40,108 nucleotides of DNA from Akkermansia muciniphila. GTDB lineage: Bacteria; Verrucomicrobiota; Verrucomicrobiia; Verrucomicrobiales; Akkermansiaceae. A program made the position numbers and the translations under genes. Below the pieces are notes generated by a model that did not search any database, had not been told where the DNA came from, and worked only from the letters and a program-made list of their open reading frames with translations. The stretch is taken from NCBI GenBank assembly GCA_945883695.1, contig CAMCYK010000026.1, positions 1 through 40,108 on the forward strand. The letters are read 5' to 3'. Position 1 is the stretch's first letter. Each line of letters opens with the position of its first letter. This document shows, piece by piece, positions 1 through 40,108 of the stretch.

Positions 1-192
1 CTGCTGAGGTGCCGGGTGCGGTGGTTCAGCGACGGGGTAGCGATCGGCAGCAGGAGCTTCGTGGAGGGGGTTTTCACGAAGTGCCGCGGACACTTCGGGC
101 CGAAGCGCAAGGACGGCGCGCGGAAGCTGCGGGAGGACGCGGCGGGGAGCCTGCACGCGCTGCGCGGGCTGCGGGTGGATGCGGTGACTTGA
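1..192 (+). pseudogene. 3' end of a RAYT (Y1/REP-associated) transposase, cut by the window edge
   Basis: Reading the first base as codon position 1 gives 63 residues ending in a TGA at 190-192. They contain RCRVRWFSDG, then FVEGVF and FGPKRKDGAR. The complete RAYT near the right end of the window has RCRVRYFSDG, FVEEMF and FGPKRKEGAR at the same spacing close to its C-terminus, so this is the tail of a homologous but distinct transposase. The catalytic HUH part would lie outside the window, so it cannot be said whether the gene is complete. It is marked pseudogene only because it is partial here. Confidence 0.75.
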
Positions 193-215
193 TGTCACCC
201 GATGTCGGAGGCGCA

Positions 216-866
216 TCAAGGGCTCGAAAAGGCCCATGCGCCCTGTTTTGCCTGTCTTGCCGCTGCTTCCAGCTCGTGCAAGTCGGCGAGACGCCGCTTC
301 ACCGGGGTCCCGTCGGGAAGGTCCGCCGGCTTGGTGTGAATCCGGACAAGTCCTTCGCGCACCAGCGTTTCGTGCAGCAGAGGACCGGTGGACGGTTGGA
401 TAAAGGCGTGGTAGCGCCGGTCGTTGAAAGGATCATCCCACGCGGTGTGCACGGTAAACGCCCCCCGGGCCAGCAAGTCATGGACCCGCTGCTTGGCCCG
501 GCGTCCAATCTCGACCGCTTGTTCATCGGAAATACCCAGATCCCTCGCCTGCTCGCTGATTCGCCGGTGGTTATCCCGGCCGCCCGCGTAGCTGCGGAAC
601 GCACTCTCCGGGGCATCGACATAATAGAGCCGGAATTCTTCGACCCGGCCGTCCGCCAGACGGATGCGGAAGCTGTCGCCATCGTTCTGCCGATGTGCTT
701 CCAGACGGCAGCCGGTAAACACTTCGTAGGTTCCGGAAGCGAGCGGCGGGAACGGCCGGGGCCCTCCAGACGCGCCGTCGCGCCCTTGTTCGACCAGCCA
801 CAGGACCACCGCGGCGATCAGCAGCAGGACCACCCGCCAGGTTCCCTTGGGTCCGCGCCGCGCCAT
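216..866 (-). CDS. Membrane-anchored thermonuclease (SNase-like) family protein
   Basis: 216 residues. A basic N-terminus is followed by one hydrophobic segment (about residues 11-26) with no obvious cleavage site, so the protein is probably anchored with its nuclease domain outside the inner membrane. The domain has the staphylococcal nuclease pattern: DGDSFRIR at 62-69, FRLYYVDAPE at 78-87 and NDRRYHAFI at 148-156, then LVREGLVRIH. R79, E87 and R150 or R151 match the Arg/Glu/Arg catalytic residues of SNase, so activity on DNA or RNA is plausible. It begins three bases after the stop of the upstream M23 peptidase gene and is probably cotranscribed with it. The physiological substrate is unknown. 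Confidence 0.88.
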   Translation of the reverse strand: MARRGPKGTWRVVLLLIAAVVLWLVEQGRDGASGGPRPFPPLASGTYEVFTGCRLEAHRQNDGDSFRIRLADGRVEEFRLYYVDAPESAFRSYAGGRDNHRRISEQARDLGISDEQAVEIGRRAKQRVHDLLARGAFTVHTAWDDPFNDRRYHAFIQPSTGPLLHETLVREGLVRIHTKPADLPDGTPVKRRLADLHELEAAARQAKQGAWAFSSP

Positions 867-869
867 CGC

Positions 870-1532
870 TCAGAGTCCCTTGAAGCCTTGGTATTCCTGA
901 TAGGTGCCCAAGGGCATCGATGCCTTTCCCCAATCGCGGTTCAAGCGGCGGTAGCGCTTGATGAACTCGGTGGGATCCGCCCAGTTGATCATGTCGCGCG
1001 GCACGTTGTCCCGGTTCATGCCGATGCTCAGGTTGTGACGGATTTCAAAGTGAAGGTGGGCGGCATACATTCCGCGGTTGTTGCCGATAGTGCCAATTTG
1101 TTCACCGCGCTTGACCATCCGGCCGACACTGACCTTCATCTCCCTCAAGTGGCCGTAAAGGGCGTCGATGAAGCGGACTTGGCCGCTCGAGGGATCGCGG
1201 TAGGCGTGGCGGATGATGACCACGTTGCCCCAACCCTGGCGGACGTCGTAGGCCCAGGTGACGACGCCGTCGCCGATACTATAAACCGGGTCGCCCAGAT
1301 CGGTGTCGCCGCCGCCCCGGCCGTTCCAGTCCTCGCCGAAATGGACGGGCGCCCGGAGACGGAGTCCGCGGGCCTTGTAGTAGCCGGCGGCATCGGGCTT
1401 GCCCACCGGGTAGTCGAAGCCGTCGGCCAAAGCGACGCGCGCCGTCCTCTGCTGGGCCGAGGCGGACGCGAGGAACGCGACGACCAGGGCAAGGACGACG
1501 GGCAAGAAGGGTTTTCGCGGCGATCCGCTCAC
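870..1532 (-). CDS. Secreted M23-family metallopeptidase (LytM/peptidoglycan endopeptidase-like)
   Basis: 220 residues. Residues 1-27 form a signal peptide (hydrophobic stretch PVVLALVVAFLASASA). The M23 core follows: HFGEDWN (H64, D68) gives the first zinc ligands, LYGHL lies at about 126-130, and HLHFE (H159, H161) is the conserved second motif. The domain takes up most of the protein, with no LysM or SPOR domain. The family cleaves peptide cross-links in peptidoglycan or acts as a divisome activator when degenerate. All metal ligands are present here, so an active periplasmic enzyme is likely. The SNase-like gene follows after three bases. Confidence 0.9.
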   Translation of the reverse strand: MSGSPRKPFLPVVLALVVAFLASASAQQRTARVALADGFDYPVGKPDAAGYYKARGLRLRAPVHFGEDWNGRGGGDTDLGDPVYSIGDGVVTWAYDVRQGWGNVVIIRHAYRDPSSGQVRFIDALYGHLREMKVSVGRMVKRGEQIGTIGNNRGMYAAHLHFEIRHNLSIGMNRDNVPRDMINWADPTEFIKRYRRLNRDWGKASMPLGTYQEYQGFKGL

Positions 1533-1602
1533 CCCGCCAGTGCAAGGCCGCCGGGGGCCAGCGGCAAGAGAAATCCCTCCCGCTCTCGACCGCGGCCCGG
1601 GA

Positions 1603-2487
1603 TCAGCCGGCCCCGAGCCCGAGGAAATTCGTGGCGATCATCACCGCGGCGACCCCGGCGGCGACGATGCGGTACCAGCCGAAAATCCCCAGCCCGCGGC
1701 GGTTCAGGTAGCCGACCATCCATTTCACCGCCAGCGCGGCGGAGACGGTGGCGGCGATCACCCCGACCAGCAGCGGAACCAGCCCGTAGGTGTCCCACAT
1801 CAGGAGCGCGCCGCCGAACAACGCATCATACCGCTCCGCCATGCCTTCCACCGGCCACATCGCCTTCTTGGCCGTGGCGGCACTGAGGGTGACCAGCCCG
1901 AGCAGGAAGGAAAACTCGACCGCGGCGCTGAGCCGCAGGCCGATCAGAAGGCCGCCGATGATGGTCATCAGGCTGCGCGAGGTGCCCGGCCACATCGCCA
2001 GGCATTGGGCGAAACCGATGAACAAGGCCATTTTCAGGGTGATCTCGGCGAGTTCGACGCCCTTGGCGCCCCCGCCCTTCTTCATCCAGCGGTCCACCAC
2101 CAAAATCCCGACCCCGCCGACAAACCAGGCCACGGCGATCCATTTGAAATGGAACAGCTTTGCCTCGATCCAGTCGTTGGCGAGAAGTCCGATTACCGCG
2201 GCGGGCAGGAAGCCGGCAATCACCGCGACGACCAGCTTGAGTCCTTCCGCGTCACGGCCCAGCACGCCGCGGAACATCTGGGAGACCCGCGGCCAATAGA
2301 GGCCGAGCACCGCGGCAATCGCCCCGCCCTGGATGCAGATCGCGAAGCAATCCGCCGCCGCCTTGTCGTCGCCCATGCCAATTCCCATCATCCGCTGGCC
2401 GACGATCAGATGGCCGGTCGAGCTGACGGGGAGATATTCGGTGATCCCTTCGATCACGCCGAGGACGAGCGCTTGCCACCAATTCAT
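1603..2487 (-). CDS. uppP: Undecaprenyl-diphosphatase UppP (BacA)
   Basis: 294 residues, multi-pass inner-membrane protein. It removes a phosphate from undecaprenyl pyrophosphate to recycle the lipid carrier for peptidoglycan and O-antigen synthesis. The N-terminus carries the family signature GVIEGITEYLPVSSTGH (glutamate-rich motif, residues 9-25). The second conserved motif PGTSRS precedes a glycine-rich helix (MTIIGGLLIGL). Length and topology fit the family, and the start at MNWWQALVLG is the usual position. It faces the divergent DUF2062 gene across about 106 bp. Confidence 0.95.
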   Translation of the reverse strand: MNWWQALVLGVIEGITEYLPVSSTGHLIVGQRMMGIGMGDDKAAADCFAICIQGGAIAAVLGLYWPRVSQMFRGVLGRDAEGLKLVVAVIAGFLPAAVIGLLANDWIEAKLFHFKWIAVAWFVGGVGILVVDRWMKKGGGAKGVELAEITLKMALFIGFAQCLAMWPGTSRSLMTIIGGLLIGLRLSAAVEFSFLLGLVTLSAATAKKAMWPVEGMAERYDALFGGALLMWDTYGLVPLLVGVIAATVSAALAVKWMVGYLNRRGLGIFGWYRIVAAGVAAVMIATNFLGLGAG

Positions 2488-2593
2488 GCAGAAGTGGCGG
2501 GACCTTGCCGGTCATTATCGCGAGCGGCAAGGGATTTGCGGTTGCTTCGGGTGGCATCGCGAAGGAAGTTGCCGACCTCCTGTCACCCGCAGC

Positions 2594-3250
2594 ATGAAGC
2601 GACGCTACCTATGGCTCGTCCGGCGCGCGTACCGCGCTTTGCGGCACCCGCGGTTGCGACATCGCGACTGGTGGCAGGCGTTGACCCAGGCGCTGTTCGA
2701 GCGGCACCTGTGGATGCCCTGCCGCGACACGGTGGCGACCGGCCTGACCATCGGCGTGTTCTTCGCGCTGGTCCCGCTGCCGCTCCAGATGATTTTCGCG
2801 GGGATCACCGCGATGCGGCTCAAGTCCAACGTGCCGATCGCGATGGCCGCCTGCTGGATCAGCAATCCGGTCACCAACATTCCCTTGTTCCTCGCCCAAC
2901 TGTGGTTCGGCAACCGGATCGCGGAGTTCTTCGGCCTGAATCTGCCCGACATCCGTTGGTTCAAGGATTTCCTCCACTGGCTGAGGGAGTCGCACTGGTT
3001 CTCGGTGCCGGTCCCCGAATTCATTCTGGAAGCGAACTCGTCCTGCTTCTTCCTCGGCATCATGGTCTCCGCGATTCTCGCCGCCGCCTTGACCTTCCCG
3101 CTGGTCCACCTGTTCGCCGCGATCATGCCGCATCACCTGCCGGTGCGGCCGCTGCGCAATGCCAAGGTGTCCTCCTTCATGCGGAAAATCCGCGCGCAGC
3201 GCGAGGCGCGGAAACGGGCGAAGCGGGCGGGGTTGGAAAAACCGCTGTGA
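2594..3250 (+). CDS. DUF2062 domain-containing membrane protein
   Basis: 218 residues from an ATG followed by a basic stretch (MKRRYLWLVRRAYRALRH). The DUF2062 pattern is visible: TVATGLTIGVFFALVPLPLQM, then SNVPIAMAACWISNPVTNIPLF, then a second hydrophobic region near FFLGIMVSAILAAAL and a very basic C-terminal tail (KIRAQREARKRAKRAG). Earlier in-frame ATGs would overlap the divergent uppP, so this start is preferred. The family consists of small inner-membrane proteins found alone or fused to glycosyltransferases. Its biochemical role is not established. The gene is divergent from uppP. Confidence 0.85.
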   Translation: MKRRYLWLVRRAYRALRHPRLRHRDWWQALTQALFERHLWMPCRDTVATGLTIGVFFALVPLPLQMIFAGITAMRLKSNVPIAMAACWISNPVTNIPLFLAQLWFGNRIAEFFGLNLPDIRWFKDFLHWLRESHWFSVPVPEFILEANSSCFFLGIMVSAILAAALTFPLVHLFAAIMPHHLPVRPLRNAKVSSFMRKIRAQREARKRAKRAGLEKPL

Positions 3251-3255
3251 CGGAC

Positions 3256-4038
3256 TCAGTCGCCGCTCGGCCGGCCGAAGCTTCGCGAGCTGATCTTGCC
3301 GCCGCCGCAGGGCGCGCCGAGCCGGGTGCCGACGCTGACCTTCGGGAAAACATAGCGCACGAGCGAGCGGGCCTCGGCCCGTTTCAGCCCGGCGACCACC
3401 AGCAGGGCGAGCAGGCCGGTCGCCGCGAGCAAACCGATGGCCAGCGCGATCATCCGGCTCTTGCTTGCGCCACCTTCCGGCCGGGTCGCGCGCTCCTCGA
3501 ACACCGTCGCCACGCCACCGGCGAAGCCCGTGCCGAGGCGCTCCGCGAACTCCGCGCTGTCGCGGGCGGTCATCAAGGAGCCCTCGAACCCGCGCACCAC
3601 CGCGGAGAGGTCCAGCGACGAAAGGTCGGCAGGGCCTTGGATCTCCACCGCCTGGCTGGGCCCGATCTCCTTTTGCCGCGGTGCCGGCCGGCCGAGCTTG
3701 AAGGTCCGGCTGTCGGTCTCGAGGACCAGCACCATCCCCGGCCGGTCGCCGAGCCAGGCCTGTTGGAGATCGCGCGCGCGGTCCGCCACGCTGCGTCCGT
3801 AGAGGGAATCATAGAGGGCGAAATACATCCGGAACCCGTGCTTCGCCTCCAGTTCGGCGAGAGCGGCGGCGATCGCCTGGATCCGCTCCGGCTCGCGGAC
3901 CAGCACCCGCGATTCGTCGAGAATCCCGTCTTCCGGCGGCGGCGGCGCGACGAACGGCCTGTCCTGGGCCCGCCCCGGCACGGCGGCACCGAGCAGCAGC
4001 AACAACGCGCAGAAAATCCCCTTCACGCCGCGTATCAT
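3256..4038 (-). CDS. TPM-domain protein, secreted and membrane-anchored
   Basis: 260 residues from the ATG at 4038. A GTG six bases upstream is a less likely start. An N-terminal signal sequence (GIFCALLLLLGAAVPGRAQ) is followed by the TPM fold: ILDESRVLVREPERIQAIAAAL, then HGFRMYFALYDSL and PGMVLVLETDSRTFKLG. A hydrophobic helix (MIALAIGLLAATGLLALLVVAGL, about 200-222) anchors it. The C-terminal tail is short and has one Cys-Gly-Gly-Gly motif. TPM proteins are associated with phosphatase activity in plants and with membrane-complex repair in bacteria. The specific role here is unknown. It lies 39 bases downstream of lspA on the same strand and may be its operon partner. Confidence 0.75.
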   Translation of the reverse strand: MIRGVKGIFCALLLLLGAAVPGRAQDRPFVAPPPPEDGILDESRVLVREPERIQAIAAALAELEAKHGFRMYFALYDSLYGRSVADRARDLQQAWLGDRPGMVLVLETDSRTFKLGRPAPRQKEIGPSQAVEIQGPADLSSLDLSAVVRGFEGSLMTARDSAEFAERLGTGFAGGVATVFEERATRPEGGASKSRMIALAIGLLAATGLLALLVVAGLKRAEARSLVRYVFPKVSVGTRLGAPCGGGKISSRSFGRPSGD

Positions 4039-4077
4039 CCCCACCCGGCCGGAGCTGGCAAGGCTGCATGGCGCGGC

Positions 4078-4701
4078 TTACTTGCCGGCCTTCTGCAAGT
4101 CCGCCTTCAAGCCGGTGAAGAACATCAGCGCGGCGGCCACGCAGATGCAGGAGTCGGCGATGTTGAAACAGGGCCAGCGGTAGTTCACCAGCGGGATCGT
4201 GATGTCGATGAAGTCGACCACGTAGCCGGCCTTCAGCCGCTCCCACAGCGGCGCGCCTTCCATGTGGGACAGCAGCGAGCCCTGGATCAGGCGGTCGGTC
4301 AGGTTGCCGAAAATCCCAGCCAGCAGCAGCCCGACCGACACCTTGCCCCAGGTTCCGACGAAGAAGTCCTTCTTCAAGCCGAGGGTGATGAGACCCAGAG
4401 CGACCAGCGGCACGATGAGGAACACCACCGGTGCCCAATCGCTGCCGTTGCCGAAGCCGAACGCCACGCCCTGGTTGTGGACCCGGGTGAAATAGAAATA
4501 GCCCTCGATCACCGTGACCGGCGGGTCCGCCGTCGCGAACGGATTGGACGAGCGGTCGGGCTCGGAGAAGCGGCCGATGGTCCAGAACTTCGTCCACTGG
4601 TCGAGGATGTAAAGCGGCAGGGTCACCCCCAGCAGGATCCACCCGATGCTCCGGTCTTTCGCCACCGCGCCCGCGGCCATTCCGTTGGTGGATTCGTTCA
4701 T
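4078..4701 (-). CDS. lspA: Lipoprotein signal peptidase LspA (signal peptidase II)
   Basis: 207 residues, four membrane segments. LspA is the aspartyl protease that removes signal peptides from diacylglyceryl prolipoproteins. Conserved boxes seen: LDQWTK (33-38), HNQGVAFGF (75-83), FGNLTDR with catalytic D136, VVDFIDI (161-167) and FNIADSCI with catalytic D183. An N-terminal extension of about 15 residues and a loop between the first and second boxes (SEPDRSSNPFATADPP) make it longer than E. coli LspA (about 164 residues). It starts three bases after the ileS stop. An ileS-lspA order is common in bacteria and indicates cotranscription. Confidence 0.95.
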   Translation of the reverse strand: MNESTNGMAAGAVAKDRSIGWILLGVTLPLYILDQWTKFWTIGRFSEPDRSSNPFATADPPVTVIEGYFYFTRVHNQGVAFGFGNGSDWAPVVFLIVPLVALGLITLGLKKDFFVGTWGKVSVGLLLAGIFGNLTDRLIQGSLLSHMEGAPLWERLKAGYVVDFIDITIPLVNYRWPCFNIADSCICVAAALMFFTGLKADLQKAGK

Positions 4702-4704
4702 GGA

Positions 4705-7452
4705 TCAAGCCCGGGAAACCGCCTGCACCACCGACTCGCAACGCTTGCACACCCCGGCCTTGCCGAGCGGCTCGTAGCGGCGGCAGCGCGGACACATCAG
4801 GTGCCCGGTCTTCTCCGCCTTCGCCGCAAGCGCGGGACCGGCGGAGACGTCGAGGTCGGCGATGATGAAGAACTCGGTCGCGAACTGGCGGTCGCGCAGC
4901 AGGTCGTAGACCGGCTCTTTCTCCGGGACGACCAGGGTCACCGACGCCTCGTTGTTCTTGCTGAACTCCTTGGCCTGGATCCGTTCCTCGATCGCCGTCT
5001 GGACGACCTTGCGGATCTCTAACAAGCGGTTCACCTTGGCCGTCGCCTGGCCGGACGCGAAGGCCGGATCCGCCTCGGGGAAGTCCTGCTCGTGGACGCT
5101 GCCCTCGGTGAAAGGGGCATGCTCCCAGGCCTCGTCGGCGGTGTAGGCGAGGATCGGCGCGAGCAGCTTGGCCAGCGCGGTGAAGACGTCGTGCATCGCC
5201 GTCTGGCTGGCGCGGCGGCGGACCGAATTCCGGGCGTCGCAGTACATCCGGTCCTTGGTCGCGTCGACGTAGATCGCCGAGAGGTCGGTCGCGCAGAACT
5301 GGTTCACCGCGTTGAAGACCTTGCGGAACTCATACTGCTCGTAGGCCTTGCGGCACTCCGCGACCACCGCGTGGAGGCGTTCGAGGATCCACTGGTCGAG
5401 CAGCGGCAGATGGCTCGGCGCGACCCGGTCCATCTCCGGATCGAAGCCGTCGAGATTGCCTAACAGGATCCGCAGCGTGTTGCGCAGGCGGCGGTAGGGT
5501 TCGGCGACCTGCTTGAAGAGATCCTCGCTGAAGGGAACCTCGCTCTGCCAGTCGACGGACGAAACCCACAGTCGCAGGATGTCGGCACCGTACTTGTTGT
5601 AGAAGAACGCGGCATCGGTCGGCTTGCCGGCTTTGGCGGCATCGGACTTCGAGATCTTCTTCTTGTCCTTGTCGACCACGAAGCCGTGGGTCAGCACCGC
5701 CTTGTAGGGCGCGACGCCGCGCCAGGCGACGCTCATCATGAGCGAGCTCTGGAACCAGCCGCGGTGCTGGTCGGTGGCCTCGAGATAAAGGTCGGCCGGG
5801 GCGTGGAGTTGCGGGTTCTTTTCCAACACGGCGACGTGCGAGCAGCCGGAGTCGATCCACACGTCGAGCGTGTCGCGGCACTTCGTCACCCCGGCGGGCA
5901 GGCCGAGCTTTTCCGCGAGTTCCCCGTCGGACAGTTCGAACCACAGGTTGGTGCCTTCCGTTTCGACCAGGTCGGCGACCTTGCGGGCGACCTCGGCGGA
6001 GAGGATGGCCTTGTTGTCGGCGTCGAAGAACACCGGCAGCGGGACGCCCCAGGTGCGCTGGCGCGAGATGCACCAGTCGGGCCGCGACTCGACGGTGCCG
6101 TGGATCCGGTTGCGGCCCCACGACGGCAGCCACTCGACCTGGTCGATGGCGGTCAAAGCCTGGCCGCGGAGGGTCTCGAGCGAGATGAAGAACTGCTCGA
6201 CCGCGCGGAAGATGATCGGGGTCTTGGAGCGCCAGCAGTGCGGATAGCTGTGGCGGTAGATCTCCTTGGCGAGCAGCGCGCCCTTCTCCTCGAGCAGCTC
6301 GACGATCGGCTCGTTGGATTTGAAGACATGCTGGCCGACCAGGTGCGGCAGGCCGACCTCGGCGGTGAAATTGCCGTCGTCATCGACCGGCGACAGCACG
6401 CCGAGGCCGTACTGCTGGCCCACCACGTAGTCGTCCGCGCCGTGGCCGGGGGCGATGTGGACCGCGCCGGTGCCGGTCTCGGTGGTGACGAAGGTGGCGA
6501 GGATCAGCTTCGAGGTGCGGTCGAGGAATGGATGGCGCGCCTCGAGGTGCTCGAGCTCGCGGCCCTTCAGGGTCTTGAGCACCGAAGTACGACGCATGCC
6601 GGACTTGGCCGCGAGTTCTTCGACGAGCTCCTTGACCACGATCAGGATCTCGCGGCGGCCGTTGCCTTCGAACTGCGAGACCTCGTAGGTGAATTCCGGA
6701 TGCACCGCGACGCCGAGGTTGGCGGGGAGCGTCCACGGGGTGGTGGTCCAGATGGCGATCGACGCGTTGCCGATGCCGAGCTTGGAAGACGACTCGGGGG
6801 TCAGCGGGAACTTGACGAAGATCGCGGTGCTTTCCTTGTCCTGGTATTCCACCTCGGCCTCGGCCAGCGCGGTGTGCGCGCCGTAGGACCACTGGACCGG
6901 CTTCTTGCTCTGATAGACCGCGCCGTTCTCCACCAGTTTGGCGAAGACGCGCAGGATCTCGGCCTCGTAGCCGGGAGCCATCGTGAGATAGGGGTTTTCC
7001 CAATCGCCGAAGACCCCGAGCCGGCGGAACGAGCCGCGCTGGACATCGATCCAGCCGGTCGCGAACTCGGTGCAGCGGCGGCGGATCTCGGCGGGTTCGA
7101 GGCCGGCGGCCTGCTTGACCACCTTGAATTCGATCGGCAGCCCGTGGCAGTCCCAGCCGGGGACGAAGGGCGCCTCGAAGCCGGCCATCGTCTTCGATTT
7201 CACCACCAGGTCCTTGAGCACCTTGTTGAGCGCGGTGCCCATGTGGACGTCGCCGTTCGCGAAGGGCGGGCCGTCGTGAAGGATGAAGGTCGGCGCCTTC
7301 TGGGCGCGGCGGCGGTCGATGATCTTCTGGTAAAGTCCGGCCTTGTTCCAAATCTCAAGACGCTTCGGCTCGTTCTCCACGAGGTCCCCGCGCATCGGGA
7401 ACGTGGTCTGCGGCAGCAGCAGCGTGTCTTTGAATGGGGTGTCGGAACTCAT
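4705..7452 (-). CDS. ileS: Isoleucyl-tRNA synthetase
   Basis: 915 residues. It charges tRNA-Ile and edits Val-tRNA-Ile. The class I catalytic core is clear: PPFANGDVHMGTALNK (HIGH region at 70-73, reading HMGT), then GWDCHGLPIE, and the KMSKS loop reads KKISKS near residue 600. The CP1 editing domain lies between them (IWTTTPWTLPAN and APGHGADDY are visible). The C-terminus ends in a zinc-binding motif with two CxxC pairs (CPRC and CKRC), typical of IleRS with a C-terminal zinc finger. The frame is uninterrupted over 2.7 kb. It is the first gene of an ileS-lspA-TPM transcription unit. Confidence 0.97.
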   Translation of the reverse strand: MSSDTPFKDTLLLPQTTFPMRGDLVENEPKRLEIWNKAGLYQKIIDRRRAQKAPTFILHDGPPFANGDVHMGTALNKVLKDLVVKSKTMAGFEAPFVPGWDCHGLPIEFKVVKQAAGLEPAEIRRRCTEFATGWIDVQRGSFRRLGVFGDWENPYLTMAPGYEAEILRVFAKLVENGAVYQSKKPVQWSYGAHTALAEAEVEYQDKESTAIFVKFPLTPESSSKLGIGNASIAIWTTTPWTLPANLGVAVHPEFTYEVSQFEGNGRREILIVVKELVEELAAKSGMRRTSVLKTLKGRELEHLEARHPFLDRTSKLILATFVTTETGTGAVHIAPGHGADDYVVGQQYGLGVLSPVDDDGNFTAEVGLPHLVGQHVFKSNEPIVELLEEKGALLAKEIYRHSYPHCWRSKTPIIFRAVEQFFISLETLRGQALTAIDQVEWLPSWGRNRIHGTVESRPDWCISRQRTWGVPLPVFFDADNKAILSAEVARKVADLVETEGTNLWFELSDGELAEKLGLPAGVTKCRDTLDVWIDSGCSHVAVLEKNPQLHAPADLYLEATDQHRGWFQSSLMMSVAWRGVAPYKAVLTHGFVVDKDKKKISKSDAAKAGKPTDAAFFYNKYGADILRLWVSSVDWQSEVPFSEDLFKQVAEPYRRLRNTLRILLGNLDGFDPEMDRVAPSHLPLLDQWILERLHAVVAECRKAYEQYEFRKVFNAVNQFCATDLSAIYVDATKDRMYCDARNSVRRRASQTAMHDVFTALAKLLAPILAYTADEAWEHAPFTEGSVHEQDFPEADPAFASGQATAKVNRLLEIRKVVQTAIEERIQAKEFSKNNEASVTLVVPEKEPVYDLLRDRQFATEFFIIADLDVSAGPALAAKAEKTGHLMCPRCRRYEPLGKAGVCKRCESVVQAVSRA

Positions 7453-7516
7453 CGGCGGGCGCGGAAGCTAGCAACCGCTCCGCAGGGGGTCAACCACCGG
7501 GGCGGGGTGTTGGAAA

Positions 7517-7960
7517 TCAGGGGAAAACAGCGGAGGGAAGGGTCGCGAAGGGGTTCACGACGAGCATTCCGTCGAGGTTCTGGCCCGCCTGGAGATCCTC
7601 GCTCAGGAGGAAATCCGATCCTTGCTCCAAACCCGAGGCGACGATCATCGCATCCCACCACGACAGGCTGAAGCGCTCCTGCAGCGACCACGCCCGCTCG
7701 AACAGGTCCAGCCCGGGCGATGGCGGACTCCACGCCATGAAAGTCCTGACATCGTCCCGCGCCTCGGCCACCGGGAGTGAAACATCGAGCTTCCGGGTGA
7801 CCGTCACGTAGTATTCCTGAAGCACCTGCAGGCTGATCCTCCCGGCCGACCTTTGCCACAGCCACTCCAGCCACTCCTGCGCGCGCTTCTGCTTGGCGGG
7901 CTCCGAGGAGTCGCGCCAGTAAACCAGCACGTTGGTATCAACGAAGACTCTCGCGCTCAT
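7517..7960 (-). CDS. PIN-domain toxin (VapC-like ribonuclease)
   Basis: 147 residues. The PIN fold starts MSARVFVDTNVLVYW, where the VDTNV aspartate is the first acidic ligand. A central glutamate in LQVLQEYYV and the C-terminal SWWDAMIVASGLEQGSDFLLSEDLQAG supply the remaining acidic residues (WWDA and SEDL). PIN toxins are Mg-dependent ribonucleases that often cleave tRNA or rRNA. The gene overlaps the 3' end of the upstream antitoxin gene by 23 bases, the usual antitoxin-toxin layout. The cellular target cannot be read from the sequence. Confidence 0.9.
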   Translation of the reverse strand: MSARVFVDTNVLVYWRDSSEPAKQKRAQEWLEWLWQRSAGRISLQVLQEYYVTVTRKLDVSLPVAEARDDVRTFMAWSPPSPGLDLFERAWSLQERFSLSWWDAMIVASGLEQGSDFLLSEDLQAGQNLDGMLVVNPFATLPSAVFP

Positions 7961-8180
7961 GAAGGGCCTCGCGGGTCGGGAGTTTGCGGCCTTTCTTGCG
8001 AAGCGCCACGGGTTGGCGGCTCATGAAGCGTTTCCGCGCCGCGGCATAGCGATGATCCTGCTGCAAGGCCCGCTCGACGGTCTTGGCGAGGTAACGCGAC
8101 ATGCTGATACCCTCGCGCGCGGCTGCCACCCGCACCTCCTCAAGGAGCGCGTCTTCGATGGTCATGGTGATGTTTTTCAC
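7938..8180 (-). CDS. Ribbon-helix-helix antitoxin of the PIN toxin
   Basis: About 80 residues from a GTG at 8180 (reading MKNITMTIEDALLEEVR). A GTG at 8204 is an alternative but would place the coding start inside the palindromic operator candidates. The N-terminus has the short beta strand and two helices of an RHH/CopG DNA-binding domain (NITMTIEDALLEEVRVAAAREGISMSRYLAKTVERAL, read as consecutive pieces). The C-terminal half is basic (RFMSRQPVALRKKGRKLP) and would be the toxin-neutralising part. Dimeric RHH antitoxins repress their own operon. The sites just upstream fit that. Confidence 0.82.
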   Translation of the reverse strand: MKNITMTIEDALLEEVRVAAAREGISMSRYLAKTVERALQQDHRYAAARKRFMSRQPVALRKKGRKLPTREALHERESLR

Positions 8181-8184
8181 GACG

Positions 8185-8215
8185 ACACGAACTTCGTGTA
8201 ACACGGATCTCGTGT
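8185..8215. promoter_or_regulatory. Candidate operator of the toxin-antitoxin operon: two adjacent palindromes
   Basis: 8185-8199 is a perfect palindrome with 7-base arms around one base (ACACGAA-C-TTCGTGT). 8201-8215 has 5-base arms with the same outer sequence (ACACG-GATCT-CGTGT). Both sit immediately upstream of the preferred antitoxin start. Paired sites with a shared half-site are what a dimeric RHH repressor would bind. Binding is inferred, not shown. Confidence 0.55.
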
Positions 8216-8322
8216 CAAGGAGCAGAGCGCGGTTCGATGCTCAGGTTTGGCCGGGAACAAAGCCCCCACCCCGCCCTCTCATGGGTGCCCGTTGACCGCA
8301 TCGGTCGCAGCCCCACGCCACG

Positions 8323-9038
8323 ATGAAAGCCACCCTCACACTTCTTGCCCTTCTTGCCCTTCTTGCCACCCCGCTCGTCGCCGCCGAAACGCTCCGGGAG
8401 AAGCTGGCCGCCCGCGCCGCCGAATCCAACAAATCCGGCGATCCGGCGGTGCAAGCGGCCTACGCCCGGGGAATCGAAGCCGTCGCCGCGTCGGGGATCC
8501 TCGATCGCGTGAAGAAAGTCGGCGACAAGGCCCCCGAGTTCGCTTTGAAGAATGCGGCCGGCGCCGAGATCAAGCTCTCCGGGTTGCTCAAGGACGGTCC
8601 GGTCGTGCTCACCTGGTATCGCGGCGGTTGGTGTCCCTATTGCAACATCGCCCTCGCCGCATTTCAGGAAAAGCTGCCCGGAATCAAGGCCGCGGGTGCC
8701 CGCTTGGTCGCGCTGACTCCGGAACTGCCGGACAAGTCGCTTTCCACAAAAGAGAAGAACTCCCTCACCTTCGAAGTCCTCACCGACTTGAACCACGCGG
8801 TGGCCGCCAATACGGGATCGTCTTCGAACTCACTCCCGAAGTACGAGACCTCTACCAGAAGCATTTCGACCTGACCGAATTCAACGGGGCCGATGCCGGT
8901 GCCGGCACCTTGCCGCTTGCCGCGACCTACATCATCGGCGCGGATGGCGTGATCCGCTCGGTCTTCGTGGACGCGGACTACCGCAAGCGCGCGGAGCCCG
9001 CGGAGATCGTGGAGGCCTTGGAGAAGCTCGATCCGTGA
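8323..9038 (+). pseudogene. Exported peroxiredoxin-like (AhpC/TSA) protein, interrupted by one frameshift
   Basis: The first frame (8323 onward) has a signal peptide (LTLLALLALLATPLVA), a long helix, and the redox motif WYRGGWCPYCN with C104 and C107, typical of the peroxiredoxin-like AhpC/TSA family. After NHAVA at about 8803 this frame becomes unrelated sequence and stops at 8874. The downstream frame continues the family sequence (RQYGIVFELTPEVRDLYQ, then ATYIIGADGVIRSVFVDADYRKR) to a TGA at 9036-9038. One missing C in the run near 8804-8805 would restore a single frame of about 238 codons. As written, the gene encodes a truncated protein without its C-terminal thioredoxin-fold strands. 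Confidence 0.85.
8341..8367 (+). repeat. Three tandem 9-bp units inside the signal peptide
   Basis: CTTCTTGCC is repeated three times and encodes LLALLALLA in the hydrophobic core of the peroxiredoxin-like leader. Slippage in such a run changes leader length in steps of three residues without altering the frame. Confidence 0.7.
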
Positions 9039-9097
9039 CCCGATTCCGCTTGTCGAATGGTTGAAGGACAGGAACCCGGCGGGCTGGAGGCACGCGA

Positions 9098-10387
9098 TCA
9101 CGGCCACATCGCCATCACCCGCGCGCGGGCTTCCCCGGTGAGGCCGGCGGCGGCGGCCAGGGCTTCGAAGCGGGCGCGGTAGCTTGCCGACTGCTCTGCG
9201 GAACGAGGCATCCCCGCCCACTTGCGGGACGAGGCTTCGAGAATTCCGGCCCGAAGTTCCATTGAGGGGATGCCATCGAGATAGGGAACGAATTGCTCCG
9301 CCGGAAGGTGCGGGTTCAGGACCGTGGCCCCGAAATGAATCCGGTCGGCGTCGTTCCCCAATCCCGCGAGAACATCGCGGTATGCATCGGGCGACGGGGG
9401 ATGACGATGCTCGAAAAAGCGGGACAGGATCCGGGCACGATCGCTTTCCGGCAGGGACGCGAGGGACTCCGACAGCCAGGCGGCGGCGGCCTCTTCCCCT
9501 TCCAGCTTGCAGACCCCTTGGAACACCGCGAAGGTCAAATCCACCGAACCCGGCGGGGCGTCCGCGGCGGTCCGGAGCGCGAGGGCCAGGGCGGCGTCCC
9601 GGCCGTGCGTCGCCCAGGATTCGAAGAGGTCCGTGGTGCCCGGGACCCGCAGAACTTCGCGCGGCTCCAGCCCCTCGAAAAACTTGCCGTGATCGAAGTC
9701 GTCCGGCAGCGAATTCGCCCCGCCACCCATTTCAGTATTGCCGTCCAACCGTTCAAGCAGGGCCCTCCCCACCTCCGGGCCTTGGGATAGCGCCGAATTG
9801 TAGAGTCGCCACAGGACGGACAGGAGTTCGTGGCGCTCCGCGTGTGCCAGGTCGTCACCCGCCAGGGTCGGATTGTGATCGCGGATCACCTGCTTGAAGC
9901 GCTCCAGCCAGTCCGCCGCCGCGAGCGCGTCCTCACGGGCCAGGCAATTGATGAATTCACCGAGCGTTTCCGGATCGCCGAGCTGCTCCGCCGCTTCGAG
10001 GCTGGATGGTCCTTCGCGATGATAGATCTCGCGGATGATCTGGTTTCGCAAATTGAGGACGTCAAGAGACGGCTGCGACTTGTCCAAGCCAATGAGGCCT
10101 GCCAGCAAGCTCTTGAGTTCGCCGTGGCTGGCGGCCATCAGCTTGCGGTCGGTTTCGTCGCGGTTCAAGCGGCCGCGATCCAGGGTGAGCAAAGCCGCCA
10201 GCCGGTGTTCGACCTTTTGCGGTTCGGCCAAGGGCGTGTTGCCGGGAGCTCGCGGCGGTCTCGCTTGGGCGGAAGCGCTGGCAGTTGCCCGGACCTCGCC
10301 CGGCCCGGCATCGCTGCCGCGCGCCCAGAGGAAGCCGGCAAGCAGGCCAAGGCCCGCCGCCAGAATGCTTGGGAGATGGGCTTTCAT
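9098..10387 (-). CDS. Exported or anchored protein of unknown function, alpha-helical repeat type (second of a coupled pair)
   Basis: 429 residues. The ATG at 10387 overlaps the TGA of the upstream gene (ATGA), which decides the start. Longer in-frame starts would lie inside the neighbour. An N-terminal hydrophobic segment (LPSILAAGLGLLAGFLWARG) suggests a signal anchor. It is followed by a low-complexity Ala/Pro linker and then mostly helical sequence with recurring patterns such as LAREDALAAADWLERF, GRDAALALALRTAA and EEAAAAWLSESLASLP. These resemble the loosely repeated 'DP-AAA-WL-LP' helices common in Verrucomicrobiota exported proteins. No catalytic motif was recognised. Its partner has the same architecture. 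Confidence 0.75.
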   Translation of the reverse strand: MKAHLPSILAAGLGLLAGFLWARGSDAGPGEVRATASASAQARPPRAPGNTPLAEPQKVEHRLAALLTLDRGRLNRDETDRKLMAASHGELKSLLAGLIGLDKSQPSLDVLNLRNQIIREIYHREGPSSLEAAEQLGDPETLGEFINCLAREDALAAADWLERFKQVIRDHNPTLAGDDLAHAERHELLSVLWRLYNSALSQGPEVGRALLERLDGNTEMGGGANSLPDDFDHGKFFEGLEPREVLRVPGTTDLFESWATHGRDAALALALRTAADAPPGSVDLTFAVFQGVCKLEGEEAAAAWLSESLASLPESDRARILSRFFEHRHPPSPDAYRDVLAGLGNDADRIHFGATVLNPHLPAEQFVPYLDGIPSMELRAGILEASSRKWAGMPRSAEQSASYRARFEALAAAAGLTGEARARVMAMWP

Positions 10388-11631
10388 GGGTCGGCAAAGG
10401 GATCGGGTTCCACCGTCGGTGGCGGCACGGCAATCCCCCAGCGTCCGATCGCGGCCCTCACGGCGGAGGCCGCGGGAGGTTCGCCGAAGGCCGGCTTCGC
10501 CTCCGGCCGCCAGTCGATATAAGGGTGGAGCTGGAGCAGGACATTCAAGCGGCGCTCGGCGGTAGGAAGAAGCTCCAACATCTCGACCGGATCCAACTTG
10601 CCATAGCGGTTCAGACCGTTGGCGATGCCTTTTCCAATCATCATGTCCTGCCCCTCGGGATCGGTGGTCGCCTCGACAAACTTCCGGATATTCGGAAGGC
10701 CGAGTTCTTCCCATTGGATCGATTTCAGCAGCGTCTCCCGCAACACGGGATCCGCCTCATCCCAGAAGCGGGCGGCGGCGGCATGACTCGTGGGACGCAA
10801 GGGGTCAAGAAGGTCGTTGAATCGCTTCCACTGTCCTGTCTCCTGCATCCACGCCAACATCTCCCGGGGCTGGTGGTCCTGCCACTCGGAGAAGACAACG
10901 CCTTTGAAAAACTCCTCTTCATTCGCTTGGAAACCATCGGAGCCGATGAGTTCGATGTAGTCGAAACCCACCGGGAGATCGAGTGACTCGATCGAGATTC
11001 CGACCTTCGCCTCGTTCAGGCGGTCGAGCAGTCTGCTCACCTCGCCGGCTCCTTCCCTTGCCTTGTCTTCCAGAACCCCCGGGATGAAATGGATCCCATA
11101 GGATGTCCCGGGTTTCCAGTGATGTTTGAGGAGGAAATCGATCCCCTCCATCGCCCGATCCCGCGGCCAGTTGTGGAGCGCTCCACGCACCATCGCGTCC
11201 TTGATTTCAGAGGACCGGAGTCCTTCAATCCATACCGCGACGGCATCGGGGTTCTTTTTGACCCATGCGCCGATCAGCTTTGAAGGCAGATAACGCTCCC
11301 GGCCCAGCGTGATCAGGCAGCGCGGCAAGGTCAGTGCTTCCTCCAGCGCGGCTTTGAGTTCTTCTTCGGTCCATTCCGCCAGCAGATCGGCCATCGGATC
11401 CACGTCGCCGTCGATCCACGCCTGCTGCTCCGCTTCGAAGTCGCGCAGCAGTCCCTGCAAGTCGAGCGGCTGCCGTTTTTCCCGGACCGGGCCGTCGGGT
11501 GGTGCGTCCCGCAGCGACTTCGCCAAGGCCGGAGTCTCAACGGAATCCCGCCGCCCCAAGGCGAGGCCGATGGACATGGCCACGGCGAAGGGCAGCAGGA
11601 GCGCGAGCGATTTCCGGATCACTGCCGGCAC
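10384..11631 (-). CDS. Exported or anchored protein of unknown function (first of a coupled pair)
   Basis: 415 residues. The N-terminus MPAVIRKSLALLLPFAVAMSIGLALG is a signal peptide or anchor. The rest is soluble and helix-rich, with phrases such as KKNPDAVAVWIEGL, NWPRDRAMEGIDFLL and HQPREMLAWMQETGQW that recall the repeats of the downstream partner, so distant paralogy is likely. No enzyme motif or metal site was recognised. The stop overlaps the start of the next gene by four bases, implying translational coupling and a joint role, possibly a two-component periplasmic assembly. Function is unknown. Confidence 0.75.
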   Translation of the reverse strand: MPAVIRKSLALLLPFAVAMSIGLALGRRDSVETPALAKSLRDAPPDGPVREKRQPLDLQGLLRDFEAEQQAWIDGDVDPMADLLAEWTEEELKAALEEALTLPRCLITLGRERYLPSKLIGAWVKKNPDAVAVWIEGLRSSEIKDAMVRGALHNWPRDRAMEGIDFLLKHHWKPGTSYGIHFIPGVLEDKAREGAGEVSRLLDRLNEAKVGISIESLDLPVGFDYIELIGSDGFQANEEEFFKGVVFSEWQDHQPREMLAWMQETGQWKRFNDLLDPLRPTSHAAAARFWDEADPVLRETLLKSIQWEELGLPNIRKFVEATTDPEGQDMMIGKGIANGLNRYGKLDPVEMLELLPTAERRLNVLLQLHPYIDWRPEAKPAFGEPPAASAVRAAIGRWGIAVPPPTVEPDPFADP

Positions 11632-11744
11632 TCAAGCATGCATGGTGCGGACCTTCCAACTTCAATCGATCAAGTTCATTGGAACGAAGAGGGTTCTGAT
11701 GGCTGCGGGCCTCGGGGGTGGGGCGGGGTTTGAGGGACCGTTCG

Positions 11745-11773
11745 GCCGGTCTGAAGACCGGCGCTCCCGGGGG
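11745..11773 (-). repeat. REP-like hairpin repeat, copy 1
   Basis: The core GGTCT-GA-AGACC forms a 7-base-arm hairpin (CCGGTCT/AGACCGG). The 29-base unit, read on the minus strand, is identical to 25188-25216, 13 kb away on the other strand. Confidence 0.7.
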
Positions 11774-12065
11774 GGCTCCGCCCCGCAGGAGCACGCGAGG
11801 CTACACGCTGCGGGGAGCCGGGGTGGGCGGATGGGGACCGTTCTGCGGGCCGGAGGCTCCCCCGGTGCGGAGGCACCGCTGGGGGCGCGGAGGCTCTGCC
11901 CCGCAGAGCGGTCCCCTTCGCTCCGCTGCCCGTTCCAGCCCGTATCGCCAGAACCCGCCGTCCCCTGGCTTCTGCGGGCCAGAGGCTCCGCGCCCCCGGT
12001 GCACGCCGGGGCACGCCGGGGCGCTGCGGGGCTTGAAGGGGAGGCGGGCGGTTGGGGACCGTTCG

Positions 12066-12092
12066 GCCGGTCGGAAGACCGGCGCACCCGGG
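12066..12092 (-). repeat. REP-like hairpin repeat, copy 2 (diverged)
   Basis: Same layout as copy 1 and preceded by the same GGACCGTTCG, but the core reads GTCGGAAGAC and one downstream base differs (GCGCACCCGG instead of GCGCTCCCGG). Confidence 0.6.
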
Positions 12093-12131
12093 CTTGCGCG
12101 GGGCGGTGTCGCGGGCTTTGCTCCCCGCGCC

Positions 12132-13073
12132 TTGGCGGACGACAGCAATAAGCACGGCTGGTGGCGGCGGGTCGGGGTCTTCGGCGACCTGCCGACGCGC
12201 CTCCTGATGCGCGGGCTGAAGGTGACGCCGGGCTTCCTCGAACCGCTGCTGATCCCGCCGTGGACGCTGCTGTTTTTCGCGATGGCCAAGTCGCAGCGGC
12301 GGGCGGTCGCGGGCAACCTGCGGGCCTTGTTTCCGGAGTGGTCGCAAGCGCGGGCGGTCGCCGGGGCCTACCGGGTGTTCCTGAATTTCGCGGCGACCTA
12401 CGTCGATGCCTTGCGCTGCGAAACCGGCAGCGGTGCGGTCGACTGGGTGATCGACGGGCTGGAGCACTTCGAGGACCTGCGGTCGCGGACCGACGGCTGC
12501 CTGGTGCTGACGGCGCACATGGGGAACTACGACCTGGCCGCGCCGCTGTTCTCCGAGAAATTCGGGCGCACCCTCCACGCGGTGCGGGCGCCGGAGCGGG
12601 AGCCCGAAATGCAGGCGATCCGCGAGGCGGAGATCGCGGAGCAGGAGCGGCTCAACCCGTATTTCAAGACCTGCTTCAACCACGGCGGCGAGATGCTGGG
12701 CGTCGAACTCGCGCGCTTCCTGCAGCAGGGCGACATCGTGGCGGTGCAAGGCGACCGGGTGATTTTCGAGGTCTCGCCGATGGAGACCGAGATCGAGCCC
12801 GGGCTGCTGATGCGGCTGCCGCGCGGCCCGCTCTATCTGGCGCGGATCAGCGGTGCGGCGGTGTTTCCGCTGTTCATCACGCGCGACGGCTGGCGCCGCT
12901 ACCGGGTGGAAGTCCACGCGCCGCTGGTGCTGCCGGCGCGGGTCCGCGGGCGCGGCGAGGACCCGGCGACGGCGCTGTGGGCCGGGGTGATCCTCGGCGG
13001 GGTGCGCAAGCACTGGGCGCAGTGGTTCGTGTTCGAGCCGGTGCTGCGGCGCGGCGAAAGGAGGGACGGATGA
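12132..13073 (+). CDS. Lysophospholipid acyltransferase family protein (LpxL/HtrB-like)
   Basis: About 313 residues from a TTG at 12132 (LADDSNKHGWWRRVGVFG). An ATG at 12207 is the alternative and would remove 25 residues. The HtrB-type acyltransferase signature HMGNYD (H-x4-D) is followed by FSEKFGRTLHAVRAPE, QGDIVAVQGDR and LPRGPLYLARISGAAVFPLF, matching lipid A secondary acyltransferases. These are inner-membrane-associated enzymes that add an acyl chain to a lipid A-like or other glycolipid acceptor. It overlaps the next gene as ATGA at 13070-13073. The acceptor is inferred from context only. Confidence 0.85.
   Translation: MADDSNKHGWWRRVGVFGDLPTRLLMRGLKVTPGFLEPLLIPPWTLLFFAMAKSQRRAVAGNLRALFPEWSQARAVAGAYRVFLNFAATYVDALRCETGSGAVDWVIDGLEHFEDLRSRTDGCLVLTAHMGNYDLAAPLFSEKFGRTLHAVRAPEREPEMQAIREAEIAEQERLNPYFKTCFNHGGEMLGVELARFLQQGDIVAVQGDRVIFEVSPMETEIEPGLLMRLPRGPLYLARISGAAVFPLFITRDGWRRYRVEVHAPLVLPARVRGRGEDPATALWAGVILGGVRKHWAQWFVFEPVLRRGERRDG
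13057..13065 (+). promoter_or_regulatory. Strong Shine-Dalgarno sequence within the acyltransferase gene
   Basis: AAAGGAGGG lies five bases before the ATG at 13070, inside the last codons of the preceding gene. It supports this start for the deacetylase gene and suggests efficient reinitiation at the overlapping stop/start. Confidence 0.7.
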
Positions 13074-14242
13074 GGCACTTCGAGCGACCCGCCTACAACC
13101 GCGCGGCCACCCCGTTTTTCCAGGTCTTCGGCGGCCGGCTGAAGGAGCCGGCGGGCGATGCCGTGGTGATGGCGAAAGGTGCCGGCCAGCACCATGGCGA
13201 GCGCCGGGTGCTGGCCGTGCTGGTGCCGCTGGTTGCCGGGGCGGCGGTCTTCGACGGGCTATGGCGGCTGGGCGGGCCGTGGCTGGCAGGGCTGGGGCTA
13301 CTGCCGGCGCTGTTGGTGGCGCTGCACGGGCTGACCTTCTTGTTAGGCGGCAGCCGGCCGGCGCGGCAGTTCCACCGCTGGGAGCTGGTGCTCACCCTCT
13401 GGGCGCTGTGGCAGCTGTTGGCGGTCGATGGCAGCGGGGTGACCTGGGCCGCGGTCCTGTGGCTGGCGGTGCCCTGCCTGAACGCGGTCGCGCTGCTGTG
13501 CCAGCTGTGGCAGGCGCTGATGATCCTGCCGCGCTTTTGCACGACCGGCTTCCGCTGGCTGCTGGCCGGCGCGGTGCAGATCCCCTCGTTCGGCCTGGGC
13601 TGGCGTTACGGCTGGGAATGGACGCTGGCGAGCCAGGCGCTGCTGGCGACGATCTGGGGCTGCGGAACTTTCCTGCCGAACTCGCGGGTTTTCGGGCCGG
13701 TGTTCCGCCGGGTCGAGGGCGAGGGCGTGCTGCTGACCATCGACGACGGTCCGGATCCGGTCGACACGCCGGTCTTGCTCGACCTGTTGGACCAGCACGG
13801 GAAGAAGGCGGTGTTTTTCGTGATCGGCGACAAAGTACGACGGTTCCCGGACTTGGCGCGGGAGATCGTGCGGCGCGGGCACCAGATCGGGAACCACACG
13901 ATGACCCATCCGGCGGGGACGATGTGGTGCGCGGGATCGGCGAGGACCCGGCGCGAGATCGCCGAATGCAGCCGGGTGATCGAGGAGGTCACGGGGGTCA
14001 CACCGCGCTGGTTCCGCGCCCCGGCCGGCCACCGGAATTGGTTCACCCATCCGGTGCTGCGCGAGCAGGGGCTGGAGCTGGCCGGTTGGCAAAGGCGGGC
14101 TTTCGACACCGTGCGGGCCGACGTGCCGGGAGTCGTGCGGCAGCTGACGCGGGAGGTGCGCGACGGGGATATCGTGCTAATTCACGAGGCCACGCCGATC
14201 GCGCAGGAGGTGCTGGGGGGGGTGCTGCGGGCGTTGAAGTAG
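13070..14242 (+). CDS. Membrane-bound polysaccharide deacetylase (NodB domain)
   Basis: 390 residues. The first half is membrane-embedded with about five or six hydrophobic segments (from VLAVLVPLVAGAAVF to ATIWGCGTFLP). The second half is a NodB/CE4 domain: LTIDDGPDP (catalytic and metal aspartates, motif 1), NHTMTHP (metal HxxxH, motif 2), then WFRAPAGHRN (motif 3) and DIVLIHE (motif 5). CE4 enzymes remove N- or O-acetyl groups from polysaccharides or lipid-linked sugars. The membrane half suggests a lipid-linked or nascent envelope substrate. It is translationally coupled to the acyltransferase. The stop codon lies in the left arm of an inverted repeat shared with the convergent methyltransferase gene. 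Confidence 0.88.
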   Translation: MRHFERPAYNRAATPFFQVFGGRLKEPAGDAVVMAKGAGQHHGERRVLAVLVPLVAGAAVFDGLWRLGGPWLAGLGLLPALLVALHGLTFLLGGSRPARQFHRWELVLTLWALWQLLAVDGSGVTWAAVLWLAVPCLNAVALLCQLWQALMILPRFCTTGFRWLLAGAVQIPSFGLGWRYGWEWTLASQALLATIWGCGTFLPNSRVFGPVFRRVEGEGVLLTIDDGPDPVDTPVLLDLLDQHGKKAVFFVIGDKVRRFPDLAREIVRRGHQIGNHTMTHPAGTMWCAGSARTRREIAECSRVIEEVTGVTPRWFRAPAGHRNWFTHPVLREQGLELAGWQRRAFDTVRADVPGVVRQLTREVRDGDIVLIHEATPIAQEVLGGVLRALK

Positions 14243-14348
14243 CGCGACTTTGCAAGTTGCGCGCGTCTGGCGGCGGGCTGCGGGGGTGGGTTCGGAAGCT
14301 TGGGGGTGAGGCGGACCGCACCCGCACGGAACTTGCAAAGTTGCGCTA
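14240..14348. repeat. Inverted repeat spanning the stop codons of two convergent genes
   Basis: Arms at 14240-14258 and 14330-14348 match at 18 of 19 positions (TAGCGCGACTTTGCAAGTT and its complement). The left arm begins with the TAG stop of the deacetylase gene. The right arm ends with the TAG stop of the methyltransferase gene. It may act as a bidirectional terminator or be an inserted palindromic element that supplied both stops. Confidence 0.75.
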
Positions 14349-14993
14349 CTTTTCCAGCACGATCAGGTGATTGTTGAACGGCGTGCCGCCCCACAGCGGG
14401 ACGATGCGGACCTTGCCGTGGGGCGACAGGATGCGGGTGAAATCGTCGGCCGCCGGGTAGTGGGTCGGCGCGGCTTTCATCCACGCCGTGAGCTTCGCGA
14501 AATAGTCGCAGAAGACGGTGATCTTGAAGCGCCACGAGCGGTCGCGGAGACCGGAGCGGATGACCAGCTTGCCGCCGGGGGCGAGGCGGGCGACGGCGAG
14601 CTCGAGCAAGGTCTGCTGCTCGGCCGGGGTGAAGAATTGGAGGATGTCGAGGATGCTGACATTCCCCGAGTGCTCCGGCAACCCGCTGCGGGCGTCGTGG
14701 GTAGCGAAGTCGAGGGCGGTATGGGACAGCGCCGCGGCAACCTTTTCGGCGGAGTCGATTTTCCGGGGGTCGTAGTCAAGGCCGCGGATCGGGAAAGCCA
14801 GGCCGCGCTCGCGGAGGTAGAAGGCCAGCAGGCCGAGGCCGCAGCCGAGGTCGAGCAAGGGCAGGTGCGAATCCCGGAGTTCGTCGTAAACCGCCCCGTA
14901 GAGCGGGTCGGTCTTGACCTTGGTGGCCACGTAATTGCGGTCCCAGGTGCCGGGGAAGGGCGCGGCGAGTTTCTTGGCGAGGGCGGCGATCAC
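14346..14993 (-). CDS. Class I SAM-dependent methyltransferase
   Basis: 215 residues from a GTG at 14993 that overlaps the TGA of the preceding glycosyltransferase gene (GTGA), which decides the start. The SAM-binding motif I reads LLDLGCGLGLLAFYLRERG, followed by the acidic strand end IRGLDYDPRKI (motif post-I) and VSILDILQFF (motif II). The substrate is not evident, and the fold is that of small-molecule or lipid O-methyltransferases. Coupling with the GT2 gene and proximity to the acyltransferase and deacetylase suggest modification of an envelope glycolipid or related lipid. Confidence 0.85.
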   Translation of the reverse strand: MIAALAKKLAAPFPGTWDRNYVATKVKTDPLYGAVYDELRDSHLPLLDLGCGLGLLAFYLRERGLAFPIRGLDYDPRKIDSAEKVAAALSHTALDFATHDARSGLPEHSGNVSILDILQFFTPAEQQTLLELAVARLAPGGKLVIRSGLRDRSWRFKITVFCDYFAKLTAWMKAAPTHYPAADDFTRILSPHGKVRIVPLWGGTPFNNHLIVLEK

Positions 14994-15766
14994 GACGAGG
15001 GCGGGCTGTGGGACAAAAGCGGGTTTTCTCCCCGCAAGGCAAGCCAGGGCAGGCGGGCGACGAAGCCGCACATCAGGCGGAAGTGCATCCAGGTCAGCAG
15101 CATATTGTCGCGCAGGTAGCGGAATTGCGAGATCCCGCCCGCCTCCAGGCTGAGGTAGCGGACCGGCGTCGGCTGGTTGAGGATCGGCACGCCGTGCCAG
15201 GCGAGGCGCACGGCGACCTCGGGGTCGAAGTCGAAACGGCGGGCAAAGCAGGTGTTGCCGAAGACCTCGAGCAGCTCGACGGCCGGGTAGAGCCGCATGC
15301 CGAACAGCGAGTCGTCGATCCCCCACCCCAGGGTTTCGAGGTTGGCCCAGAAATTGGAGATCTTGCGGCCGTTGACCCGCAGCGCGGGCGCGGAGGCGTC
15401 AAAGATCGGCCGGCCGAAGACCGCGGCGTCGGGGTGCTGGCGGGAGAGCTCGAAATAGCGCGGGATCAGCTCCGGCGGGTGCTGGCCGTCGGCATCCATG
15501 CAGAGGACGTGGGTGAAGCCCTCGGCGAGGGCGGCTTGCACACCGTGCAGGACGGCCGCGCCCTTGCCGGAATTCTTGCCGAGGCGGGCGACCTTCAACC
15601 GGGGATCGGCCAGCAGCGGCCCGAGGAGCTCCGGCGAGCCGTCGGTGGAGCCGTCGATGACCACCCGCACCGGCACGTCCATCTCCAGCGCCGCGGCCAC
15701 GGTGGCAGGCAGGATGGGCCCCGTATTGTAGCTGGGAATGAGAACGACGGGGCGGGATGCCGGCAT
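14990..15766 (-). CDS. Family 2 glycosyltransferase
   Basis: 258 residues from the ATG at 15766 (MPASRPVVLIPSYN). A start nine codons upstream is possible but lacks family similarity. The GT-A fold is clear: VVLIPSYNTGPILP, VRVVIDGSTDGSPE, GKGAAVLHGV, and the DxD-type metal site MDADGQHPP. The C-terminal half ends in a membrane-proximal amphipathic region (NMLLTWMHFRLMCGFVARLPWL). It resembles dolichol/undecaprenyl-phosphate sugar transferases and the GT2 proteins of aryl polyene clusters. It probably acts on the cytoplasmic face of the membrane. The sugar and acceptor are unknown. Confidence 0.85.
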   Translation of the reverse strand: MPASRPVVLIPSYNTGPILPATVAAALEMDVPVRVVIDGSTDGSPELLGPLLADPRLKVARLGKNSGKGAAVLHGVQAALAEGFTHVLCMDADGQHPPELIPRYFELSRQHPDAAVFGRPIFDASAPALRVNGRKISNFWANLETLGWGIDDSLFGMRLYPAVELLEVFGNTCFARRFDFDPEVAVRLAWHGVPILNQPTPVRYLSLEAGGISQFRYLRDNMLLTWMHFRLMCGFVARLPWLALRGENPLLSHSPPSS

Positions 15767-15845
15767 GCGGGGGAGACAGTGGACGGTGAACACCGAACGT
15801 CCAACAACGAATGTCGGAGAGGGGGAAGTGCCGAGTGAGGGGGAA

Positions 15846-15957
15846 GTGCCGAGTGATCAGTGATCAGTGAGCAGGAAAGGCAGAGGGGATGACGATCCGT
15901 CGGGGTCCTTTGCATTTCTCACTGCTCACTGCTCACTGCTCACTGCTCACTTGGCAC
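15846..15957. repeat. Inverted repeat with a tandem 7-bp array
   Basis: Left arm 15846-15873 (GTGCCGAGTGATCAGTGATC, then AGTGAGCA) is approximately complementary to the right side ending GGCAC at 15957. The right side contains five tandem CTCACTG units (15918-15952, the last one ending in T). The left arm has ATCAGTG twice. The unit number therefore differs between arms while the ends match, as expected for a foldback element with slippage. No gene lies in 15767-16012. Confidence 0.65.
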
Positions 15958-16012
15958 TATCGCCATTCCTCCGCTTGCCCTCGTTCCGTGGAACCGCCAC
16001 CTTCGAACCGCC

Positions 16013-16378
16013 ATGCGCGCCCGCTTGACGAAAGAATTCCGCTTTGAAGCCGCCCACACCTTGCCGAGTCTGCCGGACGGCCACAAATGCCGGCAGATCC
16101 ACGGCCACAGCTTCAAGGTCGAGATCTCGATCGAGGGCGAGGTCGACGAGAGCATCGGCTGGGTTTACGACCACAAGCGGATTTCCGACGCGATGCGGCC
16201 CTTGGTCGAGCGGATGGACCACGGCTACCTCAACGACATCGAGGGCCTCGAAAGCCCGACCATCGAGCGGATGGCGGGGTGGTTCTGGAAGAAGCTGGCA
16301 CCGGACCTGCCGGGCCTGGCGGAGATCGTGATCTACGAGACGCCGACCGCCCGCTGCTCGTTCCGCGGCGAGTTTTAA
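16013..16378 (+). CDS. queD: 6-carboxy-5,6,7,8-tetrahydropterin synthase (QueD/PTPS family)
   Basis: 121 residues, the usual length of bacterial QueD. It converts 7,8-dihydroneopterin triphosphate to carboxytetrahydropterin in the queuosine/7-deazaguanine pathway, or acts as a pyruvoyl-tetrahydropterin synthase. The zinc histidines are H15 (FEAAHTL) and H30/H32 (CRQIHGHSF). The catalytic cysteine is C26, with D70-H71 (ERMDHGYLND) and a C-terminal glutamate in IYETPTARCSF. No other queuosine genes lie in the window. It is convergent with the next gene, with a GC-rich hairpin between them. Confidence 0.9.
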   Translation: MRARLTKEFRFEAAHTLPSLPDGHKCRQIHGHSFKVEISIEGEVDESIGWVYDHKRISDAMRPLVERMDHGYLNDIEGLESPTIERMAGWFWKKLAPDLPGLAEIVIYETPTARCSFRGEF

Positions 16379-16390
16379 AAGCCTGACCGA

Positions 16391-16431
16391 ACCCGGCGGG
16401 CGCGATCCGGGGAGGGACCGCGCCGCCGGGT
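16391..16431. terminator. GC-rich hairpin between convergent genes
   Basis: ACCCGGCGGGCGCG pairs with CGCGCCGCCGGGT with one bulged G, around a loop of about 14 bases. There is no T-tract, so it may act as a bidirectional roadblock rather than a classical intrinsic terminator. Confidence 0.55.
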
Positions 16432-16451
16432 CCGCCACCTGGTGGGGGAAA

Positions 16452-17417
16452 TTATTCAGCCGGCGCGGGTTCGGCTCCGCCGTTCCGTTGCTGCCGCTGG
16501 CGTTCCATCAAGGGACCGAGATCCTGGAGGCCGCCCATGCCTTCCATCATCTGCTTGAGGCCGCCGGTGAGCTTTTTGGCGGAAACGACGGTTTCATCGA
16601 GCTTCTCCAGCTCCATCGCCGGCAGGTTGGTGATGTTCCCCTCGTCCGCGGCGGGTCCGGTCCGGGCGGCCTGCTCGTCGAGCGAGGCCTGGAGTTTCTC
16701 GCTCTGGGTGGGATCCAGCAGGGCTTGGAATTCACTCCGGAACGCCTCGTCCCGGAGCGGCTGACCACCCCGGAAGTTCTTCTCGTCGAGCGGGTTGAGC
16801 ACCCCCTTGAGGTCCTCGCCGGAAGCCGTCTGGAGTTCCCGGTACTGCTCCTCGGTGATGTCGCCGCGGGAGAACGAGTCGCTGGCGAGCATCAGCTTCA
16901 TCAGCGCGGTGGGGTCTTTCTTGAGGCGCTCGATGGTGTCCTTGGAGCGGAGCAGCTCGCGCTTCTGGAAATCGGCGTAAAGCGCGGCGGCCTTGTCCTG
17001 CTGCTCGTCGGTCAGGGCGAGCTCGTTGCCGACCCGGCCGAGCCCCATGCGGACTCCGGCGCGGGGGCCGCCGAAGGCGTTGGCGATGCCGCCGGAGGAG
17101 GCCATCTCACCCATCTCCACGGCGTCTTGCAGCAGGCTGATGACGTTGCCGGCGACGTGTTTGGACAGATTGGTGCGGGCTTCTCCATACTGCGTGACGA
17201 GTTCGGAGTTGTCCTCGGTCTTGCGTGGACGGGAGCGGACGGACCTGGGCTCCTCGTCCGCGACCGGCGCGAGCGAACTCGACGACTTGCCCGGCGACTT
17301 GCCCGGGGCGGCGGCCACTGGTTCGGCGGTTTCGGAGCTGCGGTTGATATAGGCGACGGCTCCGGCTCCGGCGAGGAGCAGGGCGGCACCGGCGGTAATG
17401 GCGGCTTTCTTGGTCAT
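16452..17417 (-). CDS. Exported protein of unknown function with a long helical region
   Basis: 321 residues. The signal peptide or anchor is at MTKKAAITAGAALLLAGAGAVAYINRS. It is followed by a Pro/Ser/Lys-rich linker (residues 30-70) and a charged, mostly helical domain. The phrases LALTDEQQDKAAALYADFQKRELL and LDPTQSEKLQASLDEQAART are reminiscent of the LTxxQ-type helices of Spy/CpxP-like periplasmic proteins, but the match is weak. The C-terminus is Met/Gly/Gln-rich (LKQMMEGMGGLQDLGPLMERQRQQRNG). No enzymatic motif is seen. It lies downstream of the sod gene on the same strand with a 152-bp gap, so it may have its own promoter. Confidence 0.65.
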   Translation of the reverse strand: MTKKAAITAGAALLLAGAGAVAYINRSSETAEPVAAAPGKSPGKSSSSLAPVADEEPRSVRSRPRKTEDNSELVTQYGEARTNLSKHVAGNVISLLQDAVEMGEMASSGGIANAFGGPRAGVRMGLGRVGNELALTDEQQDKAAALYADFQKRELLRSKDTIERLKKDPTALMKLMLASDSFSRGDITEEQYRELQTASGEDLKGVLNPLDEKNFRGGQPLRDEAFRSEFQALLDPTQSEKLQASLDEQAARTGPAADEGNITNLPAMELEKLDETVVSAKKLTGGLKQMMEGMGGLQDLGPLMERQRQQRNGGAEPAPAE

Positions 17418-17569
17418 GATGGTGCAGAGGGTTCGGAGATTAGTTACGACAGTGGCGGCCGCGGGAGGCGCCGTGGTGGTACGAAACGAAGCCGCCCAGG
17501 GGCTTGGCGGCCCTTGGGCGGTGGATTCATCACCGTCCGGGGACGGGTACGCGACGCGCGGCCGAAAGG

Positions 17570-18298
17570 TTACGCGTTAAGGTAGCGCTTCGCGACTTCG
17601 CTCCAATTCACCACGTTCCACCAGGCGGTGACGTAGTCCGCGCGGCGGTTTTGGTAGTGCAGGTAGTAGGCGTGCTCCCAGACATCGAGGCCGAGGATCG
17701 GGGTGCCGAGGTCGCTGGCGGGCACGATGCCCTTCATCAGCGGGTTGTCCTGGTTCGGGGTGCTGGTGATCTTGAGCTTCCCGTCCTGCACGATCAGCCA
17801 GGCCCAGCCGGAGCCGAAGCGCTTGGCCGCGGCCTCGCCGAAGAGCTTCTTGAATTCATCCATCGAGCCGAACTCCGCCTTGATCGCGGCGGTGAGCTTG
17901 TCCCCGGCCTCGCCGCCCTTGCCGGCGGGTGCCATGATATCCCAGAAGAACGCGTGGTTCCAATGGCCGCCGGCGTTGTTGCGGAGGATGGTGCGGACGG
18001 CCTCGTCGGCGATCGCGGGCAGGCCGCCGACGATCGATTCCAGCGTCTTGCCCTGCAGCGCGGGATTCGCGGCGATGGCGGCGTTGGCGTTGGTCACGTA
18101 GGCGCCGTGGTGCTTGCCGTGATGGATTTCCATCGTCTTGGCATCGATGTGCGGCTCGAGGTCGGTCGGCTGGTAGGGCAGTGCCGGCAGGGCGAAGGCG
18201 GGCTTGTCCTGCGCGAAGGCGGTCGGCGCGGCGGCGACCGCTCCGGCGGCAAGCGAAAGCTTCACGAAGGAACGGCGGTTGAAATCGGGAGTATTCAT
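17570..18298 (-). CDS. sodA: Tat-exported Mn-type superoxide dismutase
   Basis: 242 residues from the ATG at 18298. An earlier in-frame codon would break the leader. The leader carries a twin-arginine motif NRRSFVKL followed by a hydrophobic core and AQ cleavage site, so a folded, metal-loaded enzyme is probably exported. SOD ligands are visible: [25 protein letters not shown] and [14 protein letters not shown]. The NNAGGH sequence and the Gln in TPNQDNPLM fit Mn or cambialistic enzymes rather than the Fe type. It dismutates superoxide in the periplasm. The gene is divergent from the transporter gene. Confidence 0.92.
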
Positions 18299-18433
18299 CG
18301 CGGCTACCCTAGGCAGATCGGCAGCGGGCACAAATGGAAAGCGCGGCGCGGAATCGCCGCATTCGGGGGTTCCCATTTTTCATCCGTCGTGGAATCTCGC
18401 CGCCGCCGCCCGCCATCCCGAGACCCACCCGCC

Positions 18434-20125
18434 ATGGCCGATAAGAAAGCCGCCTCCCGCCGCGAGATCCTGCGCCGCCTCAACCACGTGCTCGGGATGT
18501 TCCTGCGTTCGAGGGCCGGCACCAAGGCCAAGCTGCTGCTGGCGACGCTGCTCGGGATGATGCTCTGCATCAACGGGATGAACGTGCTCAACAGCTACGT
18601 CGGCCGCGATTTCATGTCGTCGATCGAGGCCCGCGACATGGCGGGATTCCGGCATTTCGCGTGGCTTTACCTCGGGGTCTTCGCCGCCTCCACCGTGGTC
18701 GCCGTGTTCTTCCGCTTCGCCGAGGAACGGCTGGCCCTGCTGTGGCGGGAATGGCAGACCCAGCGCGTCGCCAAGGCCTACCTCGACCGCCACACCTACC
18801 TCCATTTCAAGGAGACCGGCTCGATCACCAATCCGGACCAGCGCATCGCCGAGGACATCCGCACCCTGACCACCGTCACGCTGTCCTTTCTCCTGATGTT
18901 CCTGAACGGGACCTTCACCGCGATCTCGTTCTCGGGCGTGCTGTGGTCGATCAGCCCTCCCCTGTTCGCGATCGCCATGGCCTACGCCGCCGCCGGTTCC
19001 GGCCTCACCCTGTGGCTCGGCCGGCCGCTGATGCGCCTCAATTACCAGCAGGCCGACCGCGAGGCGGATTTCCGCTCCGAGCTGATCTACGTCCACCAGA
19101 ATGCCGAGGGCCTGGCCTTCACCCGCGACGAGTCCCGGATGCGCGAACGGCTGACCCGGCGGATCGACCTGCTGGTGACGAACTTCCGCCGGATCATCTC
19201 GGTGAACCGCAACCTGAATTTCTTCACCACCGGCTACAACTACCTGATCCAGCTGATCCCCGCCCTGCTGGTCGCCCCGCTGTTCATCGCCGGCGGCGTC
19301 GAGTTCGGGGTGATCGGCCAGGCCACCATGGCCTTCGGCACCCTGGTCGGTGCCTTCTCGCTGATCATCACCCAGTTCCAGTCGATCTCATCCTACGCCT
19401 CGGTGGTCACCCGGCTGAGCGAACTGGTCGAGGCCTCCGAATCCGCCGCCCTGCGCGACACCGCGTCGTGCCTCGACTGCCGGCCGGGCACCGACCGCAT
19501 CCAGTATGCCGGGCTCGAACTGCGCGCGCCGGGAAGCGACGGGCATCCGCTGCTGCGCGACCTCAATGTCACCTTCGAGCCCGGCAAGTCGGTGCTCGTC
19601 ACCGGCTCCAACCAGGCCGCCAAACTCGCGCTGTTCCACGCCACCGCCGGGCTCCACGCGTCCGGCAGCGGCAGCATCCTGCGCCCGCCGCGCGAGCAGC
19701 TCGCGTTCCTGTTGGAGCAGCCTTATCTCCCGCCGAGCAGCCTCCGCGAACTGCTCACCCCGTCCACCGCCAAGGCTCCCGTCACCGACGCCGCGATGCT
19801 GTCGGTCCTGAACGAACTCGGCCTCGACCTCGTCGCCGCCCGCAACCGCGACTTCGACACCGAGCACCCGTGGGCGTCCGAGCTTAGCCTCGGCGACGAG
19901 CAGACCCTGGCGGTCGCCCGCGCCCTGCTCGCCAAGCCGCGCTTCGCGTTCCTCGACCACCTCGATTCCTCGCTCAATGACCACGAGTTCCGCGATATCC
20001 GCCGGGTGATGGCGCGCCACCGCGTCGCCTGCATCGTCCTCGGCAACGGCAAGACCGCGGCCGAGGGCTACGACGCCGTGCTCGAACTCTTCGCCGACGG
20101 CAGTTGGAAGTGGACGGAGTGCTGA
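18434..20125 (+). CDS. YddA/SbmA-like ABC transporter, membrane-ATPase fusion with a degenerate ATPase domain
   Basis: 563 residues, the length of YddA-type half transporters (membrane domain fused to NBD). About residues 30-330 are the ABC_membrane_2/SbmA-BacA-like domain, with the family phrase TGSITNPDQRIAEDIRTL and the EADFRSELIYVHQNAEGLAF helix. Residues about 365-563 are NBD-like but altered. Walker A reads TGSNQAAKL (390-398), with the glycines and the Ser/Thr after Lys lost. The Q-loop position is Glu428. The signature LSLGDEQ (484-490) is kept. Walker B ends LDH, with His509 in place of the catalytic Glu. The H-loop position is Asn538. ATP hydrolysis is doubtful. Substrates of relatives include peptides (SbmA) and lipids (ABCD). 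Confidence 0.85.
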   Translation: MADKKAASRREILRRLNHVLGMFLRSRAGTKAKLLLATLLGMMLCINGMNVLNSYVGRDFMSSIEARDMAGFRHFAWLYLGVFAASTVVAVFFRFAEERLALLWREWQTQRVAKAYLDRHTYLHFKETGSITNPDQRIAEDIRTLTTVTLSFLLMFLNGTFTAISFSGVLWSISPPLFAIAMAYAAAGSGLTLWLGRPLMRLNYQQADREADFRSELIYVHQNAEGLAFTRDESRMRERLTRRIDLLVTNFRRIISVNRNLNFFTTGYNYLIQLIPALLVAPLFIAGGVEFGVIGQATMAFGTLVGAFSLIITQFQSISSYASVVTRLSELVEASESAALRDTASCLDCRPGTDRIQYAGLELRAPGSDGHPLLRDLNVTFEPGKSVLVTGSNQAAKLALFHATAGLHASGSGSILRPPREQLAFLLEQPYLPPSSLRELLTPSTAKAPVTDAAMLSVLNELGLDLVAARNRDFDTEHPWASELSLGDEQTLAVARALLAKPRFAFLDHLDSSLNDHEFRDIRRVMARHRVACIVLGNGKTAAEGYDAVLELFADGSWKWTEC

Positions 20126-20153
20126 GCGATCAAAGCTCCCGGTCGGGCGAAGC

Positions 20154-20284
20154 CCCTTGGACTGCGTGCAGCCTGCTGCCGCTTTCGTCCGCCAGCCTGC
20201 TGGCGAATCCACACCCGACGCCCCACCCGACTCCACAGCAGGCTGTGGCAACAGAGCGGCAGCAGGCTGCACGCAGTCCAAGGG
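20154..20284. repeat. 131-bp palindromic element with perfect 30-bp inverted ends and four hairpins
   Basis: 20154-20183 and 20255-20284 are exact reverse complements (30 of 30). The interior holds two further hairpins at 20190-20205 (CGCCAG-CCTG-CTGGCG) and 20233-20248 (CCACAG-CAGG-CTGTGG). Each arm also contains GCAG-CCTG-CTGC or its complement. So four hairpins share the core AGCCTGCT, with different paired flanks. This resembles a REP/BIME-like non-autonomous element. It sits between two convergent genes. Confidence 0.8.
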
Positions 20285-20297
20285 ACGCCCGCGAAAC

Positions 20298-23108
20298 TCA
20301 ATTCTGCAGGCGGAAGAACATCCGCGGCGCGGCCGAGACGGGATGGGTGTGGGTGCCGTCGGTGACGACCGTGACCGGGTTCCACGAGCTGGTTCCCCGC
20401 GACGGGCTTTGCCACAAGGACCAGCCGGGGGTGGCCGGCCAGCTGAGGATGACGTTGCCGTTGCCGTTGCCGTTGCTGAGGCCGAGGCTGCGGCCGAAGG
20501 CGTTGTTGCTCTCGCCGCTCGGGTGGGAGAGCGTTTGCTGGGTGACCGAGCCGACGTGGCTGGTTCCCGAGTTGATGAACCAGCCGGCCGGGCTGGCGTT
20601 GCCGGCGACGTCCCCGTCGATCGCCACCGAGAAGCCGAACTCCGCGTCGGCCTGCGGGGTCGCCGCCGTGACGCTGCCGGTCGAGCGCCAGGTCCATGCA
20701 ATTCCGGAATCGCCCTCGTCCCAGGTCCAGCCCTCGCCCGAGCCGTTGGCACGGGGGCACCGGCCACCAGGTTGGTGCCATCGAGCGCCACGCTGCGGCC
20801 GAGCCGGGATCCCGACGGCGCGGGAAAAAGCTTGCCGCCCCGGCTTGCCCAGAGGCCGTCCGCCTGGCGAAAGGAGGTGGAAACGCTGCCGCAATCCGTT
20901 TTGCCGCTCACGTCATCGCCATCCGCTCCCACCGCGGACCAGTCGCCGGAAATCGCGACGGCGCCCTCGAGGTCCACCGACAGACCGAAGTGATCATCCG
21001 CCGCCGCCCCGCCACTTTGGAAGATGTAGGCGGCTCCGGAACCCAAAGCGCTGTTGTTGGTGCCGTCGCCGTTGATGCCGGTGGCGGCGCTGCCTTCATA
21101 AATGGCACCCGCTACGGTGGTATTGACGGAGATGGCGACGGATTGGGCGAAGAAGTCAACCGTCTCCGTGTTGGAAGCCTTGAGGTAAGCCTGTTGGGAC
21201 CAAGTGATTCCAGTTCGGGCAAACACATAGGCCGCTCCTGACCTTGGCTCGTATTCATTACTTTGGTTGCCGTTGACACCCTCAGCGCTGCTTCCTTCCT
21301 GAGGTGCCCCGACCAAAATGGTGCCGACCTTCATTGCCGACCGCCACCGCGACGTAATCTCCCCCGACCGCGACCGCGAGGGCATCTCCGGCGGTTTTAA
21401 TATCCCCGAGAAGAGCCGGGGGAAGATTCTCCCGGGATCTGGCTGGGATTGAGGGGATCGTCCGAATCGACCCGGAACAGCGAGATCCCCTCCGCTCCGT
21501 TCGCGGTGACGCTGAAGCCATTCCCCGCCGCGATGTCCCGGAACTGAAAATCCTTCTTTTCGAAATTTGAGACAATTCCCACCGCTCCCCCACCCTGTCC
21601 GAGCGGATTGCCGATGAAGAGTTCTTCGTCGTCCGGGATGAGATCCTCATCGGTATCCGTGAGATTCGGATCGGTGCCGATTCGCGGAGGTGAGCCGGAG
21701 CAGTCCGCGGAGCTGCCGGATCAGGTCTTGATGGTTCCCTGACACCTCCCGGAGGCCGTTCGATGGATCGGAAATCGCGAGTGCCTCTTGCTTGACCTTC
21801 CACCGGCACCGCCTGGTCGAAGTTGGTGCCGCCATCGGTCTGGATGGTGATCACCAGCGCCGGGTTGAGGCCGGGCGGCAGCGGCGAAGGCAGGCGCGCG
21901 GGGGGCACCGGGGCCATGCCGATCCGGCCGCCGCGCGTTCCGTCGTCGGAGAACAACGAATTGGCCGGAACCTTGAGGCGGACCCCGCTCCATTCCGGGT
22001 GCTGGGCCAGGACCTCCGCCGGAAAGCCGACCTCCGTCTCCTCGGTCAGGCTGACCGCCTGCAGGGTGCCGGCGCGGACATGGGGAAGATAGATGATTCC
22101 GGTGCCGCCGGTCGGACTATCTCCGGGGCTGCCGGCGAGATTGTCTTTCCGGGCACCGTCGGCGAACCACTTTTTCCCGACCAAGGGGTAGCAGGCTCCG
22201 TTCGGCCAGGCACTCAGCGGAGAGGTGCGGCCGTCAATGTGCACGAAGAAGGTCCCGGTCGGACACGGGTCCAGCACGAACTTCCCCTGGGTGTCGGTGA
22301 CCGCCCGCATCGGCTCCTCCGCGCCATCGACGGTGATCGTGACGCCCGCCAGCGGGGCATTGGTCGAGCCGCCGGGGCCGTTCGACACCTCGGAGGCGAG
22401 CACCGTGCCACGGATCGCGGTGCCCCCGACCGGGCTGGTCGAAAGGGTCTCGAAGCTCGTCTGGTGGATGCCGCCCGCCACCCCGTCGCGATCGAGGTCG
22501 AGCGGCCGGCCGAGCAGGTCGTTCAGCCCCGCGCCGTCGAAGCTGACCCGGATCCGGGCGCGCGGCGGCAGGGGTTCGAGGTAGAACAAGGTGGCCTTGC
22601 GCCGGTCGCCGGACAGCTCGACGCGGCCCAGCAGCCGGCGGGATCGGAAGTCGGCGTGAAAGGCGGCGGGTCCGATGGTGCTTTCCAAGGCGAGCGGCAC
22701 CGAGAATTGCAGCACCGTCTCGCGCGTCACCGCGACCCGCGCCTCGCCGTCCGCCGGCGAGGACGTGGCGACGCGGCACGGCGGCACCTGGGCGGGATCG
22801 CTCGTGCCGAGGATCTTCCGCACCAGTTCGGCGCGGTCGAGGGCGTTGAGCGCTCCGTCCTGGTTCAGATCCGCGATGCTGCGCTGGAGTTCGCCCGCGG
22901 GCGTGGTGCCCTGGATATGGGAAACCAATCGCGCCAAATCCCGCACCGTCACGATTTGATCCCCATCCAGATCCCCGGCGAGGCGCTCGGCCTGGGCGTG
23001 AAGGGTCGGGGCATGCCATGCGAGCCACGACGCCAGCACCGTCAGGATCCGCGCGGACCGGGTCCGGATTTCCCGGATCGGAAACTGAAGGCGGGCGGAT
23101 GATTTCAT
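20298..23108 (-). pseudogene. Large secreted surface protein (dockerin-like, Ig-like, FG-GAP repeats) broken by several frameshifts
   Basis: The intact 5' part (23108 to about 21830) has a signal peptide, two EF-hand-like dockerin repeats (GDLDGDQIVTVRDL and ADLNQDGALNALDRAELV, residues about 45-100), an SbsA-type Ig-like domain starting ATSSPADGEARVAVTRETVL, and a carboxypeptidase-regulatory-like domain (PLAGVTITVDG to FFVHIDG). Beyond about 21830 the protein-like sequence changes frame: a calcium-binding stretch GTDPNLTDTDEDLIPDDEE, then a switch near 21430 (PALLGDIKTAGDAL), near 21335 (GTILVGAPQEGSSAEG), and near 20760. FG-GAP-like repeats (SGAAYVFARTGITWSQQAYL, GSGAAYIF, VALDGTNLVAGAP) run up to the last switch. 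The last frame ends FFRLQN and TGA at 20298. It cannot make a full-length product as written. Confidence 0.8.
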
Positions 23109-23294
23109 ACCGGTGGGGAGGGCGTCTGTTGAAGAAAGGGACGGAGCCGGGAGGACGCTCCGTGGGTGGATGGGGGGCTACACGGGTTCCTTTGCAATCC
23201 GCGGCGCCTTGTTACACGGCCGCTGAAATTTTTTCCGCCGCCTGGACGCAGGGGCCGCCACCCGGCCCGGGCGCCCGCCCGTGGCAAGCCGCCC

Positions 23295-23761
23295 TCAGCG
23301 CGCGGTGATGGCGATCCAAAGCTCGATCCGCTCTTCGCGGCTCGATTCCGGAATCAGCTCCAGCGTCTCCCCGGTGCAAACCCCCGCCACCCAGACGCCG
23401 CCCGCGGGCTTGGGTTCATGCCGTTGCCATGCCTTGAGCCGCGGCAGAAGTTCCCGTTCCACCGCACCGCGATCGCCGGGCTCTCCAATCAGCAGAAAAA
23501 TGAAGGTGGCCGCGGGATCACCGCGGAATTCCTCGCAGAGCGGGGACTGGTGGAATTCGGCCATCTCGGTCCCGCGGGCTTCCCGCGGACGGCTGCCGAC
23601 AAAGACGAGCCGCTCCAGTTTGGCCGGCCCGTCACCCCCGAACGCCGGCTCCGGATCCAGACTCGGCAAGGCGAGCCGGTCCGCCCGGATCAGGCGGAAC
23701 AACTCCTCGAAGCGGGTCGGGGCGGCCGGGACCGCGGGGACGGCCACTTCCCCCGGGACCG
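23295..23761 (-). pseudogene. C-terminal fragment of an unidentified protein fused out of frame to the kinase remnant
   Basis: About 155 residues from AVAVPGEVAVPAVP through LFRLIRADRLALPSLDPEP, PAKLERLVFVGSR, FIFLLIGEPGDRGAVERELL to a stop at 23295. It has no start of its own that looks plausible and follows directly on the kinase stop in another frame. It could be the original kinase C-terminus after a deletion, or the tail of a different gene. No family was recognised. Confidence 0.45.
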
Positions 23762-24526
23762 CTACCGCGTCCGAAGTTGCTCGGGGGCCATGTAACCGGG
23801 GGTCCCCGCAACGAAGCCGAAGCGCTGCGGATCCTCGCCCTCCGCCACCTGCGCGAACCCGAAATCCGTGAGTTTCACCCGCTCGACCGAATTCTCCAGC
23901 AGCACGTTGGCGGGCTCGATGTCGCGATGGATCACTCCCTGGCCATGGGCGAGCTCCAGGCCCGCGGCGATCTGCTGGCCGATCCGCAGGATCTCGAGGA
24001 GCTGCAGCGGACCGGAGCGCCGGATGCGCTCGGCGAGGGTCTTGCCGGCAACATAGGACATCACCAGATAGGGCAGCCCTTTCCATTCCCCGACCGCATG
24101 GATCGCCACGATATTCTCGTGAGCGACCGCCGCGATCGCCCGCGCTTCGCCGAGAAAGCGGCTGCTCGCCGTGGGACTGGCCGCCAGCCCCGGCCGGAGC
24201 ACCTTGATCGCGACCCGCCTCCCGAGCGCGGGGTCCTCCGCCTTGAAGACGATCCCGGTCGCTCCCTCGCCGAGAAGCGCGAGCACGAGGTATCCATCGA
24301 GCAAGCCGAGGATCCCGGGCCGCTCGATGGGATCGAGAAATCCCGGATCGAGGTCGTCCGGCCATGCCGCCGGTTCCGGCAGGGCGGAGCTGAGAAGGCA
24401 AGCCGGGCAGACGCCGAAAGGCGCGTCGCCGGGCAGCCAGGAATGGCAACGGGGGCACTGGAGGGCCGCGCCCCTGCCGGAGACCGCGTTCGCGGTGTCG
24501 GGTGGGGCGGCCTGGGATTCGTTCAT
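23762..24526 (-). pseudogene. Ser/Thr protein kinase, truncated after the APE motif
   Basis: 254 codons from the ATG at 24526. An N-terminal zinc ribbon with two CxxC pairs (CPRC and CPAC) precedes a Hanks-type kinase domain: LLGEGATGIVFKAED (P-loop), RRVAIKVLRPG (VAIK lysine), HENIVAIHAVG, YLVMSYVAGKTLAERI, HRDIEPANVLLE, LTDFGFAQ and GTPGYMAPEQ. The frame stops nine bases later. The whole C-lobe after subdomain VIII is missing. The catalytic-loop lysine (HRDxKPxN) is Glu here (HRDIEP), a single-base change from AAG to GAG. In relatives such kinases sit next to an ECF sigma factor, as the upstream remnant does here. It is very unlikely to be an active kinase. Confidence 0.8.
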
Positions 24527-24962
24527 CCTCGTCGATCGAGATAAAGCGCATCGCCCCTCCCCGCTTGAGGGCGTTCTCCTTGCGGTGCTGGCGGGAGATG
24601 AAGTTCTTGATCGCCCCGAGCAGGTAGGATCGCAGGCTGCCTTTCTCGCTGTTGACCCGGTCGAGCAGGCCATTGAGGAAAATCTCGCAGAAAAAGCCCT
24701 GGGTAAGATCCTGGGCATCGGCGGGTGATCGCCCGCAGCGCCGCACGAAGGAATAGAGCGGAAACCAGTAGGCACGACAGAGGTCTTCCATGGCCTGCTC
24801 CGCTTCCGGCCCCTCTCCCTGGGCCCGCATCACCCGGCTCCAGCGGGTTCCCGGAAAACTGCGGTTTCCTTCGGGAAAATAGCCCGACCACGAAGTCGCG
24901 CCGCTTCCGGTGCCGGGCGGGCGCTCGACCGGAATTTCGGACAAGGGAGGCGAGTCGGGCAA
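24522..24962 (-). pseudogene. ECF-type sigma factor remnant, region 2 only
   Basis: About 147 residues of family sequence from ATG 24962. It has GNRSFPGTRWSRVMRAQ, then LCRAYWFPLYSFVRRCGRSPADAQDLTQGFFCEIF (region 2, read in pieces), and HRKENALKRGGAMRFISIDEDE. In the Verrucomicrobiota/Planctomycetota ECF family, SIDEDE is normally followed by about 80-100 residues with region 4. Here the sequence runs straight into the start of the kinase gene (GATGAA is shared), in a different frame. The promoter-recognition helix is missing, so the product should not work as a sigma factor. Confidence 0.75.
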
Positions 24963-25141
24963 TTACATCGTTCGGAGAGAGGGAACCCGCCCGCTGGCAA
25001 AGCGGATGTTCTTGGGATGGGGAGGGTTCGCGATCGGGACTCGAAACCGCTCCCGATGACTAAACGTAAGAAACATCCCGCTTGAAGCGCAAGGAAAGGA
25101 ATCATTTGCCGGCTCCTTCCCAAGGGTTCCGCCACGAGGGA

Positions 25142-25162
25142 GTGTCGCCTTGAAGGCGACAC
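25142..25162. repeat. REP-like hairpin, GTGTCGCC stem
   Basis: A 21-base palindrome with 8-bp stem and 5-base loop. It has the same architecture and the same first six stem bases (GTGTCG/CGACAC) as the A-type hairpins at 29868-30001, but a different inner pair of bases and loop. Confidence 0.7.
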
Positions 25163-25187
25163 GGCGTGGCGGCATCCTGCCGGCCGC

Positions 25188-25216
25188 CCCCCGGGAGCGC
25201 CGGTCTTCAGACCGGC
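25188..25216 (+). repeat. REP-like hairpin repeat, copy 3
   Basis: Identical over 29 bases to 11745-11773 read on the opposite strand. The core GGTCTTCAGACC forms the stem. Confidence 0.7.
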
Positions 25217-25337
25217 TCGAGATGCGTTGCCCGCCCCCCGCAAGCGGCCGGCAAGCGAACGGATTGACGATTGAGGAGTGACGATTGTTGATTTTTGATT
25301 GAAGGGGGCGGATCGCCGCGTACCGGGTGGTCGCACC

Positions 25338-28300
25338 ATGCGGAAATTCCCGATCTTCATCTTTCTGTGCGTCCCCGCGTCCGCCCGCGCGGAGAAGGTG
25401 GATTTCAACACCCGGATCCAGCCCATCCTATCGGAAAACTGTTACGCCTGCCACGGCCCGGACGAGGCGAAACGGGAGGGCGGGCTGCGTCTCGACCAGC
25501 GCGAGCCCGCCCTGCAAGGCGGCGACAGCGGCAAGGCGATCGTCCCGGGCGATCCGGGGAAGTCGCTCCTCCTCGAGCGGATCAACCACGGCGACCCGGA
25601 CGAGCTGATGCCGCCGCCGGAAAAGAAAGACCGCCTGCACCCGGAGCAGGTCGCACTGATCCGCAGGTGGATCGAAGAGGGCGCGGAATGGGGCGTGCAC
25701 TGGGCCTTCGTGGCCCCGCAGCGCCCCCCGGTGCCCGCCGTGAAGGACGCCGCGTGGGTGAGGAATCCGATCGATCGCTTCGTACTCGCCCAGCTTGAGG
25801 CGCGGGGTCTCGCGCCGTCCCCGGAGGCCGACGCCGCCACGCTGCTGCGCCGGCTGGCGCTCGATCTAACAGGCCTGCCGCCCTCTCCCGCGGAACTCTC
25901 CGCGCCCTTTGATTTCAGCCGGGAGGCCGGGCGCCTTCTCGCGAGCCCCCGCTTCGGCGAGCGCTGGGCCCGCGAGTGGCTCGATGCGGCGCGCTATGCC
26001 GATTCCGCCGGCTACGAGAAGGACCTGCCGCGGATGCACCATTTCTACCGCGACTGGGTCGTCGCCGCGCTGAACGCGAACCTGCCCTACGACCAGTTCA
26101 TCCTCAAACAGATCGCAGGCGACCTGCTCCCCGGCGCCACGCAGGACGACCGCATCGCCACCGGCTTCCTCCGCAACTCGATGACCAACGAGGAAGGCGG
26201 CGCGAAGCCCGAGCAGTTCCGCGTCGAGGGCGTCTTCGACCGGATCGACGCGATCGGCAAATCCGTGCTCGGCCTCACGGCGCAGTGCGCGCAGTGCCAC
26301 ACCCACAAATACGATCCGCTCACCCACGACGAATACTTCGGCCTTTTCGCTTACCTGAACGGCATCGAGGAAACCTCGATCGCCGCCCTTACCCCTGAGG
26401 AAAATTTCACCACCGGGGAAATCCGCGCGCGCATCGCTGCGATCGACACCGCGATCCGCGGGAGATCGCCGGAGGTGCCGGCCGCGTTCGCGGGATGGCA
26501 GCAGGAGACGCTCGCGTTGCCGCGCACGGAGTGGCACGCGCTGGAACTCTATCAGCTCGGCGATTCCGGGCAGAAGTACTGGCCGCAGCCCGACAAGTCC
26601 GTGATCAACATGGGTTATGCAAACACCCGGGGTGATGAGAACTTCACCTCTTCGCTGGAGATCCCGGCGATCCGCGCGGCGCGGCTCGAGGTGCTGAACG
26701 ATCCCTACCTGCCGATGAACGGCCCCGGCCGCTCGACCCGCGGCACCGGCGCGCTGACCGAGTTCGTCCTCCACGCCGGCCCCGATCCCGCGAAGCTGGC
26801 CAAGCTCGCCTTCTCCATGGTGAGCGCCAGCGTGAATCCACCCGTGACGAAGCTCGACCCGCTGCGCTTTCCCGCCACCCCCGAACGCAAGCCCGACGAC
26901 CGCAGCACCGGCCCGGCCGCCTTCGCGCTGGACGGCGATGACAAAACCGCGTGGACCCACGAGCGCGATCCGGTCCGCAACAACGACCCGGCCGTGCTCA
27001 CCTTCGAGCTGGCCGAGCCGTTCGAGACCGGCGGCACCGCCCATTTCAAATACACGCTCGTCCAGCGCCACGGCGGCTTCAACTCGGACGACAGCCAGAC
27101 CTACAACCTCGGCCGCATCCGTCTTTCCGTCGCCGCCACCGTGCCCACCGCCCTCGACCACCTGCCGCCGCGGGTCCGCGAGGCGCTGGAAACGCCATCT
27201 GAAAAGCGCAGCCCGGACCAGTCCGCACGGCTCTTCGCGCACTGGCGGGAAAACAATCCGGACTTCGCCGCGGAGACCGCGGAGATCGAGTCGCTCCACG
27301 CGGGAGTCCCGCAACCGACCTGGGCGCTGGTCGCCGCCGAGACCGCGAACCCGCGCGAGACCCGGCTCTTCGAACGCGGTGAGCAGACGCACCCGAAGCA
27401 CGTCGTGAAGCCGCACGTCCCCGCTTTCCTCCACCCGCTGCCGCCCGGCGATCCGGAGTCGCGGCTGACCTTCGCGAAGTGGCTGGTCGATCCGCGATCC
27501 CCGACCACCGCGCGCCGCATGGTGAACAGCCTGTGGCAGGCGTATTTCGGCATCGGCTTGTTAGAGACGTCGGAGGACTTCGGCCATCAGGCCGCGCGGC
27601 CCTCGCATGCGGAGCTGCTCGATTGGCTCGCCGTGGAGTTCATGGAAAGCGGTTGGGACATGAAGCACCTCCACCGGCTCATCGTGGACAGCGCGACCTA
27701 CCGCCAGGCATCCGCCGCCTCCCCCGCGCTGCGCGAGATGGATCCGAAGAACCGCCTCCTCGCCCGCGGCGCGCGGCTCCGGGTCCCGGCGGAAACCGTC
27801 CGCGATATCCAGCTCGCCAGCTCCGGCCTGCTCGACGGGAAAATCGGCGGGCGCAGCGTTTTCCCGCCGGCTCCCGGCTATCTCTTCCAAAAGCCCGTCT
27901 CCTACGGCCCGAAGACCTGGGAAGTGGAGACCGACTCGAACCGCTACCGCCGCGCGCTCTATACCTTCCGTTTCCGCTCGGTGCCTTACCCGCTGCTTGT
28001 CGCCTTCGACGCGCCGGCCGGCACCGCCTCCTGCGCACGCCGCAACATCTCCACCAGCCCGATGCAGGCGCTGGTGACGCTCAACGAGCAGGTCTCGGTG
28101 GAAGCCGCGCTCGGCCTCGCCCACCTCAGCCTCACCGACACCGGCACCCTGGACGAAAAGCTGGCCCGCGCCTTCGTCCGCTGCACCTCGCGGGTTCCCG
28201 ACGCGGAGGAAATCGCCGCCCTCGCCGCCGTTCACGCGGCCACCCTCGCCGCCGATCCCGCCGAGGCGAAGCTGCTGCTGGAAAACCACCGGCCCGTCAC

Positions 28301-28397
28301 CCTCGATCTCTCCGCCCACCCCTTGCCGGAGCTCGCCGCCGCCGCCGCCGTCGCCCGCGTGCTCCTCAATCTCGACGAAACGATCACCAAGAACTGA
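25338..28397 (+). CDS. PSD1 and planctomycete cytochrome C domain protein (PSCyt1-DUF1549-DUF1553)
   Basis: 1019 residues from the ATG at 25338, which starts a short signal peptide (RKFPIFIFLCVPASARA). Residues about 30-115 are the planctomycete cytochrome domain with one heme motif CYACHG. DUF1549 follows (RFVLAQLEARGL to LNGIEE) and contains a second CxxCH (CAQCHTHKYDP). After a concanavalin-like insert comes DUF1553 (LTFAKWLVDPRSPTTARRMVNSLWQAYFGIGL to the C-terminus). These large periplasmic proteins are abundant in Planctomycetota and Verrucomicrobiota, often beside sulfatases or glycoside genes. Roles in polysaccharide degradation are suggested but unproven. A DUF1501 gene follows three bases downstream, the usual partner. 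Confidence 0.93.
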   Translation: MRKFPIFIFLCVPASARAEKVDFNTRIQPILSENCYACHGPDEAKREGGLRLDQREPALQGGDSGKAIVPGDPGKSLLLERINHGDPDELMPPPEKKDRLHPEQVALIRRWIEEGAEWGVHWAFVAPQRPPVPAVKDAAWVRNPIDRFVLAQLEARGLAPSPEADAATLLRRLALDLTGLPPSPAELSAPFDFSREAGRLLASPRFGERWAREWLDAARYADSAGYEKDLPRMHHFYRDWVVAALNANLPYDQFILKQIAGDLLPGATQDDRIATGFLRNSMTNEEGGAKPEQFRVEGVFDRIDAIGKSVLGLTAQCAQCHTHKYDPLTHDEYFGLFAYLNGIEETSIAALTPEENFTTGEIRARIAAIDTAIRGRSPEVPAAFAGWQQETLALPRTEWHALELYQLGDSGQKYWPQPDKSVINMGYANTRGDENFTSSLEIPAIRAARLEVLNDPYLPMNGPGRSTRGTGALTEFVLHAGPDPAKLAKLAFSMVSASVNPPVTKLDPLRFPATPERKPDDRSTGPAAFALDGDDKTAWTHERDPVRNNDPAVLTFELAEPFETGGTAHFKYTLVQRHGGFNSDDSQTYNLGRIRLSVAATVPTALDHLPPRVREALETPSEKRSPDQSARLFAHWRENNPDFAAETAEIESLHAGVPQPTWALVAAETANPRETRLFERGEQTHPKHVVKPHVPAFLHPLPPGDPESRLTFAKWLVDPRSPTTARRMVNSLWQAYFGIGLLETSEDFGHQAARPSHAELLDWLAVEFMESGWDMKHLHRLIVDSATYRQASAASPALREMDPKNRLLARGARLRVPAETVRDIQLASSGLLDGKIGGRSVFPPAPGYLFQKPVSYGPKTWEVETDSNRYRRALYTFRFRSVPYPLLVAFDAPAGTASCARRNISTSPMQALVTLNEQVSVEAALGLAHLSLTDTGTLDEKLARAFVRCTSRVPDAEEIAALAAVHAATLAADPAEAKLLLENHRPVTLDLSAHPLPELAAAAAVARVLLNLDETITKN

Positions 28398-28400
28398 TCC

Positions 28401-29825
<1,425 letters not shown>

Positions 29826-29867
29826 GAGGGAGCGCCGCGGCGTGTCGCGGCTTGGGCTGCCCTTAAG

Positions 29868-30023
29868 GAGTGTCGACGTGCCGTCGACACTCGTGTGTTG
29901 ACCACAGGTCAACACTCCTTAGTGCGCGTCGACGTGCCGTCGACACTCGTGTTGACCACAGGTCCACACTCCTTAAGGCCTGTCGCCGTGCCGTCGACAG
30001 GTCATGTTGACCACAGGTCAACA
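29868..30023. repeat. Array of six palindromes of two alternating types (A-B-A-B-A-B)
   Basis: Type A: 29868-29892 (stem GAGTGTCGAC, loop GTGCC), 29928-29944 core of a diverged copy, 29979-30001 (stem CCTGTCG, loop GTGCC). Type B: 29895-29915, 29949-29969 and 30005-30023 (stem TGTTGACC, loop ACA). Blocks are bounded by CTTAAGGAG or CTCCTTAAG. The outer pairs of A change from A-T and G-C to C-G and C-G between the first and third copies, keeping the pairing. It lies in the 218 bp between the DUF1501 and Dabb genes (convergent). Confidence 0.8.
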
Positions 30024-30043
30024 CTCCTTAAGGGGGCTGCCCC

Positions 30044-30340
30044 TCACACCTCGAAATCAAACACCACCACCCGCGCCAGGCAGGGCACGACGATGTCGCG
30101 GACGCGTTCGTGCTCGGGGTGCGGCAGGTAGGCATCGCGGTTCGCGGCGCTGTCGAAGGTCATGAGGAAGCCATGGGTGAAGCCGTCGTTCATGCCTTCC
30201 GAACTCTCGTAAGGGCCGTGCTCCATGTCCAGCAGCCCGGGGATTTGCCCGACCATGCCCTTCATCTCGCGGAAGCAGGTGTCGATCTGAGCGGAGGTGA
30301 TGCCCTCCTTGAACTGGAACATGCCGTAGTGTCGAACCAT
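30044..30340 (-). CDS. Dabb (stress-responsive A/B barrel) domain protein
   Basis: 98 residues, a single ferredoxin-like Dabb domain: MVRHYGMFQFKEGITSAQID, then MEHGPYESSEGMNDGFTHGFLMTFDS, and DAYLPHPEHERVRDIVVPCL with the characteristic HPxH segment. Family members form dimeric beta barrels. Some are enzymes in polyketide or aromatic pathways, but many are uncharacterised. It lies 28 bp downstream of the Tm-1-like gene on the same strand and is probably in the same transcript. Confidence 0.85.
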   Translation of the reverse strand: MVRHYGMFQFKEGITSAQIDTCFREMKGMVGQIPGLLDMEHGPYESSEGMNDGFTHGFLMTFDSAANRDAYLPHPEHERVRDIVVPCLARVVVFDFEV

Positions 30341-30368
30341 CGTCTCGTGGGGTAGTGTTGGATTGAAA

Positions 30369-31577
30369 TCAGGGGGCGCTCGCGGCCATCAGGGAAAGCA
30401 GTTTCTCCGCGCAGGCCCGGGCGAAGGAGGGATCGTTGATCTCGAGATCGAACTCCTCCACCGGCTGCCGCGAATGGCCGCGCAGCGCGCCGAACAGCGC
30501 CTCGTCCGCCGCCGCGTCATGGAAGGGCTGGCCGGCCGCGCTGATCACGCTGATCGCTTGCCGCGGGATCATCACCGCGCAGCCCGCCGTGCAGGCGTTC
30601 GCCTTCGCCGCGAGGATCCCGCCGAGTTCCGCGCATTCCTCCGGCGTGGTCCGCATCAGCGTGACCTGAGGGTTGTGGATGTAAAAATTCCGCCCGGCGA
30701 ACTTGGCGGGCACCGAGGCCTCCTCGCCGAAATTCACCATGTCGAGGCAGCCCGGCGCGATCACCACCGGCACCTTCGCCCGCGCCGCGGCGTCCATCCG
30801 CTCCGGCCCGGCGTTCAAGACGCCGCCGACCAGCTCGTCGGCCCACTCGGTGGTGGTCAGGTCGAGCACCCCGCTGACCATCCCGCTCTCGACCAGCGAT
30901 TCCATCGTGCGCCCGCCCGCCCCGGTGGCGGCGAACACCAGCACCTCGTAGCCCGCTTCCTCGAGGATCCGCTTGGCTTCGGTGATGCAGGCGGTGGTGT
31001 TGCCGAACATGCTGGCGACCACCAGCGGCTTCGCGGCATCGACCTCGATCTTCGCTTCCACCATCCCGCAGATCGCCCCGGCGGCGCGCGAGAAAATCAC
31101 CCGCGACAGACGATTCAAGCCGGCCACGTCGGCGATGCTCGGCATCATCACGATGTCCTTGGTCCCGAGGTAGGGCGCGGTGTTGCCGCTCGCCAGGGTC
31201 GAAACCATCAGCTTGGGAAAGCCCAGCGGCAGCGCGCGCATCGCCGCGGTGCCGATCGCCGTGCCGCCGCCGCCGCCGAGCGAGATCACCCCGTCGATCT
31301 TCCCCGCCGCCGCCAGCTTTTCCAACAGCACCGGCGCGGCCTTCGACATCGCCACCACGCACTCGCCGCGGTCGCGCTTGGCGATCAACGGCGCGAGGTC
31401 GAGCCCCGCCGCCGCGGCGACTTCCTCGCGGGTGATGTCCGGCGTCACCACCGGCGGCCCGCCGCTGCCGACATCGATCAGCAGCGCCGCGTGCCCGCGC
31501 TCCCGGATCAGCCCGGCGACAAAAGCATGCTCCTCCCCTTTCGAATCGAGGGTCCCCAGAACGGCGATGGTTTTCAT
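30369..31577 (-). CDS. Tm-1-like ATP-binding domain protein (UPF0261)
   Basis: 402 residues. The N-terminal domain begins MKTIAVLGTLDSKGEEHAFV and has the UPF0261 motif GVISLGGGGGTAIGTAAMRALPLGFPKLMVST (read in pieces, residues about 97-125). It then has IVMMPSIADVAGLNRLSRVIFSRAAGAI. The C-terminal domain has MFGNTTACITEAKRILEEAGYEVLVFAATGAGGRTME and the motif PGCLDMVNFG. The tomato Tm-1 protein has this N-terminal fold and binds ATP and viral replicase. The bacterial function is unsettled. In many bacteria this gene is adjacent to a PEP-hydrolase-like TIM barrel, as here. Confidence 0.92.
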   Translation of the reverse strand: MKTIAVLGTLDSKGEEHAFVAGLIRERGHAALLIDVGSGGPPVVTPDITREEVAAAAGLDLAPLIAKRDRGECVVAMSKAAPVLLEKLAAAGKIDGVISLGGGGGTAIGTAAMRALPLGFPKLMVSTLASGNTAPYLGTKDIVMMPSIADVAGLNRLSRVIFSRAAGAICGMVEAKIEVDAAKPLVVASMFGNTTACITEAKRILEEAGYEVLVFAATGAGGRTMESLVESGMVSGVLDLTTTEWADELVGGVLNAGPERMDAAARAKVPVVIAPGCLDMVNFGEEASVPAKFAGRNFYIHNPQVTLMRTTPEECAELGGILAAKANACTAGCAVMIPRQAISVISAAGQPFHDAAADEALFGALRGHSRQPVEEFDLEINDPSFARACAEKLLSLMAASAP

Positions 31578-31589
31578 GATAAAAACGGG

Positions 31590-31681
31590 TTCACCGCCAA
31601 GACGCCAAGGACGCCAAGTTCAAGGCAGTGGGAAATTCGGTTTTTTCGGAAACTTGGCGCACTTGGCGTCTTGGCGGTTCA
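31590..31681. repeat. Inverted repeat between the Tm-1-like and PEP-hydrolase-like genes
   Basis: Arms 31590-31620 and 31651-31681 match at 27 of 31 positions, around a 30-base spacer. Each arm carries repeated CGCCAAG units (CCGCCAAGACGCCAAGGACG then CCAAG). The same CGCCAAG-type repeat is widespread in intergenic regions of this phylum (recalled, not checked). It separates two genes of one likely operon and could cause partial termination or stabilise the 3' end of the first transcript. Confidence 0.75.
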
Positions 31682-31687
31682 CTTGTC

Positions 31688-32557
31688 TCAATGCTTCCGC
31701 TTCACCGGAATCGCCTTGAACTCCCGCGTCAGCTTGGTCAGCGACATCTCGACCGCCATCCGCTCGAGGCTCGAGGCCCCGACGAAGCCGACCGCGTCGG
31801 TGTGCTCGTTGATGTAGGCGGCGTCTTCCGGCGTGTTGATCGGGCCGCCGTGGCTGAGGTAGAGGATGTCGTCGCGCACCGTGCGGCCGGCGTCGATGAT
31901 CGTCTGCGTCCGCTTCGCCGCCTCCGGCAGCGACATCGTGGCGTCGACCACGCCGATCGAACCGCCGACCGTGGTTCCGACGTGCGCGATGATCACGTCC
32001 GCGCCGGCTTCCGCCATCGCCTTCGCCTCTTCCGGCGCGTCGACATAGACGATGCTGAAAAGATCCATCCGCCGGGCCAGCGCGACCATCTCGAACTCCT
32101 TTTTCACGCTCATCCCGGTCTCCTCGAGGATCTGGCGGAACTTGCCGTCGACGATGCAGTGGGTCGGGAAATTGTTCACGCCGCTGAAGCCCATGTCCTT
32201 CACCTTGCCGAGCCAGTGCCACATCCGGCGCCGCGGGTCGGTCGCGTGGACGCCGCAGATCACCGGCACTTCCTCGACCACCGGCAGCACCTCGTATTCG
32301 CCGATCTCCATCGCCACCGCATTGGCGTCGCCGTAGGCCATCAGCCCGGCGGTCGAGCCGTGGCCGGCCATCCGGAAGCGGCCGGAATTGTAGATGATGA
32401 TCAGGTCCGCGCCGCCCTTCTCGATGAACTTCGCGCTGATCCCGGTCCCCGCGCCGGCGGCGATGATCGGCTGGCCCTTCGAGAGCGTGTCGTGCAGGCG
32501 TTCGAGCACTTCGGCCCGCGTGTAGGGGTTTCCTTTCCCGGTCCAAGGATTCGGCAT
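31688..32557 (-). CDS. Phosphoenolpyruvate hydrolase family protein (TIM barrel)
   Basis: 289 residues. The start MPNPWTGKGNPYTRAEVLERL is typical. Visible barrel elements: PIIAAGAGTGISAKFIEKGGADLIIIYNSGRFRMAGHGSTAGLMAYGDANAV (read in pieces), VPVICGVHATDPRR, GFSGVNNFPT, ADVIIAHVGTTVGGSIG, and LYLSHGGPINTPEDAAYI near the C-terminus. The family (PEP_hydrolase, IGPS-like) is predicted to hydrolyse PEP or a related phosphoenol compound. Biochemistry is sparse. It is the first gene of a probable operon with the Tm-1-like and Dabb genes and is divergent from an AraC-type regulator. Confidence 0.92.
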   Translation of the reverse strand: MPNPWTGKGNPYTRAEVLERLHDTLSKGQPIIAAGAGTGISAKFIEKGGADLIIIYNSGRFRMAGHGSTAGLMAYGDANAVAMEIGEYEVLPVVEEVPVICGVHATDPRRRMWHWLGKVKDMGFSGVNNFPTHCIVDGKFRQILEETGMSVKKEFEMVALARRMDLFSIVYVDAPEEAKAMAEAGADVIIAHVGTTVGGSIGVVDATMSLPEAAKRTQTIIDAGRTVRDDILYLSHGGPINTPEDAAYINEHTDAVGFVGASSLERMAVEMSLTKLTREFKAIPVKRKH

Positions 32558-32688
32558 GGCGGGAAGACTGACGCGGCCTTATTGAAAAATCTAGCGTCAA
32601 GCGGATTTAATGCGGCCACCTCTCCATATCCCGGACGCACATCGCGGCCGGAAGGGCTCGACCTGCGGGGCCCGCGGCGCTTAGGCAG

Positions 32689-33582
32689 ATGGGGACGAGG
32701 ATGAAAAACCCCAGCATGATGCCCTCGAAGGATGTCCAGGTACTGGGCGACCAGACCCGCTACCGGGTGGTGCGGGCGGACGCCGCGGACGACCGGACCT
32801 GGCTGTCGAAGGGTGCCATCTGTCCCCTGCTCCACCAGCACCACATCGCCCACACCGGGATCATGGAGGCCGCGGCGCCGTTCGAGGTGGTCCGGATGAA
32901 CCAGAGTGGGACCTTCATGATCGCCTGCATCGAAGGCGAGGGCGTGGTGCTGTCCGACGGCCGCTGGAAGCGGATCCGCCCCAACCAGGCCTGCCTCCAG
33001 CCGCCCTTTGTCATGAACGCGCTGAAATGCCTGCCAGGGAAGCGCTGGACCTTTGCCTGGGTGCGATACGACGAATCGCGCGAGGTGCGGCCGATCGTCT
33101 CGTCGGACTCCCCGGTCACCGGCCCCTTCATCGCCGCCCCGCTGCAGGCCGCGATCGAAGGCTTCCACAGCGAGGCCAGCGGGCAGGCCTCGCCGGCGCT
33201 GCTCCACCATTGGAACGAGCTGGTCCACCGCTACGTCGTCCGCTTCGCCCAGCCGCACCGCCAGGACGAGCGGCTGTGGCAGGTCTGGCGGCGGGTCGAG
33301 GCGAATCTGGCCCGTCCGTGGAGCCTGACCGAGATCGCCGCCATCGCCTGCATGAGCGAGGAGCACCTGCGCCGGGTCTGCCGCAAGGAGCTCGGCCGCA
33401 GCCCGATGCAGCACCTGACGTTCCTCCGTCTGCAGCGCGCCCAGCACCTGCTGTCCGTGACCGATGACAAGGTCGAGGTCATCGCCAACAGCGTCGGCTT
33501 CGAAAGTTCCTTCACCTTCTCCAACACCTTCAAGAAATGGATCGGCTGGCGCCCTTCCGAGCAACGCGACAACCGGCCTTGA
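32689..33582 (+). CDS. AraC-family transcriptional regulator
   Basis: 297 residues from ATG 32689. An ATG at 32701 is an alternative start. The N-terminal 180 residues form an effector-sensing domain with cupin-like patches (MIACIEGEGVVLSDGRWKRI, LQPPFVMNALKCLPGKRW). Residues about 205-297 are the AraC DNA-binding domain with two helix-turn-helix units: RPWSLTEIAAIACMSEEHLRRVCRKELGRSPMQHL and VIANSVGFESSFTFSNTFKKWIGWRPSE (read in pieces). It is divergent from the PEP-hydrolase/Tm-1/Dabb operon across 131 bp and is its most likely regulator. The inducer is unknown. Confidence 0.9.
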   Translation: MGTRMKNPSMMPSKDVQVLGDQTRYRVVRADAADDRTWLSKGAICPLLHQHHIAHTGIMEAAAPFEVVRMNQSGTFMIACIEGEGVVLSDGRWKRIRPNQACLQPPFVMNALKCLPGKRWTFAWVRYDESREVRPIVSSDSPVTGPFIAAPLQAAIEGFHSEASGQASPALLHHWNELVHRYVVRFAQPHRQDERLWQVWRRVEANLARPWSLTEIAAIACMSEEHLRRVCRKELGRSPMQHLTFLRLQRAQHLLSVTDDKVEVIANSVGFESSFTFSNTFKKWIGWRPSEQRDNRP

Positions 33583-33601
33583 ACCTTCAGACGAACCACC
33601 C

Positions 33602-34444
33602 ATGAAATCCACCGCATCCCTGATCGCCCTTTTGTGCACCGCGGCCCTCGCCGCCGCGGATGAGCTGCCCGCCAAGGGCCTGGTCCTCGACCTCGACGCG
33701 GCCAAGGGCGTCACCCTCGAAGACGGCGACAAGGTGGCCGTGTGGCGCAACCAGGTCGCGGCCTCGCCGGCGAAGGACTTCGTGAAGCGCGATGAAGGCC
33801 GCAAGGAGCCGGGCAGCGGCCGGCCGACGCTGCGCAAGGAGGTGGCGGAGCTCAAGGGCAAGCCGTCGCTGGTCTTTCTCCAGCAGGAACTGGTCTGCCT
33901 CGACGAGGACACCTTCGACGGGCTGAGCACCGGCAAGGGCCACACCTGGCTCGCCGTGCTCGCGGTGAAGGAGCAGCGGGTCGGCCTCAAGGACGTGAAC
34001 TCGTTCTTCGGCAACCTCCGCAACGGCGGTAAATACGAGGGCGTCTGGGGCTGCCTGAACGACGACAACACGCCGTGGTGGGGCGTCCGCAACGGCCTGA
34101 CCTTCGGCCGCTTCGACGTCAACAACCCGCAGGTCCTCGGGCCGAAACTCGAGACCGGCAAATTCCACCTCGTCGCCGGCCGGATGGGGGCCGGCAGCGG
34201 CACGGTGAAGCTGGAGTTTTTCGTCAACTCGCCGGTCGCGGTGGCGGCGGCGGATTTCCCGGTCAGCGCGGAAGCCGACCCGTCGCGGATGGCGGTCGGC
34301 CAGGAGCGCGACGCGATCCAGCATCCCGGCCACGAGTCCTTCGACGGCGAGATCGCCCGTTTCCTGATCTGGGAGCGCCCGCTGGATGACAAGGAGCTGG
34401 CGGCGGCGCTCGAGCTACTACGGGCGACGTATCTCGCGAAGTAG
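33602..34444 (+). CDS. Secreted LamG/concanavalin-like protein
   Basis: 280 residues from ATG 33602, which begins a clear signal peptide (KSTASLIALLCTAALAAA). The mature part starts PAKGLVLDLDAAKGVTLEDGDKVAVWRNQV, the opening pattern of LamG-like jellyroll domains in this phylum. It has HLVAGRMGAGSGTVKLEFFVN in the middle and SFDGEIARFLIWERPLDDKELAAALELL at the end, the common C-terminus of the fold. No catalytic residues were recognised, so it is probably a carbohydrate- or surface-binding protein. It follows the AraC gene by 19 bp and may be cotranscribed with it. Confidence 0.82.
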   Translation: MKSTASLIALLCTAALAAADELPAKGLVLDLDAAKGVTLEDGDKVAVWRNQVAASPAKDFVKRDEGRKEPGSGRPTLRKEVAELKGKPSLVFLQQELVCLDEDTFDGLSTGKGHTWLAVLAVKEQRVGLKDVNSFFGNLRNGGKYEGVWGCLNDDNTPWWGVRNGLTFGRFDVNNPQVLGPKLETGKFHLVAGRMGAGSGTVKLEFFVNSPVAVAAADFPVSAEADPSRMAVGQERDAIQHPGHESFDGEIARFLIWERPLDDKELAAALELLRATYLAK

Positions 34445-34486
34445 CGCCGGCCCGATCCCGACATTGACGGGATCACCTGCCGTGGA

Positions 34487-35522
34487 TCAGCGCCGCCGCC
34501 GCAACGCGAGGATGCCGGCCACCATGCCCAGCAAGGCGGGGACCGACGGTTCGGGGATGACCGAGATTTCCCCGGTGCTGTAGAGATCCCCGGTGTCCCA
34601 ATTCAGGCCGGCGTCCAGGGTGGGCAGATTGACCGCGGCGAAGGTGCCGGAAGACTGGGCGGGATTGAAATTGAACAGGTCGAAGGTCTGGCCCGAAGTC
34701 AAGGTGCCGCCGAGATTGGTGACGTTCAGGATGCCGCCGGATCCGATCAAGGCGCTCACCCCGGTCCCGCTGTTGCCGTTCAAGGTGAACTTCGTCCCGT
34801 TGTAGTTAGATGGCGGAGGTGGCGGAAGCGGCGTCCTGCCGGATCCCGCGGCCGATCAGCTCGCCACCGTCGAAATTCAGCGTGGAAATGCCGCTGCCCA
34901 GCCGCAGCATGCCGAGGTCGCCTTCGCCGGCGGAACCGGTGGCGACCATGTGGATCACCCCGCTGCCGGACAGCGTGACGTTGCCGACCCGCGAGCCGTC
35001 GTTGGCGGCGATCAGGATCCGCCGGCCGACCTGAAGTTCGCCGCCGGAGATATTGAGGGTGCCGGTGGTTCCCGCGCCGGAGAAGGTCGCGAGGTTGAGC
35101 GAGGCGTCGTTGCCCGCCAGACCGGTGCCGATCTGCACCTTGCCGCCGGAAAGGTTGAGCGTCCCGTTGCCCGCCGCATCGCCGACCCGCGCGGCAGCGC
35201 CGAAGCCGTCGCCACCGAACTGCAGCGTGCCCGAGCCGGGCCCCACGTTGAGCACCGACGTCACCCCCGCCCCGCTGCCGAGGATCAGCATGCCGCTGGT
35301 GGTGAACGCCGACGCGCTGTTGTGGTTCACCGTGACGGAACTGCTAATCGTCGCCGCCTCGCTGCCGGCCGGGACCAGATCGGTCGACCAATTCGCCGGG
35401 GTGGCCCAGTTGCCATCCCCGCCGCCTCCATCCCAAGTGGCGGCGGCCAGCGGCACGGCGGGGAAAATCGCGGCGCCGAGGGCGAGCAAGGTCCTCCGGC
35501 GGGTGATGGAAGAAGGGATCAT
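34487..35522 (-). pseudogene. PEP-CTERM surface protein with beta-strand repeats, one frameshift
   Basis: The first frame (35522 to 34806) begins MIPSSITRRRTLLALGAAIFPAVPLAAATWDGGG, a leader that includes RRR. It continues with autotransporter-associated beta-strand sequence (GTLNLSGGKVQIGTG, GTLNISGGELQVGRRI) and ends at an in-frame TAA. The downstream frame continues the same kind of sequence (NYNGTKFTLNGNSGTG, VTNLGGTLTSGQTFDLFNF) and finishes with a PEP-CTERM anchor: VIPEPSVPALLGMVAGILALRRRR. Dropping one T at about 34809 would join SATSAI to NYNGTKF in a single frame of about 345 codons. As written, the first product lacks the PEP-CTERM sorting signal. Confidence 0.8.
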
Positions 35523-35559
35523 GAATGATTCTAGGGTCGGGGGATCGGGCGGCGGACGC

Positions 35560-38466
35560 TCAGGGAGTATCTTCGGCGGCGAGCACTTGCAGGAACCCCC
35601 CCGGTCCCGCGCTGACCGGAGCGGTGATGCGGAAGGTCCGGTAGGCGTAGCCGGTCGCGACCGGCGGCAGGTCGGTGGTGACCGCGGGGATCTCGATGAC
35701 GCCGGCGGCGAAGCCGGCCAGATCGGTCGAGCCGCGGACGGTGTAGTCGATCCCGTCGATCGTCGCGAGCAGCGGACCGGTGCCGGTGAAGATCGCGCCG
35801 ACGCGCAGGGCGACGGTCAGTGTCAGGTAAGAGGTTCCCGTGACGGGGTTGAGCGCCACCCGGCTGGCACCTTGATCCGCGCCGGTCGTCGGGTTGCCGG
35901 AGAAGGCGAACTCCTCGAAGTTGGTCGCGCCGTCCTGGTCGGGATCGTCGACGGGGTCGTTGTCGGGAGCGACCAGCTGGGGGAAATTGGTGGCCATCCA
36001 GACCTGGAACGGGGGACCGGCGCTGACGGTCAGGGTGCCCGTGCCGGTGATGAGCGGGCTTTTGTTCGGGGCATCGGAAGTTTGCGAGCCGTATTCGCCC
36101 GGCTGCTGGAAGACCCCGCCGAGGGACAGTTGGTCGATGGTATCGCTGCCTGTGAAGTCGAGCTGGAGGAAAGCCCCGGTTCTGACGATCACGTCGGCCC
36201 CGTCCGCCAGCAGCGGCTGCGTGATGACCAGCGTGCCTCCGCTCACCGTGGTGTTCCCGGTGTAGCTGTTGGTCCCCGAGAGCAGCAGGGTGCCGGGGCC
36301 GGATTTCTCGAGACCGCTCGCGAGTTCGGGGAACGCGCCGCCCGGACCGATCGAGTTCTTGAGTTTCGCCGAGATCGTCAGATCCGGCGCGGCGCTGCCG
36401 GTGACATCCGCCACCTCGATCAGCAGGTTCGACCCGCGGCCGCCGCCGACGTCGGTGTTGTTGCCGATGTTGATGGCCCCGTTCACGCCGTTGACCAGAT
36501 CGTTGATCAGCGACGGGGTGCTGCCGGTCACGGTGAGCCGATCTTTGATCGAGTAGGCTTGGAATTTTCCGGTCAGGGCATTCAGGCTGTTGGTCACCGA
36601 AAGGGTGCCACCGGACATCGCAACCTGGCGGAAGGTCGTGAAACCGGTGTTGCCGGTGCCGTTGGTGACCGTGGCGCCGCTGTTGATGGCGATGTCCTGC
36701 TGGGAGCCGGTGTGGTTGCCGAAGGCGTCGTTGCGGTTGAAATCCATGGTGCCCGCCGCGACGGTCAGCAGCCCGATGGTTCCGACGGGTCCGGCTTGGT
36801 TGCGCCAGGTCCCGAGACCGGTTTTCGTGGCGGTGCCGGTGCCCGCGACCGAGCCGCCGGAGGTGAGCACGAAGCCCTCGTCCACGTTGACCGTCCCGCC
36901 GCCCGGCCCGAAGTTCAGGGCTTTGGTGGGAGCCGAGATGTCGGTGGTCGCGCGAAGCCCGCCGTCGTCCAGCGTCAAGGCCCCGCTGCCGATCGGCGCC
37001 GCATTGTCGAGCGACAGGATGCCCTTGTCGATGACCCGGGTGCCGCCGGCATGGTTGTTGCCGAGGGTCAAGGTGGGACTTCCGCCGCTCAGCACCAAGG
37101 TTCCCGCGCCGGACAGTACGTTGTCGAAGGTATACACGCCGGGCCTTTTGAGAACCAGCCGGCCGGCGCTCAGGATGACGTCGCCGGTGAAGGCCGAGAA
37201 GTCGCCCGCCAGCACCAGGTCGCCGCCGCCGAGCTTGGTGATGGCGTGGGGTCCCGCCGTCTCGGTCAAACTCCCGCCGAGGGTGATCGTCGAAGTTCCA
37301 CCGGTCGTCACCCGCAGCGGCGAGGCCAGCACCAGATTGCCGAGGAGGCCCAAGGCGCTGCCGGCGTCCGCCGCGCTGCTCAGGACCGCCTCGGTCGCCG
37401 TCGTTTTAAAGGTCAGAGGGTTGGTCGCGCTCAGCGTGAACGGCTTGCCACCGGTGGTTTCGAGCAGGCCCAGGGTGACCGGAACATCGAGGTTCAGGGT
37501 CGCTCCGGCCGCCGTCACCAACGCGTCGGAAGAGAGCCGGGCCAGCCGGTTCTGCCCGTTGGGCACGGTGCCCGACGACCAATTGGCCGGGGTATTCCAG
37601 GATCCGTCCCCGTCCACCGTCCACGTCGGCGTCACCGGCACCGACAGCAGATCGCGTGGATCCGAGCCGCCGGCGTACTCGGCGGCATTGCTGATCCCGT
37701 CCCCGTCGAAGTCCGCCGTTCCCCCGTTCAGATTGCTCTCGGGATCGAACTGGTAGGCGACCTCCCACCAGTTCGGCATCGTGTCGCTGTCGTTGTCGAG
37801 CAGCCCCTCCGCAGTCGGCGCGACGGCTTCGATCAGGATCGCGTTAAGGATCGGGTTGGTCCCCGCGCCGCTGTCGATCGAATTGAAGGTGAGTTCGCCC
37901 TCGGAGGTCGCCAGCACGGCCGGGAAACGGTGGTAGAGACCTTGGGACACGGTGAGCGGGCGGGAGACGTCCAAGGGCCCGTAGGTGGCGGCCCCGAGGA
38001 TGGTCATCGACTCGGTGTTCCCACCGGTGGCCGCGCTGGACAAGGCGTCGATCTTGAACGTCAGAAACCGGTTCAGGCCGGTCACAACGAGGCGGAACGG
38101 AACGGCATCGCCGGTGGAAAAGTTGCCGCCGATGTCGGTGGTCACGCTCTCGACGAATTCCGGCGGTGCCTTGGGATTCGGCGCGATGTTGGTCGGATTC
38201 GACTGCAGGCCGATCCAGTTGTTGGTGCCGTCGTTGTTGAAGAACTGGCCGTTGCTCACCGTCATCGTCATCAGGTCGGCGATTTTCCCGTCCAACCGCA
38301 CCACCGTGCCAGCCTCCTTGATGGCGTTGCCGGTGAAGTTGTTCCAGTTGGGGGTCAGGGTCGGACCGTAGTCGATGCCGAGCTTGCTGCCGGGTAGCAG
38401 CGGGGCACTGTGGGCGGCGAGGGACGACGCGAGGATCGCACCGGGAAAGAGGATGGCGAATTTCAT
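35560..38466 (-). CDS. Secreted beta-strand repeat protein with calcium-binding TSP3-like motifs
   Basis: 968 residues, uninterrupted. The signal peptide is at MKFAILFPGAILASSLAAHSA. An N-terminal jellyroll-like region (to about 225) is followed by a TSP3-like acidic motif (LLDNDSDTMPNWWEVAYQ, then GGTADFDGDGISNAAEYAGG). The central part, about residues 275-820, consists of autotransporter-associated beta-strand repeats such as KSGPGTLLLSGTNSYTG and TTVSGGTLVITQ. A second acidic motif (DNDPVDDPDQDGATNFEEFA) precedes the C-terminal beta domain. No PEP-CTERM signal or autotransporter barrel is visible. It is probably a long beta-solenoid on the cell surface, with adhesive or polysaccharide-binding function. 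The 248 bp upstream (38467-38714) hold no recognised gene. Confidence 0.85.
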   Translation of the reverse strand: MKFAILFPGAILASSLAAHSAPLLPGSKLGIDYGPTLTPNWNNFTGNAIKEAGTVVRLDGKIADLMTMTVSNGQFFNNDGTNNWIGLQSNPTNIAPNPKAPPEFVESVTTDIGGNFSTGDAVPFRLVVTGLNRFLTFKIDALSSAATGGNTESMTILGAATYGPLDVSRPLTVSQGLYHRFPAVLATSEGELTFNSIDSGAGTNPILNAILIEAVAPTAEGLLDNDSDTMPNWWEVAYQFDPESNLNGGTADFDGDGISNAAEYAGGSDPRDLLSVPVTPTWTVDGDGSWNTPANWSSGTVPNGQNRLARLSSDALVTAAGATLNLDVPVTLGLLETTGGKPFTLSATNPLTFKTTATEAVLSSAADAGSALGLLGNLVLASPLRVTTGGTSTITLGGSLTETAGPHAITKLGGGDLVLAGDFSAFTGDVILSAGRLVLKRPGVYTFDNVLSGAGTLVLSGGSPTLTLGNNHAGGTRVIDKGILSLDNAAPIGSGALTLDDGGLRATTDISAPTKALNFGPGGGTVNVDEGFVLTSGGSVAGTGTATKTGLGTWRNQAGPVGTIGLLTVAAGTMDFNRNDAFGNHTGSQQDIAINSGATVTNGTGNTGFTTFRQVAMSGGTLSVTNSLNALTGKFQAYSIKDRLTVTGSTPSLINDLVNGVNGAINIGNNTDVGGGRGSNLLIEVADVTGSAAPDLTISAKLKNSIGPGGAFPELASGLEKSGPGTLLLSGTNSYTGNTTVSGGTLVITQPLLADGADVIVRTGAFLQLDFTGSDTIDQLSLGGVFQQPGEYGSQTSDAPNKSPLITGTGTLTVSAGPPFQVWMATNFPQLVAPDNDPVDDPDQDGATNFEEFAFSGNPTTGADQGASRVALNPVTGTSYLTLTVALRVGAIFTGTGPLLATIDGIDYTVRGSTDLAGFAAGVIEIPAVTTDLPPVATGYAYRTFRITAPVSAGPGGFLQVLAAEDTP

Positions 38467-38714
38467 GGCACTTGGGTTTGGGCATGGGGCCCGCGCGAAA
38501 ACGACGGCGGGCTTTTCGAGGATTCCTCATCATGCTGTCCCGTCATCCGCCAAATGGGAATATCACCGATCCGCCAGCGCATGTTGGAAATCCACATGGG
38601 GCCGGTTCTTGCCGGACTCTGCGATCCGGACCATGGCATGGGAAGCAGGTGGTACGCCCCCTGCGGTTGGCTGCCACTTTTGACTCCCCGAATCGTCAAT
38701 TCATGACGGAAACC

Positions 38715-39794
38715 TTACCCGAACAAGCCGGTTCGGAGCTGACGGAAGTTGAAAAGCCGATCTTCCTTCGATGCTCCCTGCAGCCCGCGCATCGGCCGCG
38801 CGCCCTCCTTGCGCTTCGGCCCGAAGCGGTCGCGGAACGCCGCGAACATCTCCTCCACGAAGGCTTTCCCGCCGATCACCGCGCCATCGCTGAAATACCG
38901 CACCCGGCAGCGCAGGTAGTCCGCCTGCGAGAGCTTCCCGCCGCGCGCCAGCACCTCCAGCGCCTTCTCGCGCGGGATCCGGTCGCGATAAATCGCGGCC
39001 ATTTCTCCTTTCGCCGCCTCCTCCGCCTGCCGTATCTCGCTTTCCGGGATGCCGTAAAGATGGCAACGCCAGCGGCGCAAGGCTTCTTTGGGCTTCAAGC
39101 CGCCGGCCTCGGGCCGCATCCCGCCGTGTGGGTTCAGCGAGGCGAGAAACTCCACCGCTTCCCGCGCCTCGATTACACCCGCCACCGCTTCGGCGTAACC
39201 GCACCAGCGGTAATCCTTCGGATCGTCGCAGATCTTCGCCCGGACCGGATTGAGGTCGATATAGGCCGCCATCGTCCGCAGCGCCTGGCCTTTCCCTTCC
39301 ACCAGCACCGAGCGGAAGCGGTCCTCCCACAACGTGCCGCGCCGCGCATGGCGGCCGTTGAACCACTGCGTGAAGCGCTGCTTGAGCACCTTCATGAAAG
39401 CGCTGAGGTCCCACATCCGGGCGAACCATCGATCCCGCAGTTCCTCCGCCGCCGACGTGTTGCCTTGCTTGCGATGCAATTCCAACTGCCATTCAAGGTC
39501 ATTCGCCAGTTTGTCGCCGAGGTGCGTGCGGACCCTCGCCACCAGTCCCGCGTCATCCGGCAGAGCCGCCGCCGCCGGCCGCTGCGGCACTTCCACCAGG
39601 ATGTGAAAGTGATTGGACATCATGCAGTAGGAGATCACCCGCAGCCCGCCGAACCGTTCGTAGGTCCGCATGTATTCCACCAACTTGTCTTTCTCATTCT
39701 CCCCAAGGACGAACTGCCGGTCCACCACCCGCGAAACGCAGTGGTAATAGGCGACCGGGACGAAAGCAGGGGCTTTGAGGCGTCGCAGGCGCAT
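38715..39794 (-). CDS. REP-associated tyrosine transposase (RAYT, Y1 family)
   Basis: 359 residues. The HUH single-strand nuclease fold is clear: PVAYYHCVSRVVDRQFVLG at the N-terminus, the metal-binding HxH in SNHFHIL (H62, H64), and the catalytic tyrosine in MAAYIDLNPVRA (Y178). In between lies LWEDRFRSVLVEG. The C-terminal extension (about 200-359) has YRWCGYAEA and GLKPKEALRRWR, typical of the Verrucomicrobiota RAYTs. RAYTs process REP hairpins and are domesticated or mobile. Candidate substrates lie just upstream (39831-39947) and elsewhere in the window. The gene looks intact. Confidence 0.92.
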   Translation of the reverse strand: MRLRRLKAPAFVPVAYYHCVSRVVDRQFVLGENEKDKLVEYMRTYERFGGLRVISYCMMSNHFHILVEVPQRPAAAALPDDAGLVARVRTHLGDKLANDLEWQLELHRKQGNTSAAEELRDRWFARMWDLSAFMKVLKQRFTQWFNGRHARRGTLWEDRFRSVLVEGKGQALRTMAAYIDLNPVRAKICDDPKDYRWCGYAEAVAGVIEAREAVEFLASLNPHGGMRPEAGGLKPKEALRRWRCHLYGIPESEIRQAEEAAKGEMAAIYRDRIPREKALEVLARGGKLSQADYLRCRVRYFSDGAVIGGKAFVEEMFAAFRDRFGPKRKEGARPMRGLQGASKEDRLFNFRQLRTGLFG

Positions 39795-39830
39795 GGGAAT
39801 AAAATGGAAGGGTTAAGGATTGCATGCAAG

Positions 39831-39947
39831 ACCCTTTTCTTAGGGACGGACCTTTTATGAGACCCCTTTTCTTAGGGACGGACCCTTTTCTTACCAAGGA
39901 CGAACTGCCGGTCCACCACCCGCGGACCCTTTTCTTAGGGACGGACC
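39831..39947. repeat. Repeat cluster upstream of the RAYT gene, with a 31-bp duplication of its coding start region
   Basis: The unit ACCCTTTTCTTAGGGACGGA occurs near 39831, 39863 and 39926. A shortened form (ACCCTTTTCTTA) occurs at 39882. Within the cluster, 39894-39924 repeats exactly 39703-39733 from the 5' part of the RAYT gene (31 of 31 bases). The array lies between the RAYT start and a truncated IS630 transposase. Confidence 0.8.
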
Positions 39948-39948
39948 T

Positions 39949-40108
39949 TTATGTGCTCGCCCAGGTCGTGGCCTTGCCGGTTTCAATCTCCACCGCGGCG
40001 AGCATCGTCTGGGTGCCATGCCTCACGTATTCATTGCTCCAGGAGCGCGGCTTGCCGCTGCGCAGCGGAAGTACCGGCTGGGTCCTGTCGAGCGCCTGAA
40101 TCCCGGTC
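39949..40108 (-). mobile_element. Fragment of an IS630-family transposase, running off the right edge
   Basis: Read on the minus strand the 52 residues start GIQALDRTQPVLPLRSGKPR, then WSNEYVRHGTQTMLAAVEIETGK. This is the central DDE-domain pattern of IS630-family transposases (QALDRTQPVLPLR and YVRHGT). After GKATTWAST a TAA stop occurs at 39949-39951, far earlier than in intact transposases, and the sequence changes into the RAYT repeat unit. The element is therefore truncated at this end. Its 5' part lies outside the window. Confidence 0.78.

Follow-up and report, generated by a model that had tools for sequence, protein, structure and literature searches.

The gene at positions 18,434-20,125 of the forward strand of the window (the whole analyzed stretch of 40,108 nucleotides from Akkermansia muciniphila) encodes an ABC half-transporter whose nucleotide-binding domain (NBD) is retained, but has lost key residues of the ATPase site. 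ABC transporters are ATP-driven pumps; in SbmA, which together with BacA belongs to the SLiPT secondary transporters, the membrane half is able to run without ATP. Sequence comparison demonstrates that the loss of ATPase motifs extends to a whole clade of relatives, in which the degenerate NBD is under purifying selection, one nested group has dispensed with the domain, the coupling helix decays, and the genes are linked to, and co-occur with, genes of β-1,2-glucan enzymes. The protein is, in our judgment, probably an ATP-independent importer of β-1,2-gluco-oligosaccharides carrying a dead NBD. For the broader claim, that an ATP-driven ABC transporter has here become motor-free a second time and independently, with three stages extant in one bacterial order and dedicated to β-1,2-gluco-oligosaccharide import, we consider the chances to be about even.

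Domain structure of the transporter

The frame at 18,434-20,125 is open over 563 codons followed by a stop, as stated in the first-pass annotation of the window, and the orthologues from the genus align from the same Met. By its Pfam content the product is a half-transporter of the YddA/ABCD type, in agreement with its initial designation as YddA-like: PF06472 (ABC_membrane_2) matches with 134 bits (cut-off 24.4), and behind this membrane domain there is a weak match to ABC_tran (PF00005; 35 bits, cut-off 25). The SbmA_BacA family (PF05992) likewise matches above its cut-off, with 53 bits, two canonical relatives scoring 55 and 63. The PF06472 match covers residues 27-284, and the transmembrane domain (TMD), as taken into the tree, comprises residues 15-335 (18,476-19,438; this and all features below lie on the forward strand). 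The degenerate NBD occupies residues 355-560 (19,496-20,113), according to the ABC_tran match, the AF2 model and Foldseek. The pLDDT of the model is 79.8, with 77-91 in ten-residue blocks of the NBD from residue 351, and the best match among solved structures is Rv1819c (TM 0.84, 25% identity). The source genome (6.3 Mb, 92.6% complete) contains one PF06472 match, namely this gene.

Directly 3' of the gene, at 20,154-20,284, there is an imperfect inverted repeat of 56 nt (84% complementary, 19-nt loop). Judged visually, the GH94 gene on contig C130 of the same genome is followed by a similar stretch, and both perhaps belong to a dispersed repeat family.

Degeneration of the ATPase motifs

The consensus of Walker A is GxxGxGK[ST]. 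The corresponding segment of the window protein, GSNQAAKL (residues 391-398, 19,604-19,627), reads G391-S-N-Q394-A-A396-K397-L398. Of the three glycines it has only the first, and the Lys is still in place, but no Ser/Thr follows it. The first-pass description of this motif as lacking the glycines holds for two of the three, and for the Ser/Thr, but not for G391. The other changes reported there are all read in the sequence: the Q-loop Gln is now Glu428 (19,715-19,717), the catalytic Glu of Walker B is His509 (19,958-19,960), next to the retained Asp508, and the H-loop His is Asn538 (20,045-20,047), so that four ATPase sites are altered at once, and the signature LSLGDEQ (residues 484-490, 19,883-19,903) is indeed kept.

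Column counts in the tree set (see below) show that these losses are common to the clade. The Q-loop Gln is found in none of the 38 full-length clade members and in 26 of the 27 canonical relatives; both the catalytic Glu and the H-loop His are present in 0/38 and 27/27 proteins, respectively. The third P-loop Gly (1/38 versus 27/27) and the Ser/Thr following the Walker A Lys (7/38 versus 27/27) are retained rarely. The suspected pseudo-ATPase is therefore, at the sequence level, a property of all 38 full-length homologues collected, each degenerate at the Q-loop, the catalytic Glu and the H-loop, and a search for close homologues with canonical motifs among the classified proteins was negative. 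Two clade members (L039 and L086) have no PF00005 match at 1e-3. At the same time, the Walker A Lys is retained in 24 of the 38 proteins and replaced by Arg in 13, and the Walker B Asp (Asp508) is retained in all 38. Moreover, the derived states are themselves conserved: position 428 is Glu in 35/38 proteins, and position 509 is mostly basic (R 20, H 13, N 3, D 1, K 1). Seven NBD columns are invariant in the pseudo clade (L363, G413, P418, P430, W480, D508, W558).

Judging from these residues, the NBD of the window protein cannot hydrolyze ATP and has probably lost ATP binding too, though weak nucleotide binding may persist, since the Walker A Lys (in 24/38) and a part of the signature are retained. 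As a guess, an internal salt bridge may take the place of ATP in locking this dead site, in which the Q-loop residue is Glu and position 509 is mostly Arg or His. A regulatory sensor, in which the NBD would still bind nucleotide or a sugar phosphate and control gating of the membrane domain, is in our opinion unlikely. Lys or Arg at the Walker A position in 37/38 proteins, the invariant Walker B Asp, the Glu at the Q-loop site and the strong purifying selection on the domain (see below) agree with a sensor, but the P-loop glycines are mostly lost, and the former motif columns of the pseudo clade show no significant excess of conservation over random NBD columns (2138 of 20,000 draws as low), unlike those of the canonical proteins, which are far better conserved than random (0 of 20,000 draws as low).

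Phylogeny and distribution of the clade

The surveys covered 18 genomes of the genus, 145 of the family, 288 of the order and 387 of the phylum, as well as 297 genomes of the phylum of a relative denoted L035, which was taken for a different phylum from that of the window. The matches were fetched and then classed by motif as pseudo, NBD-less or canonical. In the genus, an orthologue (68-100% identity) and a canonical paralog (36-38% identity) are each present in 8 of 18 genomes. A clade protein, either pseudo or NBD-less, is encoded in 36 of the 288 genomes of the order, and the phylum sample has a single carrier outside the order (G422). Among the relatives from Verrucomicrobiota there are Haloferula sp. 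BvORR071, placed in Verrucomicrobiales, Verrucomicrobium sp. BvORR106 and two MAGs, while L035 comes from a MAG labelled Deltaproteobacteria. In three genomes the canonical paralog is split into two ORFs (L054 in G077, L064 in G055, L065 in G050).

The maximum likelihood tree of the TMD (LG+F+G4, 1000 ultrafast bootstraps) comprised 38 full-length pseudo, seven NBD-less and 27 canonical proteins, with YddA and SbmA. Near-duplicates (L040 and L043, also degenerate) and proteins of the same gene as L035 (L097 and L098) were left out of the tree and of the 38, and the broken copies L054, L064 and L065 were left out of the 27; a second pseudo-range match in G808 and several canonical matches are absent from the sequence set. 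The pseudo and NBD-less proteins form one clade with ultrafast bootstrap 100, and all canonical proteins, YddA and SbmA are outside it, hence the canonical state is ancestral. The clade has its own signature in the TMD. The motif N47-x-x-N50-x-x-N53 of TM1 (18,572-18,592) has Asn in 41, 45 and 42 of the 45 clade members, respectively, and in at most 15% of the 27 canonical proteins. D208 (19,055-19,057) is Asp in 45/45 members and in 0/27 canonical relatives, which have E, Q, R or A; as a guess, it may contribute to ion coupling.

The phyletic pattern also bears on a possible heterodimer of the pseudo protein and the canonical paralog, which would combine a live site with a dead one in the manner of the heterodimeric exporters with a degenerate site. 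An intact canonical paralog is present in 14 of the 36 carrier genomes of the order sample and in 6 of the 8 carriers of the window's genus. However, 20 of the 36 carriers have no paralog at E<=1e-80 and two have only a broken one, the window genome has its single PF06472 match at the completeness given above, the two genes lie at separate places where both are present, and the NBD is missing altogether from some relatives. The 20 carriers without a paralog lead us to reject an obligate heterodimer, and a heterodimer in general seems highly improbable, though a facultative one might form in the 14 genomes that have an intact paralog.

Loss of the NBD and decay of the coupling helix

Seven relatives (L052, L053, L055-L058 and L087) have frames of 351-373 codons that end after the TMD. 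In the tree they are monophyletic (bootstrap 100) and group with six pseudo proteins, L036 and L076-L080 (99); this group lies next to that of the window's genus (100 together). The NBD-less proteins are thus nested inside the pseudo clade, which yields the order canonical ABC, pseudo-NBD, NBD absent, and the earlier suggestion that the window gene represents an intermediate towards the loss of the NBD is borne out by this topology. The first structural match of an NBD-less model is Rv1819c (TM 0.78), and SbmA is the third (TM 0.73).

The region of ICL2 at residues 219-240 (19,088-19,153), which we take to be the coupling helix contacting the NBD, stands out by its top conservation in the canonical proteins and its decay in the NBD-less relatives. 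Its mean pairwise identity is 0.80 in canonical, 0.48 in pseudo and 0.26 in NBD-less proteins, while the TMD averages are 0.56, 0.61 and 0.71, respectively; in the 14 nearest pseudo proteins the region has identity 0.59. By these values, the coupling helix is the best-kept part under ATP drive, is relaxed where the NBD is dead and has been lost where the NBD is missing, and we read the gradient as a sign that the dead NBD still docks. It counts against our preferred explanation that in the pseudo proteins the helix is already below their own TMD average (0.48 versus 0.61).

The same region argues against a separate ATPase subunit, encoded elsewhere, that would act in trans to power the membrane domain through the pseudo-NBD as an adaptor. 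The accessible part of PMC13316013 describes split TMD and NBD genes of YddA in strains of Neisseria and Serratia, which would be a precedent, but the NBD-less members have lost the coupling helix, leaving little for an NBD to grip. Moreover, no ABC NBD-like ORF was found in the flanks of 41 clade loci with two NBD seeds at E<=1e-6, and a partner NBD next door is therefore rejected. We give little credence to an in-trans ATPase.

Association with β-1,2-glucan enzymes

The flanks of 41 pseudo or NBD-less loci (as a rule 4-5 kb, some ended by contig edges) were compared with those of 14 canonical loci (three shortened by contig ends); L104 and certain other loci with only about 1.5 kb of flank were not included. 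A gene for SOGP or for GH94 of the cyclic-glucan-synthase type adjoins the transporter gene at 20 of the 41 clade loci and at none of the 14 canonical ones; the other 21 clade loci, some with flanks ending at contig edges, have no such neighbor. The linkage is closest in the NBD-less group, with SOGP directly downstream on the same strand in six of seven members, the exception being L052. At five of these loci SOGP starts 24-77 bases downstream, and at L087 it abuts or overlaps the transporter gene, according to the edges of blast matches. The SOGP of L053 scores 618 bits against 5h3z, presumably the Lachnoclostridium SOGP. The neighboring GH94 enzymes are of stand-alone phosphorylase types, the synthase part being absent.

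The window locus is among those with no adjoining GH94 or SOGP. Upstream it has genes for superoxide dismutase and a PTPS-like protein, and a substrate suggested by these was rejected, as neither is matched at other clade loci. The window genome encodes one GH94 protein (1268 aa, contig C130), directly behind the gene of a large protein related to the F5/8-type and six-hairpin proteins. Such large proteins are the second recurrent neighbor; those at L035 and L040 have an F5/8-type C domain, and that at L071 has a weak, sub-cut-off match to six-hairpin glycosidases. The protein, conserved and some 1000 aa long, is found at 6598-9657 in L111 and beside L035, L040, L051 and L071, with the F5/8-type C domain in some members and the weak six-hairpin match in one; a comparison with solved structures gave no match at E<=0.01, and it is possibly an undescribed glycosidase for β-1,2-glucan.

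Two further recurrences were seen upstream. Genes of an RND efflux pump and/or an outer-membrane efflux protein lie just upstream of L052, L053 and L067-L071; a functional link to RND/TolC was set aside, since they are found at 7/41 loci and are absent from the rest. A gene that we presume to encode PPK2 is upstream of the transporter in four loci (L048, L067, L069 and L073).

The co-occurrence extends beyond the immediate neighborhood. With SOGP defined by PF21958 at E<=1e-10 or GH94 by PF17167 at E<=1e-60, a match is present in 35 of the 36 carrier genomes of the order sample and in 13 of the 252 others (Fisher test 4.9e-33, uncorrected for kinship). Two carriers have no GH94 match, G274 (86% complete) in the order sample and G779 in the group of L035. 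The 13 positive non-carriers comprise two SOGP genomes and eleven GH94 genomes, the GH94 proteins of the latter having 2834-2970 aa, which is synthase size, in six, 826-845 aa in three, and 1011 and 1146 aa in two. In the genus, all eight carriers have a GH94 match (weak and of SOGP size in G011), compared with two of the ten others (both 835-845 aa). In the group of L035, GH94 is present in 6/7 carriers and in 1/20 genomes with neither protein. In the same group, five of the ten canonical-only genomes (G694, G818, G878, G897 and G940) have GH94 proteins of 1834-3100 aa; this large, synthase-like size hints that the canonical protein may be tied to cyclic β-1,2-glucan.

In a crude signal-peptide test by N-terminal hydropathy, nine SOGP proteins had values of 0.34-1.38 and five GH94 proteins at most 0.92, while four GH94 proteins, whose starts are uncertain, had 1.56-2.02 compared with 1.75 for a Tat-signal control. 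From this we infer that the partner enzymes are likely cytoplasmic, which in turn suggests the import direction. The opposite direction, in which the GH94 enzymes would synthesize β-1,2-glucans and the transporter would export them, appears very unlikely. Some Alphaproteobacteria do move cyclic β-1,2-glucans to the periplasm by an ABC transporter, according to the part of PMC3960220 consulted, but the enzymes neighboring the clade genes are stand-alone phosphorylase types with no synthase part, and the relatives SbmA and BclA are described as importers in the consulted parts of PMC13316013 and PMC12003926. The peptide substrate implied in the first-pass annotation found no pointer in our data; the neighbors of many relatives indicate β-1,2-gluco-oligosaccharides instead.

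Maintenance of the pseudo-NBD

Pairwise codon-model fits gave ω of 0.02-0.14 for the NBD in 12 of 13 pseudo pairs, dS being unbounded in the thirteenth, and ω=1 is rejected in each of the 12 (2ΔlnL at least 52). The ω of the TMD is 0.015-0.085 across the 13 pairs, and that of the NBD in five canonical pairs is 0.016-0.063; these estimates are rough, as most dS values exceed 1. The ratio of NBD dN to TMD dN is 1.4-3.4 in the 12 pseudo pairs versus 0.7-1.8 in the five canonical pairs. Given the low ω and the elevated ratio, the pseudo-NBD is under purifying selection, yet less constrained than a working NBD. The elevated ratio is what a decaying gene with a recently lost NBD function would display, but such decay, given intact frames, ω far from 1 and the same losses in 38/38 proteins down to about 45% identity, can, barring alignment error, practically be discounted, and the initial impression of a maintained protein rather than debris is upheld.

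Proposed mechanism

The preferred reading is that of an inner-membrane transporter of the YddA/ABCD branch, probably a homodimer, that would no longer use ATP. The NBD likely keeps its fold and probably its docking to the membrane domain, and would be a structural or gating leftover of the ATP-driven ancestor; one sublineage has dispensed with it. The most likely process is import of β-1,2-gluco-oligosaccharides (sophoro-oligosaccharides), which cytoplasmic GH94 phosphorylases, either SOGP or stand-alone relatives of the GH94 part of cyclic glucan synthase, would then split into glucose 1-phosphate. The energy may come from an ion gradient, or transport may be facilitated diffusion pulled by phosphorolysis.

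If this reading is correct, the clade offers a second event of NBD loss, the stages of which still exist, and the sequence of steps, proposed here as motif loss, then domain loss, with the coupling helix released afterwards, is thereby open to experiment. It may show how a motor-driven pump becomes motor-free, and its proteins are candidate importers of β-1,2-glucan fragments in Verrucomicrobiota. Searches of the open-access literature gave neither a pseudo-NBD clade in the YddA/ABCD family nor a β-1,2-glucan transporter of this kind. The consulted part of PMC13316013 names split genes and contains no clade that has kept a dead NBD; Verrucomicrobiota and glucan are not mentioned there, and the words pseudo and degenerate do not occur. 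Verrucomicrobiota are not mentioned in the consulted part of PMC12003926 either.

Comparison with known systems

Heterodimeric ABC exporters with a degenerate site (TM287/288, BmrCD, TAP) share with the clade a non-canonical Walker B. They retain one functional site, as far as the sources consulted in part describe them, whereas a homodimer of the window protein would have no working site, and many carriers have no partner. BclA, an NBD-bearing peptide importer, has a similar YddA-like architecture, but its transport requires its own ATP hydrolysis (PMC12003926, consulted part), and the residues for hydrolysis are gone in the pseudo clade.

In Listeria innocua, the putative ABC transporter lin1841-lin1843, located beside the SOGP gene lin1839, has been proposed for sophoro-oligosaccharides (PMC3960220, consulted part). 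It resembles the clade by the proposed substrate and the SOGP neighbor, and is described there as an ATP-binding transporter of the ABC type. The YddA/ABCD half-transporters (PF06472; Rv1819c, ABCD1-4) are similar in the TMD family, the domain order and the structural match to Rv1819c (TM 0.84), while the pseudo clade as a whole differs from them by the absence of ATPase motifs and by the link to β-1,2-glucan enzymes.

SbmA, inferred to stem from a YddA-like ABC protein by separation of the NBD (PMC13316013, 2026, consulted part), is similar to the clade in the TMD fold (see the match of the NBD-less model above) and, if our reading is right, in transport without ATP. The proton ladder of SbmA consists of six glutamates, E193, E203, E269, E276, E287 and E378 (same source, consulted part). 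When the clade is aligned with SbmA and YddA of E. coli, it lacks four of the six, and the counterparts of E193 and E276 (E/D140 and E210) are shared with the canonical relatives and YddA; an SbmA-like ladder is rejected on the basis of the four absent positions. The extra helices TM0a and TM0b are not seen in the AF2 models of the clade, which have one short N-terminal helix and the core helices. SbmA and BacA have no NBD, whereas the window protein has one and seven of its relatives do not, and the clade context is sugar rather than peptide. With SbmA and YddA both outside the clade, the tie to SbmA/BacA drawn in the first reading gives way to a separate lineage, in which the dead NBD was kept or lost independently.
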